From Thermodesulfobacteriales bacterium (GTDB lineage: Bacteria; Desulfobacterota; Thermodesulfobacteria; Thermodesulfobacteriales; Thermodesulfatatoraceae): a stretch of 45,297 nt of DNA. The stretch covers positions 1 to 45,297 of the forward strand of contig JALSPG010000056.1 of the NCBI GenBank assembly GCA_026986115.1. Direction: 5' to 3'. A program made the translations under genes and the position numbers. This document shows, piece after piece, positions 1 through 45,297 of this stretch (within the stretch, counting starts at the first letter, position 1; every line of letters begins with the position of its first letter). The notes under the pieces were generated by a model. That model searched no databases and had not been told where the DNA came from. It worked only from the letters and a program-made list of their open reading frames with translations.

Positions 1-122
1 TTCCGGCGGCTCTTTTCGTAAAGGGCCTCTATTCCGCCTTCCCCGTAAGCCTTCTTGATCCGGTAGAAGGTGTCCCGGCTGAAACCCATCACCCGGCAGG
101 CCTGAGTTTTGGGTGAAGGTCT
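1..122 (-). mobile_element. Fragment of an IS481-like transposase (N-terminal HTH part), cut by the window edge
   Basis: Minus-strand reading from position 122 gives an open frame leading into MGFSRDTFYRIKKAYGEGG and then IEALYEKSRR at the window edge. This is the helix-turn-helix segment typical of IS481-like transposases. The roughly 30 N-terminal residues expected before it are absent: the frame is preceded directly by the TAG that ends the FliT-like ORF at 123-125. The copy is therefore 5'-truncated or joined to flagellar DNA by a deletion. The rest of the element lies outside the window. The family is recognised from memory of the HTH motif; remnant status is inferred from the missing start. 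Confidence 0.7.
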
Positions 123-509
123 CTAATAGTAAATATTTTGCCTTTGGTATGAAGAGAGGGCTTTTTTATTGTAAATAAGTTCTCCCTTTTTTTCGTTTAG
201 ATTTTTTTGTAATTTTGATAGTAATTCTTTTAGTACTAGTTCTCTCCTTCTTAAAAATTTAATTTTTTCGATGTTTTCCTTTTCTTTTCCTGGTTTTGGT
301 TTTAAGTTTTGCAAAAAGGCTAAAATTTTTCGTCTTTCATATAAGAATTTTTTTATGATTTCTTCTTCTTTGGGTGATAAATATTTTTTTTGTTTTATCT
401 TGTTAAGAAAGGATATTTCTTTTTCTTGGATTTTTTCAAGTTTTTTAAGGATCTCTTCAAAAGAAGAAATTTGTTTTCCCTTTTTCATTTTTGATTTAGC
501 TGGGAGCAT
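123..509 (-). CDS. Lysine-rich helical protein, possible FliT-like flagellar chaperone
   Basis: A small, very Lys/Glu-rich, almost entirely alpha-helical protein with no signal peptide or membrane segment. It directly follows fliS, the usual place for the fliT export chaperone. The pattern of a long amphipathic helix, then ERRKIL, then a second helix ending near NKKALSSY fits a FliT/FlgN-type chaperone, but similarity is too weak to be sure. The frame is open upstream to a GTG at 573-575, but that segment runs through a perfect inverted repeat (527-569), so I prefer the ATG at 507-509; ATG at 486-488 is also possible. Neither has a clear ribosome binding site, suggesting the repeat displaced the original start region. 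AT content is higher than in the flg genes. Confidence 0.5.
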   Translation of the reverse strand: MLPAKSKMKKGKQISSFEEILKKLEKIQEKEISFLNKIKQKKYLSPKEEEIIKKFLYERRKILAFLQNLKPKPGKEKENIEKIKFLRRRELVLKELLSKLQKNLNEKKGELIYNKKALSSYQRQNIYY

Positions 510-526
510 CTTTTGTCGACTTTTTG

Positions 527-569
527 GGGATCCGTTCCCATTTTTCAACGAAAAATGGGAACGGATCCC
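527..569. repeat. Perfect inverted repeat, 20-bp arms with 3-base loop
   Basis: Arms are 527-546 and 550-569 with loop 547-549. The right arm ends in GGGAACGGATCCC and is followed by GGACA, so the segment 550-574 looks like an outward-facing insertion-sequence end (ends in ACA). It lies 9 bp beyond the fliS stop codon. It has no T-tract on either side, so it is not a classical terminator. It may be a miniature or solo end of the element whose transposase remnant lies at 1-122, but that link is inference. Confidence 0.75.
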
Positions 570-577
570 GGACACTA

Positions 578-1006
578 CTATCCGGCGGTGGCTACTTTTA
601 ATTTTTCTTGTCTCAAGGAGTTGATTTCTTGATTGTTTAAAACAGTCTTAATCCATATTTTTCGTAATTCAGAAAGATAGGAAATGCTTCGATCAATAAT
701 TTTAAAATCTTTTTCTTTTTCTTTACCGTTAATTTTAGAAAGTTCTCTTATAATCGCTCCATAGAGACCGTATAAAAAAGCAGCTGCTTCACCACCAGCT
801 TCTAAATTTACGCCAGCTTGTAATTCTCCAATAATAGCTATGGCTTTCCCTAAATGTTGGCCTCGTTTGCGAGGATTGTTAAAATTGTTTTTAACTTGAC
901 CAAGCTCTCTGATAGCACCCTCAAACAATAATTTTACGATTTTTTGTGGGTCTTGGACAGTAGAAACCTCATTATTACGGTATACTTTGAGTTGCGCCCC
1001 GTACAT
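578..1006 (-). CDS. fliS: FliS, flagellin export chaperone
   Basis: A 142-residue cytoplasmic chaperone that binds the C-terminal D0 region of flagellin and holds it unpolymerised until export. The family signature is visible: MYGAQLKVYRNNEVSTV at the N-terminus, then VKLLFEGAIRELG and a GKAIAIIGELQAGVNLEAGG segment. The length is close to the usual 125-145 residues. It is the last clear flagellar export gene in the fliD-fliS block, 108 bp after fliD, with a good SD (GGGAGG) before the ATG. The last residues (KVATAG) are coded by DNA adjoining the inverted repeat at 527-569 and could be a replaced tail. Confidence 0.95.
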   Translation of the reverse strand: MYGAQLKVYRNNEVSTVQDPQKIVKLLFEGAIRELGQVKNNFNNPRKRGQHLGKAIAIIGELQAGVNLEAGGEAAAFLYGLYGAIIRELSKINGKEKEKDFKIIDRSISYLSELRKIWIKTVLNNQEINSLRQEKLKVATAG

Positions 1007-1114
1007 TAAAAACCTCCCTGTTTATTTTTACGCCCCTCCCTGGGCACTCTATTTTTCTAAAAATAAAAACCATTTAGGGATTTACAGATTTTTGCTTTAC
1101 AAAATTTTTCTTTA

Positions 1115-2794
1115 TTATTTCTTTTCGGTTAATCCAGATAAGCTCTTAAATTGTACATCTAAATAAGAAGAAAGATCGTTTAATTCTTGTATGTAATGAT
1201 CTAAAGCCATAAATTGACGCATTAGGGTATCCATATAACGATCGACTCTCAGTTTAGCGAGGCTTATATTTCTATTCAAATTTTCTATGTATTTTTCCGT
1301 TGTTTTTTGTTCTAGAGCAATAAGGCCTGATGGCCCTAAATATTTTTGGAAAATTTCGTTTAATCTGTCTGCCAACCCTGTTAAATTTTGTTTTTCGTTT
1401 CCTACTAAAAGATTTTTTATTTCTTCTGGATAATTGTTGAAAGCTTCCTCTAATTTTTTTTCATTTAGAGCAATAGATCCATCTTTTTTGATATCAAGTC
1501 CCAAATCAAAAAAGGTTTTAATATGCTTATTTTGTGAAACTATAGAGGTTAAAATTGTGCGTATATCTTTTATCATAGATTCTGCTGCACTGCTCCGATA
1601 GAGAAGACCTTCTTCTCCAGTTTCAAGATCAAAAGACATTTTTTCTCGCAACTTTCCGAGAAAATTATTAACCTCTTCGATAAAAGATTTTAAAATTTCT
1701 TTGGGTTCTTCGTAAGAAGACTGTATTTCAAAAAAGGCACTTCCTGTTTCTTTTAAGTTTATAGTTGCTCCAGGAATAATATCATTGATAGAATTTGTTT
1801 CCCTTTGGTATCTAATATCGTCTAATATAAAGAAAGAATTTAAACTTTGTCCATTATCTTCTATTTGTTTGGGGAAAATTTGAGGAGTACTTGGTGACTG
1901 AGAGATAAACAGGCTTTCTGGAGATCTAATATCTACAAAATATTCTCCATTAGTATTTCTTATAAGATATGCTCTTAAATAGGAGTTTTTAGAAGAGGCT
2001 TCGTTAATAAGATCTACTAATTCGGAAAGAGTAGTGCTATCTGGTATTTCTATGCTAATTTCTTCTTCACCGTTTTGGATAGTAAGATTAATAGTGCTAC
2101 CTGAATTATTGACTACATCTTCAGGATTAGAATAGAAATTGGTGCGCCAGATATTTGGGATACCACTAACTTCTTCAAAGCTCATTTGAGAAAGTTCTTG
2201 GGTTACTACAATGCGATGTCCTTCACCAGTTTCTTTGGCTTTAAGTATCAGACGATAAGGGTTATTAGGATCACCAGTGTTTACTACTTTGGCTTCCACT
2301 CCGGGATTATCTTCAGCTTTATTAATAAGATCAGCAAGCCCTTGAAGAGTAGTTCCTTTGGAAACAAGAACAGAAAAGCTTTTATCTCCTACGGCGATTT
2401 GAAAGACGTCATCATTTGAGGCTACAGAAGCATTTTGTTCTGAAAAACCCTGGGATTGCCACATACTTTTATGGGCTAGTTGTTCTACGCTAATTTGATA
2501 AGCCCCGTTAAGGGCCCCGATCTCTGCCTCTACAGAGACCGCTGTCCCTGAAACCGAGACCTGTCGCTCCATAAAAGTGCTTTCAAAGGAAAGTTCAAGG
2601 GCTTTAGATTTAAGGGAAATTATCTGGGTGTTTAACCAGTCAAATTCGGTGAGTTTGCTTTCATAGCGGTCTTTTTTTTGCTCCAGACGTTCAATGGGCT
2701 TTTCTTCTATTTCTCGCAATTGGTCAAGGAGGCCCTGTAAATCAAGTCCGGAGCCGAGCCCAAGAACATTTATTTTTCCAAAAATACTAGCCAT
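1115..2794 (-). CDS. fliD: FliD, flagellar filament cap (hook-associated protein 2)
   Basis: A 559-residue secreted cap protein that folds flagellin subunits at the filament tip. The FliD_N signature is seen at residues 9-30 (NVLGLGSGLDLQGLLDQLR), followed by a helical coiled region. The C-terminus has the FliD_C helices (region SLAKLRVDRYMDTLMRQF). The central part holds two Flagellin_IN-like units, each with a TTL-x-L-xxLIN helix followed by a strand pair: TTLQGLADLINKAE around residue 147 and TTLSELVDLINEASS around residue 253. The start ATG lies 30 bp after fliW with an AAGGTGAG ribosome binding site. It belongs to the csrA-fliW-fliD-fliS block. Confidence 0.97.
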   Translation of the reverse strand: MASIFGKINVLGLGSGLDLQGLLDQLREIEEKPIERLEQKKDRYESKLTEFDWLNTQIISLKSKALELSFESTFMERQVSVSGTAVSVEAEIGALNGAYQISVEQLAHKSMWQSQGFSEQNASVASNDDVFQIAVGDKSFSVLVSKGTTLQGLADLINKAEDNPGVEAKVVNTGDPNNPYRLILKAKETGEGHRIVVTQELSQMSFEEVSGIPNIWRTNFYSNPEDVVNNSGSTINLTIQNGEEEISIEIPDSTTLSELVDLINEASSKNSYLRAYLIRNTNGEYFVDIRSPESLFISQSPSTPQIFPKQIEDNGQSLNSFFILDDIRYQRETNSINDIIPGATINLKETGSAFFEIQSSYEEPKEILKSFIEEVNNFLGKLREKMSFDLETGEEGLLYRSSAAESMIKDIRTILTSIVSQNKHIKTFFDLGLDIKKDGSIALNEKKLEEAFNNYPEEIKNLLVGNEKQNLTGLADRLNEIFQKYLGPSGLIALEQKTTEKYIENLNRNISLAKLRVDRYMDTLMRQFMALDHYIQELNDLSSYLDVQFKSLSGLTEKK

Positions 2795-2824
2795 AAAAAA
2801 CTCACCTTTTATCTTTGTTTAGAA

Positions 2825-3319
2825 TTATCGACCAGCAGAGTGTTCGAGATGAATTTTGACTTTTTCAGACGCTTGTTGGCTAACCTTTTGGAAATAAGGT
2901 TTGAGAGGTTCCTTTAAGGGATAAATTTTAGGATCTAGAACTACTTGTTTTGCAAGACGTCTTTCGACGTTTATTACGATAGGGCCCAAAAGATTTGCCG
3001 TGAGGTTTCCAGGATCTTCTTTAGGGATGGTTACAATGGCAAGATAGCAAACTTCATCATTTGTTTCTAAATGTAGCTCTTTGCATGCCTCGGGAGGGAT
3101 CTTGGGTTTGTAGTCCGGAAAGAAAACCGAAGGGTCAATGACTACAAATGCAAGCTCGGGAATATCTATGGCTTGTAGCCAAAAGAAGGGGGAATTTTCA
3201 CGATGAGGAATAAGAACATATCTTTTGGCATTCGGAAAGCCCAAAATAGGACTGGTAAAGAAAATAATCTTACTTTCGTCAATTTTAATTTTTCCGAAGC
3301 GGGTTGTTTCTACCAGCAA
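2825..3319 (-). CDS. fliW: FliW, flagellar assembly factor and CsrA antagonist
   Basis: A 164-residue cytoplasmic protein of the FliW family. In Bacillus and Campylobacter, FliW binds CsrA and, reciprocally, flagellin, so that flagellin translation tracks secretion. Family features seen are the opening strand with TTRFGKIKID, the GFPNAKRYVLIPH segment, and AFVVIDPSVFFPDYKP. The start is a TTG at 3317-3319 with a strong GAGGAGGG site. It follows csrA by a single base, so the regulator and its antagonist are translationally linked. The tail past about residue 140 is basic and probably flexible. Confidence 0.95.
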   Translation of the reverse strand: MLVETTRFGKIKIDESKIIFFTSPILGFPNAKRYVLIPHRENSPFFWLQAIDIPELAFVVIDPSVFFPDYKPKIPPEACKELHLETNDEVCYLAIVTIPKEDPGNLTANLLGPIVINVERRLAKQVVLDPKIYPLKEPLKPYFQKVSQQASEKVKIHLEHSAGR

Positions 3320-3320
3320 A

Positions 3321-3542
3321 TTAGCCCTCCTCTATTAGAATCTCTTCTAGCACATCGGCACCTTGTAAGGCTTGTAGATTTTCCTCTTGAATTTTTTGAT
3401 AAACTTCCATCCGATGGACTTGGATTTCTGCTGGAGCTTCTATACCAAGTTTTACCTGACGACCTTTTATCTCTAACACAGTGATTTTAATTCCTTGTCC
3501 AATAGCAATGGCTTCACCTTCTCTTCGTTTTAAAACGAGCAA
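3321..3542 (-). CDS. csrA: CsrA, RNA-binding translational regulator
   Basis: A 73-residue CsrA with the family sequence MLVLKRREGEAIAIG, then KITVLEIKGRQVKLGIEAP and VHRMEVYQKIQEEN. The positively charged RNA contacts near residue 4-6 (LKRR) and the VHR motif near residue 43 are intact. It binds GGA motifs in mRNA leaders; in fliW-bearing bacteria its main known target is flagellin mRNA. No flagellin gene lies in this window, so the target is elsewhere. The start is TTG with a good AGGAGG site. It sits between flgL and fliW, a common arrangement in non-gamma bacteria. Confidence 0.97.
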   Translation of the reverse strand: MLVLKRREGEAIAIGQGIKITVLEIKGRQVKLGIEAPAEIQVHRMEVYQKIQEENLQALQGADVLEEILIEEG

Positions 3543-3555
3543 ACTTAAAAGCCTC

Positions 3556-4506
3556 CTAGGAAAGATAGTTTACCAAACTCAATTGCATTACCTTAGCTGT
3601 TGCAGCTAGAGCAGCTTGGTAAGCAGTTTCTTTAGTTTTTAATCTGGTGGTTGCTTCTAAAATATCAGTATCTTCAGTATTACTTAAATTTTCTTGAATG
3701 ATGTCTTTTATTTCTTGGTAAAGGTTATCTTTAAGATTTAGATGATCTAAACGGGCTCCTAAGGCTGCTCTTTCATTAACAAGATGTGTAAGCACTTTAT
3801 CCAGTCGGTCTACGTGGATTCCGAGTTCTTCTATTTCTTTCTCGCTCGAAGAGTAATTGTTGGCTTCTAGGCTCTTCTTAAGCCCAATGAGGGTATCGAA
3901 AAGCTCTGAGGCCATAAGGGCTTGGTTGCCATTGCGACCGATAACAATTTTACCATCAGGAGAATAATTAAATATTAGGTCTTCCTCGCCTCCTTCATAG
4001 ACGACGTATTCCCGTATACTTCCATCTGGAAGGGACTCTTTTTTGAGTTCAAACGGGGCCTTTCCGTCAGGATAGCCGCTAGGACGATTGCCGGCGAAGA
4101 CATAACGGTTGCCATGCCTCGTATTGGCTAGAGCCAGGGCTTCTTGCAAGAGTTTTTCTACTTCTCTGGCAATGGCTTTACGGTTATCTGGAGATAGGGT
4201 GTCGTTGCGGGCCTGAATAGCAAGCTGTTTGGCTCTCATTGTTAAGTCTTCAAGTCCTTGAAAGGCTCCTTCCATGGTCCGTAAAAAGGCCTTTCCCTCC
4301 CGTATAGAAGTTCGATAACGATCGATTTCTGCTAGAGATTTTCGATAATCTAGGCTGCGTACGAGCTCTACCGGGGCTTGAGAAGGTTTTGCAAATTTTT
4401 TTCCGGAGGCAATTTGGGTTTGCACTTCAGCAAGATCTTTGGTGAGCCGGTTTAAGTTGTAAAGCATCCGATCATATTGGGTTTTGAGCCCGATGCGAAT
4501 GGGCAT
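3556..4506 (-). CDS. flgL: FlgL, hook-filament junction protein (HAP3)
   Basis: A 316-residue flagellin-like secreted junction protein between FlgK and the filament. The flagellin N-terminal helix signature is clear: YDRMLYNLNRLTKDLAEVQ followed by QIASGKKFAKPSQAP. The C-terminal helix ends in KTKETAYQAALAATAKVMQ, as expected for D0. The middle domain contains GNRYVFAGNRPSGYPDG, a standard FlgL feature. The length is normal. It lies 12 bp downstream of flgK and 13 bp upstream of csrA on the same strand. Confidence 0.96.
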   Translation of the reverse strand: MPIRIGLKTQYDRMLYNLNRLTKDLAEVQTQIASGKKFAKPSQAPVELVRSLDYRKSLAEIDRYRTSIREGKAFLRTMEGAFQGLEDLTMRAKQLAIQARNDTLSPDNRKAIAREVEKLLQEALALANTRHGNRYVFAGNRPSGYPDGKAPFELKKESLPDGSIREYVVYEGGEEDLIFNYSPDGKIVIGRNGNQALMASELFDTLIGLKKSLEANNYSSSEKEIEELGIHVDRLDKVLTHLVNERAALGARLDHLNLKDNLYQEIKDIIQENLSNTEDTDILEATTRLKTKETAYQAALAATAKVMQLSLVNYLS

Positions 4507-4518
4507 TTACCCCTCCTC

Positions 4519-7500
4519 TTAACGCTTTGCCTGTATTAAGGTATCGAGCATTTCGTCGGCTACCGTTAAAATCTTGGCCGAGGCGGCAAAGGCCTGCTGG
4601 TACTTGATAAGATTGGCCATTTCTTCATCGAGAGAAACTCCTGAAATACTATCACGCATAATTTGGAGCTGATTGATGAGATCTTCTACGAAGTTTTTGG
4701 AATTTTTGACGGTTTTGGTGGTGATTCCTACCTCACCCACTAAGGAGATATAGAAGTCTGCCACTGAGGCCTGGCCAAGTCTTTCGCGGCGATCATCTGA
4801 AAGAGCTGCAAGTCTTAAGGCGTTGCGGTTGTCTCCAGGCTGAGGGGCTAGGCCTTGGAGTTTATCTATAAGTCCGTTGTCTTTGGGGGCAAAAGTTTTT
4901 CTTGCGAGATAAGTAATAAGATTTCCCTCTTCAACGGTAAGGCTGGTGCTTAGTTTGAAAGAAACCCAGTCTTGTCTCCCGTCATTATCTAGATCTGGAT
5001 CCTTTATCTCTATAGTTAGGCGACCGGAATCATCAATGGTGGCGGAAAAATCAAAAATACCATCACTATCAGTATCAAGGACATTTAAAGCATCTAGGAA
5101 ATTTTCCAAGGTCTGACCTGTTGAAAGAGAGATAGTTTCCACACGCAGGGTAGTGCCATCTGGTTTTAAATATTCGATGTTTATATCTTGAGCCCCAAAA
5201 GAGGCATTTCTTTCAACAGGTTCATCTGTTTTTAGATACCACAGGTTGTTTTTAGCGTCGAATTTATTGGGTTTTACGCCCGATGTTTCGAAGGCCTTTC
5301 GGTGAAAGGCATCACGCACCACAAAGCTCCGCGTGTCATAAAGCCCTGAGGTTTTGACGACAAGCCTTCCCTGGTCGTCAAGATGCGCCGAAAGACCGAA
5401 ACGAGCGTTTTCTTCAGCGTTATACCTCTTTACGATCTGAATGGCCCCAGCTCCGGTCTCAAGCTTAACGCGAAAGGGATCCACGACTTCATTTACGGGG
5501 TCGGTATCGATGGGGTTTCCAGCGCCATCGAAAAGCCAATTCTCTAAGGCCCCTATCTGGAAGGAAAGGTCAAAGTATTCGTCATCGGAAGGATTCGTAG
5601 TCCCTTGGTCATTTACAAATCGAAGCGAACCCCAGGGGCGCGAAGGGCTATTCCCCTCGATGACAAAGTAGGCGGCGTTAGCAGGAGCGCTATCTCCCAG
5701 TGAGATGAAAAGCTTTCCATTATCAAGATAGGCTTTAAGTTCAGGCCGGCTATTAAGGGCAGAGACCAGGTCTTCTAAATCTATTTTTCCGTTTCCATTG
5801 GCATCGCTAATAGAAACATCCGGACTTCCGGTAGTGCCAAAACTGATTTCCTGAATCTCATTTCCTGCTTGGTCAAAGAATTTGATATTTGTAAAGCCCG
5901 AAAATAAAAGATTTTGAGGAGTTAAAGAACTAAGATCAGCCAAATACAAAGTGGGTTTTATTAGGGGTTCAAGCCCGGAAAAGATCTGTTTTTCCGGAAT
6001 CGAAGAAAGTTCCAGAGATCCCCCTGAAGAAAGATCAAGCACACCATTGCCATTACCACCGGAAACAGTCATTTTGAAAGAGACAGAGCCTTCAGGAGCA
6101 CCGGCAAGGGTGATATAAAGCTTTCCCTTATCACCTTCCGTAAAACCTGCGCGAAATTCCGGCAGGGCATCAATAAGGCTGGCAAGGTCTTTTAATGTCG
6201 TTCCGTTTGCCACGGAAAGCGAGGTGCGCTCGGTCTCTCGCCCTTCGGCGTCGTAAAAGACGAAGTTGAGCTCGGCATCTTCGTTTACTGTAACTGAAGA
6301 GGGATCTTCGTACCAGTCGGTACTTTCCATACGCCCCCGTGAGGCCACGTATTGCGGCACCCACACGCCCTGTTCGCGTAAATAATGTAGAAAGGAATCT
6401 GCCGGTGGGGGTTCGTCTATCCCGAGCTCAAAATAGGCGTAATTTTTGGAGGAATTAGGGTCAAGCTCAAGTGTTAGGCGGCCATTTCCGTCAATGTAGG
6501 CCCGGAAGCCTTCGATGGCGTCCAGTTTGTTCAAGATGTCTTCTAAGGTGTCGCCCGGGTTGAGCTCCACGGCGAGCTCTTTCACCTTAAAGCCATTTTC
6601 AGTTTCATGGAGGATCTGATTGCCGGTGGCGTCAAAAAAGCGGACATAGATTTTATGAGCCGGGTCGTTGAAAATTTTCTGTTCCGGATTTGCTATGGGG
6701 AGGTGGCTTTTATAGCTTCCGGCGAAAGGTACTTCGCTTCGCCAGGCTTCGCGATCAAGCCTTGCGGCGGCAAGGTATTCCGGATTCACCGAAAGATTTT
6801 CGTTAATGGCGATACTTCCGGCATCAGTGCCTGCAAAAAAGACATTTATCCCGGTCGCCAAAAGCACATTGGCGGTATCGTTTGAGAAGGCAAAGCCCCA
6901 TCCCTCCTGGGCCTTAAAGACCAGACGTCCGTTGCGGAAAAGGGCCTTAACTGAAGTTTCCGGGTCAAAGCCCGCTTCCTTCAGGGCTTCATTTATCTGA
7001 TTGGTGAGGTCATCAAGGGTAGCGGTAGCCGGAAGTGCAAAGTCAATTTTGACGGGGGTAATATTCCCCACAGAATCTTTTATCCAGATAAAAAGGGAGC
7101 CATCACGTTTGATATCGCGAAAAAGATCAAGACTTTTAATGCTTCCGTCACTCTGAAAGAGACCCTCAAGCTCTCCTTCGAAAAATTTAAGTCCCACGCC
7201 TTCGGTGTGGATTTCATTTACCCCGCGGATAAGCTCTTCGGCAAAGAGCTGAAACTTCCCTGTGAGATTTAATTCTTTAACACGGTGGTTGGCGGCTTCG
7301 TCATCAAAACGGCCGAAATCAAGCGGGCCTTCAATAATAGCAAAGCTTAGCTTTCCCCCACCTCGTACTGCGTCTTTTACTACCAGGCGACCATCATCGG
7401 TGAGATAGGCCTGCACTTTATAATCGTAGGCCTTTTCTATTTCGTTTAAAAAATCCCGGATGGTTTTTTGGGGGTCGGTGGTTTGGTAAGTACCTTGGAT

Positions 7501-8508
7501 TTCTTCCCCATAATGATTAGTGCCTTGAAAACTTATCTTTATTGTTCCTGAAAGCCCCAGTTCTTCCCAAGTAGTATTTTCCCGCAAGAGATTTCCCTTT
7601 CTTGTAAAGACCGGGCGACTCGAAATAACATATTCATAATTCCAGTCTGAAGAGATTTGTTCTATGATGCGTAGCCAGCCACCGAGTTTTCCCTGTGAGA
7701 CTTCTTTGCTAGTTAAGCGGACTTTCTCGCCGCTGTGCCCCCGCCAATAGACCTCGCCTCCTGAGAGCTCGAGCTCCCAGTAAGAGTCAATATCTACCAG
7801 GTTGTAGCCGTTACCAAGCACCACGGCATAGGCCCCTTGGTTGTTTTCAAAGTAGCGCACCTGGGCTAGCTCCGATAGCCTGGCCACGAGCTTGTCTCGT
7901 TGGTCGCGAAGATCATTGGCTTGGTGGAGCCCAGATTCCGCCGCGGTGATCTGGCGGTTGATCTCGGCAATCTGTTTGGCGAGTTCGTTTATTTCGCCTA
8001 TAACGTCGCGTAATTTAAGACGAATATTGTTTTCCAGATCTACAAGCCCTTGATTTTTGTCTCGAATGGCTTCTGCCAAAACACGGCCTTTCTCTATTAC
8101 TACCCGCCGTTCAGGGATTCCCTCTGCACGATTGGCAAGCCCTTGCCAGGCAGTGAAAAAATCTTCGAGTAATCTTGAAAGGCCAAACTCGTTGGCCTCG
8201 TTGAAAAGGCCCTGAATGAGGTCAAGCCCGGTTTCTTCTGCAGCAAGAAGCCCCAAATCGCTGCGCTTAAGGTTAATATTGGCTTCAAGAAAGGCATCAA
8301 AGTAGCGTTTGATTTGTTCCACCTTTACTCCACTACCCATAGGGCCTGCAGGCCCTGGGGTGGGAGGGTAGGGGGCATTAACCGTTTTCTGGCGGGAATA
8401 TCCCTCGGTATCCACGTTGGCCACGTTGTGGCCTGTGACGTGGACCCCTGTTTGAAAAGCCAGAAGCGAGTTTTTGGCGATATTTAAGGCACTATAAAGC
8501 CCTGCCAT
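4519..8508 (-). CDS. flgK: FlgK, hook-associated protein 1, strongly enlarged
   Basis: The N-terminus (LYSALNIAKNSLLAFQTG, then GHNVANVDTEGYSRQ) and C-terminus (DEEMANLIKYQQAFAASAK, then ILTVADEMLDTLI) are canonical FlgK D0/D1. At 1329 residues it is two to three times the usual 450-650. The inserted middle contains about six Flagellin_IN-like units near residues 348-379, 497-533, 654-693, 770-802, 910-948 and 1131-1169; each is a TLxxL helix, then a strand ending in GRL or GKL. Acidic loops resembling calcium sites occur at residues 902-913 (DANGNGKIDLED), 1145-1153 and 1171-1180, with a weaker one at 817-826. The protein joins hook to filament outside the cell. It follows flgN by 2 bp. No stop or frameshift breaks it, so the size is genuine. 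Confidence 0.96.
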   Translation of the reverse strand: MAGLYSALNIAKNSLLAFQTGVHVTGHNVANVDTEGYSRQKTVNAPYPPTPGPAGPMGSGVKVEQIKRYFDAFLEANINLKRSDLGLLAAEETGLDLIQGLFNEANEFGLSRLLEDFFTAWQGLANRAEGIPERRVVIEKGRVLAEAIRDKNQGLVDLENNIRLKLRDVIGEINELAKQIAEINRQITAAESGLHQANDLRDQRDKLVARLSELAQVRYFENNQGAYAVVLGNGYNLVDIDSYWELELSGGEVYWRGHSGEKVRLTSKEVSQGKLGGWLRIIEQISSDWNYEYVISSRPVFTRKGNLLRENTTWEELGLSGTIKISFQGTNHYGEEIQGTYQTTDPQKTIRDFLNEIEKAYDYKVQAYLTDDGRLVVKDAVRGGGKLSFAIIEGPLDFGRFDDEAANHRVKELNLTGKFQLFAEELIRGVNEIHTEGVGLKFFEGELEGLFQSDGSIKSLDLFRDIKRDGSLFIWIKDSVGNITPVKIDFALPATATLDDLTNQINEALKEAGFDPETSVKALFRNGRLVFKAQEGWGFAFSNDTANVLLATGINVFFAGTDAGSIAINENLSVNPEYLAAARLDREAWRSEVPFAGSYKSHLPIANPEQKIFNDPAHKIYVRFFDATGNQILHETENGFKVKELAVELNPGDTLEDILNKLDAIEGFRAYIDGNGRLTLELDPNSSKNYAYFELGIDEPPPADSFLHYLREQGVWVPQYVASRGRMESTDWYEDPSSVTVNEDAELNFVFYDAEGRETERTSLSVANGTTLKDLASLIDALPEFRAGFTEGDKGKLYITLAGAPEGSVSFKMTVSGGNGNGVLDLSSGGSLELSSIPEKQIFSGLEPLIKPTLYLADLSSLTPQNLLFSGFTNIKFFDQAGNEIQEISFGTTGSPDVSISDANGNGKIDLEDLVSALNSRPELKAYLDNGKLFISLGDSAPANAAYFVIEGNSPSRPWGSLRFVNDQGTTNPSDDEYFDLSFQIGALENWLFDGAGNPIDTDPVNEVVDPFRVKLETGAGAIQIVKRYNAEENARFGLSAHLDDQGRLVVKTSGLYDTRSFVVRDAFHRKAFETSGVKPNKFDAKNNLWYLKTDEPVERNASFGAQDINIEYLKPDGTTLRVETISLSTGQTLENFLDALNVLDTDSDGIFDFSATIDDSGRLTIEIKDPDLDNDGRQDWVSFKLSTSLTVEEGNLITYLARKTFAPKDNGLIDKLQGLAPQPGDNRNALRLAALSDDRRERLGQASVADFYISLVGEVGITTKTVKNSKNFVEDLINQLQIMRDSISGVSLDEEMANLIKYQQAFAASAKILTVADEMLDTLIQAKR

Positions 8509-8510
8509 TT

Positions 8511-8843
8511 TTAGGCCTCAAGATTCAATAGTTGCCCACCAGGGCAAGCTTTAGTTGCTCCTTTGGGGGTATAGGCCATTTTTGGGGTTAAGTGGCTGCC
8601 CAAGAACCGATAAGCTTCCTCGATAAATGCCAGGCCGGCCTGTAAAAGTTGTTGATTATGTTTGATAAGGGAAGCGATTTTTTGCCTAGTCTCTTGAGAA
8701 AGAGGCGAACTTTTGAGCTCCGGGTCTTTAAGGAGCCGTTCTTTTTGTTTGAGACATTCCAGAAGCGCTTCGATATTTCCAGAGACAATGGCCACTCTTT
8801 CTTCTTCAAGTATTTGAAGCAGCTTTTCCCACGGGTTTTTCAT
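8511..8843 (-). CDS. flgN: FlgN-like export chaperone for FlgK and FlgL
   Basis: A 110-residue, mostly helical cytoplasmic protein in the usual FlgN position between flgJ and flgK. The N-terminal helix PWEKLLQILEEERVAIVSGN and the second helix with LECLKQKERLL match the FlgN pattern (family PF05130), where the chaperone keeps hook-associated proteins export-ready. The ATG overlaps the flgJ stop by 4 bp (ATGA), and flgK begins 2 bp after the FlgN stop, so all three are translationally coupled. Sequence similarity in this family is low; context carries much of the call. Confidence 0.85.
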   Translation of the reverse strand: MKNPWEKLLQILEEERVAIVSGNIEALLECLKQKERLLKDPELKSSPLSQETRQKIASLIKHNQQLLQAGLAFIEEAYRFLGSHLTPKMAYTPKGATKACPGGQLLNLEA

Positions 8844-9139
8844 GGTTTTCCTCCATATTTTCGGGATAATTCTTGGTAAAGGAGGGCCGCAATCCCGCTT
8901 CCTCGCTCTGCCATCCGGCGGCTTACCTCCTGATAGAAGAAGTCTTCATAAAGGTCTCTCTGAAAACTTTTCGGCCAAAGTCCCCCTTCAGGTACAGTTT
9001 TTCGGAGCCCCTTTAAAATTTGGTAAAGAAAGACCGCCTCAAATTCTTGGCAGGCTTTTTTAAGCGCCGCCTCTTTGTCTTTTCGGGCCAGGTTTTTAAG
9101 TTGTGCTAAATTTTTAAAATTTGGTCCTGAAATCTTCAT
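8840..9139 (-). CDS. flgJ: FlgJ-type rod-binding protein (no muramidase domain)
   Basis: A 99-residue protein corresponding to the rod-binding N-terminal domain of FlgJ (PF10135): KKACQEFEAVFLYQILKGL, then KTVPEGGLWPKSFQRD and a DLYEDFFYQEVSRRMAERG segment ending near GIAALLYQEL. Enterobacterial FlgJ adds a peptidoglycan hydrolase domain that is missing here; single-domain forms are common outside gamma-proteobacteria, so a separate lytic enzyme presumably opens the wall. The start ATG lies about 4 bases after the start point predicted from the sigma-54 match at 9154-9169. It is the first gene of the flgJNKL-csrA-fliWDS unit. Confidence 0.93.
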   Translation of the reverse strand: MKISGPNFKNLAQLKNLARKDKEAALKKACQEFEAVFLYQILKGLRKTVPEGGLWPKSFQRDLYEDFFYQEVSRRMAERGSGIAALLYQELSRKYGGKP

Positions 9140-9153
9140 CGTTATTTTCTTAA

Positions 9154-9169
9154 AGCAAAACTCATGCCG
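9154..9169 (-). promoter_or_regulatory. Sigma-54 (RpoN) promoter for the flgJ-flgN-flgK unit
   Basis: On the minus strand the sequence is CGGCAT, five bases, TTGCT. This matches the -24/-12 consensus (TGGCAC-N5-TTGCW) with exact GG-to-GC spacing. Counting 12 bases from the C of GC puts the start near 9143, only about 4 bases before the flgJ ATG. Sigma-54 control of middle flagellar genes is well established; a bacterial enhancer-binding protein such as FlrC/FleR would be needed, but I saw none in the window. Confidence 0.75.
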
Positions 9170-9243
9170 CTTAATCTTTCCTTTCTAGGGGGCTAGGGAG
9201 TTGGGTAGGTTTCACGCAGGATGATAAGCCTTGCCCCCACTCC

Positions 9244-9302
9244 ATCCCTCCCCTCACCGGGGAGGGATTCCATTTCCCCCTTGCTCCCTTAAAGAAGGGA
9301 GC
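9244..9302. terminator. Two tandem hairpins between flgI and flgJ, possible terminator or mRNA processing site
   Basis: The first hairpin has perfect 10-bp arms at 9244-9253 and 9259-9268 with a 5-base loop. The second has perfect 8-bp arms at 9283-9290 and 9295-9302 with a 4-base loop. They lie in the 219-bp gap after flgI and before the sigma-54 promoter of flgJ, where the first operon would end. In the transcribed (minus) direction neither is followed by a clear T-tract, so an intrinsic terminator is uncertain; they could also be dispersed palindromes. Confidence 0.45.
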
Positions 9303-9317
9303 TCAATTTTAAAAGCC

Positions 9318-9358
9318 GTTCCGAGGAAAAAATTTCCTACCGGCAAAATTTTCCCGGC
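9318..9358. repeat. Dispersed AT-core repeat, copy 1
   Basis: This segment contains AAAATTTCCTAC and, next to it, GGCAAAATTTTCCCGG. The same two words occur in the opposite order at 13649-13682, on the other side of the flgF-flgI block. Two copies sharing both words in spacer DNA suggest a dispersed non-coding element; function unknown. Confidence 0.45.
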
Positions 9359-10453
9359 CTACATAATGATGAGTTCTGCTTGGAGTGCCCCAGCTGCCTT
9401 AATGGCCTGAAAGATGGCAATAAGGTCTCGCGGAGTAGCACCTACGGCGTTTAGTGCCCGCACCAGCTCGCCTATGCTTACTCCTTCCTCGATGACCACA
9501 ATGCGGGCTGCTTCTTCCCGGGCCACGATTTCTGTTTGAGGAGTTACTACGGTTTCACCAGTAGAAAAGGGAGGAGGTTGAGAGACCTGGGGGGTTTCTC
9601 TAATTTGCACGCTCAGATTGCCATGAGCTACAGCTACCTTCGAGATGCGCACGTTTTCTCCCATCACCACTGTGCCTGTACGTTCGTCAATCACTACTCT
9701 GGCGGGGATATCCGGGTTTACCGCAAGATCCCCTATTTCCGCCAGCAGCCGGACTACATTCTGACGATATTTTTCCGGCACCACGAGGGCGATGGTGCGT
9801 CCGTCAAGAGGTCTGGCATAGGGGCCATTTAGATAAGCGTTGATGACATCTGCAGCCCGGGCCACAGTAGTAAAATCCGTTTCCCGGAAGGAAAGTTTGA
9901 GAAGATCTTTCTGATTTATACTTACGGGCACCGTCTGTTCTACGATGGCTCCACCGGGAATGCGTCCCACGGTGGGATGATTTTTTTGTACACTCCCTCC
10001 TGCCCCTGCCGCGCTAAAACCGCCAAGAGACACAGGCCCTTGAGCCAGGGCATATACCTTCCCATCAGGCCCTCGCAAAGGGGTCAAAAGAAGGGTACCC
10101 CCTTGAAGGCTTTTTGCGTCTCCGATGGAGGAAACTGTCACATCGAGCCTTTGTCCTTGCCGTACAAAAGGGGGAAGCTCTGCTGTTACCATTACCGCAG
10201 CGGCGTTTTTGAGTTTTACCTGGCGGCGATCAACTTTGATTCCAAAACGCTCAAGCATGTTTACCACGGATTGCACGGTAAATTTGGTCTGGTCACCGTC
10301 TCCCGTGCCGTTAAGGCCTACTACGATGCCATAGCCTATGAGTTTGTTAACCCTTACCCCTTCGATGTTAATTAGATCCTTAAGCCGCGCTCCGGAAGCC
10401 AAAGAGGAAAGGACAAGAAAGAAAAGCAAAGAAAATGTGAGTTTTCTTGGCAT
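9359..10453 (-). CDS. flgI: FlgI, flagellar P-ring protein
   Basis: A periplasmic protein that forms the P-ring bushing in the peptidoglycan layer. I set the start at the ATG 10451-10453 because it follows a strong GGGGGAGG site 14 bp after flgH and gives a proper signal peptide (RKLTFSLLFFLVLSSLASGA); the longer 382-residue reading from 10507 would overlap flgH. Family motifs are clear: ARLKDLINIEGVRVNKLIGY, then GVVGLNGTGDGDQTKFTVQS-like spacing, NAAAVMVTAELPPF, and the C-terminal GVSIGELVRALNAVGATPRD. The length is normal (364 residues). Confidence 0.96.
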   Translation of the reverse strand: MPRKLTFSLLFFLVLSSLASGARLKDLINIEGVRVNKLIGYGIVVGLNGTGDGDQTKFTVQSVVNMLERFGIKVDRRQVKLKNAAAVMVTAELPPFVRQGQRLDVTVSSIGDAKSLQGGTLLLTPLRGPDGKVYALAQGPVSLGGFSAAGAGGSVQKNHPTVGRIPGGAIVEQTVPVSINQKDLLKLSFRETDFTTVARAADVINAYLNGPYARPLDGRTIALVVPEKYRQNVVRLLAEIGDLAVNPDIPARVVIDERTGTVVMGENVRISKVAVAHGNLSVQIRETPQVSQPPPFSTGETVVTPQTEIVAREEAARIVVIEEGVSIGELVRALNAVGATPRDLIAIFQAIKAAGALQAELIIM

Positions 10454-10467
10454 CCTCTTTCCTCCCC

Positions 10468-11154
10468 CTAAAAGAGCCAGATAAGTTGGAGGATTCTTGC
10501 CAGCCATCCTGGCCCCCGGGTTGCTAGAGTACTAGGCCCAGCGCCACTGTATTCAATGTGAGCATCGGCGAGCTGGGTGGAAAGAACCGTATTGTCAGGT
10601 TCGATATCTTCAGGGCGTACGATGCCAGAGATTGTTATATATTCGAGATTTTCGTTCTGGCGAACTACACGAACTCCTTGTACTACCATATTTCCATTTG
10701 GAAGTACCTCAACTACCCGGGCTGTAATAGTGGCTACGATATTGGTATTACGAGAAAATTGTCCTTGACCTTGAGTGGAGGAACTAAATTCTCCTCCGAA
10801 CATTTCACTGGCTTTGAAATTTGGATGTTCCTTTTCGATTTTTTTCTCTATTCCCAGAAAGCTTTTTATCCCGGAGGTGAGGCTGCTTTTGCGATCGACT
10901 TTATTGTTTACTTTGCTTGAGCTTTGATAATTCTCAACGATTTTGATAGTGATGATGTCTCCTATTCTTCTAGCACGATGGTCTTCAAAGAAAAAAACCT
11001 GCCTTTCGGTGTAAAGAGATCCTTCGGGGGGTGTTTTTTGTGGAGTTGGTGGGATATAAACTTTAGGTGGTGGAGGAGGAGATGGCACCTGGGCTTGCCT
11101 GGCACTGCAGGCTGCCAGAAGAAACATTGCCAGGAGGAATAAAATCTTTCGCAT
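10468..11154 (-). CDS. flgH: FlgH, flagellar L-ring lipoprotein
   Basis: A 228-residue outer-membrane lipoprotein of the L ring. The signal MRKILFLLAMFLLAAC ends in a lipobox with Cys16. It is followed by a Pro-rich linker (residues 22-45), as in other thermophile FlgH proteins. The family core is seen in RARRIGDIITIKIVENYQSS, ITARVVEVLPNGNMVVQG and SGIVRPEDIEPDNTVLSTQL. The ATG overlaps the flgA stop by one base (TGATG). It implies a diderm envelope with a complete L/P ring pair. Confidence 0.97.
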   Translation of the reverse strand: MRKILFLLAMFLLAACSARQAQVPSPPPPPKVYIPPTPQKTPPEGSLYTERQVFFFEDHRARRIGDIITIKIVENYQSSSKVNNKVDRKSSLTSGIKSFLGIEKKIEKEHPNFKASEMFGGEFSSSTQGQGQFSRNTNIVATITARVVEVLPNGNMVVQGVRVVRQNENLEYITISGIVRPEDIEPDNTVLSTQLADAHIEYSGAGPSTLATRGPGWLARILQLIWLF

Positions 11155-11855
11155 CAGAAATTTACCTCTACAGTCCTAGAATCTATTACCCTTGCAAAAA
11201 CTTCCCTTTTGCTGCTCAAATTTCGTACCCGAATGACTTCGCCGGTGCGACCATCCTGGCGGGCCTCCCCTAAGGCACTTACGGTAAAAGCCTCTCCTCG
11301 GGCCACTATGCGGACTAAGGCCCCGCGTTTGATGATTGGGGGAGTCTCTAAAGCGTATTCCCTTAAGATTTGTCCGGCGCGTAAACTTAGTCTAAGCCGT
11401 TTCCCTATGGCCTTTTCTATTTCAGTGATTACATCTTTAGGAAGCCTTGAGGCCGGCTTATTTTCAAGAGCAAGGTCTTTGGGTTCCAAGATGGCGTGCC
11501 TGGGAAGAGGCCTTTTAAGGACTACTACCGGGATTTCAGCTTCCAGATATCCTACAGCCCTAACCAGGGCAAGGGTTTGGCCATCTTTGGAGAATTTGAT
11601 GAGCAATGCATTGGGACCGAGTTTGGGTGGGGCCCGGAAGATAACTTCAGCGCGGGCCCCGTCGGGAAGGTTCAAATCTTGGGGGTCGGCTACAAAACGC
11701 AAAATTTTAAGTTCACCCGGAACCCAGGTAAGTTTTTCAGAAGCAGCTTTAAGGAAAAGAGATCGAAAATCTTCCAATTGCCAGTTCTTAGCCCAGGCTG
11801 CTGAGCTTAGAAAGATAAAGATCGCAATTATCCCGAGGTTTTTACAAAATCTCAT
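11154..11855 (-). CDS. flgA: FlgA, P-ring assembly chaperone
   Basis: A 233-residue periplasmic chaperone for FlgI assembly. It has an N-terminal signal peptide (about residues 1-22, ending AAWAK) and the C-terminal SAF domain: VVVLKRPLPRHAILEPKDL, then RLRLSLRAGQILREYALE and GEVIRVRNLSSKREVFARV. The length fits family norms. It sits between flgG and flgH, 2 bp after flgG, as part of the flgFGAHI unit. Confidence 0.93.
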   Translation of the reverse strand: MRFCKNLGIIAIFIFLSSAAWAKNWQLEDFRSLFLKAASEKLTWVPGELKILRFVADPQDLNLPDGARAEVIFRAPPKLGPNALLIKFSKDGQTLALVRAVGYLEAEIPVVVLKRPLPRHAILEPKDLALENKPASRLPKDVITEIEKAIGKRLRLSLRAGQILREYALETPPIIKRGALVRIVARGEAFTVSALGEARQDGRTGEVIRVRNLSSKREVFARVIDSRTVEVNF

Positions 11856-11857
11856 CT

Positions 11858-12640
11858 TTATCGTTTCACGTTGTTGGCCATTTCAAGCATATTATCTGCT
11901 GTTTGGATGGTCTTAGAATTGGCTTCATAAGCCCGCTGGGTAACGATCATTTGGACCATTTCTTCCACTACATCCACGTTGGACATTTCGAGATACCCCT
12001 GTGCCAGGGTGCCAAAACCTTCTCGGCCGGGCTGGCCTTCGATTACATCTCCAGCGGCATCACTTGGGCGGTAGAGGTTGCGCCCTAGAGCGTAAAGGCC
12101 TGCTGGGTTGGGGAAGTCATAAAGCATGATTTGCCCAAGATTTTGCGCGGTTCCATCTCCCATAACAGCGTTTACCTGACCATCTTGGGTAATTTCGAGT
12201 CTTACAGTCCCTTGGGGCACGGTGATTTCAGGCTGAAGACGGGCTCCATTTGGAGTTACGATGTAGCCGTCCCGGTCAATTTTGAAGTGTCCGGCCCGGG
12301 TGTAAAGTTCTTCACCGTTTACCAAGACTTTAAAAAAACCTCGCCCTTCAATGGCCAAATCCAGTTCGTTATTGGTCTGTTCGTATTCTCCCTGCGAGAA
12401 GATCTTGTTTACAGAGACCGGCCGCACCCCAAGACCTATTTCCATCCCTACGGGAATCTGATTACCCTCGGCGTTTAAAGCACCAGCGAGTTTGAGCTTC
12501 TGATAGAGGAGATCTTCAAAATCCACCCTGCTTTTCTTAAAACCAGAGGTATTAACATTGGCTAGATTGTGGGCAATGACGTCAAGTTTCAATTGTTGGG
12601 CCTGCATTCCAGTGGCAGCTGACCAAAGGCTGCGGATCAT
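11858..12640 (-). CDS. flgG: FlgG, distal rod protein
   Basis: A 260-residue distal rod protein. It has the rod/hook N-terminal signature SLWSAATGMQAQQLKLDVI plus AHNLANVNTSGFKKSRVDF and the C-terminal YLEMSNVDVVEEMVQMI plus TQRAYEANSKTIQTADNML. Length and the central GEYEQTNNELDLAIEGRG match FlgG and not FlgE or FlgF. The N-terminal rod helix and the QRAYEAN block are those that stack in the rod axis. It starts 13 bp after flgF with an AAGGAGG site. Confidence 0.97.
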   Translation of the reverse strand: MIRSLWSAATGMQAQQLKLDVIAHNLANVNTSGFKKSRVDFEDLLYQKLKLAGALNAEGNQIPVGMEIGLGVRPVSVNKIFSQGEYEQTNNELDLAIEGRGFFKVLVNGEELYTRAGHFKIDRDGYIVTPNGARLQPEITVPQGTVRLEITQDGQVNAVMGDGTAQNLGQIMLYDFPNPAGLYALGRNLYRPSDAAGDVIEGQPGREGFGTLAQGYLEMSNVDVVEEMVQMIVTQRAYEANSKTIQTADNMLEMANNVKR

Positions 12641-12653
12641 CTTTTTACCTCCT

Positions 12654-13418
12654 TTACGTGCGGCCGTAGGTTTCGATCATTCGGCCGGTAGTCTCGTCGG
12701 AACCGCGAAGGCTTTTTTGGATAGCCTCAAATTCTCGCTGAATATCAATGAGATTTACTATCTCTTCCAGGGGATCGGCGTTTGATTCTTCAAGATGCCC
12801 CTGACGCACGTCCGGGGCTTCGACTGGAATTTCCTGGGTTTCGTCTCCCTGAAAGAGGTTTTCTCCGAGTTTCTTAAGAGTGCTTAGGTCTTTAAAAGTT
12901 ACGATGTCCAAGCGGCCGATCTCTGTGCCGTCTATAGAGACGGTGCCATCATCAGCGATGAGGAAGCGAGTGTTTTCAAGCGTAATGACTCCTCCCTTGG
13001 CAAGACCGGGATCCACAATGATAGGGGCCCCGTTGGCCAGGACGGGATAGCCTTCAGCCGTGACCAGGCGGCGCTGACTGTCGAGCCGGAAGTTTCCAGC
13101 CCTGGTATAGGCTGTTCCTTGGGGGGTTTCCACCTTGAAAAAACCTTCCCCGGCTATGGCTACGTCCAAGGGATTCCCAGTGTACTGGATGGGGCCCTGT
13201 CGGAAATCTGTCTTTACTGTCACTTCTTTGAACGTTCTCCAACCTCGAGGAAATTTGCGCATGAGGACTTCACGAAAAGAGAGAATATCCTTTTTGTAGC
13301 CGGGAGTATCTACGTTTGCTAGATTATGGGCCGTTATGTTAAGTCTCCTCTCAAGGAGACGTCCTCCCTCCAGAGCCTCAAGCCAACCGAGCTGAGGATT
13401 TACCTTGAGCATCTTCAT
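12654..13418 (-). CDS. flgF: FlgF, proximal rod protein
   Basis: A rod protein of the FlgF/FlgG family: NITAHNLANVDTPGYKKD, then TGNPLDVAIAGEGFFKVETP, YTRAGNFRLDSQRRLVTAEG and ending with ESNADPLEEIVNLIDIQREF. The open frame extends to 13520, but the sigma-54 promoter at 13435-13450 puts the transcript start near 13424, so only the ATG at 13418 or the one at 13412 (preceded by GAAG) can be used. I list 13418; 13412 is equally plausible. It is the first gene of the flgFGAHI unit. The FlgF rather than second-FlgG call rests on position and the central sequence. Confidence 0.9.
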   Translation of the reverse strand: MKMLKVNPQLGWLEALEGGRLLERRLNITAHNLANVDTPGYKKDILSFREVLMRKFPRGWRTFKEVTVKTDFRQGPIQYTGNPLDVAIAGEGFFKVETPQGTAYTRAGNFRLDSQRRLVTAEGYPVLANGAPIIVDPGLAKGGVITLENTRFLIADDGTVSIDGTEIGRLDIVTFKDLSTLKKLGENLFQGDETQEIPVEAPDVRQGHLEESNADPLEEIVNLIDIQREFEAIQKSLRGSDETTGRMIETYGRT

Positions 13419-13434
13419 AACACCAAAATAAAAA

Positions 13435-13450
13435 TGCAAGGGCGATGCCA
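13435..13450 (-). promoter_or_regulatory. Sigma-54 (RpoN) promoter for flgF-flgG-flgA-flgH-flgI
   Basis: The minus strand reads TGGCAT, five bases, TTGCA: a near-perfect -24/-12 element with correct spacing. The predicted start near 13424 leaves a leader of only 6-12 bases before flgF. The same geometry is seen before flgJ. This element also rules out the longer FlgF start. Confidence 0.8.
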
Positions 13451-13520
13451 TTTTTCTGCACCAAATTGTCTTTCTCTGTCCAAATTTTCGGTTAGCGGAA
13501 TAGAGAAAATTCCCTCTCAA

Positions 13521-13552
13521 AGGGCGAGTAGCGAATGGCGAGTAACGAGTAG
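13521..13552. repeat. Degenerate GCGARTRR-type short repeat, copy 1
   Basis: The segment is built from the imperfect word GCGAGTAG/GCGAATGG/GCGAGTAA/ACGAGTAG, repeated four times in about 30 bases. A related stretch occurs at 25395-25422, also between genes. It looks like a dispersed intergenic element; function unknown. Confidence 0.5.
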
Positions 13553-13648
13553 GTCCTTTTTTTATTTTGTGTGATGCTCTCCAATCTCTTAAGGTATCTA
13601 ATCCTCCTCAAAAGATAGAACTTAACCGGAAAAATTAAGGGCCTCAGA

Positions 13649-13682
13649 GGGCAAAATTTTCCGGGCGGCAAAAATTTCCTAC
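13649..13682. repeat. Dispersed AT-core repeat, copy 2
   Basis: It contains GGGCAAAATTTTCCGGG followed by GGCAAAAATTTCCTAC, the same words found at 9318-9358 in the opposite order. It lies in the 357-bp spacer between flgF and the ORP-like operon. Apart from this repeat, the GCGARTRR repeat and the two promoters, I see nothing else in that spacer. Confidence 0.45.
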
Positions 13683-13691
13683 AATGAATTG

Positions 13692-13720
13692 TTGTTGCAT
13701 CTTTGATGCAATAGCATTAT
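13692..13720 (+). promoter_or_regulatory. Sigma-70-like promoter with an operator-like palindrome in its spacer, upstream of the ORP-like operon
   Basis: TTGTTG at 13692-13697 and CATTAT at 13715-13720 are separated by 17 bp. A perfect 7-bp inverted repeat, TTGCATC-TTT-GATGCAA, occupies 13695-13711, i.e. inside the promoter, the usual place for a repressor or redox-sensor site. The regulator is unknown. I looked for the -24/-12 element that drives orp genes in Desulfovibrio and found none here. Confidence 0.45.
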
Positions 13721-13775
13721 CTTCCATAAGGGCAAAGCCATAAAGACAAAGCCCTTCAGGGCAGGGAGGATTTTA

Positions 13776-14270
13776 ATGAAAAAGATAGCGATTTCGGCAG
13801 AAGGAAAGGATCTTTCGGCAAGGGTTGATCCCCATTTTGGACGGGCCCTTTATTTCATCATTTACGACCTGGAAACCGATACTTGGGAGGCGGTGGAGAA
13901 TCCGGCTGCCACCGAGGCGCGGGGGGCGGGTATTGCGGCAGCCTCATTTTTGGCTGAAAAGGGAGTAGAGGTGGTGATTACGGGCCATTGTGGCCCGAAG
14001 GCCTTTTCCGTCCTCAAAGCCGGGGGCATTCGGGTGGCCGGTGTTTCTTCCGGGAAGACGGTGGCAGAGGCAGTGCAATTGGCCAGAGAAGGAAAGCTTA
14101 CCTTTTTAGACTCCCCGAATGTTGATACCCATTTCGGGGGCGGTATTCCTGGGCTGGGAAAAATTGTAGGAGGCGGTATGGGGCGCGGTTGTGGTGTCGG
14201 AGGGGGGCGAGGTCAGGGCTGCGGTAAGGGTCGGGGAGCCGGAAAGTGTAAGAAGGGAGGAAGGAATTGA
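13776..14270 (+). CDS. NifX/NifB-like (dinitrogenase Fe-Mo cofactor family) protein with Gly/Cys-rich tail, ORP-like
   Basis: Residues 1-110 form a NifX/MTH1175-type domain: MKKIAISAEGKDLSARVDPHF opening, then FGRALYFIIYDLET and VVITGHCGPKAFSVLKAGG. Relatives bind Fe-Mo or Mo-Cu clusters; in Desulfovibrio the orange protein ORP belongs to this family. Residues 128-164 are a Gly-rich tail with three Cys that might add a metal site. The ATG follows a strong GGGAGGA site. It starts a four-gene plus-strand operon with two ferredoxin-bearing MinD-type ATPases, the layout of the ORP complex. A cofactor-binding role is inferred from family. Confidence 0.88.
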   Translation: MKKIAISAEGKDLSARVDPHFGRALYFIIYDLETDTWEAVENPAATEARGAGIAAASFLAEKGVEVVITGHCGPKAFSVLKAGGIRVAGVSSGKTVAEAVQLAREGKLTFLDSPNVDTHFGGGIPGLGKIVGGGMGRGCGVGGGRGQGCGKGRGAGKCKKGGRN

Positions 14271-15091
14271 TCCTGGCCGTGGCAAGTGGCAAAGGGGGTA
14301 CGGGGAAGACCACCCTTGCTGTGGCCTTGGCTCAAGCCTTCGGGGCTCGGCTTCTTGACGCCGATGTCGAAGAGCCGAACGCTCATCTCTTCTTGAAACC
14401 GGCTCTTTCGGTAGAGGAAGAAGTCTACCGCATGGTTCCCAGCGTAGACGAGAGCCGCTGCACATTTTGCGGGAAGTGTAAGGAGATTTGCCGTTTTAAG
14501 GCCATTACCACTTTGCCGGGAACGGTGCTGGTCTTCCCGGAGATGTGTCACGGCTGTTATGGGTGCCTTGAGGTGTGTCCCGAGGGCTGTATTGAGGAGG
14601 GTCAAGTTCTTTTGGGAAGGCTTTATTTCGGTAAGGCACAAGGGATAGAGCTTGCTTACGGAGTTCTTGAAGTGGGAGAACCCATGGCCTCTCCCCTCAT
14701 CAAGGCCTTAAAGGAGCGTTTTCTTGGCCGGGACGGGCTTCAGATTATCGATTGTCCTCCGGGCACCTCCTGTGCGGTGCTCACGGCGGTGCGCGGGGCG
14801 GATTTCTGTCTTCTAGTCACCGAACCCACCCCTTTCGGTCTCCACGATCTTCGTCAGGCCGCAAGAGCAGTAAGGACTCTCGGAGTGCCAGCCGGAGTTA
14901 TCGTCAATCGGGCCGGGCTCGATTACCCGGAGCTTTATCCTTTCCTCGAAAAAGAAGGTCTTCCTCTCCTTTTGGAGATTCCTAACCGGCGTGAAATAGC
15001 TGAGGCCTATGCCCGTGGTGAGGGACTCCTTGCGGTTATGCCGGAACTCAAGAGTTCCTTTGAGAAATTACTTGAAGAGATCCGAAGATGA
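14267..15091 (+). CDS. MinD/ParA-family ATPase with inserted 4Fe-4S ferredoxin domain (1)
   Basis: A 274-residue P-loop ATPase: deviant Walker A GKGGTGKTT at residues 9-17, then DADVEEPNAH. Eight or more Cys in two ferredoxin-type clusters are inserted at residues 65-108 (CTFCGKCKEIC and CHGCYGCLEVC). Such proteins pair in the ORP complex of Desulfovibrio and near NifX-like proteins in many anaerobes; their ATP- and cluster-dependent function is only partly known. The start is TTG at 14267, overlapping the previous stop (TTGA), after a GGGAGGAAGG site. Coupled to both neighbours. Confidence 0.93.
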   Translation: MILAVASGKGGTGKTTLAVALAQAFGARLLDADVEEPNAHLFLKPALSVEEEVYRMVPSVDESRCTFCGKCKEICRFKAITTLPGTVLVFPEMCHGCYGCLEVCPEGCIEEGQVLLGRLYFGKAQGIELAYGVLEVGEPMASPLIKALKERFLGRDGLQIIDCPPGTSCAVLTAVRGADFCLLVTEPTPFGLHDLRQAARAVRTLGVPAGVIVNRAGLDYPELYPFLEKEGLPLLLEIPNRREIAEAYARGEGLLAVMPELKSSFEKLLEEIRR

Positions 15092-15966
15092 AAGAAATAC
15101 TATTTTTGAGCGGGAAGGGAGGTACCGGAAAGACCACCATCTGTGCCGCCCTGGCCAGTCTCTGGGAGAAACCCAAGGTAATAGCTGATGTTGATGTGGA
15201 TGCCTCCAATTTGCCCCTGCTTCTTTCTCCCCGTCTCCTTTCACAGAGCCCTTTTCAGGCCGGCTGGGAGCCAGTAAGAGACGAGGGAAAGTGCACTGGC
15301 TGTGGTACCTGTCGGGAAAAATGCCGTTTCGGAGCCATAGGGGAAGACCTGACGATTGATCCTTTTGACTGCGAGGGGTGTGGGGTATGTGCCTGGTTCT
15401 GTCCGGAGGAGGCCATCGTCATGAAGGAAAAGGAGGTCGGAAAGATCTTTCTTTCCGAAACTCCCTATGGCCCTTTGGTGCATGCGGAACTTTACCCGGG
15501 GGAGGAAAACTCCGGCAAATTGGTGGTGGAAGTAAAAAGGCGGGCCCGTCTGCTGGCCGAAGAGCAAGGCCTGGATTTTATTCTCATAGATGGTTCCCCG
15601 GGGATTGGATGCCCGGTAATTGCTTCCCTTTCCGGAGTTTCGGTTTGTATCTTGGTGGCGGAACCGACACTTTCGGGCCTTCACGACCTAAAACGCCTGG
15701 CCGCTCTTTTGCGGCATTTTAAGATTCCCGGTTATCTCATCATCAACAAGGCGGATCTGGCTCCGGAGATGAGTAGCGAACTCCTGAATTCTGCCGAGAG
15801 GGAGGGTCTTTCCTTTTTGGGTTCCATTCCTTACGATCCGGAAGTTTTCGAGTGTTTAAGACTCGGGCAGCCACTTCCGCTTGTCTCTAAAGGGCCGGCT
15901 TCTAAAGCACTTTTGGAGATAAACGGGCATGTTTACAAAAATATAGTTGGAGGAGGGGAGCAATGA
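15088..15966 (+). CDS. MinD/ParA-family ATPase with inserted 4Fe-4S ferredoxin domain (2)
   Basis: A paralogue of the preceding gene, 292 residues. Walker A is GKGGTGKTT at residues 9-17, then ADVDVDASN. Two 4Fe-4S motifs lie at residues 69-79 (CTGCGTCREKC) and 95-105 (CEGCGVCAWFC), followed by DFILIDGSPGIGCPV, a Walker B-like strand. The ATG overlaps the upstream TGA by 4 bp. The two paralogues probably act as a heterodimer, as the Desulfovibrio ORP ATPases are thought to do; this is inference. The 3' end overlaps the next start (ATGA at 15963). Confidence 0.93.
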   Translation: MKEILFLSGKGGTGKTTICAALASLWEKPKVIADVDVDASNLPLLLSPRLLSQSPFQAGWEPVRDEGKCTGCGTCREKCRFGAIGEDLTIDPFDCEGCGVCAWFCPEEAIVMKEKEVGKIFLSETPYGPLVHAELYPGEENSGKLVVEVKRRARLLAEEQGLDFILIDGSPGIGCPVIASLSGVSVCILVAEPTLSGLHDLKRLAALLRHFKIPGYLIINKADLAPEMSSELLNSAEREGLSFLGSIPYDPEVFECLRLGQPLPLVSKGPASKALLEINGHVYKNIVGGGEQ

Positions 15967-16323
15967 AGATAGCGGTTCCTCTTGAGGGTGATTTGGTGGC
16001 CGAACATTTTGGTCATGCCCCCCAATTTGCCGTTTACGAGGTTACATCTGAGGGAGTAAGAAAAGAGCTTTTAATTCCCCCCGCCTCATGAACCCGGGGT
16101 TATTCCTCGCTGGCTTTCAAGCCTAGGGGTAACACATATCCTTTGCGGGCAGATGGGTATGAGGGCCCTCATGTTTTTTGAGGAATTCGGCATTTCTGTG
16201 GTTACAGGTGTTCCGCCGGCTTCTGCCGACGAGGTGGTGGCAGAATTTCTGGCGGGAAGGTTAAGAGTTGAGCCTAGGATTTGCGGCCATGGCGGCCATG
16301 GTGGTCATTGCGGGCACCACTAG
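15963..16323 (+). pseudogene. NifX-like dinitrogenase Fe-Mo cofactor family protein, frameshifted in a C6 run
   Basis: The ATG at 15963 opens MKIAVPLEGDLVAEHFGHAP and runs to TGA at 16089-16091 after 42 residues. With 5 instead of 6 C at 16077-16082 the frame continues HEPGVIPRWLSSLGV, THILCGQMGMRALMFFEEFG and a His/Gly tail ending GHCGHH at TAG 16321-16323. The joined product (about 119 residues) is a complete NifX-like protein, a second copy beside the one at 13776. The defect may be real decay, a length-variable run, or a sequencing error. The 3' 37 bp overlap the convergent phosphoesterase gene. Confidence 0.85.
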
Positions 16324-16687
16324 GTTGCTTCTTAGTTTTGAATATTAGCCAATTTTTCCCGTCTAGTCGGATAAGGGCGTAACGGCCTTTTAATTTTTCG
16401 CCATCGAAGATAATGACGATTTTATCGTCTTCCCAGGATTCTATTTCATAAAACCCTTTGTCCCAGAGCTTGACGACTCCGGCCCCATAATGGCCCGGAG
16501 GTATTACTCCTTCGAAATAAATGTAATCTAAAGGGTGATCCTCGGTCTCAACGGCGAGCCTTCTTACCCCTATTTCGAGGGGTGGGCCTTTGGGAATGGC
16601 CCAAGATTTTAACACCCCGTCTTTTTCAAGTCTTAAGTCCCAATGAAGATGACTAGCATGGTGTTCCTGTACAGAAAAACGCGGCAT
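16274..16687 (-). CDS. Stand-alone LigD-type DNA 3'-phosphoesterase
   Basis: A 137-residue protein matching the 3'-phosphoesterase domain of bacterial/archaeal LigD (PF13298). Visible are the metal/active-site block HHASHLHWDLRLEKDG, WAIPKGPP, HPLDYIYFEG and the IPPGHYGAGVVKLWD segment. The enzyme removes 3'-phosphates or ribonucleotides at DNA ends; here it has no ligase or polymerase domain, as in many anaerobes and archaea. The ATG at 16685-16687 overlaps the upstream AsmA stop (TGATG) after an AAGGAG site. The last ~17 residues (QPSGARNDHHGRHGRKS) are coded opposite the His-rich end of the NifX-like gene, suggesting a run-on tail. Confidence 0.9.
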   Translation of the reverse strand: MPRFSVQEHHASHLHWDLRLEKDGVLKSWAIPKGPPLEIGVRRLAVETEDHPLDYIYFEGVIPPGHYGAGVVKLWDKGFYEIESWEDDKIVIIFDGEKLKGRYALIRLDGKNWLIFKTKKQPSGARNDHHGRHGRKS

Positions 16688-19600
16688 CAAGGGCTCCTTG
16701 CCGGTTTCTCTTCTGCCTTTTTTGGTGTCAATATTTTGACAGGAAGTTTAAAGGTCCGTCCTACTATACCTAGAAATTGGGATCCAAGAGAGACAGGGTC
16801 AAGGGGGAGCACGGTGGGGTCATTTATTTTCCCGGTGATCCGGACCGGGACCGCTAGAAGCATTTTGGATTTACCGGTAAGTACCCATCCTACTAAGGGG
16901 ACCCTGCTTACTACGGCGTTGAAGGCTTTAAAGGGAGAGACTAAAAGGGTGAGATCGATTTTTTGATCTAAGAGATAGACCTTTCCCGTACCAAAAAATC
17001 TGAGCCCAGGAGCATTGAGTTGGAAAGATTCTATTTTTAAGTAATTTTTTTTAAATTTTCCCTTTAACTCTAGAAGATCGTAATCCATCCCTTTCTGGGA
17101 AAAATCTGGCAAATTGCCACTAAAGATATCGATAGGACTCAGGATGGCAAAGAGTTTGGAGAGAGCTCCAAATTTGTAAATGTGTCCTTCTTTGGATTTG
17201 AGGTAGACCTTTCCGCTGCTTTTTTCAAAGAGCTTTTTCCCATAAGTGATAAGCTCGCCTCGGAGTTCGAAGGGACCTTCGAGATCTTTTTTATGAAAAA
17301 GGCAAAAGAGGGTTTCTTCAAAACGACCTTTGGGGTTCAAGAAAGAGATTTCAAGGCGTTGAATGTCAGGTTTCTTTTCTAAAGAGCCGCGCAACTCGAT
17401 ATCGCAAAGATAAGAATCCGTAATTACCAACCTGAAACTTCCGGGAAGATAAAAAATAGCCCCCTTAAAGGGGGTTAATTTGTAGCCATGATAGATTACG
17501 CTTTCTGCTTCAAGATCAACTTTGGCTACCAACTTAAATCTGGGACCTGAGTTCTGTGAAGGGCTTTTTTTCTTTTGGGAAAAAAGATTGAGAATGTTTT
17601 CTACTATTATGTAAGGAGAGTAGGCGCTTCCTTCAAAAGATAGGTAGTTGTGGGAGAAAATAAGATCACCTTCGGTTTCAAAATAGGTCCCATCAAGGTC
17701 AAATTCTCCGTGGTTTATGTGAATTTTTCTTTCCATAGCCTGTAAGGAGAGGCTTTCGAGCCATAGAGGATGGTGTAGATAGGGAATTTTAAAGCGTGAG
17801 ACCTCAAGACTCCCAAAAAAGTAGCTCTCAGCAGGTTTTTTAAGGTCAAGCACCCCTTCTAAATCTGTTTTTAGATGCTGGAGTAAAAAGGGGTTTTGAG
17901 ACAAAAAGAGTTCTATTTCGCGGGCGCTGATTTCGCCGTGGAGAGCAAGGGCCAATTTTTGTTCTTTGGTAATACGAAAACGAAAACTTTCTTTACCCGA
18001 GGGGAAGAGGGCCCCGTCTAATTGCCAGTGCGGTCCATCTTTTTCAAAGACCAAGTTGGCCCAAGAAGGGGAGGTGGTTTCTAGTTTTCCTGCGAAGCGA
18101 AGGTGTTGGTCTTTTTTTTCGAATTCTACAGAAGAAAGTTTAAGTGGCGTTTTTGGAAAAAATTCCAGGGGTAAGTGGCCTTTTTCAAAGACCCAAGTGA
18201 GGAATTGTTTTTTGGCCTCTCCTCTTCCAGTAAGAAAAAGACGAAAAGGACGGAAAGAGATCTCTCCTGCTACATTGAAAGAGGAATCAAACCAGCGAAG
18301 GCGAGAAGGTCCAAAAGAAAGCCCCAAATCATGGTAGGTAAATTGCCCTTTCTCTAAAAAGAGCGGAGTAGGAAGTTCGGGGCAGGAAAAGCGCAAATTT
18401 CCACCAGAAAACTCTAGAGATAGTTTCTTGAGAAAAGATTTGCCTTCAAGAGGGCCGCGGTAAGAGGCATGAATAAGGGTGATTTTTTCGCCTTCCAGGC
18501 GGTAACGCTTAAGATAGGACTTGAGAGACACAAAACTTTGAAGGACTTGATTGAGCTCTTCAAGGTAAATTACCCCTCTGGCCTCAGAAAGATCTAATTG
18601 CCAAGGTTTAGAGGCTAAATCTATAAGGGCCATTCCACTCAGATAGCTCTTGGGAAAAGAAATTTTACTTCCCCTTATATTCACTTTACGAGAATTGTAG
18701 CTTATAGTTCCCCCTTCTATTTTTAGCGGAAGCGGAAAACGATGATACTCCAAGGAAACTTTTTGAGGACGGAGTACAAAACTCACTTTCGGTTTTTTAA
18801 GTTTTCCAAGGATCTTTACTTTCCCACTAAGTTTTCCCTCACCCTTAAGGCCTGAAATTTCCTGATTGATTCGGGAAGGAAGAGGAAGGGTTTTGAGGAT
18901 ATTTTTTAGCCCTTTAAAGGGGCCTTCAAATTGCGTTTCAAAGAAGAAGGGGCTGTCTTTTTTCTTTTTGAGGGAAGAAATATCAAGGAAAAGTTTGGTC
19001 TTTTTGAGAAAGACTCCCTCACAGAGGCCCCGAGCTTTCTTTACCTCAAGCTTCCCCTGCCAGACTTTTACAAGGCCTTGGGCCTCTTCGAGAGAAAGCT
19101 TTATTTTGGGAATATTCACTTTGGCTTTGAGGGCCTTCCCTTCGTAAAAAAGGTTTTGGAGCTTAAAAAGGGCCTTAAGTGAAGGGGCTTCACTTTTGAA
19201 GTGAGTGTTTTCAGCAAGGCCTGATTCTACAATTTCACTAAACCGCTTAAAGCCTCTATTGTGGCCCAAAAAGATTAAAAGCCGTTTTCTTATTTCTCCC
19301 CAATCTGCCTTGGTAATTTGAAAATCAAAAAAGGCCTTTTGGGGTTGCCAAGCAAAGGCCCCGCGGGCTTCCAGAAGAGGATTTTTCATCTTGAGTTCTT
19401 GGAGTTCGACTTTCGCTAATTTGGAGCCTAAAAGGGCCTTTCCTATTACCGCTGAACAATCAAAAAGAAGGGGAATACGGCCTCTGCGAGCTATGATACA
19501 AGGAGCGGTACCGGTGAAACCCAAATGCCATTTACCTTCTTCGAAGCGAAAAGAAAGGTCCAGAGAGAAATCTGTTTTTAGAGATTTTTTAAGATCTTCA

Positions 19601-20277
19601 GGAAGAAGAGAAAGACGGGAAAGATCGGCTTTTTTAAGTTTGAGGAGACCTTCAGCAAGCTCTTCACCGGGCCAGAGTTTGAGAGATAACTCTAAAGTTT
19701 TAAGAGCCGGATTTTGGCCTTTGATCTCAGCTTGGAGAAAGTCTTTCTTGAGGGCCAAAAAAATTTGCCCCCTTTGGAGAAGGGGTACTTTGCTAGCACC
19801 TTTTTCTTGATAAAGGGCTCCATTTTGGATTTTGATCCTTACTTCCGGAATTTTACCAAGAATCATGTTGATTTTAGAAAAAATACTTTTAGAAGGGAGA
19901 AAAAGGGTACTTTTTTGGCTTTTTTTCTTTTTTTCTTTGATAGTAACTTCAAGGCCTGTTAGAAGACATTTTTCAATTTCTATTCGTCGGTGAAAGAGAG
20001 GAAAAAGCTTCAAAATGAGATTTCCCTCTTTGAGGCTCAAGTAATAGCGGGGATTTTTCAGACGCACATCAGTGGTATTAAGGGCGGGGGTGGGAAGGAG
20101 CTTAAGAGAAACTTCTCCTATCTCGACCTCAGATTTTAACCGTTGAGAGAGCCTTTCTGCCAGGCTGTTTTTAATCGTCTCTAAATTTACTAAATAGGGA
20201 AGGGCAAAAATCAGGCTGATCAAAAGAATGAAGACCAGAAGAAAAAATAGGGCCAAGAATTTAAAAAATTTTTTCAT
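16687..20277 (-). CDS. AsmA-family envelope protein
   Basis: A 1196-residue protein with one N-terminal transmembrane helix (FLALFFLLVFILLISLIFAL, residues 8-27), then a very long beta-strand-rich periplasmic region, as in AsmA/TamB/YhdP lipid-transfer proteins. The N-terminus (AERLSQRLKSEVEIGEVSL, then LLPTPALNTTDVRL) is AsmA-like. The C-terminus (GMDYDLLELKGKFKKNYL, LNAPGLRFFGTGKVYLL) is the AsmA_2-type repeat. Relatives are thought to bridge phospholipid transport to the outer membrane. The family call is strong; substrate unknown. A proline tRNA lies 16 bp upstream on the same strand. Confidence 0.85.
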   Translation of the reverse strand: MKKFFKFLALFFLLVFILLISLIFALPYLVNLETIKNSLAERLSQRLKSEVEIGEVSLKLLPTPALNTTDVRLKNPRYYLSLKEGNLILKLFPLFHRRIEIEKCLLTGLEVTIKEKKKKSQKSTLFLPSKSIFSKINMILGKIPEVRIKIQNGALYQEKGASKVPLLQRGQIFLALKKDFLQAEIKGQNPALKTLELSLKLWPGEELAEGLLKLKKADLSRLSLLPEDLKKSLKTDFSLDLSFRFEEGKWHLGFTGTAPCIIARRGRIPLLFDCSAVIGKALLGSKLAKVELQELKMKNPLLEARGAFAWQPQKAFFDFQITKADWGEIRKRLLIFLGHNRGFKRFSEIVESGLAENTHFKSEAPSLKALFKLQNLFYEGKALKAKVNIPKIKLSLEEAQGLVKVWQGKLEVKKARGLCEGVFLKKTKLFLDISSLKKKKDSPFFFETQFEGPFKGLKNILKTLPLPSRINQEISGLKGEGKLSGKVKILGKLKKPKVSFVLRPQKVSLEYHRFPLPLKIEGGTISYNSRKVNIRGSKISFPKSYLSGMALIDLASKPWQLDLSEARGVIYLEELNQVLQSFVSLKSYLKRYRLEGEKITLIHASYRGPLEGKSFLKKLSLEFSGGNLRFSCPELPTPLFLEKGQFTYHDLGLSFGPSRLRWFDSSFNVAGEISFRPFRLFLTGRGEAKKQFLTWVFEKGHLPLEFFPKTPLKLSSVEFEKKDQHLRFAGKLETTSPSWANLVFEKDGPHWQLDGALFPSGKESFRFRITKEQKLALALHGEISAREIELFLSQNPFLLQHLKTDLEGVLDLKKPAESYFFGSLEVSRFKIPYLHHPLWLESLSLQAMERKIHINHGEFDLDGTYFETEGDLIFSHNYLSFEGSAYSPYIIVENILNLFSQKKKSPSQNSGPRFKLVAKVDLEAESVIYHGYKLTPFKGAIFYLPGSFRLVITDSYLCDIELRGSLEKKPDIQRLEISFLNPKGRFEETLFCLFHKKDLEGPFELRGELITYGKKLFEKSSGKVYLKSKEGHIYKFGALSKLFAILSPIDIFSGNLPDFSQKGMDYDLLELKGKFKKNYLKIESFQLNAPGLRFFGTGKVYLLDQKIDLTLLVSPFKAFNAVVSRVPLVGWVLTGKSKMLLAVPVRITGKINDPTVLPLDPVSLGSQFLGIVGRTFKLPVKILTPKKAEEKPARSP

Positions 20278-20292
20278 GGGTTTTAGAAAGAA

Positions 20293-20369
20293 TGGTCGGG
20301 GAGGGCGGATTTGAACCGCCGACCCCCTGCTCCCAAGGCAGGTGCGCTGCCAGGCTGCGCTACTCCCCG
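20293..20369 (-). tRNA. tRNA-Pro (anticodon TGG), CCA encoded
   Basis: Minus-strand sequence folds as a tRNA: acceptor CGGGGAG (20363-20369) with CTCCCCG (20297-20303), discriminator A at 20296, encoded CCA at 20293-20295. The anticodon stem is CCTGC/GCAGG with loop CTTGGGA, giving anticodon TGG. The T arm GGCGG-TTCAAAT-CCGCC is perfect. The CCA end is 15 bp from the AsmA start. Confidence 0.96.
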
Positions 20370-20382
20370 TAAGACTAAAGAA

Positions 20383-20411
20383 AATTTAGCCTTAACCATT
20401 CTTTAGTGCAA
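20383..20411 (-). promoter_or_regulatory. Possible sigma-70 promoter for tRNA-Pro, overlapping an inverted repeat
   Basis: TTGCAC (20406-20411) and TAAATT (20383-20388), read on the minus strand, are 17 bp apart and place the start about 7 bases before the tRNA 5' end. A 9-bp inverted repeat, ACTAAAGAA (20374-20382) and TTCTTTAGT (20399-20407), overlaps it. The boxes are only moderate matches. Confidence 0.35.
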
Positions 20412-20414
20412 GAG

Positions 20415-21213
20415 TCAAAGGGCCTTTTCGATTTGAGAAAGATATTCTTCCACTTCTTTTAGTTTGGGCAAAATGATTTTGCAAATAAATTCTTTTGAAA
20501 TCCGTTCATAATCGCGGGCCAAGAAATTTCTAAACCCTGCAATTCCAGCAAAATCCAAAGCAAATCCTTTATCAAGGAGGCCCTTCTCTCCGAGAAGTTC
20601 GATAGATTCGTGATATGACTGCGGCATTCTCTCACCCTTAAATTTTAAAACCATCTGGGCTAGTGAGATGCAAGTATCTGCCAGAAGATACAAAAAATGA
20701 AGAAGGGCGCCGCGGTAGATGGGATCTTTTTCAAATCTTTCCAGACAGTCTTTTTCTATATCCCGGATAATTTTTAAATAATATTTTACCGGTCTATTTT
20801 TCGAAAGATTTTTTCTCGATAAGGGTTCATATTGATCTCCAAATATTTGCTTGCGGGATTCTCGGAAATCTATGGCCCGGTGGATAGTTTTCCATTCAAA
20901 TTCCATACGGGCTAGAGGGTTTTTTTCGTAAAGGAGAACGCCATGACGAACAATTTCTAAGGATGATATTGCGGGTCTGGTTCAAAACTAGAAGGTCTAT
21001 TTCATCTCGTTTCAGAGCTCGGCAAAGGGCGGTGTGAAGAGGAAGGATACTTTCAAGCTTGAAGGGTTTGAGGAAAACAGCGATATCAATGTCGCTCAAG
21101 GGCCCGGCCTTACCTTCTGCTACAGAACCAAAAAGATAGGAAAATACGACTTCCGGGAACTCTTCAAATACTTTCTGAAGCTTAAGGGCAATTTCTTCGG
21201 GCGAAGCTGTCAT
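20415..21213 (-). pseudogene. MntA/HepT-type nucleotidyltransferase-HEPN toxin-antitoxin module, frameshifted and fused
   Basis: From ATG 21213 the frame encodes an MNT nucleotidyltransferase with the GSX10DXD motif (GSVAEGKAGPLSDIDIAV). Near 20960-20980 it leaves the family sequence; the family then continues in another frame (LEIVRHGVLLYEKNPLA), which runs without stop through MEFEWKTIHRAIDF (normally the end of MNT) into a HEPN/HepT domain at 20415-20906. So one frameshift plus loss of the intergenic stop separate it from a normal pair. The HEPN motif RX4HXY reads RNFLARDY: the catalytic His is replaced by Arg. In intact systems MntA inactivates the HepT RNase by polyadenylylation; here both halves look damaged. 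SD AGAAGAG precedes the ATG. Confidence 0.8.
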
Positions 21214-21258
21214 ATCTCTTCTGTATTTATCTATTTTTGGGATCTTTTTCGCAATTTT

Positions 21259-21606
21259 TTAAAAAATAATCACCTGCCAGCCCTCTTTTAGATAACGCCC
21301 CAAGCTGGGATGGCCTTTCATTTCGTCAAGAAGGGTAAATCCCAAGTTTTGGGCGACTTCAACTGTGCCCATTTTGGTGGCACAAGCCCGACAAACCCCC
21401 TCTACCAGCTTCTTTTCCTTCACTTTTTGCCACAAGTGGTGGAGAAAAAAGTCCTCTTTTTCAAGCTCAGGAAGGAGTTTGGTGGCTTCACCTTCAAGGA
21501 TTAACCGCGCTTCAAGCCCTCTTTCTTGCATATCAAGTAGGTTTAAAAGGACGTGAACAAAACACATGGGGTCCCCACGGAAAGCCGCTAAAATAACCTT
21601 CGACAT
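21259..21606 (-). CDS. DsrE-family protein
   Basis: A 115-residue cytoplasmic DsrE/DsrF-like protein. The Rossmann-like start MSKVILAAFRGDPMCFVHV and the C-terminal KKLVEGVCRACATKMG, with two Cys three residues apart, match a DsrE subgroup found in sulfur-metabolising anaerobes. In DsrEFH such a Cys carries persulfide sulfur; whether this orphan does is unknown. It is alone on the minus strand, divergent from the MTH1187-family gene across 61 bp. SD GGAGG precedes the ATG. Confidence 0.85.
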   Translation of the reverse strand: MSKVILAAFRGDPMCFVHVLLNLLDMQERGLEARLILEGEATKLLPELEKEDFFLHHLWQKVKEKKLVEGVCRACATKMGTVEVAQNLGFTLLDEMKGHPSLGRYLKEGWQVIIF

Positions 21607-21667
21607 CTGGATTACCTCCGTTTTAAAATTATGTTTGTGATTCTAAAACTAATTTTGGGAGGCGGCT

Positions 21668-21970
21668 ATGGCCTTAATGGAAATAAGTGTCATTCCTTTA
21701 GGTACAGGTTCTACAAGTTTGGGGCAATATGTGGCAGAAATCAAAAAATATCTCGAAAATCGGGGAATTCCACATACTTTGACTGACATGGGTACTATTA
21801 TAGAGGGTGAAGTAGAAGATCTTTTACGTATTGCCTGCGAATTACACGAACTCCCCTTTAAGGCCGGGGCCAAACGCGTTTATACTGCTCTTAAGATTGA
21901 CGACCGCCGGGATAAAGAGGTCCACCTGGGTACCAAAGTAGAAAGTGTGAAAAGGTACCTTTCTTCATGA
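21668..21970 (+). CDS. MTH1187-family (DUF77) thiamine-binding protein
   Basis: A 100-residue protein with family motifs MEISVIPLGTGSTSLGQYVA, YLENRGIPHTLTDMGTII-like and KRVYTALKIDDRRDKEVHL. MTH1187-type proteins form ferredoxin-fold oligomers; some bind thiamine or HMP-type ligands. The length is normal. Good GGGAGG site. The stop overlaps the next start (ATGA at 21967), so it begins a tightly coupled plus-strand cluster of redox genes followed by rph. The link between this protein and the downstream membrane genes is unknown. Confidence 0.9.
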   Translation: MALMEISVIPLGTGSTSLGQYVAEIKKYLENRGIPHTLTDMGTIIEGEVEDLLRIACELHELPFKAGAKRVYTALKIDDRRDKEVHLGTKVESVKRYLSS

Positions 21971-22098
21971 AGCGTTGGTCGCTGGTTTTCTTCTGGTTGG
22001 GGATGGGCCTTTTGGCTTGGGGGCTTTTTCATGAAGGGTGGCGTTTTGTGTGGTCACGGGCTGCTTCTCTTTGTCTTTCCTGCATGGGGCTTGAATGA
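21967..22098 (+). CDS. CD1871A-like small membrane protein with CXXC motif (43 aa)
   Basis: A 43-residue reading frame between two well-defined genes, overlapping both by 4 bp (ATGA at 21967 and at 22095). It has one transmembrane segment (WSLVFFWLGMGLLAWGLF) and a C-terminal [10 protein letters not shown]. This matches the layout of CD1871A-family proteins: short, one helix, and a CXXC ending in a small hydrophobic tail. The paired overlaps and the conserved CXXC argue strongly for coding. A role as accessory to the NapH-like polyferredoxin encoded next is inferred from context. Confidence 0.75.
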   Translation: MKRWSLVFFWLGMGLLAWGLFHEGWRFVWSRAASLCLSCMGLE

Positions 22099-23030
22099 AG
22101 TTTTCTACTAAGAGGAAATTAGCCCAGCTCTTTTTTGCCCTTTTTGCCAACGCCAATGTGGCTGCTTTCTGGCAAAAAGCCCTTTATCGGGGAGGATTAA
22201 AGGGTTTTTGCTTCCCTGGGCTTAATTGCTATTCTTGCCCTCTAGCCCTTTTTGCCTGCCCTCTTGGAAGCTTACAGCAAGCTCTAGCAAGCTTTAGAGC
22301 TCTTAAATGGCAGGCAGTATCGGCTCTTACTTATGTAATAGGTATAATTATGCTTTATAGCCTTTTTTTGGGGAGAGTGGTTTGTGGCTGGGTTTGTCCT
22401 TTCGGTTTTTTTCAAGAACTCCTCTTCCGCCTTCCCACCCCCAAAAAGGTACTTCCTCCATTTTTTAAATATTTCAAGTATTTTCTATTGTTTCTTTTAG
22501 TCCTTTTTCTTCCCACTATTCTGATTGGTCCTACTGGATACGGCAAAGTCTGGTTTTGCCGCCTGGTTTGTCCAGCCGGAACCCTTGAAGCAGGCCTTTT
22601 TAATATGGCTTTACGACCAGAGTTACACCCTTTGGTAAAAGGTCTTTTTTATTGGAAAGTCGCCTTTTTGCTTCTAATAGTTATCTTTTGCATTTTTTAT
22701 TTTCGGTTTTTTTGTGTAGTTCTCTGCCCTTTAGGTTTGATATATGGCCTTTTTAATCGCTTGGGGCTTTTTAAGCTTAACTGGCGAGCAGAGGATTGTC
22801 TTAACTGTGGGGTGTGTCGAAAGGTCTGTCCTTTAGGGCTTAAAATTCCCGAAGAGATAAATGGGTGTGAGTGTATTCGTTGCTTAAATTGTCTTAAAGC
22901 CTGCCCAACCCACGTAATCGAGATAAATCTTTCTTTAGAACCGGCAAAAAAATTTGACTCGAAAAGGGCCTTTGTTAAAAGCGAAGTATGCGCCAAGATG
23001 GAAGAGCAGCAGACGAACTCCGGCCAGTAA
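22095..23030 (+). CDS. NapH/MauN-like membrane polyferredoxin
   Basis: A 311-residue membrane protein with about five to six hydrophobic segments and Cys-rich loops. Paired CXXXCP motifs occur after membrane segments: [14 protein letters not shown], then [13 protein letters not shown] and [12 protein letters not shown]. The C-terminus holds two 4Fe-4S motifs, [12 protein letters not shown] and [12 protein letters not shown]. NapH-type proteins pass electrons from the quinone pool to periplasmic or soluble partners. The partner here is unknown. It overlaps rph by 43 bp; its last 15 residues are therefore coded within rph. Confidence 0.88.
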
Positions 23031-23695
23031 GGATCATTCCGCATTTTCTAAAATATGCCGAAGGCTCTGCCCTCATTGAATTGGGGGAGACCAAAGTTAT
23101 CTGTAGTGTTTCAGTGGAAGAAAAAATCCCTTCCTTTCTCAAGGATACCGGTATGGGTTGGATTACCGCCGAATATGCTATGCTTCCACGGGCAACCCAT
23201 TTCCGCACTCCGCGAGATTCGGTAGTAGGGAAAAAGGGACGCTCATACGAGATCCAGCGCTTGATCGGCCGAGCCCTACGGGCAGTGGTAGATTTGACTC
23301 TCCTTGGGGAACGCACCTTTTGGGTGGATTGCGATGTCATTCAAGCTGACGGGGGCACCCGAACTGCTGCTATTACCGGAGCCTGGGTGGCTCTAGCCCT
23401 GGCATTTAGGAAACTTCTGGAAACTGGAATTCTTAGTCACAACCCCCTTAAGGAGACCCTGGCAGCGGTAAGTTGTGGCTTAGTTGGGGGTGAGATTTTG
23501 CTTGATCTCACCTATGAAGAAGATTCCATGGCCGAAGTAGATGCCAATTTTGTTTTGACTGGTGGGGGGAAGGTGGTAGAAATACAGGCGGCTGCCGAAA
23601 AGGCCCCTTTTGCCTGGGAAATTTTTAATCAAATGCGAAGGTTAGCCGAAAAAGGTATCGCTGAACTTATAAATATTCAAAAGAAGGTGTTATAG
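22988..23695 (+). CDS. rph: RNase PH
   Basis: A 235-residue phosphorolytic 3'-exonuclease that trims tRNA 3' ends. Motifs seen: [14 protein letters not shown] (family RxDGR), [54 protein letters not shown] and the C-terminal [19 protein letters not shown]. The start ATG lies inside the end of the preceding gene. Followed by rdgB, 3 bp away; the rph-rdgB pairing is widespread in bacteria. Confidence 0.96.
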
Positions 23696-23698
23696 AAA

Positions 23699-24319
23699 AT
23701 GCCTAAGAAAAAGAAAGAAAAAGTCTTGGTTTTAGCCACTAGAAATCCCGGGAAGGTAAAAGAGCTCAAAGCTCTCCTTTCTGACCTAGATCTTGAAGTA
23801 AAAAGTCTTGATGATTTTCCTGAATCTCCCAAAGTAGAAGAGACAGGAAAGAGTTTTTTTGAAAATGCTTTTCAGAAGGCCAGGGAGATTGCTCTCGCTA
23901 CTGGCCATCTTGCAATGGCAGATGATTCCGGCCTAGAAGTAGATGCCTTAGGCGGGGCTCCGGGTATTTATTCCGCACGTTATGCAGGAGAAGGGGCAGG
24001 TGATGAAGAAAATATTCGTAAATTGTTGAAAGAACTCGAAGGTGTACCTTTAGAGAAGCGAACTGCTCGTTTTCGCTGTGTGATCGTGGTGTATCATCCT
24101 TCTGGTCATTGGTTTAAGGCTGAAGGTGTATGGGAAGGCCTAATTGCACCTGAGCCCCGTGGTGAAGGTGGCTTTGGTTATGATCCTATCTTTCTTATTC
24201 CCGAACTTGGTAAGACGGCGGCAGAAATATCTTTGGAGCTCAAGAATAAATTAAGTCATCGGGCCAAAGCCCTGGCAGAGATGAAATATAAGCTTCCTTC
24301 CTTTCTGGAGGCCATCTAG
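23699..24319 (+). CDS. rdgB: XTP/dITP diphosphatase (RdgB/Ham1 family)
   Basis: A 206-residue house-cleaning pyrophosphatase that removes non-canonical purine nucleotides. Motifs: VLVLATRNPGKVKELKALL, then ETGKSFFENAFQKAREIA, MADDSGLEVDALGGAPG and EGGFGYDPIFLIPELGKT, and near the end LSHRAKALAEM. Length is standard. The MPKKKKEK start has a basic leader of a few residues. The stop is immediately followed by the next ATG. Confidence 0.96.
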   Translation: MPKKKKEKVLVLATRNPGKVKELKALLSDLDLEVKSLDDFPESPKVEETGKSFFENAFQKAREIALATGHLAMADDSGLEVDALGGAPGIYSARYAGEGAGDEENIRKLLKELEGVPLEKRTARFRCVIVVYHPSGHWFKAEGVWEGLIAPEPRGEGGFGYDPIFLIPELGKTAAEISLELKNKLSHRAKALAEMKYKLPSFLEAI

Positions 24320-24760
24320 ATGGAAGCCTGCAAACTCCCAGATTACACCAAAGTACCGCCGCAGGCCTTCGAGATAGTTCGTCAGACGAAGACCATAGCT
24401 CTAGTAGGGGCAAGCCCCAAAGAGGAGAGGCCAAGCCACCAGGTGATGAAATATCTCCTGGAGAAAGGTTTTGAGGTCATTCCAGTCAATCCGGGGCAAA
24501 AAGAAATCCTCGGTAAGAAGTGTTATCCTTCTCTCCGCGATATTCCTGCCGAAATAAAGATCGATACGGTGGTCATTTTTCGGCGGCCGGATATGGTGTT
24601 GCCTATTGTAGAAGAGGCTCTAGCGCGTGGGGTTAAAAATATCTGGCTCCAGGAGGGAATTGTAAACGAGGAGGCTCAAAGGCTTGCCGAGGCCTCTGGA
24701 GCCCGGATAGTAATGGGTTTCTGCTTTAAAAAAGTACATCAGCTACTACCCGAGGATTAA
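24320..24760 (+). CDS. CoA-binding domain protein (YccU-like)
   Basis: A 146-residue single-domain CoA_binding_2 protein (Rossmann fold): ETIALVGASPKEERPSHQV-type start, then LEKGFEVIPVNPGQKEILGK and a RRPDMVLPIVEEALARGVKN segment. Such proteins bind CoA or palmitoyl-CoA in vitro; physiological role unknown. The ATG touches the rdgB stop (TAGATG) with a CTGGAGG site upstream, so it is the last gene of the run. No terminator is visible in the 118 bp that follow. Confidence 0.9.
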   Translation: MEACKLPDYTKVPPQAFEIVRQTKTIALVGASPKEERPSHQVMKYLLEKGFEVIPVNPGQKEILGKKCYPSLRDIPAEIKIDTVVIFRRPDMVLPIVEEALARGVKNIWLQEGIVNEEAQRLAEASGARIVMGFCFKKVHQLLPED

Positions 24761-24878
24761 GAATTTTTTCTGTTCTTTTGCTCTAGAAACTTCTTTTACA
24801 TAAAACGGGGAAAGTCAGCTTGGAAGGGGAGAGATTTTAGTTTTATGGTATAAATAATATAAATAAAAAGAGGGTGAA

Positions 24879-25394
24879 ATGATGAAAAAAAGCTATTTTT
24901 TTCTGGCAGCTCTTTTTCTTCTCCTGGTGGCATTTCCCGGGGTGAGCTTAGCTGGAGACAAGGCTCCTAGGGTAACCAACGAGATGATCTATGAAAAACT
25001 CCTTGAGATGGAAAAGAGACAGGCAGTGTTTGAGGCCCAATTTCGAGAATTCAAAGAGTCAGTTGACAAACGTTTTGAACAAGTTGACAAGCGCTTTGAG
25101 GAGCTTCGGGCGGACATGAACAAGCGCTTTGAGGAGCTTCGGGTGGACACAAACAAGCGCTTTGAGGAGCAACTCTTTTTCATGAAGGTGCTGGCGATTT
25201 TTACTTCGCTTGTGGTGGCGGTGATTGCCTTTGCCTGGTGGGACCGGCGCACCATCATCCGCAAGGCCCGTGAAGAGACGGTGGCCTATCTTGAGAGGGA
25301 AGGAAAGCTTCGTTCTCTGATCGAGGCCCTGCGTGAACTAGCCAAAGGAGACAAACGCCTGGCCGAAATCCTACGCCACTACGGCCTACTTTGA
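24879..25394 (+). CDS. Membrane-anchored coiled-coil protein with 11-residue repeats
   Basis: A 171-residue protein I do not assign to a named function. It has a signal peptide (residues 1-26, ending VSLAG). A coiled coil with the heptad word KRFEQVD follows, and 11-residue units KRFEELRADMN/KRFEELRVDTN occupy about residues 71-92. A transmembrane helix (VLAIFTSLVVAVIAFAWW, about 105-122) comes next, then a charged tail with ARE repeats. Similar small proteins carrying KRFEE-type repeats are common in thermophiles and Aquificae-like genomes. It has its own AGAGGG site; an AT-rich TATAAATAATATAAAT tract precedes it and may hold a -10. Confidence 0.75.
   Translation: MMKKSYFFLAALFLLLVAFPGVSLAGDKAPRVTNEMIYEKLLEMEKRQAVFEAQFREFKESVDKRFEQVDKRFEELRADMNKRFEELRVDTNKRFEEQLFFMKVLAIFTSLVVAVIAFAWWDRRTIIRKAREETVAYLEREGKLRSLIEALRELAKGDKRLAEILRHYGLL
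25089..25174 (+). repeat. 33-bp in-gene tandem repeat
   Basis: Two full 33-bp units (25089-25121 and 25122-25154) and a partial third begin with AAGCGCTTTGAGGAGC. They encode the 11-residue coiled-coil units of the protein at 24879-25394 and differ at only a few bases, so they are recent or under conversion. Confidence 0.8.
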
Positions 25395-25422
25395 AGGGCG
25401 AATGGAGAGTGGCGAATAGGGG
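25395..25422. repeat. Degenerate GCGARTRR-type short repeat, copy 2
   Basis: The sequence contains GGGCGAATGG and GGCGAATAGG words resembling the repeat at 13521-13552, again in a spacer directly after a gene end. Confidence 0.45.
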
Positions 25423-25463
25423 GAAGTGGTGGAGTAAGGATAGCGACATTCTGCTCAATCTTG

Positions 25464-25493
25464 CCCCTCCCTTGCAAGCACTGAAGGGAGGGG
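25464..25493. terminator. Bidirectional hairpin between convergent genes
   Basis: Perfect 10-bp arms (CCCCTCCCTT at 25464-25473, AAGGGAGGGG at 25484-25493), loop 10 bases, in the 116-bp gap between the coiled-coil gene (plus) and the chemoreceptor gene (minus). No strong T-tract follows on either side, so termination may be weak or factor-dependent. Confidence 0.5.
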
Positions 25494-25510
25494 AGGGGCT
25501 TTGGGCAGGA

Positions 25511-27481
25511 TTAATCAAACTTTTCGAGCTCTTTCCGGAGATCTGTAAGGTAGCTAACGACGCGCTTTACTTTGGGAGAGATTTTCTCTTTTAACACCGG
25601 ATATATTTCTTGTGTGGGGACATTGTTTTCGATAAGGTGGATTACCTCCTCGGCGCTGCGATGGAGCTCTTGGTGTTCGGGGTCTAAATGTCTGACAATT
25701 TCTGCGGTTTCCGCATTAGGGGCCTTGAAAGAGGCCAGCCATTTACCAAGGGCACATCGGGAAGGATCTGTGTGGACGTCTGGTCTTTTCTTTTCGAGAA
25801 TGCCAATTAAAAGCCTTTCCCGCCATTGAAAGTGTTGAAGGGTCATGCCAAGCACTTTGATACTTTCTTCGGCCCTTTCTCCTGCGGTTGCCAAGGCGGT
25901 TTCTTCTACTTCAAAAGAGTGATTAACGGTATTTATTTCTTCTACAATGTCAGCCACGGCTTCTTCAGCCAATTTGAGCTCGGCTGAGACCTCTTCGATG
26001 TGGCCTACCTTTTGGGCAAGTTCTTTGATCTGATCGTTTACCTGGATGACACCACTTATTCCTTCTTGGACGCTGCGGTTGATGTCTTCGGTGGTGGCGG
26101 TTTGTTCTTCGGTAGCAGAGGCAATTCCGGTGGCCAGATCTCCGATCTTGGTGATAATTTCGTCTACGGAATGTACAGCCTCCACGGCTTCATCTACGTT
26201 TTGTTGGATAGTACTTACCATGCCGGTAATTTCTTCAGTGGCTTTAGAGGTCTGTTTGGCAAGTTCCTTGACTTCATTGGCTACCACTGCAAAGCCTTTG
26301 CCAGCTTCTCCTGCACGTGCCGCCTCGATGGTGGCATTTAAGGCCAGGAGATTGGTTTGATCTGCAATTTGGTTGATCACCTGGACGATCTGGCCAATCT
26401 TTTGAGAACTTTCTTTAAGCCCGGTAATAACTCGCGTAGCAATTTCGGCCTTTTCTCTGGCTTCTTGAGAAATGTTAGCGGTTTCATTTACATTTTGGGC
26501 GATTTCCTGGGTGGCAGTGCTGAGCTCTTCAATAGCCTGGGAGACGGTCTTCAGGTTTTCTGTGACTTGTTCGGCTGCAGCTGCCACCTCACGGGCAAAG
26601 TGCCCAATATCTTCTACATTTTCATTTACCACCCCTTCAACCTGAGAGAGATTTTGAGAAGCCTTAGTGAGGGCCTCAGTCTGAACTTTTAAAGTCTTCA
26701 AGATCTGGCCTATGCCGCAAAGAAGAGAATTACAGGCCGTGGCAAGCCTTCCAAGCTCGTCTTTAGAAGTCACTTTTACGGCCTTTAAAAATTTGCCATG
26801 GCCCATTTCGACCAAACCATTCATGACTTCCCTGAGCCCACTTTCGATCTGACGGATAATCACAATTCCCATACTTCCTAAAAGGACAAAGGCTATCAGA
26901 AAGACTAAAAGCGTTTCTTTTTCCCCTCGGGCCAGTTCTTTTAGAATCTCTTTGTATGCTTTAGATGAACGCTGTTCCAAAAAGTTTGATAATTCAGCAC
27001 TATATTTTTCAAAATCTTCGAAATAAGGCCCAAGATCTTTTTGAAGGACGGCTTTAAAGGTTGCTAAATTATTTTCCCTAAGGGCTTTTAGGGCTGGTTC
27101 TATTTTAAGGGGCAATTTTTCGAAGAAGGTCTCAAGTTTTGAAAGGTCAATAAATCTGTTTTCGGCCCGGGCTTTTTTCAAAAAGGCATTCCATTCATTT
27201 TCGGTTTCCACAAGGAGACTCTCTATTTCTTGTGCTCCCTCTGAAGGAGGAAGAACGCCGAGGAGAATATTTGAAAAGGCGTCTTTTATCTGTCCCAAAT
27301 TGTCTTCTATTTTGTCAAACTGGTCTGCAATTTCGAAAGTATCTTCGTAGTCTGTTAATGAAAGGCTTATATTTTTGGTTGAGAAATAATTGATCCCAAA
27401 GACAAGCAGGAGAGAAAAGATACCTAATCCCTTTATTACAAAAAGTTTGCTTTTTACAGAGAGCCTTTGCCAAAAATTCAT
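25511..27481 (-). CDS. Methyl-accepting chemotaxis protein with C-terminal CZB zinc domain
   Basis: A 656-residue chemoreceptor. Transmembrane helices at about residues 14-33 and 190-211 flank a helical periplasmic sensor (34-189, acidic four-helix type). A HAMP follows (about 212-265), then the signalling coiled coil (about 290-500), whose tip reads [20 protein letters not shown], ending in [16 protein letters not shown]. The C-terminal 100 residues form a CZB domain: His550, then [10 protein letters not shown] (Cys576) and PEHQELH (His603, His607), likely Zn ligands. CZB domains sense hypochlorite or zinc in known receptors; ligand here unknown. A sigma-28-like promoter precedes it. Confidence 0.94.
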
Positions 27482-27517
27482 CGTTACCCCCCCTCAAAAG
27501 TTTTTTGCTGCCATTCC

Positions 27518-27545
27518 ATATCGGATCTTTTAATTTTAGTCTTTA
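27518..27545 (-). promoter_or_regulatory. Sigma-28 (FliA) promoter-like site for the chemoreceptor gene
   Basis: On the minus strand TAAAGACT is followed after 12 bases by TCCGATAT. The FliA consensus is TAAAGTTT-N11-GCCGATAA, so 6 of 8 bases match in the -10 box and the spacing is off by one. The position (37 bp upstream of the ATG) fits. The rest of the 27482-27779 spacer shows no gene. Confidence 0.55.
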
Positions 27546-27779
27546 AGAAAAAATTAACTTATTTGAGATCTTGAGAGATTTAATAGGTTTTTAAGATGTA
27601 AGGAGGTTTCGGGCGGTTATGCTTTTTTCTTACTAGACATCAATATTTTTGTTTCAGTTGAATGAAAAACAGACTTAGATAATTTTTTGCTAGGAAGCAA
27701 GGGAACGGATACAGCAAGCCTTGTAGTGAGTTTTAGAGGAAGATAATTCGAGGGCCTAAATCAGATTAGGACAATTTTG

Positions 27780-29342
27780 TTACTCCCTCTGTGAAATTTC
27801 CTCCACTTCAAAAAAGACGATATTTCTTTCTCGCTTGCTGAATTCCACACCGATGAGAAAAATCTTTTTACACCTACCCTCATACTTCTCAAAGTAGCGC
27901 TTCTCCTTGAGCTGCAAAAGCGCTTTGCCCTCGGCCTCAGACTCCACCACTTTGAATTCGAAAAGATAACACCTACCCTCAAAGAGCACCGCCATGTCTA
28001 ACCGCCCTTGGTTTGTGGCGTCCTCCACCCGCACCTCAAGCCCCAGTGCCGCAAAATAGCAGTAAAAGATGCTCGCATAAAAGCCCTCGTAGCCCGAAAG
28101 CTCCGTCTTCCGATACCAATCATGCGGGATGGAGGCAAAGAAGGCGCGAAACACCTCCATCATCTGGCTGACTTTCCCTTCTTTCAACACCCGCGCCATC
28201 CGTATCTTGTTTGCTGTTTTCTTTGAAAGGTCTTCCAGAAAATAATTCAATAGATGGTCTGAAAAAGCCTTTCTCACTTCTACGTTTGGGAAACGCAACA
28301 AATAAACTGCCTCTCCAGGCATGATTTCATATCTTTTCTCAATGGTGAGATAGCCCGTCTGAAATAAAATCGTCTCCGGCTTAATGGATTCTATCTCAAA
28401 GCTTTCTATGAGTTCTTCTCCCACCTCAAGGTGCTCAAGCTCAGGGATAAAAAACTTCCTCTCGGTAAGTAGTTTGATGAGGAAGGTAGGGGTGCCGGTC
28501 TCAAACCAGTAAGGGCGGAATTCCCTACTATCAAGAAAAAGCAAGATGTCAAAGGGATTGTAAACTGGCTCACCAAGCCAGGAGTAGCCGTTATACCAGC
28601 GGCGGACTTCTTCAAGATCAACGCCTTCAAGGCGGTCGGCAAAGGTTTTTTCGAATTCTTCCTGGGTGTAGCCACAAATAGTGGCGTATTCGGGATGGAT
28701 GGTTATGTCTTTCAGGTTATTGAGGCCGGAGAAGATAGAAACCTTAGAAAACTTGGTAACACCAGTTAAGAAGCAGAATTTGAGGTAGGGGTCGGCATCT
28801 TTGAGGACGGAGTAGAAGTTTTTGAGTTCTTCGCGGATTTCGGCGGCAACTTCCGGTTTGTGAATGTTATCGAGGATGGGTTTGTCGTATTCGTCAATGA
28901 GGACCACGACCTTCTGGTTGCATTTTTCTACGAGGATTTCTATTAGTTCTTTAAAACGTCCCTTAATTGAAGGATAAGTCAATTTTACCTGGTAAAATTT
29001 TTCGTGTTCGAGGAATATTTCTTGAAAGGTATTTTGTAGTTCTTCAACACTTCGATGCACCCCCGCCCCAAAGGAAATATAGACTACGGGATATTTCTTC
29101 GACCAGTCCCAGCTTTCCTCTAAATAAAGGCCTTCGAAGAGTTCACGCCTGCCGAGGAAGGCTTGGCGCAAGGTATCAAGAAATAGGCTTTTTCCGAAAC
29201 GCCTGGGGCGGGAAAGGAAATAATACTTACCTTCCTCAATGAGTTTTTTGACGAAAGTGGTTTTATCCACGTAGTAGTAATTTTCAGTACGGATTTCGAC
29301 AAAACTTTGAATGCCGACAGGAAGCTTTCTCCTCTCCTTCAT
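27780..29342 (-). CDS. AAA-ATPase-like protein with C-terminal PD-(D/E)XK nuclease-type domain
   Basis: Matches the AAA-ATPase_like (PF09820) plus PDDEXK_9 (PF08011) family: start RRKLPVGIQSFVEIR, Walker A SRPRRFGKSLFLDTL, Walker B KVVVLIDEYDKPIL, then at the C-terminus GRLDMAVLF and YLFEFKVVE with DXK-type residues (Asp, Glu-Phe-Lys), i.e. a nuclease fold. These proteins are widespread in gut and thermophilic anaerobes, often multicopy, with unproven role. I set the start at the ATG in MKERRKLP (29340-29342); the nine residues before it lack family support, and a TATAAT lies just upstream of this ATG. Confidence 0.85.
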   Translation of the reverse strand: MKERRKLPVGIQSFVEIRTENYYYVDKTTFVKKLIEEGKYYFLSRPRRFGKSLFLDTLRQAFLGRRELFEGLYLEESWDWSKKYPVVYISFGAGVHRSVEELQNTFQEIFLEHEKFYQVKLTYPSIKGRFKELIEILVEKCNQKVVVLIDEYDKPILDNIHKPEVAAEIREELKNFYSVLKDADPYLKFCFLTGVTKFSKVSIFSGLNNLKDITIHPEYATICGYTQEEFEKTFADRLEGVDLEEVRRWYNGYSWLGEPVYNPFDILLFLDSREFRPYWFETGTPTFLIKLLTERKFFIPELEHLEVGEELIESFEIESIKPETILFQTGYLTIEKRYEIMPGEAVYLLRFPNVEVRKAFSDHLLNYFLEDLSKKTANKIRMARVLKEGKVSQMMEVFRAFFASIPHDWYRKTELSGYEGFYASIFYCYFAALGLEVRVEDATNQGRLDMAVLFEGRCYLFEFKVVESEAEGKALLQLKEKRYFEKYEGRCKKIFLIGVEFSKRERNIVFFEVEEISQRE

Positions 29343-29404
29343 AAGGGCATTATACCAGAGAGAAGCCATGTTGGGATTTTATAATTTTTTGGACCTCTGG
29401 ATTT

Positions 29405-29720
29405 TTTCGGTTGGTCTAACGGATCCATTCCTGGATTCTTCGGGCCCTGCGGGTCCTCAGAATGACGAAAAAGAAGCGCTCTCTCAGAATGACCATGGTA
29501 AGCCGTCAGCCTGAGCTTTCCCCCTTTTCCTGTCCTCCTGAACGAAGCGCCTCTCCTTTCCCGTCATCCTGAGCGCAGGCGAAGGATCCAGCAATGGATG
29601 CTTCGGTCGCTTCGCTCCCTCAGCATGACGGTGGAAGGTAGTCACCTGAGCCGAAGCCCTGAGCGGAGCGAAGGGCCAGGCGAAGGATCCATTAATAGAT
29701 TTTTTGCTTCACTCCGTGAG
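29405..29720. repeat. Spacer with several CCTGAGCGAAG-GATC-type palindromic elements
   Basis: The 29343-29814 spacer has no supported gene. It holds at least three variants of the common TCATCCTGAGCG...GAAGGATCC element: a right-half copy at 29422-29467, a full stem-loop at 29561-29631, and a degenerate copy at 29640-29710. Such repeats are well known in diverse bacterial genomes and are spread as RNA-like stem-loops; function unknown. Confidence 0.65.
29561..29631. repeat. Imperfect 71-bp stem-loop, CCTGAGCGAAGGATCC-type
   Basis: The left part reads CCGTCATCCTGAGCGC and GCGAAGGATCCA; the right part reads TGGATGCTTCGGTCGCTTCG and CCCTCAGCATGACGG. The ends are complementary (CCGTCAT/ATGACGG, CTGAG/CTCAG, GGATCCA/TGGATG), with mismatches in the middle. 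Confidence 0.7.
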
Positions 29721-29814
29721 CCGATTGTCTTTCGGATTTGGCTTAAGGATCTGGGGTGAGATGCCGAAGTAGTAGAGAGATTAAAAAGTGCCGTGAGCCG
29801 GCGAGGAGATTTCC

Positions 29815-30189
29815 ATGAAGGTACTGGTGGTCGATGATTCTAAATCCATCAGGCAAATAGAGAGGCGTTATCTTTCCCAAATGGGTTACTCCGTGGTGGA
29901 GGCAGAAAATGGCGAGGAGGCCCTCAAGGTCCTTCAGGAAAATCCAGACATTAAACTGATACTTCTTGACTGGCACATGCCGGTCATGAACGGTTACGAA
30001 TTTCTCAAAAAAGTACGGGCCAATGAGGCATGGAACCACATCAAAGTAATGATGGTTACAACGGAGAACCAGGAAAAGAGTGTAATCGATGCCATCATGG
30101 CCGGTGCTAACGAATACCTCATGAAGCCTTTTGACCAGGAGATGTTAGAGGCGAAGATTCGTTGGCTCCTTGAGGAGGCGTCTCTGTGA
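29815..30189 (+). CDS. cheY: CheY, chemotaxis response regulator
   Basis: A 124-residue single REC domain. The acidic pair DD is at residues 7-8 (VVDDSKSIRQI), the phospho-acceptor Asp lies in LLDWHMPVMNGYEF (about residue 57), Thr/Ser in MMVTTENQEK, and Lys in YLMKPFD. It switches the flagellar motor via FliM. SD GAGGAG precedes the ATG. It begins the operon cheY-cheB-cheR-cheA-dnaJ-like-cheW, and its stop overlaps the cheB GTG (GTGA). No cheZ or cheC is visible, so dephosphorylation must use other proteins. Confidence 0.95.
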   Translation: MKVLVVDDSKSIRQIERRYLSQMGYSVVEAENGEEALKVLQENPDIKLILLDWHMPVMNGYEFLKKVRANEAWNHIKVMMVTTENQEKSVIDAIMAGANEYLMKPFDQEMLEAKIRWLLEEASL

Positions 30190-31262
30190 GAAAGATCAAG
30201 GTTTTGGTAGTAGACGACAGTCCTATCATGCGCAAGCTCATTACTGAGGCCTTGCGCGCAGATCGCGAGATAGAAGTAACTGGTACGGCAAGTAATGGAA
30301 AAGAAGCGGTCGAGAAGGCCCCGCGTCTGCGCCCAGACGTAATCACTCTCGATATTGAAATGCCTATCATGGACGGGCTTACAGCCTTAGAGAAGCTCCG
30401 CAAGGTCTATCCGAAGGCCCGGGTAATTATGTTTTCTTCCCTTACAGAGAAAGGGGCCAAGGAGACCATAAAGGCCCTTTCACTTGGAGCCTTCGATTTT
30501 GTTACCAAACCTTCAAGCCGGTCTCTTTCTGAAAGTATCAAACGTATTCAGGAAGAGCTTGTTCCAAAAATAAAATCTGCCGTTCCAAGGCCATCTGCAC
30601 GACTTGCAAGCCCTCCCAGGGTTTCTCGTCCGCGTCCAATCTCTAAACCGACTTATTCACGCTCTATTCTTTCCGGCAAGCGCGAAGTGGTAGCTATCGG
30701 GGTCTCCACCGGTGGCCCTAAGGCCTTGGCAGAGGTTATTCCGCGTCTTCCGGGAAATTTCCCGGTACCTATACTCATTGTCCAACATATGCCACCTATT
30801 TTTACCGCTCAGCTTGCTCAGAGGCTCGATCAACTTTCTGCCCTCAAAGTTTTGGAAGCTGCCGAAGGAAATCCCCTCACACCAGGCAAAGTTTTTATTG
30901 CTCCTGGAGACAAGCACATGGAAGTGAAGAGCGTAGGTACCAACAAGGTCATACACCTTCACAAAGGCCCGCCAGAGAATAGCTGTCGTCCGGCGGTTGA
31001 TGTCCTTTTTCGTTCGGTGGCCAGAGTATATGGCGGCCGCAGTGTAGGTGTCATCCTTACCGGCATGGGGCATGATGGTCTAGCAGGGGCCAAGCTGATG
31101 AAGGAAAAAGGAGCCCTTATCGTGGCGCAAGATGAAGCCACTTCTGTGGTTTATGGCATGCCTCGTGCAGTGGTGGAGGCTGGTATTGCAGATTATGTGC
31201 TGCCTCTTTCTGAAATTCCAAATTTTCTCCAAAAAATCTTTTTGCAACGGATCGCAGCATGA
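30186..31262 (+). CDS. cheB: CheB, receptor methylesterase/glutamine deamidase
   Basis: A 358-residue two-domain protein. Residues 1-120 are REC (VVDDSPIMRKLITEALRAD, phospho-Asp in ITLDIEMPIMDGL, about residue 57). Residues about 165-355 are the CheB catalytic domain with GVSTGGPKALAEVIPRLP (catalytic Ser), VQHMPPIF (His) and LTGMGHDGLAGAKLM (Asp). It removes methyl groups from receptors, including probably the MCP at 25511. Starts at GTG 30186. The stop overlaps cheR (ATGA at 31259). Confidence 0.96.
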   Translation: MRKIKVLVVDDSPIMRKLITEALRADREIEVTGTASNGKEAVEKAPRLRPDVITLDIEMPIMDGLTALEKLRKVYPKARVIMFSSLTEKGAKETIKALSLGAFDFVTKPSSRSLSESIKRIQEELVPKIKSAVPRPSARLASPPRVSRPRPISKPTYSRSILSGKREVVAIGVSTGGPKALAEVIPRLPGNFPVPILIVQHMPPIFTAQLAQRLDQLSALKVLEAAEGNPLTPGKVFIAPGDKHMEVKSVGTNKVIHLHKGPPENSCRPAVDVLFRSVARVYGGRSVGVILTGMGHDGLAGAKLMKEKGALIVAQDEATSVVYGMPRAVVEAGIADYVLPLSEIPNFLQKIFLQRIAA

Positions 31263-32077
31263 GGCCTGAAGTTTATCGCTTTTTTGCAGATTTGGTGCAA
31301 AAACATAGTGGTATCGTCCTCAAAGAGGAAAAGGCTTACCTTATTGAAAGCCGGTTACGCGAGTTAGCCCGAGCTCTCAATTATCGCGATGTAAATCAAC
31401 TCTACCAGGTGGCCTCAAAGCGTCTTACCCCTCAACTCCGGGACGATATTATCGAGGCTATGACCACCAATGAGACCTATTTTTTCCGGGATCAACATCC
31501 CTTTGAGGCCCTGCGCAAGGAAGTTATCCCGGAACTAAAAAAACTTCGGGCGCGAGAGAAAGAGCTTCGCTTTTGGTCAGCAGCAGCCTCTACCGGCCAG
31601 GAGGCTTACAGCCTTGCCATGCTTATTCACGAGTATTTCCCGGATCTTCTCTCCTGGCGTATCCAGATTCTTGCCACTGACATTTCACGCGAGGCCCTGA
31701 AAAAAGGGGAAAAAGGAGCTTATTCCCAGATTGAAGTCAACCGAGGGCTTCCGGTGACTTTTTTGGTCAAATACTTCAAACAGAACGGTTCCAAATGGGT
31801 GGTTAATGAAAAGCTACGACGAATGATCATTTTTCGTAAATTGAACTTGGTAGATCCTCTTCCTCCTACGCTAGGGAAATTTGATGTGGTTTTCTGCCGC
31901 TATGTGCTCATTTATTTTTCCCAAGAAGTAAAAGCCAAAGTCCTCCAAAATATCGCCAAAGTTATGAAACCAAAAGGGTATCTTTTCCTTGGGGCTACAG
32001 AAAGCCCCCAGGGTATGCCCGCAGGTTTTAAACGTAAAGTGATCGGGCGCACAATTTGTTACCAGTGGGAGGGCTAA
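31259..32077 (+). CDS. cheR: CheR, receptor methyltransferase
   Basis: A 272-residue S-adenosylmethionine-dependent methyltransferase. Motifs: N-terminal helical domain ending in MTTNETYFFRDQHPFEAL, SAM motif FWSAAASTGQEAYSLAM, ILATDISREALKKGEKG, and FCRYVLIYFSQEVKAKV. It methylates glutamates of chemoreceptors, countering CheB. The ATG overlaps the cheB stop. A 72-bp gap separates it from cheA. Confidence 0.96.
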   Translation: MRPEVYRFFADLVQKHSGIVLKEEKAYLIESRLRELARALNYRDVNQLYQVASKRLTPQLRDDIIEAMTTNETYFFRDQHPFEALRKEVIPELKKLRAREKELRFWSAAASTGQEAYSLAMLIHEYFPDLLSWRIQILATDISREALKKGEKGAYSQIEVNRGLPVTFLVKYFKQNGSKWVVNEKLRRMIIFRKLNLVDPLPPTLGKFDVVFCRYVLIYFSQEVKAKVLQNIAKVMKPKGYLFLGATESPQGMPAGFKRKVIGRTICYQWEG

Positions 32078-32149
32078 GGATTAAAGCTTTGCGGGATTTG
32101 TTTCGAATTATCTGGAAAAACGCATAGTTAAAATGCTTGGGAGGGATTT

Positions 32150-34849
32150 ATGGGTTTTGAAGAAGATGTCCTCAAAGACTTCATTACTGAGGCTAAAGAA
32201 AATCTAGAAAGGCTCGATGAGGAGTTTGTAGAGCTTGAACAACGCCCGGAAGATCGCGAACTCCTTTCGAGCATCTTTCGAACTATTCATACCATCAAAG
32301 GCACCGCGGGGTTTTTTGGCTTCAAGACTCTTGAGGCTATTGCCCATTTTGCTGAAGATATTCTTTCCAAACTTCGTGATGGTCTGGTAGTTGCTGATGA
32401 AGAGACTATAGACGTACTTCTAAAAGCCGTAGACTATATCAAAGCCATTATTGCTGCTCTAGAAGAAACGGGTAAAGAACCTGTAGACGAAACCTATTTA
32501 GATTTTCTGGTTGATTTGAGAAATTTTGCCGAAAAAGTGGCGAAAAAAGCCGAAAGTGGAGGCACTCAAACGGGAGATAAATCCCAAGAAGAAGCAACTA
32601 AAGAAGCTTCTCCATCTGAAACTGGTGCTACATCAGAAGAAAGTGCTGCCAAAGATGAAAAAGAGAAAACTCCAGAGGAAGTTAAGGCTCCAGAAGAAGG
32701 TGAGGCTAAAGGAGAAAGAGCAAAACCTGAAGCAGAGAGCAAACCTGAAGCCCCTAAACCTTCTTCTCCCAAGAAGGAAGAAAAAGCCGTTCCCCACGTC
32801 CATCTTACCGAGACCCACGTGCGGGTGGATGTAAAACTCCTTGACCAACTCATGAATCTTGCTGGAGAATTGGTCCTTTCCCGCAATCGTCTTGTTCAGA
32901 TTGCTTCTCGTATCAGTGATGCGGAATTACAGAATGCCACTCAGAATTTATCACTGGTAACCACTGAACTCCAAGAAAAGATCATGAAAACCCGCATGCA
33001 GCCTATCGGAAACGTGTTTAATAAATTTCCTCGCATTGTACGGGATTTAGCCCGTTCTACAGGCAAGAAAGTTAACCTGCGTATTGAAGGGGCAGACACC
33101 GAGCTTGACCGTTCTATCATTGATGCCATCAAGGATCCTCTCACCCACCTAGTTCGAAACTCCATTGATCACGGGATCGAAGATCCGGACACGAGGGTTC
33201 AGCTGGGCAAACCCCCGGTGGGTACTTTGGTGCTTCGCGCTTATCACGAAGGTGGGCAAGTGGTAATTGAGATCGAAGATGACGGGCGTGGTATTGATGT
33301 AGAGAAAGTCAAACAAAAGGCCATTGAAAAAGGCCTTATTACCCCTGCAGAAGCGGAAAAAATGAGCGACAGAGAAGCGCTAGCCCTTATTTTTAAGCCC
33401 GGCTTTTCCACTGCCAAACAGGTCACCAATATTTCCGGCCGTGGAGTTGGGATGGATGTGGTGAAAACCAATGTGGAGAAGCTCGGGGGAAGTATTGATA
33501 TTCAAACGGTTCTTGGAGCAGGTACCACGGTAAGGCTCAAGATTCCTCTGACTCTTGCTATCATTCCAGCCTTGGTGGTTACTTGCGAAGGGCAACGCTA
33601 TGCTATTCCACAGGTAAGTTTGCGGGAGCTGGTGGGTCTTTCTTCTGAAACTCGGAAAAATATCCACCAGATTGGAGATTCTGAATTCTTCCGTCTGCGG
33701 GGAGAGATGGTCCCCATTATTAGGCTTTCGAAAATTCTGGGCCTGGAGGCCGAAGCGCGCGAAAATGAAAGTCTTGTAATTCTTAATTCTGGGGCCATGG
33801 ATTTCGGCCTGGTGGTAGATGAAATCTGGGACTCTGAGGAAATAGTGGTCAAACCTCTTGGTAAGCACTTCAAAGATATCTCCATTTTTGCTGGGGCTAC
33901 CATTATGGGGGATGGGAAAATGGCCCTCATCTTAGACGTGGTAGGAATCTCTCGCAAAATCGGTCTCAAGGTAGAAGATGTGGACCGAGTTAAGGAAGAG
34001 ACCACCTCTCGGAGTACGCTGACTGAAGATGAGCAGCAATTTATTCTTCTCTTTAATGTTTCACCCGAAGAACAATTTGCCATTCCCTTGGCTCTGGTAG
34101 CACGGCTTGACAAAATCAAGGCGGATAAACTCGAATTTGTAGGTGGCAAAGAAATTGTTCAGTACCGCGGGCGCAGTATGCCCATCATCCGACTTGAAAA
34201 TTATCTTCCCATCCAGCCTCTTCCCGAACAGGACGAGTATCATCTCCTAGTCTTTGCAGAAGGAGAACGAGAAGTGGCTTTTCTGGTATCTCGCATCGTG
34301 GATAGTATACAGACCCACGTAAAACTTGACGAACGACTTTACCAGATCGAAGGGGTTTTGGGTTCTGCCATTATCAAAGACCGCACCACCCTCTTTCTTG
34401 ATGTTTACAAGATTATTGAAATGCACGATCCGTACTTCTTTATGAAGATTATTCCCCAAGAAGAGCGCCCTTACCGGGTGCTTCTGGCAGAAGATTCTCC
34501 CTTCTTCCGTCAGATGATCGCCAACTATTTGTCAGCAGCAGGTTACGAAGTTGAAACTGCTACAGATGGTCTTGAAGCCTGGGAGAAGCTCCAAAAGGAA
34601 TCTTTTGACGTGCTCATTACTGACATCGAAATGCCCCATATGACAGGAATTGAACTGGCAAAGAAGATTCGAGCTGACGAGCGGTTAGCAAACCTGCCGA
34701 TCATGGCTCTTACTTCTCTTGCTAGCGACGAACACAAACGGCGGGGGCTTGAAGCTGGAATCGATGAATATCAGGTAAAATTGGAACGTTCGAAGGTGCT
34801 GGAGGCCCTGGCAGACCTCCTCAATAGAAAATATGCCCAGGCGGCATGA
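32150..34849 (+). CDS. cheA: CheA hybrid histidine kinase: Hpt, kinase, two CheW-like domains, REC
   Basis: An 899-residue chemotaxis kinase. Hpt at 1-110 has phospho-His47 in FRTIHTIKGTAGFFGF. Residues about 130-215 are a Glu/Lys/Pro-rich low-complexity linker in place of a recognisable P2 CheY-binding domain. Dimerisation helices (220-290) lead to the ATPase: N box HLVRNSIDHGIEDP (333-346), G1 DDGRGIDVE, G2 SGRGVGMDVV. Two CheW-like modules follow (about 463-600 and 625-755), then a C-terminal REC (775-890) with Asp825 in LITDIEMPHM. The extra CheW and REC suggest different array geometry or a phosphate sink; both readings are inference. Confidence 0.95.
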   Translation: MGFEEDVLKDFITEAKENLERLDEEFVELEQRPEDRELLSSIFRTIHTIKGTAGFFGFKTLEAIAHFAEDILSKLRDGLVVADEETIDVLLKAVDYIKAIIAALEETGKEPVDETYLDFLVDLRNFAEKVAKKAESGGTQTGDKSQEEATKEASPSETGATSEESAAKDEKEKTPEEVKAPEEGEAKGERAKPEAESKPEAPKPSSPKKEEKAVPHVHLTETHVRVDVKLLDQLMNLAGELVLSRNRLVQIASRISDAELQNATQNLSLVTTELQEKIMKTRMQPIGNVFNKFPRIVRDLARSTGKKVNLRIEGADTELDRSIIDAIKDPLTHLVRNSIDHGIEDPDTRVQLGKPPVGTLVLRAYHEGGQVVIEIEDDGRGIDVEKVKQKAIEKGLITPAEAEKMSDREALALIFKPGFSTAKQVTNISGRGVGMDVVKTNVEKLGGSIDIQTVLGAGTTVRLKIPLTLAIIPALVVTCEGQRYAIPQVSLRELVGLSSETRKNIHQIGDSEFFRLRGEMVPIIRLSKILGLEAEARENESLVILNSGAMDFGLVVDEIWDSEEIVVKPLGKHFKDISIFAGATIMGDGKMALILDVVGISRKIGLKVEDVDRVKEETTSRSTLTEDEQQFILLFNVSPEEQFAIPLALVARLDKIKADKLEFVGGKEIVQYRGRSMPIIRLENYLPIQPLPEQDEYHLLVFAEGEREVAFLVSRIVDSIQTHVKLDERLYQIEGVLGSAIIKDRTTLFLDVYKIIEMHDPYFFMKIIPQEERPYRVLLAEDSPFFRQMIANYLSAAGYEVETATDGLEAWEKLQKESFDVLITDIEMPHMTGIELAKKIRADERLANLPIMALTSLASDEHKRRGLEAGIDEYQVKLERSKVLEALADLLNRKYAQAA

Positions 34850-35787
34850 AGGTTTTTGACCCTTACCGTATCCTCGGCATAAGTCCAGAGGCAAACTTGG
34901 AGGAAATAAGGCGCGCCTTTCGGGAGAAGGCGCGCCAGCTCCATCCTGATTTGGGTGGAAAGAAGGAGCTTTTTTTAGAACTTAAGCGTTCTTACGACTT
35001 TCTTTGTGCCCGCTTATCTCCCAATCGCTTAAGAATTTTTAAAGAAAGACCACGAGGCGACAACTACCTTCTATCTTTCCTTGATGTGACAGCCAAAGAA
35101 CTTGCTCTGGGGGCTACGGTAACAGTAGTAGTTCCAGGTAAACCAAAGATTTGTCCTCATTGTCATGGGAAAGGGCAAAATCCCTCAGGGCGGAAAGAAA
35201 AGTGTCTTCTTTGTGAAGGTCAGGGAGAAATTGAATTTCTTGGAGCTAAAAGGCACTTGAAGATAGTTTGCCCTCGCTGTGGCGGAAGAGGAAAAGTCTT
35301 TGTAGATATTTGTCCCCACTGTCGCGGACGAGGAGAGATCTCTGGTGAAAGGGAGCTAATTTTAAAATTGCCTCTTGGGGCACGTCCTGGCGATATCCTC
35401 CATCTTCCGCCCCGGGAAGAAAACGAAGTAGATATATTTTTTGAGCTACAGGTTCATCCTAGTGGAAACATTGTTTTTGAGGGAAGACAATTAGTAAGTC
35501 GGGTAGCAGTTTCTTTTTGGAATTTTGCTTTAGGCCGGCCTCTTGAGGTGGAAACCCTTGAAGGTTACGAAAAAATTTTTCTTCCCCCACGTTTTCAACC
35601 CGGAACCTTCTTTACCCTTCCCAATCGAGGTCCTTACAGGGAAGATGGAAGCCGGGAAGATCTTTTGATAAAGGTGGAGGTAGTTTTTCCTTTAGATCTT
35701 CCCCCTACCGCCCGAAAAAAATTAAAAGAATTCGCTGAAATCATGGAAAAGGAGGCACAAGATGCAACTTCCGGCTACCAAAGCTGA
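34846..35787 (+). CDS. DnaJ-like (Hsp40) protein inside the chemotaxis operon
   Basis: A 313-residue type I-like Hsp40. J domain at 1-60: YRILGISPEANLEEIRRAF with intact HPD (QLHPDLGG). Then four zinc-type repeats CPHCHGKG, CLLCEGQG, CPRCGGRG, CPHCRGRG at about residues 102-165, and C-terminal substrate domains (LPLGARPGDILHLPP). The usual Gly/Phe linker after the J domain is reduced, and it is 50-60 residues shorter than DnaJ. It overlaps cheA by 4 bp (ATGA) and cheW by 26 bp, so it is co-translated with the signalling array; no dnaK or grpE is near. A specialised chaperone role is inference. Confidence 0.9.
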   Translation: MKVFDPYRILGISPEANLEEIRRAFREKARQLHPDLGGKKELFLELKRSYDFLCARLSPNRLRIFKERPRGDNYLLSFLDVTAKELALGATVTVVVPGKPKICPHCHGKGQNPSGRKEKCLLCEGQGEIEFLGAKRHLKIVCPRCGGRGKVFVDICPHCRGRGEISGERELILKLPLGARPGDILHLPPREENEVDIFFELQVHPSGNIVFEGRQLVSRVAVSFWNFALGRPLEVETLEGYEKIFLPPRFQPGTFFTLPNRGPYREDGSREDLLIKVEVVFPLDLPPTARKKLKEFAEIMEKEAQDATSGYQS

Positions 35788-36226
35788 AGAGAAAAAACTG
35801 GCACTTGCCGAGGAAAGTAGACTGTTTATTACTTTTTGGTTGGCAGATTTTCTCTTTGCCTTACCAGTAGAAGAAGTCGTAGAAATCAACCGTTCTCTTG
35901 ATATTACCCCGGTGCCCCAGGCCCCTTCTTTTGTTTCTGGCATCATTAATTTGCGAGGCCAAATTCTTACCGCTATCGACCTTGCCCAAAGAATTGGACT
36001 TAAAAGGGAGAAAGAGGCTCACCACAATGTCATTATAGGCCGGGACGAAGAGCCTTTAAGTCTCTTGGTAGAGCAAGTTGGTGACGTACTTGAGATTCCC
36101 GTTTCACAAATTGAAGATCCTCCAGAAGTTATTGAAGGGCTTGATATTCAGTTTGTAAAGAACGTGTCTAAGTTACCAGACCGTTTGCTTGTTATTTTAG
36201 ATGTGAAGAGAATCCTTGAACATTAA
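35762..36226 (+). CDS. cheW: CheW, receptor-kinase coupling protein
   Basis: A 154-residue single CheW domain: FWLADFLFALPVEEVVEIN, ITPVPQAPSFVSGIINLRG, QILTAIDLAQRIGL, then SLLVEQVGDVLEI and RLLVILDVKRIL. It couples CheA to receptors. The ATG lies within the end of the DnaJ-like gene with a GGAGG site (AAGGAGGCACAAG). Its stop overlaps the convergent HNH gene by 4 bp. The N-terminal 20 residues are charged and unlike typical CheW. Confidence 0.95.
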   Translation: MQLPATKAEEKKLALAEESRLFITFWLADFLFALPVEEVVEINRSLDITPVPQAPSFVSGIINLRGQILTAIDLAQRIGLKREKEAHHNVIIGRDEEPLSLLVEQVGDVLEIPVSQIEDPPEVIEGLDIQFVKNVSKLPDRLLVILDVKRILEH

Positions 36227-36834
36227 TTTTCGAACTCTGGAAGCCCCGCGTATTCCAAAAATTGACGCCAAGCCTTTTTTTTCTCGCGGGGAAAGTCTTC
36301 CATAATAAGGCTTTCCCAACGCGGGGCCCGAGGTTTGCTAAGAAGTTTCATCCCGGCTTCTTCTGGCGTGCGGTCTCCCTTTTTGAGATTACATTTTCGG
36401 CAGCAAAGAACCACGTTGTCCCAGGTGGTTTTGCCCCCGCGGGAGCGGGGAAGAATATGGTCGATGGTGCGATCTTTGGGATTCTTGACGCTTTTGCCGC
36501 AATACTGGCAAGTATAGCGGTCACGAATTAAAAGATTGGCTCGCGAAAATACCACTTCTACCCTGGGAAGACGGTCAAAGGTGACAAGATAAATGGCGTC
36601 AGGGGCTAAAAAAGAAAGACTTGGGCTGTGAATCATCTTCCCATTACCATTGGTATAAAAACGCGAAGCTTCTATCCATTCTTCTAAAGTATGGGTCGTC
36701 CAGTCGGGTGTGATAACCTTGGCGGTACCTTTTACCAAATGGCAGATTGCCCTCTGTACCGTTGTCACTTGAACGGCTTGATAACTCCGGTTGAGAACCA
36801 AAACCTTTTCGTCAAGAACAGAGGCTTTCCCCAA
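36223..36834 (-). CDS. HNH endonuclease family protein
   Basis: A 203-residue protein with a C-terminal HNH domain: RDRYTCQYCGKSVKNPKD, TIDHILPRSRGGKTTWDN and CCRKCNLKKGDRTPEEAG, i.e. two CXXC zinc pairs around His-Asp. The N-terminal half (VLVLNRSYQAVQVTTVQRA) is conserved in many free-living anaerobes; function unknown, not clearly linked to a phage or intron. The start is TTG at 36832-36834 with AAGGAGG. Convergent with cheW, overlapping by 4 bp. Confidence 0.9.
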   Translation of the reverse strand: MGKASVLDEKVLVLNRSYQAVQVTTVQRAICHLVKGTAKVITPDWTTHTLEEWIEASRFYTNGNGKMIHSPSLSFLAPDAIYLVTFDRLPRVEVVFSRANLLIRDRYTCQYCGKSVKNPKDRTIDHILPRSRGGKTTWDNVVLCCRKCNLKKGDRTPEEAGMKLLSKPRAPRWESLIMEDFPREKKKAWRQFLEYAGLPEFEN

Positions 36835-36901
36835 GTTGCCTCCTTGAAAATTTTTTGTGATACTCTAACGCAAAAAATATTATTTGTCATTGAAAGGGTA
36901 T

Positions 36902-37252
36902 ATGCGTCTTTGGCTCTTACTGATAAGTCTTTTCATATTGCTCGCCTGTTCGGGGCCAGAGGAATTCCCTGAAGTGGAGTTTCTTTCTCCTTTTACTGCC
37001 AAAGTAATTTACAAAGGGAAAGAATACATTTTAGAAAAGGATTCCCCTCCACCGCCCCACTTCCCCTTCATTTACCGCTTTGAGGAAGACGGTGACTTGG
37101 ATCTCAAAATAGGGGGCAGATGGATCGAATTTGACAATCCCTTTGACCTGGATATAGATACTCCAAAGTTTTTCAAACGTTCCAAAAAGACAAAAACTTT
37201 TAAATATCAAAAGAAATCCCTGCGGCGGGCGAGGAGTTCCCGTAAAAGATGA
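36902..37252 (+). CDS. Small lipoprotein
   Basis: I place the start at ATG 36902, which has a GAAAGGG site and yields a lipoprotein signal RLWLLLISLFILLAC with lipobox Cys (residue 16 from this start); the longer reading from TTG 36884 is less likely. The mature part (about 100 residues) contains acidic and Pro-rich stretches and ends in a basic tail (KKSLRRARSSRKR). No family recognised. The stop overlaps trpF (ATGA at 37249), so the two are co-translated. Confidence 0.75.
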   Translation: MRLWLLLISLFILLACSGPEEFPEVEFLSPFTAKVIYKGKEYILEKDSPPPPHFPFIYRFEEDGDLDLKIGGRWIEFDNPFDLDIDTPKFFKRSKKTKTFKYQKKSLRRARSSRKR

Positions 37253-37866
37253 TCAAAGTCAAAATCTGCGGTATTAAAAGATTAACAGACGCTTTACTAG
37301 CTGCAGAACTAGGAGCTTCAGCGGTAGGCTTTATTTTTTATCCCAAAAGTCCCCGTTATATTTCTCCAGAAAGGGCTTCCCAGATTAGTCAGGCCCTTCC
37401 CCCTTTTTTGCTTCGTGTGGGGGTCTTTGTAAATGAAAGTCCTGAAAAAATTCGCCATATTAGAAAGCAGGTGGGGCTTGATCTAATCCAGCTCCACGGG
37501 GAAGAAGACCCTCTTTTTTGCCGCCAATTTTTTCCGCGGGTTTTCAAGGCCTTTCGGATAAAGGGATCTCAAGATCTAAAACAAATTGCATCTTACCGGG
37601 GATGTGTAGGGGGTATCCTTCTGGATACTTTTTCAAGGGGAATTCCTGGTGGGACCGGAAAAACTTTTGATTGGCGTTTGGCTTGTGAAGCCCAAAAATT
37701 CGGCCTGCCACTTATTCTGGCCGGTGGACTTGGCCCTGGAAATGTTCTTGAGGCCATAAGGATGGTCAAGCCCTATGGGATAGATGTAAATTCTGGGGTA
37801 GAGATCGCTCCCGGAATCAAACATCCGGCCCTTCTAAGAGAACTTTTCCGAAAGCTAAGTGTCTGA
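37249..37866 (+). CDS. trpF: Phosphoribosylanthranilate isomerase (TrpF)
   Basis: A 205-residue (beta/alpha)8 enzyme of tryptophan synthesis. Motifs: KVKICGIKRLTDALLAAELG (catalytic Cys7), FIFYPKSPRYISPERA, VGVFVNESPEKI, LDLIQLHGEED, LLDTFSRGIPGGTGKTFDW (catalytic Asp and GGTG phosphate loop), PLILAGGLGPGNV and YGIDVNSGVE. Complete. No other trp gene is adjacent, so the pathway is scattered. Confidence 0.97.
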   Translation: MIKVKICGIKRLTDALLAAELGASAVGFIFYPKSPRYISPERASQISQALPPFLLRVGVFVNESPEKIRHIRKQVGLDLIQLHGEEDPLFCRQFFPRVFKAFRIKGSQDLKQIASYRGCVGGILLDTFSRGIPGGTGKTFDWRLACEAQKFGLPLILAGGLGPGNVLEAIRMVKPYGIDVNSGVEIAPGIKHPALLRELFRKLSV

Positions 37867-37927
37867 TGAAAATTTATAAAAAGGTTGTAAAATCTCTTCC
37901 GCATTTAAAAGTGATGATCTTGGCCCA

Positions 37928-38812
37928 ATGAAAGAGAAGAATACACGTGAAAATCGGAGTCAGCGCTCCTTTGGAAAACAAGAGGGAAGGGTAAAAAGAT
38001 CTTCTAGAAGCTCTGCCAAACCTTACGTTGTCGAAGTGGTTTTGCGAGACAATTTTCCCGGGCTTCATGCTGTGGCAACAGGTCTTTCCCTCAAACCAGG
38101 AGATATGGTTCTTTTAGATTTAGGGGAGCGCCCGGAGGTAGCCAAAGTTATTTCGCCGGCGGTATTTTTACCCTTGAATCTTGAGGCTCTTCCCAAAATT
38201 AAACGATTGGCCTCCTTAAAAGAAATAAGCCGTTATAAAGAAAATATTAGGTTTGAAGAAAAGGCTTGGAGTATTTGCGAGCAATTAGCCCGAGAACAGG
38301 GACTTGAGATGAAGTTGGTACGGGTGGAGCGCCTTTATGACCGCAGCAAGGTTACTTTTTATTACACTGCAGACGGGCGGATTGATTTTCGGCAACTGGT
38401 AAAGGATCTGGTGAGAGCTTTGCGTACTCGAATTGAAATGCGGCAAATAGGAGTCCGGCACGAAGCTGGAATGTTAGGGGGGATAGGTTGTTGTGGGCGA
38501 GAAATTTGCTGCGCAAGTTTTCTTAGGAAGTTTGATCCTGTTTCCATTAAAATTGCCAAGGAACAGAGCCTCCCTTTAGATCCGGTAAAGATTTCCGGGC
38601 TTTGTGGTCGTCTTCTTTGTTGTCTTCTCTTTGAACACAATGTTTACGCCGAACTTGCCGCCTCGCTGCCTAAAATTGGCAAAAAAATCTCTCTGCCAGA
38701 TTATGAAGGACGGGTGGTGCGCTATAATATTTTCCGGCATTCGGTTACCATTGAAACTTCTCAGGGTCAGGAAATAGAGATCCCCATGAAGGAGTTCCGG
38801 AAGGAGAAATAA
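37928..38812 (+). CDS. RicT/PSP1-type protein
   Basis: A 294-residue protein of the PSP1 C-terminal family (B. subtilis YaaT/RicT-like). After a basic tail (residues 1-32) comes VVEVVLRDNFPGLHAVATG, then RVERLYDRSKVTFYYTADG, RQLVKDLVRALRTRIEMRQ and the Cys-rich GGIGCCGREICCASFL and SGLCGRLLCCLLFE. RicT-like Cys residues bind Fe-S clusters in Bacillus and control RNA processing by RNase Y; role in this lineage unknown. It is adjacent to metG by one base, a conserved pairing in related genomes. Confidence 0.9.
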   Translation: MKEKNTRENRSQRSFGKQEGRVKRSSRSSAKPYVVEVVLRDNFPGLHAVATGLSLKPGDMVLLDLGERPEVAKVISPAVFLPLNLEALPKIKRLASLKEISRYKENIRFEEKAWSICEQLAREQGLEMKLVRVERLYDRSKVTFYYTADGRIDFRQLVKDLVRALRTRIEMRQIGVRHEAGMLGGIGCCGREICCASFLRKFDPVSIKIAKEQSLPLDPVKISGLCGRLLCCLLFEHNVYAELAASLPKIGKKISLPDYEGRVVRYNIFRHSVTIETSQGQEIEIPMKEFRKEK

Positions 38813-38813
38813 A

Positions 38814-40703
38814 ATGGCTTTTTACATCACCACCCCCATTTACTACGTAAATGCTGAACCTCATCTTGGTCATGCCTATACCACCGTGGTGGCAGACGTA
38901 GTAGCCCGTCTTAAACGCCTTTTTGGGGAAGAGGTCTTTTTTCTTACTGGTACTGATGAACACGGAGATAAGATTGTTCAGGCGGCCCGGAAAAAGGGTC
39001 TTTCACCCCAACAATATGTGGACTTCATGAGCAAACTTTTCCGAGATACCTGGCCGCTTCTCAATATTTCTTATACGCGTTTTATCCGCACCACAGATCC
39101 AGAACACAAAGAGGTGGTCCGTTATGTACTTCAGAAAATTTATGAACAAGGCGATATTTATTATGATGAATATGAGGGTCTCTATTGTTTCGGTTGTGAA
39201 CGCTTCCTCACAGCAAAAGAATTAGTTGACGGCCTTTGTCCTGATCACCGCACCCCCCCTACACCTCTAAAAGAGGCCAATTATTTTTTCCGACTCTCTA
39301 AATATCAAGGTTGGCTTCGGAAATACATCGAAAGGAATCCAAATTTTATCACGCCCTCCCGTTATCGGAACGAAATCCTTTCTTTTTTAAAAGATGATCT
39401 CGAAGATTTGTGTATCTCAAGACCCAAATCACGTCTTACTTGGGGGATAGAGCTACCTTTTGATCCCAATTTTGTAACTTATGTTTGGTTTGACGCCCTT
39501 CTTAATTATCTTTCTGGTATTGGATACCCCAAAGATCCTAATTGGGAAAAGTTCTGGCCGGCGCACCACGTTATTGCTAAAGATATTTTAAAGCCACATG
39601 CTATCTATTGGCCTATTATGCTGAAGGCCTTGGGGCTTCCTCCCTTTGCCCAACTCCATGTTCATGGCTACTGGAATCTCGGTGAAGCCAAGATGTCTAA
39701 GTCTTTAGGAAACGTAGTACGTCCTAAAGAGCTGGTTGATAAATATGGTTGCGATCAAGTGCGCTATTTTCTTTTGCGCGAGATGGCCTTTGGGCTGGAT
39801 GCCAATTTTAGTGAAAAGGCCCTGGTCCTTAGGATTAATGCTGATTTGGCTAACGATTTCGGAAACCTTGTCTATCGAACCCTCACCATGGCGAAGAAAT
39901 ATTTTGGAGGCGAGGTTCCAGCTCCTACAGAGCCTCTCCCCGAGGACCGGGCTTTGGAAGATTTAGCTTTAAGCAAAGTAAAGATCTACCTTAACGAAAT
40001 GGAAGCTTTTCAGTTCCACCGTGCCCTTACTGAGCTTTGGGAATTAGTACGAGAGGCCAATCGTTATGTAGATTATCAAGCTCCTTGGGGGCTTGCCAAA
40101 GAGGGTAAAAGACAGCGCCTGGCCACGGTAATTTATTATTTACTTGAGGTTTTGCGCGTGCTTGCGGTAGCCCTTTGGCCGGTAATGCCTGATTCTTGCG
40201 AGAAAATCCTCACCAATTTAGGCCTTTCTCCCCAAGAGCATCTGAATTCTTCCGCATTAAAACGTTTTGGTGTTTTAAAGGCTGGTCTCAAGATCTCACG
40301 CGGCAAGGCCCTTTTTCCAAGGGTCGAAATGCCACAAACTCCAGAGGTTTCATCTCCAAAAAACGAGGAGAAAGAAATGCTTGAAGAGGTTTCTTTTGAA
40401 GATTTTACCCGACTTGACCTCCGAATAGCTGAAATTATAGCTGCAGAACGGATTTCCGGGACAGACAGACTCTTAAAGCTTACGGTGCGTTGTCCAGAAG
40501 AGAGGACAGTAGTGGCAGGAATAGCCGAATTTTACAATCCAGAAAGCCTAGTCGGGAAAAAAGTAGTTTTGCTCGCCAATCTTAAGCCTGCCAAAATAAG
40601 AGGAGTGGTTTCGCAAGGGATGATCTTGGCAGCCAAAGATGAAAAAAACTTAACCCTTTTGACCCCCGAAAAAGATATTTCCCCAGGAGCCAAGATTAGC
40701 TAA
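38814..40703 (+). CDS. metG: Methionyl-tRNA synthetase
   Basis: A 629-residue class I synthetase with the HIGH-like PHLGHAYTTVVADVV, zinc site CFGCERFLTAKELVDG and GLCPDHR, KMSKS in GEAKMSKSLGNVVRP, and a C-terminal EMAPII-type tRNA-binding domain (residues about 525-629: DFTRLDLRIAEIIAAERISG, ANLKPAKIRGVVSQGMIL). Length is normal for the type with appended tRNA-binding domain. The start ATG lies 1 base after the RicT-like stop. Confidence 0.97.
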   Translation: MAFYITTPIYYVNAEPHLGHAYTTVVADVVARLKRLFGEEVFFLTGTDEHGDKIVQAARKKGLSPQQYVDFMSKLFRDTWPLLNISYTRFIRTTDPEHKEVVRYVLQKIYEQGDIYYDEYEGLYCFGCERFLTAKELVDGLCPDHRTPPTPLKEANYFFRLSKYQGWLRKYIERNPNFITPSRYRNEILSFLKDDLEDLCISRPKSRLTWGIELPFDPNFVTYVWFDALLNYLSGIGYPKDPNWEKFWPAHHVIAKDILKPHAIYWPIMLKALGLPPFAQLHVHGYWNLGEAKMSKSLGNVVRPKELVDKYGCDQVRYFLLREMAFGLDANFSEKALVLRINADLANDFGNLVYRTLTMAKKYFGGEVPAPTEPLPEDRALEDLALSKVKIYLNEMEAFQFHRALTELWELVREANRYVDYQAPWGLAKEGKRQRLATVIYYLLEVLRVLAVALWPVMPDSCEKILTNLGLSPQEHLNSSALKRFGVLKAGLKISRGKALFPRVEMPQTPEVSSPKNEEKEMLEEVSFEDFTRLDLRIAEIIAAERISGTDRLLKLTVRCPEERTVVAGIAEFYNPESLVGKKVVLLANLKPAKIRGVVSQGMILAAKDEKNLTLLTPEKDISPGAKIS

Positions 40704-41047
40704 CGAAAATAGGCATCGGAAAGGTTAAGGGTTAGTTCGCTTATTATGTCTTGAAGAGCCTTTCGAAAACGATCTTTAAGATCTATTATTTCAAATCCTG
40801 CCTCATATTTATAGGCGCTATTTGACTGTTTAACCCATACAACTCGGGCTATCCCTTTAATAGGGGGATTAGAGTTAAAAGAAAAATAGACTATTTTTCC
40901 TGAAGAAAGGGGGGCTTCAGTAAGGGCTCTAAAACCTCCTAAACTTAAATCTAAGAGGTGGGCTTGGTAGACTTTAAAATCCCCCTCAAAAGCTAGAGAA
41001 CAATTAAACTTTACCTCAAAACGTCCAAAAAGTCTCTTGTCAAGCAT
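40700..41047 (-). CDS. PilZ-domain protein
   Basis: A 115-residue PilZ protein. The RXXXR motif (KRLFGRFEV) and the D/NXSXXG motif (LDLSLGGFR) are both present, so cyclic di-GMP binding is likely. It may link c-di-GMP to motility, which fits a window rich in flagellar and chemotaxis genes and the sigma-28-like site just upstream. Its end overlaps metG by 4 bp (convergent). The target is unknown. Confidence 0.85.
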   Translation of the reverse strand: MLDKRLFGRFEVKFNCSLAFEGDFKVYQAHLLDLSLGGFRALTEAPLSSGKIVYFSFNSNPPIKGIARVVWVKQSNSAYKYEAGFEIIDLKDRFRKALQDIISELTLNLSDAYFR

Positions 41048-41057
41048 CTTAAGACTA

Positions 41058-41084
41058 AGATCGACTCTCTCTAAATTTTCTTTA
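41058..41084 (-). promoter_or_regulatory. Sigma-28-like promoter of the PilZ gene
   Basis: The minus strand reads TAAAGAAA, 11 bases, GTCGATCT; the FliA spacing is exact (TAAA-N15), with 6 of 8 matches in the -10 box. The predicted start lies about 3-4 bases before the PilZ ATG. The remaining spacer to 41262 shows no gene. Confidence 0.4.
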
Positions 41085-41262
41085 AATTTTTGCGTTTGAT
41101 TTTAAAGCCAATTTTTAGAAACTTTATAAAATTAAACCTTATGAAAGTAATGGTTAATATCGAACAAAAGTTCCCACTAATAATTTCAACATAGATGTCA
41201 GCCAAAGTCCTTCTTTTTTCATCAGACATAAAATAAAAGGTTTCAAACTACCAAGGTTTCTT

Positions 41263-42117
41263 TCAATTTTTGAGGGCGGGATAAGGTGGAAGTCCGGGAG
41301 AGGAAAAAATATTTTTTAGCATCTTTCTTATTTCCCAAATTTCCCATAATTTTCCCCTTTTAAAGGCCCCTTGTTGGTAGATATTTCCTTTAAAAATGGC
41401 CTCCTTTAAAGCCAAAAGTCTCATAGAAATGGAAAGTACCGGTTCGTGATAGATCTTATAAATGGCCTTGAGACGAAACCAATCAAGCCCTGGAGTACGA
41501 GAGAGTTGGTCTTCGTGGCCTCCTCGTTTTACTACTAGTGGTTCCTCAATGAGATAGACAGGATAGCGGGCGGCAAGCCGAAGCCAAAGTTCGTAGTCTT
41601 CGCAGACGGGAAACTTTTCATTAAAAAGACCAATTTCTTGAAATACTTTACGTCGCAACATCACCGCAGAGGGACTTATCAGGCAAAGTTTTAAAGCGCG
41701 ATCGAAGAAGAATCCGGAAGGTTTTTGATGTTTGCGCCGGGGGTTAACCCTTTTTCCTTTTCTTATCCATATTTCTTCCGTTTGTACCGCAACTGCCCTG
41801 GGGTTGTGTTCGAAAAATTCTACTTGACGCCTGATTTTTTGCGGTTTCCAAAGGTCATCACTATCCAGAAAAGCAATTAATTCCCCCTGAGAAGCCAATA
41901 TTCCTCGGTTTCTAGCCGTAGCTACCCCCCGCCGGGGTCCCTTTAAGTATTTGACGGGATAGCGAGTTATAATTTGAGGAGTTTCATCGGAAGATCCATC
42001 GTCAACTACAATAACTTCGAGGAGGCTATAATCCTGAGCAAAGACGGAATTTAAAGCTTCTTCTAAAAATTTGACCCGGTTATAAGTGGGAATGATAACG
42101 CTTACCAAAGGCCTCAT
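41263..42117 (-). CDS. Family 2 glycosyltransferase
   Basis: A 284-residue GT-A enzyme: VSVIIPTYNRVKFLEEALN, VFAQDYSLLEVIVVDDGS (donor site), RGVATARNRGILASQGELI and the DXD metal motif FLDSDDLWKPQK. The middle (VAVQTEEIWIRKGKR) and PVCEDYELWLRLAARYPV fit GT2 acceptor loops. No transmembrane segment. Acceptor unknown; perhaps lipopolysaccharide or flagellin glycosylation, not supported by context. The ATG overlaps rlmH by 4 bp. Confidence 0.9.
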   Translation of the reverse strand: MRPLVSVIIPTYNRVKFLEEALNSVFAQDYSLLEVIVVDDGSSDETPQIITRYPVKYLKGPRRGVATARNRGILASQGELIAFLDSDDLWKPQKIRRQVEFFEHNPRAVAVQTEEIWIRKGKRVNPRRKHQKPSGFFFDRALKLCLISPSAVMLRRKVFQEIGLFNEKFPVCEDYELWLRLAARYPVYLIEEPLVVKRGGHEDQLSRTPGLDWFRLKAIYKIYHEPVLSISMRLLALKEAIFKGNIYQQGAFKRGKLWEIWEIRKMLKNIFSSPGLPPYPALKN

Positions 42118-42584
42118 TTGTGGTAAGGCTCACCGGAAAGGATACTCAGGGCTCTATAAAGCTGTTCTAAAAGTACCAAAAGGGCGATTTCGTGGTTTAA
42201 GGTGAACTTAGAAAGACTAAGCTTAAGTTGTGAATTATTTAAGACTTCTTCATGCAACCCAAAAGCACCGCCAATCAGAAAATTTAATTCGCGGTACAAG
42301 GGAAGCATCTTTTCCAGTTTTTTAGCAAAAGTAAGGGAATCCCAGAGCACACCACATTCATCCAATGCAATTTTAAAACTTGTAGGAGAAAGCCCTTGCA
42401 GAAGGGCTTTGCCTTCCAATAGTTTTGCCTTTTGAGGATTTTTGGCTTGAGGGGCTCTTTTTTCCTGAATTTCACAAAAAAGATAATTTTGGAGCCTTTT
42501 TTGATAAAAAAGGGCTCCGTCTTTTACGAAAGAAAATTTAATTTTACCAGGAATTAGAATTCTTACCTTTGTTGGCCAGCGCAT
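42114..42584 (-). CDS. rlmH: 23S rRNA (pseudouridine-1915-N3)-methyltransferase RlmH
   Basis: A SPOUT-family methyltransferase of about 155 residues: LNFLIGGAFGLHEEV, KLSLSKFTLNHEIALLVLLE and the signature end QLYRALSILSGEPYHK. It modifies pseudouridine 1915 in helix 69 of 23S rRNA. I place the start at ATG 42584 (overlapping the upstream stop as TGATG), not the preceding TTG. The opening RWPTKVRILIPGKI is typical. Confidence 0.93.
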   Translation of the reverse strand: MRWPTKVRILIPGKIKFSFVKDGALFYQKRLQNYLFCEIQEKRAPQAKNPQKAKLLEGKALLQGLSPTSFKIALDECGVLWDSLTFAKKLEKMLPLYRELNFLIGGAFGLHEEVLNNSQLKLSLSKFTLNHEIALLVLLEQLYRALSILSGEPYHK

Positions 42585-43336
42585 CAAAGGGAGCCAAAAA
42601 TCTTCTTAAGGAGTTCAGTGGTGCGGGCTGCGGGATCTTGACGAATTTTGATTTCCTCTTGGGCCAATGCACGAAAAAGACGGTCAAGGGCTGCCTTTGT
42701 GACATAATGCTCGAGGTCCAAATTGGTATTGTTAATATAGTTTCTGGCATAAGGAGCCTGGATCAATTCTTGGTATTTTTGGGTTACCCCTACTTGTGAA
42801 AGGCTTTCTTTTACAATGGGCCGGAATTTTTCATATAGTTTGTCAGAAGTTTTTTCGCGAAAATAATCTGTAAGGGCGGTGTCCCCCCCTCGGAGGAGGC
42901 GTTTTGCATCTTCTATGGTAAGTGAGGAGATGGCCTCTTTGAAGATCGGAAAAGCCGTTTTTATGGCTTTGGCTGCTGCTACGTTGAGGCTTTCTTCAAA
43001 ATCTTCTACCTGTTTTTTAAAACCAACTTTGCGGAGAAAATTAGCCACTTTAGCCACCTTCGGGGGAGGGGGGATGCGTAGAGAAGGGTTTTGGAGTAAA
43101 TTTTTTGCGTTACCAAGGTAACTTATGGCCCGTTTAACCCCTACCAAAAGAGCTTCTTTAAGACCTTGTGTCATTTCTTCCGGCCGCAGCTTTTCTTCTT
43201 TGGAAGCTGGATTTTTTAAAAATTTCCCAATTTCGTTCCAAAAACCCGCTTTCGCCGGAGAAAGGTAAAAAATTAAAAAGGCAACCAGCCCACACCAAAA
43301 AAATAAAGATTTTAGAAATTTTTTAGGCTTCATCAT
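42584..43336 (-). CDS. DUF4197 family exported protein
   Basis: A 250-residue protein with an N-terminal signal peptide (residues 1-30, ending SPAKAG) and the DUF4197 body: QGLKEALLVGVKRAISYL, then FKEAISSLTIEDAKRLLRGG, DTALTDYFREKTSDKLYEKF and the C-terminal LDLEHYVTKAALDRLFRAL. Function unknown; periplasmic location is inferred from the signal. It overlaps trmO by 14 bp. Confidence 0.88.
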   Translation of the reverse strand: MMKPKKFLKSLFFWCGLVAFLIFYLSPAKAGFWNEIGKFLKNPASKEEKLRPEEMTQGLKEALLVGVKRAISYLGNAKNLLQNPSLRIPPPPKVAKVANFLRKVGFKKQVEDFEESLNVAAAKAIKTAFPIFKEAISSLTIEDAKRLLRGGDTALTDYFREKTSDKLYEKFRPIVKESLSQVGVTQKYQELIQAPYARNYINNTNLDLEHYVTKAALDRLFRALAQEEIKIRQDPAARTTELLKKIFGSL

Positions 43337-43745
43337 CCTCGAATTTGTAGGGTTTAATATCTAAAATAGGTGTTCCGTCAAACATATCGAGTCTTTCAAC
43401 TTTAAGAACGTTTTCGTTTATTTCTAACACTTTTAACACAGAAAGACCAATAGCGTTAGGCCGGACTGGAGAACAAGTACTAAAGACTCCCTTTTTTTCT
43501 CCCGGCCGATGCGGAGGTTCTTGAATAAGATGTCGCTTTAAATCAAAAGGGGGGCTTTTATGAAAGTGGAAGAGCACACAGATTTCTTCTCCGGGTTTGA
43601 TATCTTTAAGCCCTAATTGGTACTTAGGCAGGATATGGATCTCTCCTCTTACCTTGGAAATTTTATAAAAGCGTGGGACTTCCTTGGCCTCAGTCTTTAC
43701 CCATCCTATGGGTTGGAAGCAAATTTCTTCTGGCTCTTTTTTCAT
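43323..43745 (-). CDS. trmO: TrmO-type tRNA t6A37 methyltransferase (TsaA/YaeB family)
   Basis: A protein of about 140 residues: QPIGWVKTEAKEVPRFYK, KVRGEIHILPKYQLGLKDI, VLFHFHKSPPFDLKRHL, then PGEKKGVFSTCSPVRPNAIG (family signature STRSPxRPNxIG with Cys in place of the first Arg), LDMFDGTPILDIKPY. The start is ATG 43743-43745, which overlaps the extended stop of the upstream selenoprotein candidate (ATGA). The seven residues before it in the longest reading lack support. TrmO methylates N6 of t6A at tRNA position 37. Confidence 0.9.
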   Translation of the reverse strand: MKKEPEEICFQPIGWVKTEAKEVPRFYKISKVRGEIHILPKYQLGLKDIKPGEEICVLFHFHKSPPFDLKRHLIQEPPHRPGEKKGVFSTCSPVRPNAIGLSVLKVLEINENVLKVERLDMFDGTPILDIKPYKFEDDEA

Positions 43746-44068
43746 AATACAAACCTGTGAAGCCAAGATTTAACTTGTTCGTAAGTAGGAAGAGGTTTTA
43801 AGCGCCCCTCCGGGGTGCGATAGGGCCGTCAGGTAAGAACTGGCTTTCCGGAAGCTTTGGGCTCTAAATCTTCTCCGTTTATTTTTACGGTTGGGGAGCC
43901 CCAAAAGGCTAACTTTTCAGCCTCTTGGATGGTTTTCACTTCTCGGGTAGATATTTGAAATGAAAGTCCTAATTCTTTGAGAGCCTTTTCAAGGAGCTTT
44001 AAAATTTGGGGCCAATTACGGCATTTAGGGTTGTAAAGAACTTCTATTTTTAAGATGTCAGAATGCAT
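43742..44068 (-). CDS. Thioredoxin-fold protein, candidate selenoprotein (in-frame TGA read as Sec)
   Basis: ATG 44066-44068 opens MHSDILKIEVLYNPKCRNW, a thioredoxin-like start with one Cys. After 79 residues a TGA (43829-43831) interrupts LT-TGA-RPYRTPEGR. In relatives I recall a conserved Cys here (LTCRLYR-type), so TGA for Sec is expected. Reading through adds 28 residues to a second TGA at 43742-43744 that overlaps the trmO ATG. A GC-rich hairpin lies downstream of the first TGA. Read as a selenoprotein it is 108 residues. Its start overlaps divergent scpA by 14 bp. Role unknown; a redox function is likely. The alternative is a simple nonsense mutation. Confidence 0.65.
43802..43818 (-). 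promoter_or_regulatory. bSECIS-like hairpin downstream of the UGA
   Basis: In the minus-strand RNA the arms GCACCCC (43812-43818) and GGGGCGC (43802-43808) pair with one mismatch, with loop GGA (43809-43811). The loop begins 17 bases after the UGA, inside the 16-37 range I recall for bacterial SECIS elements, and has G in its first two bases. This fits a selenocysteine insertion element, not a terminator (no T-tract). Confidence 0.5.
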
Positions 44069-44744
44069 TGTAAAGATACCCGTTTTTGAAGGTCCTTTAG
44101 ATTTATTACTGCATTTGGTGCGCAAAAACAAGCTTGATATTTTTGATCTTCCCATTTCTCTTATTACCGAACAGTATTTAGCTTATCTGGAAATGATGCA
44201 GGCCTTAGATCTTGATATCGCCGGAGAGTATCTTCTTATGGCCTCAACTCTCCTTTACATTAAAAGTCAGATGCTCCTTCCTGCAGAGGAAGTCGAAGCC
44301 CCGGCGGAGAGGCCGGATCCACGTCAAGAAATAGTTGCCCCTCTGCTTGAATTGGCTAAGTTTCAAAGAGCAGCGGAATTTCTTTCCGCAAAACCTATTT
44401 TAGGGCGAGATATTTTCGTCCCTCCAGGAGAAGACCCTACTCCTCATGAAGGGTTTTCTGTTTCCCTCTTTGAACTCCTTTCGGCTTTGAGAGATGTTCT
44501 CTCTCGAAAGCCGCCCTCACCACTTGAAGTTTCAAGGTCAAAAATTTTGGTGACAGAAATGATGGATTTTATTCTCAAAAGGCTTGCCCGCGAAAAGGTT
44601 CTCCGCTTTCGAAGCTTTTTGGAGGACTTCTCCCGTGAAGAGGTGATTGCCTGTTTTTTGGCCCTCCTTGAGCTTGCTCTTCGGGGGCAAATTCGCCTTA
44701 TTCAGCATCATCCTTTTGAAGAGATCGAAATCATCACCCGATGA
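44055..44744 (+). CDS. scpA: ScpA, segregation and condensation protein A
   Basis: A 229-residue kleisin subunit of the Smc-ScpAB condensin. Opening VKIPVFEGPLDLLLHLVRKNK, DIFDLPISLITEQYLAYLE, then GEYLLMASTLLYIKSQMLLP and the C-terminal winged-helix part with REEVIACFLALLELALRGQIRL. The start at 44055 has no clear ribosome binding site and lies in the 5' end of the divergent selenoprotein candidate (14-bp overlap). No scpB is in the window. Confidence 0.94.
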   Translation: MSECIVKIPVFEGPLDLLLHLVRKNKLDIFDLPISLITEQYLAYLEMMQALDLDIAGEYLLMASTLLYIKSQMLLPAEEVEAPAERPDPRQEIVAPLLELAKFQRAAEFLSAKPILGRDIFVPPGEDPTPHEGFSVSLFELLSALRDVLSRKPPSPLEVSRSKILVTEMMDFILKRLAREKVLRFRSFLEDFSREEVIACFLALLELALRGQIRLIQHHPFEEIEIITR

Positions 44745-45286
44745 AAATTTTCCTCCTAGCCATTCTTTTGGTCTTGCTTCCTTTGGCTTTTCTCAAGCTT
44801 TGCTATGCTATTTCAACAATTTTTGTTTTGGGGAAGACTAAGGGGGCCCTTTTTGTTTCCACTTCGCGAGCCAAAATAGAAGCTATTCTAGATAATTTGC
44901 CAATGGAGCCAGAAACCCGTTTGGTAGATCTTGGTTGTGGTGATGGTCGCTTTTTGCGGGCTGCTTTTAAACGTTACGGGGTGAAAGGGGTGGGGTTTGA
45001 AATTAACCCCTGGGCCTATTTTTTGGCTTGTCTGTGGAATCTTCTTTTGCGGGTACCAGTAAAAATAAAACGTAAAAACTTTTTTAAAGAAGATCTTTCC
45101 CGTTACGATGTCATTTTTTGTTATCTTTTTCCAGATCTCCTGCTCGAACTTTCCCCCAAGCTCCAAAAGGAAGTCCGCGTGGGCACTATCATCGTGAGTG
45201 CCAATTTTCCTTTGCCCGGCTGGGAACCTTATTTAATACTTCGGGTAGAAGATCCTATATATTTTTACTGTAAGCGCCCAAGTTAA
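44741..45286 (+). CDS. Membrane-anchored class I SAM-dependent methyltransferase
   Basis: A 181-residue protein with an N-terminal transmembrane helix (residues 2-25, FLLAILLVLLPLAFLKLCYA) and a methyltransferase domain: motif I LVDLGCGDGRFLRAAF, then VGFEINPWAYFLACLW and YDVIFCYLFPDLLLEL. The membrane anchor plus this domain resembles the ATP-synthase c-subunit lysine methyltransferase (FAM173/ATPSC-KMT) group, but the substrate is not shown. The ATG overlaps scpA by 4 bp; a stop at 45284-45286 leaves 11 bp to the window end. Confidence 0.85.
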   Translation: MKIFLLAILLVLLPLAFLKLCYAISTIFVLGKTKGALFVSTSRAKIEAILDNLPMEPETRLVDLGCGDGRFLRAAFKRYGVKGVGFEINPWAYFLACLWNLLLRVPVKIKRKNFFKEDLSRYDVIFCYLFPDLLLELSPKLQKEVRVGTIIVSANFPLPGWEPYLILRVEDPIYFYCKRPS

Positions 45287-45297
45287 AGAGGGTGTAG

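Follow-up and report, generated by a model that had tools for sequence, protein, structure and literature searches.

Calcium-type loops with conserved ligand positions in the repeat-bearing middle part of a Thermodesulfobacteriales FlgK

The FlgK encoded in the window (the whole stretch of 45,297 nucleotides analysed, from a Thermodesulfobacteriales bacterium) contains, in its middle ~930 residues, about seven Flagellin_IN-type units and three loops of the form Dx[DN]x[DN]Gxx[DN]. Repeated IN units and calcium-type loops had been singled out in a preliminary description of this DNA; both are real, and conservation of the loops among relatives falls exactly on the ligand positions. We consider it likely that the loops are structural calcium sites that firm the outer domains after unfolded export. 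The size of the protein is ordinary for its group; the loops are not.

The 1,329-amino-acid ORF is a true FlgK, the protein that forms a ring around the axis at the hook-filament junction. As previously assigned, it spans 4519-8508, and it lies on the minus strand. It scored 325.7 bits against the TIGR02492 flgK_ends profile (curated cut-off 170.75), with both conserved ends covered, and 143.9 and 52 bits against the Pfam profiles FlgK_D1 and Flg_bbr_C. Solved FlgKs, 4ut1 among them, are the top PDB sequence matches of the protein. The gene is flanked by those for FliD, FliW and FlgL on one side and for FlgN, FlgI, FlgH, FlgA and FlgG on the other. Protein coordinates are numbered from the ATG.

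4519..8508, minus strand: flgK, open ORF of 1,329 amino acids
7657..8508, minus strand: conserved N-terminal D0/D1 part, residues 1-284 (FlgK_D1 at 98-284, flgK_ends at 6-286)
4522..4863, minus strand: conserved C-terminal D1/D0 part, residues 1216-1329 (Flg_bbr_C at 1288-1326; match to solved FlgK from ~1220)

The conserved ends are the same as in FlgK (HAP1) of Campylobacter jejuni (5xbj, 9gsx), whose PDB record has 608 residues against 1,329 here and whose single D2 domain comprises 160 residues (PMC5691160). The same paper describes FlgKs of Burkholderia pseudomallei (4ut1) and Caulobacter crescentus that are longer and possess a third domain, D3, as well as outer domains that diverge among species. 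These two proteins, of 673 and 702 residues respectively, have two outer domains, whereas the present FlgK has about seven units. An earlier count of about six Flagellin_IN-like units rose slightly, to four clear and three weak ones by hhalign and by a profile of our own.

7327..7545, minus strand: IN-like unit 1 (residues 322-394), weak; hhalign, unit profile i-E 1e-5
6850..7101, minus strand: IN-like unit 2 (470-553), weak; hhalign, unit profile 1e-3, Pfam Flagellin_IN E 0.0024 when searched alone
6415..6657, minus strand: IN unit 3 (618-698); Pfam Flagellin_IN, hhalign, unit profile
6055..6276, minus strand: IN unit 4 (745-818); hhalign, unit profile
5650..5892, minus strand: IN unit 5 (873-953), bearing loop 1; hhalign, unit profile, model topology b-b-a-b-b-b
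5302..5580, minus strand: IN-like unit 6 (977-1069), weak; hhalign 93% to unit 3, unit profile 3e-4
4942..5190, minus strand: IN unit 7 (1107-1189), bearing loops 2 and 3; hhalign, unit profile

On the whole FlgK, Pfam Flagellin_IN (PF07196) reached 39.9 bits (gathering score 22.7) over two stretches; in single searches of the seven units, three matched and none exceeded the cut-off. For the units that PF07196 does not match, kinship is suggested by hhalign and by our profile, which was built from units 3, 4, 5 and 7 and found seven units at i-E < 0.01, those four matching by construction because the profile derives partly from this FlgK. In hhalign, the pairs 3-4, 3-5, 3-7, 4-5 and 4-7 gave 96, 99, 96, 98 and 97%, respectively. 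Weaker pairs were 6-3 (93%), 1-3 (79%), 2-1 (70%) and 5-7, whose 43.5% means that some units are unrecognisable as kin of each other. Units 3-5 and 7 are of the kind of the Flagellin_IN repeats of FliD and flagellins, two of which are present in the window's FliD (Pfam). No calcium loop is reported for the Pfam model of these repeats, whereas loops replace unit turns in this FlgK. The number of IN units differs among FlgKs within the order.

Three canonical loops and one candidate were located:

5770..5805, minus strand: loop 1, residues 902-913, DANGNGKIDLED, dockerin/EF-hand-type, just ahead of the unit 5 helix (motif; EF-hand_1 E 6.3e-4, below cut-off)
5050..5076, minus strand: loop 2, residues 1145-1153, DTDSDGIFD, helix-to-strand connection (motif, relatives, model)
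4969..4995, minus strand: loop 3, residues 1172-1180, DLDNDGRQD, strand-to-strand, with invariant D1170 ahead (motif, relatives, model)
5479..5508, minus strand: candidate fourth acidic loop, non-canonical, D-x-D-xx-N-xxx-D, residues 1001-1010 (conserved in relatives)

Acidic D-x-(D/N)-x-(D/N)-G loops had been noticed with residues 902-913 as the example, which is the first of the three. The pattern D.[DNS].[DNS]G..[DNE] matched three times, against 0.076 expected from 20,000 shuffles (P ~1e-4), and D.[DN].[DN]G three times against 0.158 (P ~5.5e-4). A scan of the 43 other ORFs of the window for the loop motif gave no match. With 15.8% D+E versus 9.3% K+R the insert as a whole is acidic, so some of its Asp residues may reflect adaptation of charge. 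Neither chance nor composition suffices to explain the loops, as the shuffles and the column conservation show.

Related FlgKs were found in 35 genomes. One, G009 (a 171-residue fragment), was left out, and the other 34 yielded 35 sequences, since G008 contributed two pieces. Complete FlgKs number 28; the seven pieces are G008N, G008, G006, G002, G033, G017 and G020. All 28 complete FlgKs of the order measure 966-1461 residues, and at least two FlgKs exceeding 1,350 residues occur in the phylum outside the order among the matches listed. A long FlgK is therefore nothing out of the ordinary, and the idea that an insert in itself is exceptional finds no support. The proposed comparison of length across relatives showed near relatives to be long and their inserts to align, so the objection that near relatives might be short, with this insert unaligned, falls.

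Fourteen loop-bearing FlgKs from five genera, this one and the pieces G008, G006 and G002 included, cover the loop region, and each has two or three loops. G033, G008N and G017 do not reach the region and stand outside the count; G020 covers part of it, with no loop there. Across the 14, ligand positions are nearly invariant and x positions variable. In loops 2 and 3, identity averaged 0.957 over the ligand columns, against 0.64 over the 314 other columns of residues 860-1209; sets of 10 columns drawn at random 20,000 times never attained 0.957. The x columns of the loops had identities of 0.21-0.64. Ligand Asp residues were likewise more conserved (0.96, n=8) than other Asp residues of the region (0.69, n=21, D1170 and the conserved Asp of the candidate fourth loop included; Mann-Whitney P 0.004). 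Gly was lost from loop 2 in G005 and from loop 3 in G010. Loop 1 is present in 11 of the 14, with positions 1, 3, 6, 9 and 12 always kept and position 5 in 10 of 11, and is absent or degenerate in the other three. G003 has it and its sister row in the tree, G007, does not, the two differing by a clean indel that spares the rest of the unit. At the candidate loop, all three Asp are kept in 14 of 14 FlgKs and the Asn in 13, and G015 has a canonical DxDGDGxxD loop at this site. In a derived clade of the order, 13 of 17 complete FlgKs are without any loop. Because relatives lose loops in this way, FlgK as such can do without the sites.

Outside the order, 39 FlgKs of the phylum contained one motif where two were expected. 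They come from 40 stretches chosen non-randomly among the matches listed (25 long ones first, then 15 shorter), the FlgK frame of each being picked by the FlgK profile; the fortieth, L133, a second stretch of G222 taken on a weak match, proved not to be FlgK. Twelve flagellins of relatives gave no motif, with about two expected. Among the axial proteins examined, FlgK alone has the loops, and among the FlgKs examined they are limited to part of one order.

Structures were predicted with AF2 from two-row alignments (this FlgK and the related locus L078). The model of units 5-7 had a pLDDT of 50.7, with much of loops 2 and 3 below 50, and that of unit 7 alone 64.1. In the models, whose confidence is low at the loops, these fall in connections and not in strands. 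The first 12 neighbours of the unit 7 model (pLDDT 64) were all flagellar, the best being C. jejuni FlgK D2 (residues 355-464), level with Vibrio flagellins, at Z 6.6 and an rmsd of 3.3 for 88 residues; according to the tool, Z values below 8 are common. Foldseek returned no match at E ≤ 0.001 for the units 5-7 or unit 7 models (best E 0.17 for unit 7). The unit 5 profile aligned with troponin C across its loop (best E 0.012), and the unit 7 profile with calmodulin across its loops (best E 1.6e-5).

All matches to curated EF-hand and FG-GAP models were below cut-offs (EF-hand_6, 18.0 versus 25 bits; EF-hand_1, 19.6 versus 25.4), and no dockerin family was among the matches. In EF-hands and dockerins, helices flank the loop on either side and loops come in pairs; the units 5-7 model shows a helix following loop 1 but none preceding it. 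The loops fail the curated EF-hand/dockerin score and may bind like one all the same. By sequence and weak models, they agree with Dx[DN]xDG loops: the ligand pattern lies between regular elements and is kept in relatives. Such loops, known from EF-hand, dockerin, thrombospondin type 3 and integrin/FG-GAP blade proteins, share with those described here the ligand spacing 1-3-5-6-9(-12) and an extracellular location (PMC3123361). That survey describes near-identical Ca2+ binding in strand-loop-helix, helix-loop-strand and strand-loop-strand settings, a preference for extracellular proteins, and a thermophilic archaeal subtilisin whose folding needs an insertion with such a loop. The setting here differs, being a flagellar IN unit, and 'flagell' does not occur in the survey's main text. 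Nor does 'calcium' occur in the main text of the C. jejuni FlgK paper (PMC5691160), and a literature search, with most subscription journals outside its coverage, found no title or abstract reporting calcium binding by FlgK.

We infer calcium binding, folding after export and stiffening from the sequence as follows. The outward-facing part of FlgK has grown here into about seven beta-rich IN-type units in a chain, and in units 5 and 7 loops of the Dx[DN]x[DN]Gxx[DN] type stand in place of ordinary turns. FlgK would travel the export channel unfolded, cytoplasm and channel presumably being calcium-poor. Once outside, each loop most probably holds one Ca2+, and its filling would promote folding of the unit and give stiffer, heat-stable outer domains.

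A more modest reading, which we hold to be quite possible if somewhat short of an even chance, makes the loops local calcium staples of single units without effect on the junction, the outer part being a neutral or surface ornament like the hypervariable outer domains of flagellins. The clean indel of loop 1, the variable number of units and the divergence of FlgK outer domains (PMC5691160) fit it, but loops 2 and 3 are retained in 14 of 14 loop-bearing relatives from five genera while the rest of the region diverges. We think it improbable that the loops bind no metal and are Asp/Asn/Gly-rich turns of an acidic, salt-adapted surface. The insert is indeed net acidic in all 10 relatives computed and the curated EF-hand matches are sub-threshold; however, composition-keeping shuffles give 0.08 motifs, conservation follows positions 1, 3, 5, 6 and 9 and leaves the x positions free, and equally long IN-bearing FlgKs, such as that of G100 (1,361 residues, six units), have no loops.

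Equally unlikely in our view is an adhesive or cross-linking role, with calcium linking an FlgK subunit either to its neighbour or to a surface or filament partner. The end of the insert is indeed where the loops occur, with two of them in unit 7 and the candidate fourth in unit 6 just before it, and calcium-containing bacterial and archaeal filaments exist, for example with the archaellum head domain site (PMC8821640). Yet each single loop has a complete canonical ligand set (PMC3123361), which points to intra-chain sites. That the long FlgK is an artefact of annotation or assembly, a fused or chimeric ORF, can practically be dismissed: uninterrupted frames of the same architecture occur in the genomes of 28 relatives, closed ones included, several with 55-83% identity over the full length.

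Structural calcium sites could also make the junction itself calcium-dependent: Ca2+ outside the cell would switch on folding of the outer domains and harden the joint but not hook or filament, a trait ancestral in Thermodesulfobacteriales that decayed in the clade which moved from the sea to hot springs on land. This extension, drawn from sequence comparison, seems rather doubtful to us, and the move of the derived clade from sea to hot springs is our assumption from the names of its members. If the loops bind calcium, the ion would act at the torque-bearing hook-filament junction of a thermophile, and a bacterial flagellar axial protein would join the secreted calcium-stapled proteins and archaellins. 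The loops offer a ready test of whether an axial protein exported by a type III system uses the calcium step outside as a folding signal. In Methanocaldococcus, the archaellin head domain has a calcium site with ligands D154, D156, S158, N166 and D169 (PMC8821640); like the FlgK loops, it sits in an outer domain of the filament with which a thermophile swims, although protein and fold are unrelated and the archaellin site is in the filament subunit itself, not in a junction protein.

The flgK gene was examined together with its neighbours and its product. Both ends of the protein place it in the FlgK family (TIGR02492, 325.7 bits against a cut-off of 170.75; FlgK_D1 and Flg_bbr_C also match), and solved FlgKs match it by sequence. 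It is flanked on the same strand by FliD, FliW and FlgL downstream and by FlgN, FlgI, FlgH, FlgA and FlgG upstream. Between its conserved ends lies an insert of about 930 residues, in which seven Flagellin_IN-type units were detected (i-E < 0.01) with a profile based on units 3, 4, 5 and 7, these four matching by construction.

The flgK gene (window coordinates) and the units of its insert (residues counted from the FlgK ATG)
4519-8508, minus strand: flgK, single open frame of 1329 codons
321-390: unit 1, i-E 1e-5, independent of the profile's making
471-545: unit 2, i-E 1e-3, independent of the profile's making
618-698: unit 3, by construction
745-816: unit 4, by construction
873-953: unit 5, by construction
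993-1065: unit 6, i-E 3e-4, independent of the profile's making
1107-1189: unit 7, by construction

Unit-against-unit comparison with hhalign gave strong scores among units 3, 4, 5 and 7, save for the pair 5-7 (43.5); unit 6 was well backed (93 to unit 3), units 1 and 2 weakly. Pfam Flagellin_IN was far less sensitive, matching two stretches of the whole protein; of the seven units taken singly it matched three, each of these under the cut-off. The window FliD contains two IN units as well. The FlgKs of two relatives, G005 and G029 (loci L004 and L005; 1457 and 1461 aa), carry an extra IN-like unit ahead of the final one, so the number of units differs between close relatives.

The calcium loop pattern D-x-[DN]-x-[DN]-G-x-x-D was found three times in FlgK, at 902-910 (loop 1), 1145-1153 (loop 2) and 1172-1180 (loop 3), compared with 0.076 matches in shuffles of the same protein. 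Its six-residue core is absent from the other 43 window ORFs scanned. In loop 1 the pattern runs on from 910 to D913, an extension that we take to be dockerin-like. Alignment and models put loop 1 between a strand and the helix of unit 5. Both other loops are in unit 7, where loop 2 links the helix to a strand and loop 3 joins two strands. Loop 1 has been deleted or has degenerated in three relatives (G007, G001 and G021), where unit 5 continues as a plain IN unit; as the unit is intact without it, the loop is an ornament of a turn. The window genome belongs to the genus Thermodesulfatator, as does G007, whose FlgK is identical to that of the Thermodesulfatator autotrophicus record NZ_LSFI01000003.1. 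Through the loops, the unit 5 profile reached troponin C in the PDB (best E 0.012) and the unit 7 profile calmodulin (1.6e-5), which shows likeness of loops, not kinship. Scores assigned the window FlgK to neither EF-hands nor dockerins; its loops are predicted probably to bind as those do.

Conservation was measured in the 14 FlgKs that span the loop region (the window FlgK and 13 others, from genera g1, g2, g4, g7 and g8 of the order Thermodesulfobacteriales), all of which have two or three loops. In loops 2 and 3, every ligand column is conserved at 1.0 except those of G1150 and G1177 (both 0.93) and of D1174 (0.71, otherwise Asn); the x columns range over 0.21-0.64, and the region's 314 remaining columns average 0.64. 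In 20,000 random draws of columns the ligand-column mean was never reached, a guide rather than a probability because the sequences are related. With Asp columns only, conservation was 0.96 for ligand Asp versus 0.69 for other Asp (P 0.004). Unit 6 carries a further acidic loop, D1001-x-D1003-xx-N1006-xxx-D1010 (window 5479-5508), with the three Asp kept in 14/14 sequences and the Asn in 13/14; a relative, G015, has a canonical DxDGDGxxD loop at this place, ahead of the same PFR. This loop may be a non-canonical metal site.

FlgK was matched in 35 of 41 genomes of the order, and the 28 complete proteins measure 966-1461 aa; the length of the window FlgK is thus ordinary for the order. Across the phylum Desulfobacterota, FlgK was found in 190 of 296 genomes. 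Among 39 of these proteins, picked mostly for length (465-1370 aa) and not at random, the strict motif occurred once versus 2.04 expected, even though four to six IN-like units are present in several of them. In a tree of the order built from the conserved ends (31 rows), G010 (g4) branches off first and g1 next; g7, together with g8, follows next to a derived clade whose 17 rows come from g5, g6 and g9 (support 100/100; 97/99 for g7 and g8 with this clade). Presumably g4, g7, g6 and g5 are Thermosulfuriphilus, Thermosulfurimonas, Caldimicrobium and Thermodesulfobacterium, respectively. In the derived clade, 13 of 17 FlgKs have no loop, G022 and G036 have one each at the place of loop 2, and in G039 and G015 the single loop lies in unit 6. 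On these sequences, the simplest history would be that loops were present at the base of the order and then decayed in the derived clade. Marine vents are the described source of named Thermodesulfatator, Thermosulfurimonas and Thermosulfuriphilus, and hot springs that of Caldimicrobium (PMC7463578, PMC8780430, PMC4911364).

No calcium-type loop was found in the window FlgL and FliD, nor in the flagellins of 12 relatives, whose frames measure 516-1014 aa and in which about two would be expected altogether. The two hook-type frames of the window genome have no nine-residue loop; one of them has a single six-residue match, DHNSSG, close to its start. The loops are therefore confined to FlgK among the axial proteins examined. 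Large flagellin frames without such loops (785-1014 aa) occur in G010, G029, G005, G004 and G003 (L184, L186-L189). In the window genome FlgL is the sole Flagellin_N match, whereas a separate flagellin was found in 12 of the 13 relatives searched; its absence is likely an assembly gap. G022 likewise has just a FlgL-sized match. A weak unit 7 match led to a non-FlgK protein (L133, from genome G222, C34) with three D-x-N-x-[DN]-G loops in about 70 residues.

Models from two-row alignments give units 5 and 7 a common order of elements, strand-strand-helix-strand-strand-strand. The structures nearest to the unit 7 model (pLDDT 64.1), ranks 1-12, are all flagellar axial proteins, led by C. jejuni FlgK 355-464 (Z 6.6, 3.3 Å over 88 residues), with which Vibrio flagellins tie. 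These models are of low confidence: pLDDT is 50.7 for units 5-7 and 64.1 for unit 7 alone, and the best Foldseek E-values are 0.013 and 0.17, respectively. They support, rather than prove, a likeness of the units to flagellar outer domains.

Flagellar axial proteins leave the cell unfolded, and free Ca2+ is scarce in the cytoplasm. Loops of the Dx[DN]xDG type are described as binding Ca2+ in nearly the same way across many folds, mostly in extracellular proteins; one set between two strands can form a site, and the folding of a thermophilic subtilisin needs an insertion with such a loop (PMC3123361). A thermophile's archaellin, which has a calcium site in its outer domain, offers a parallel in another machine (PMC8821640). 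Taken together, these points suggest that the FlgK loops would be filled with Ca2+ outside the cell and would stabilise the insert's last units. We regard Ca2+ binding as likely and, given binding, a structural role as highly likely.

Known FlgK structures, as described in PMC5691160, differ in having a single outer domain or two, at 59-67 kDa; the FlgK of C. crescentus measures 702 aa. The novelty lies in how the features combine: loops of the calcium type are grafted into IN units, are confined to the junction protein among those examined, and are kept over five genera. Searches of titles and abstracts, in a literature collection with few subscription journals, listed no report of this combination or of calcium binding by FlgK.

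Two other window genes deserve mention. The 1196 aa protein of 16687-20277 has N-terminal matches to the TamB, YhdP and GspN models, far under their cut-offs, and by sequence is a putative AsmA-like envelope protein. The C-terminal end (548-647) of the methyl-accepting chemotaxis protein of 25511-27481 matches the diguanylate cyclase model PRK09894 in its N-terminal part, which we take to be a zinc-binding CZB domain.
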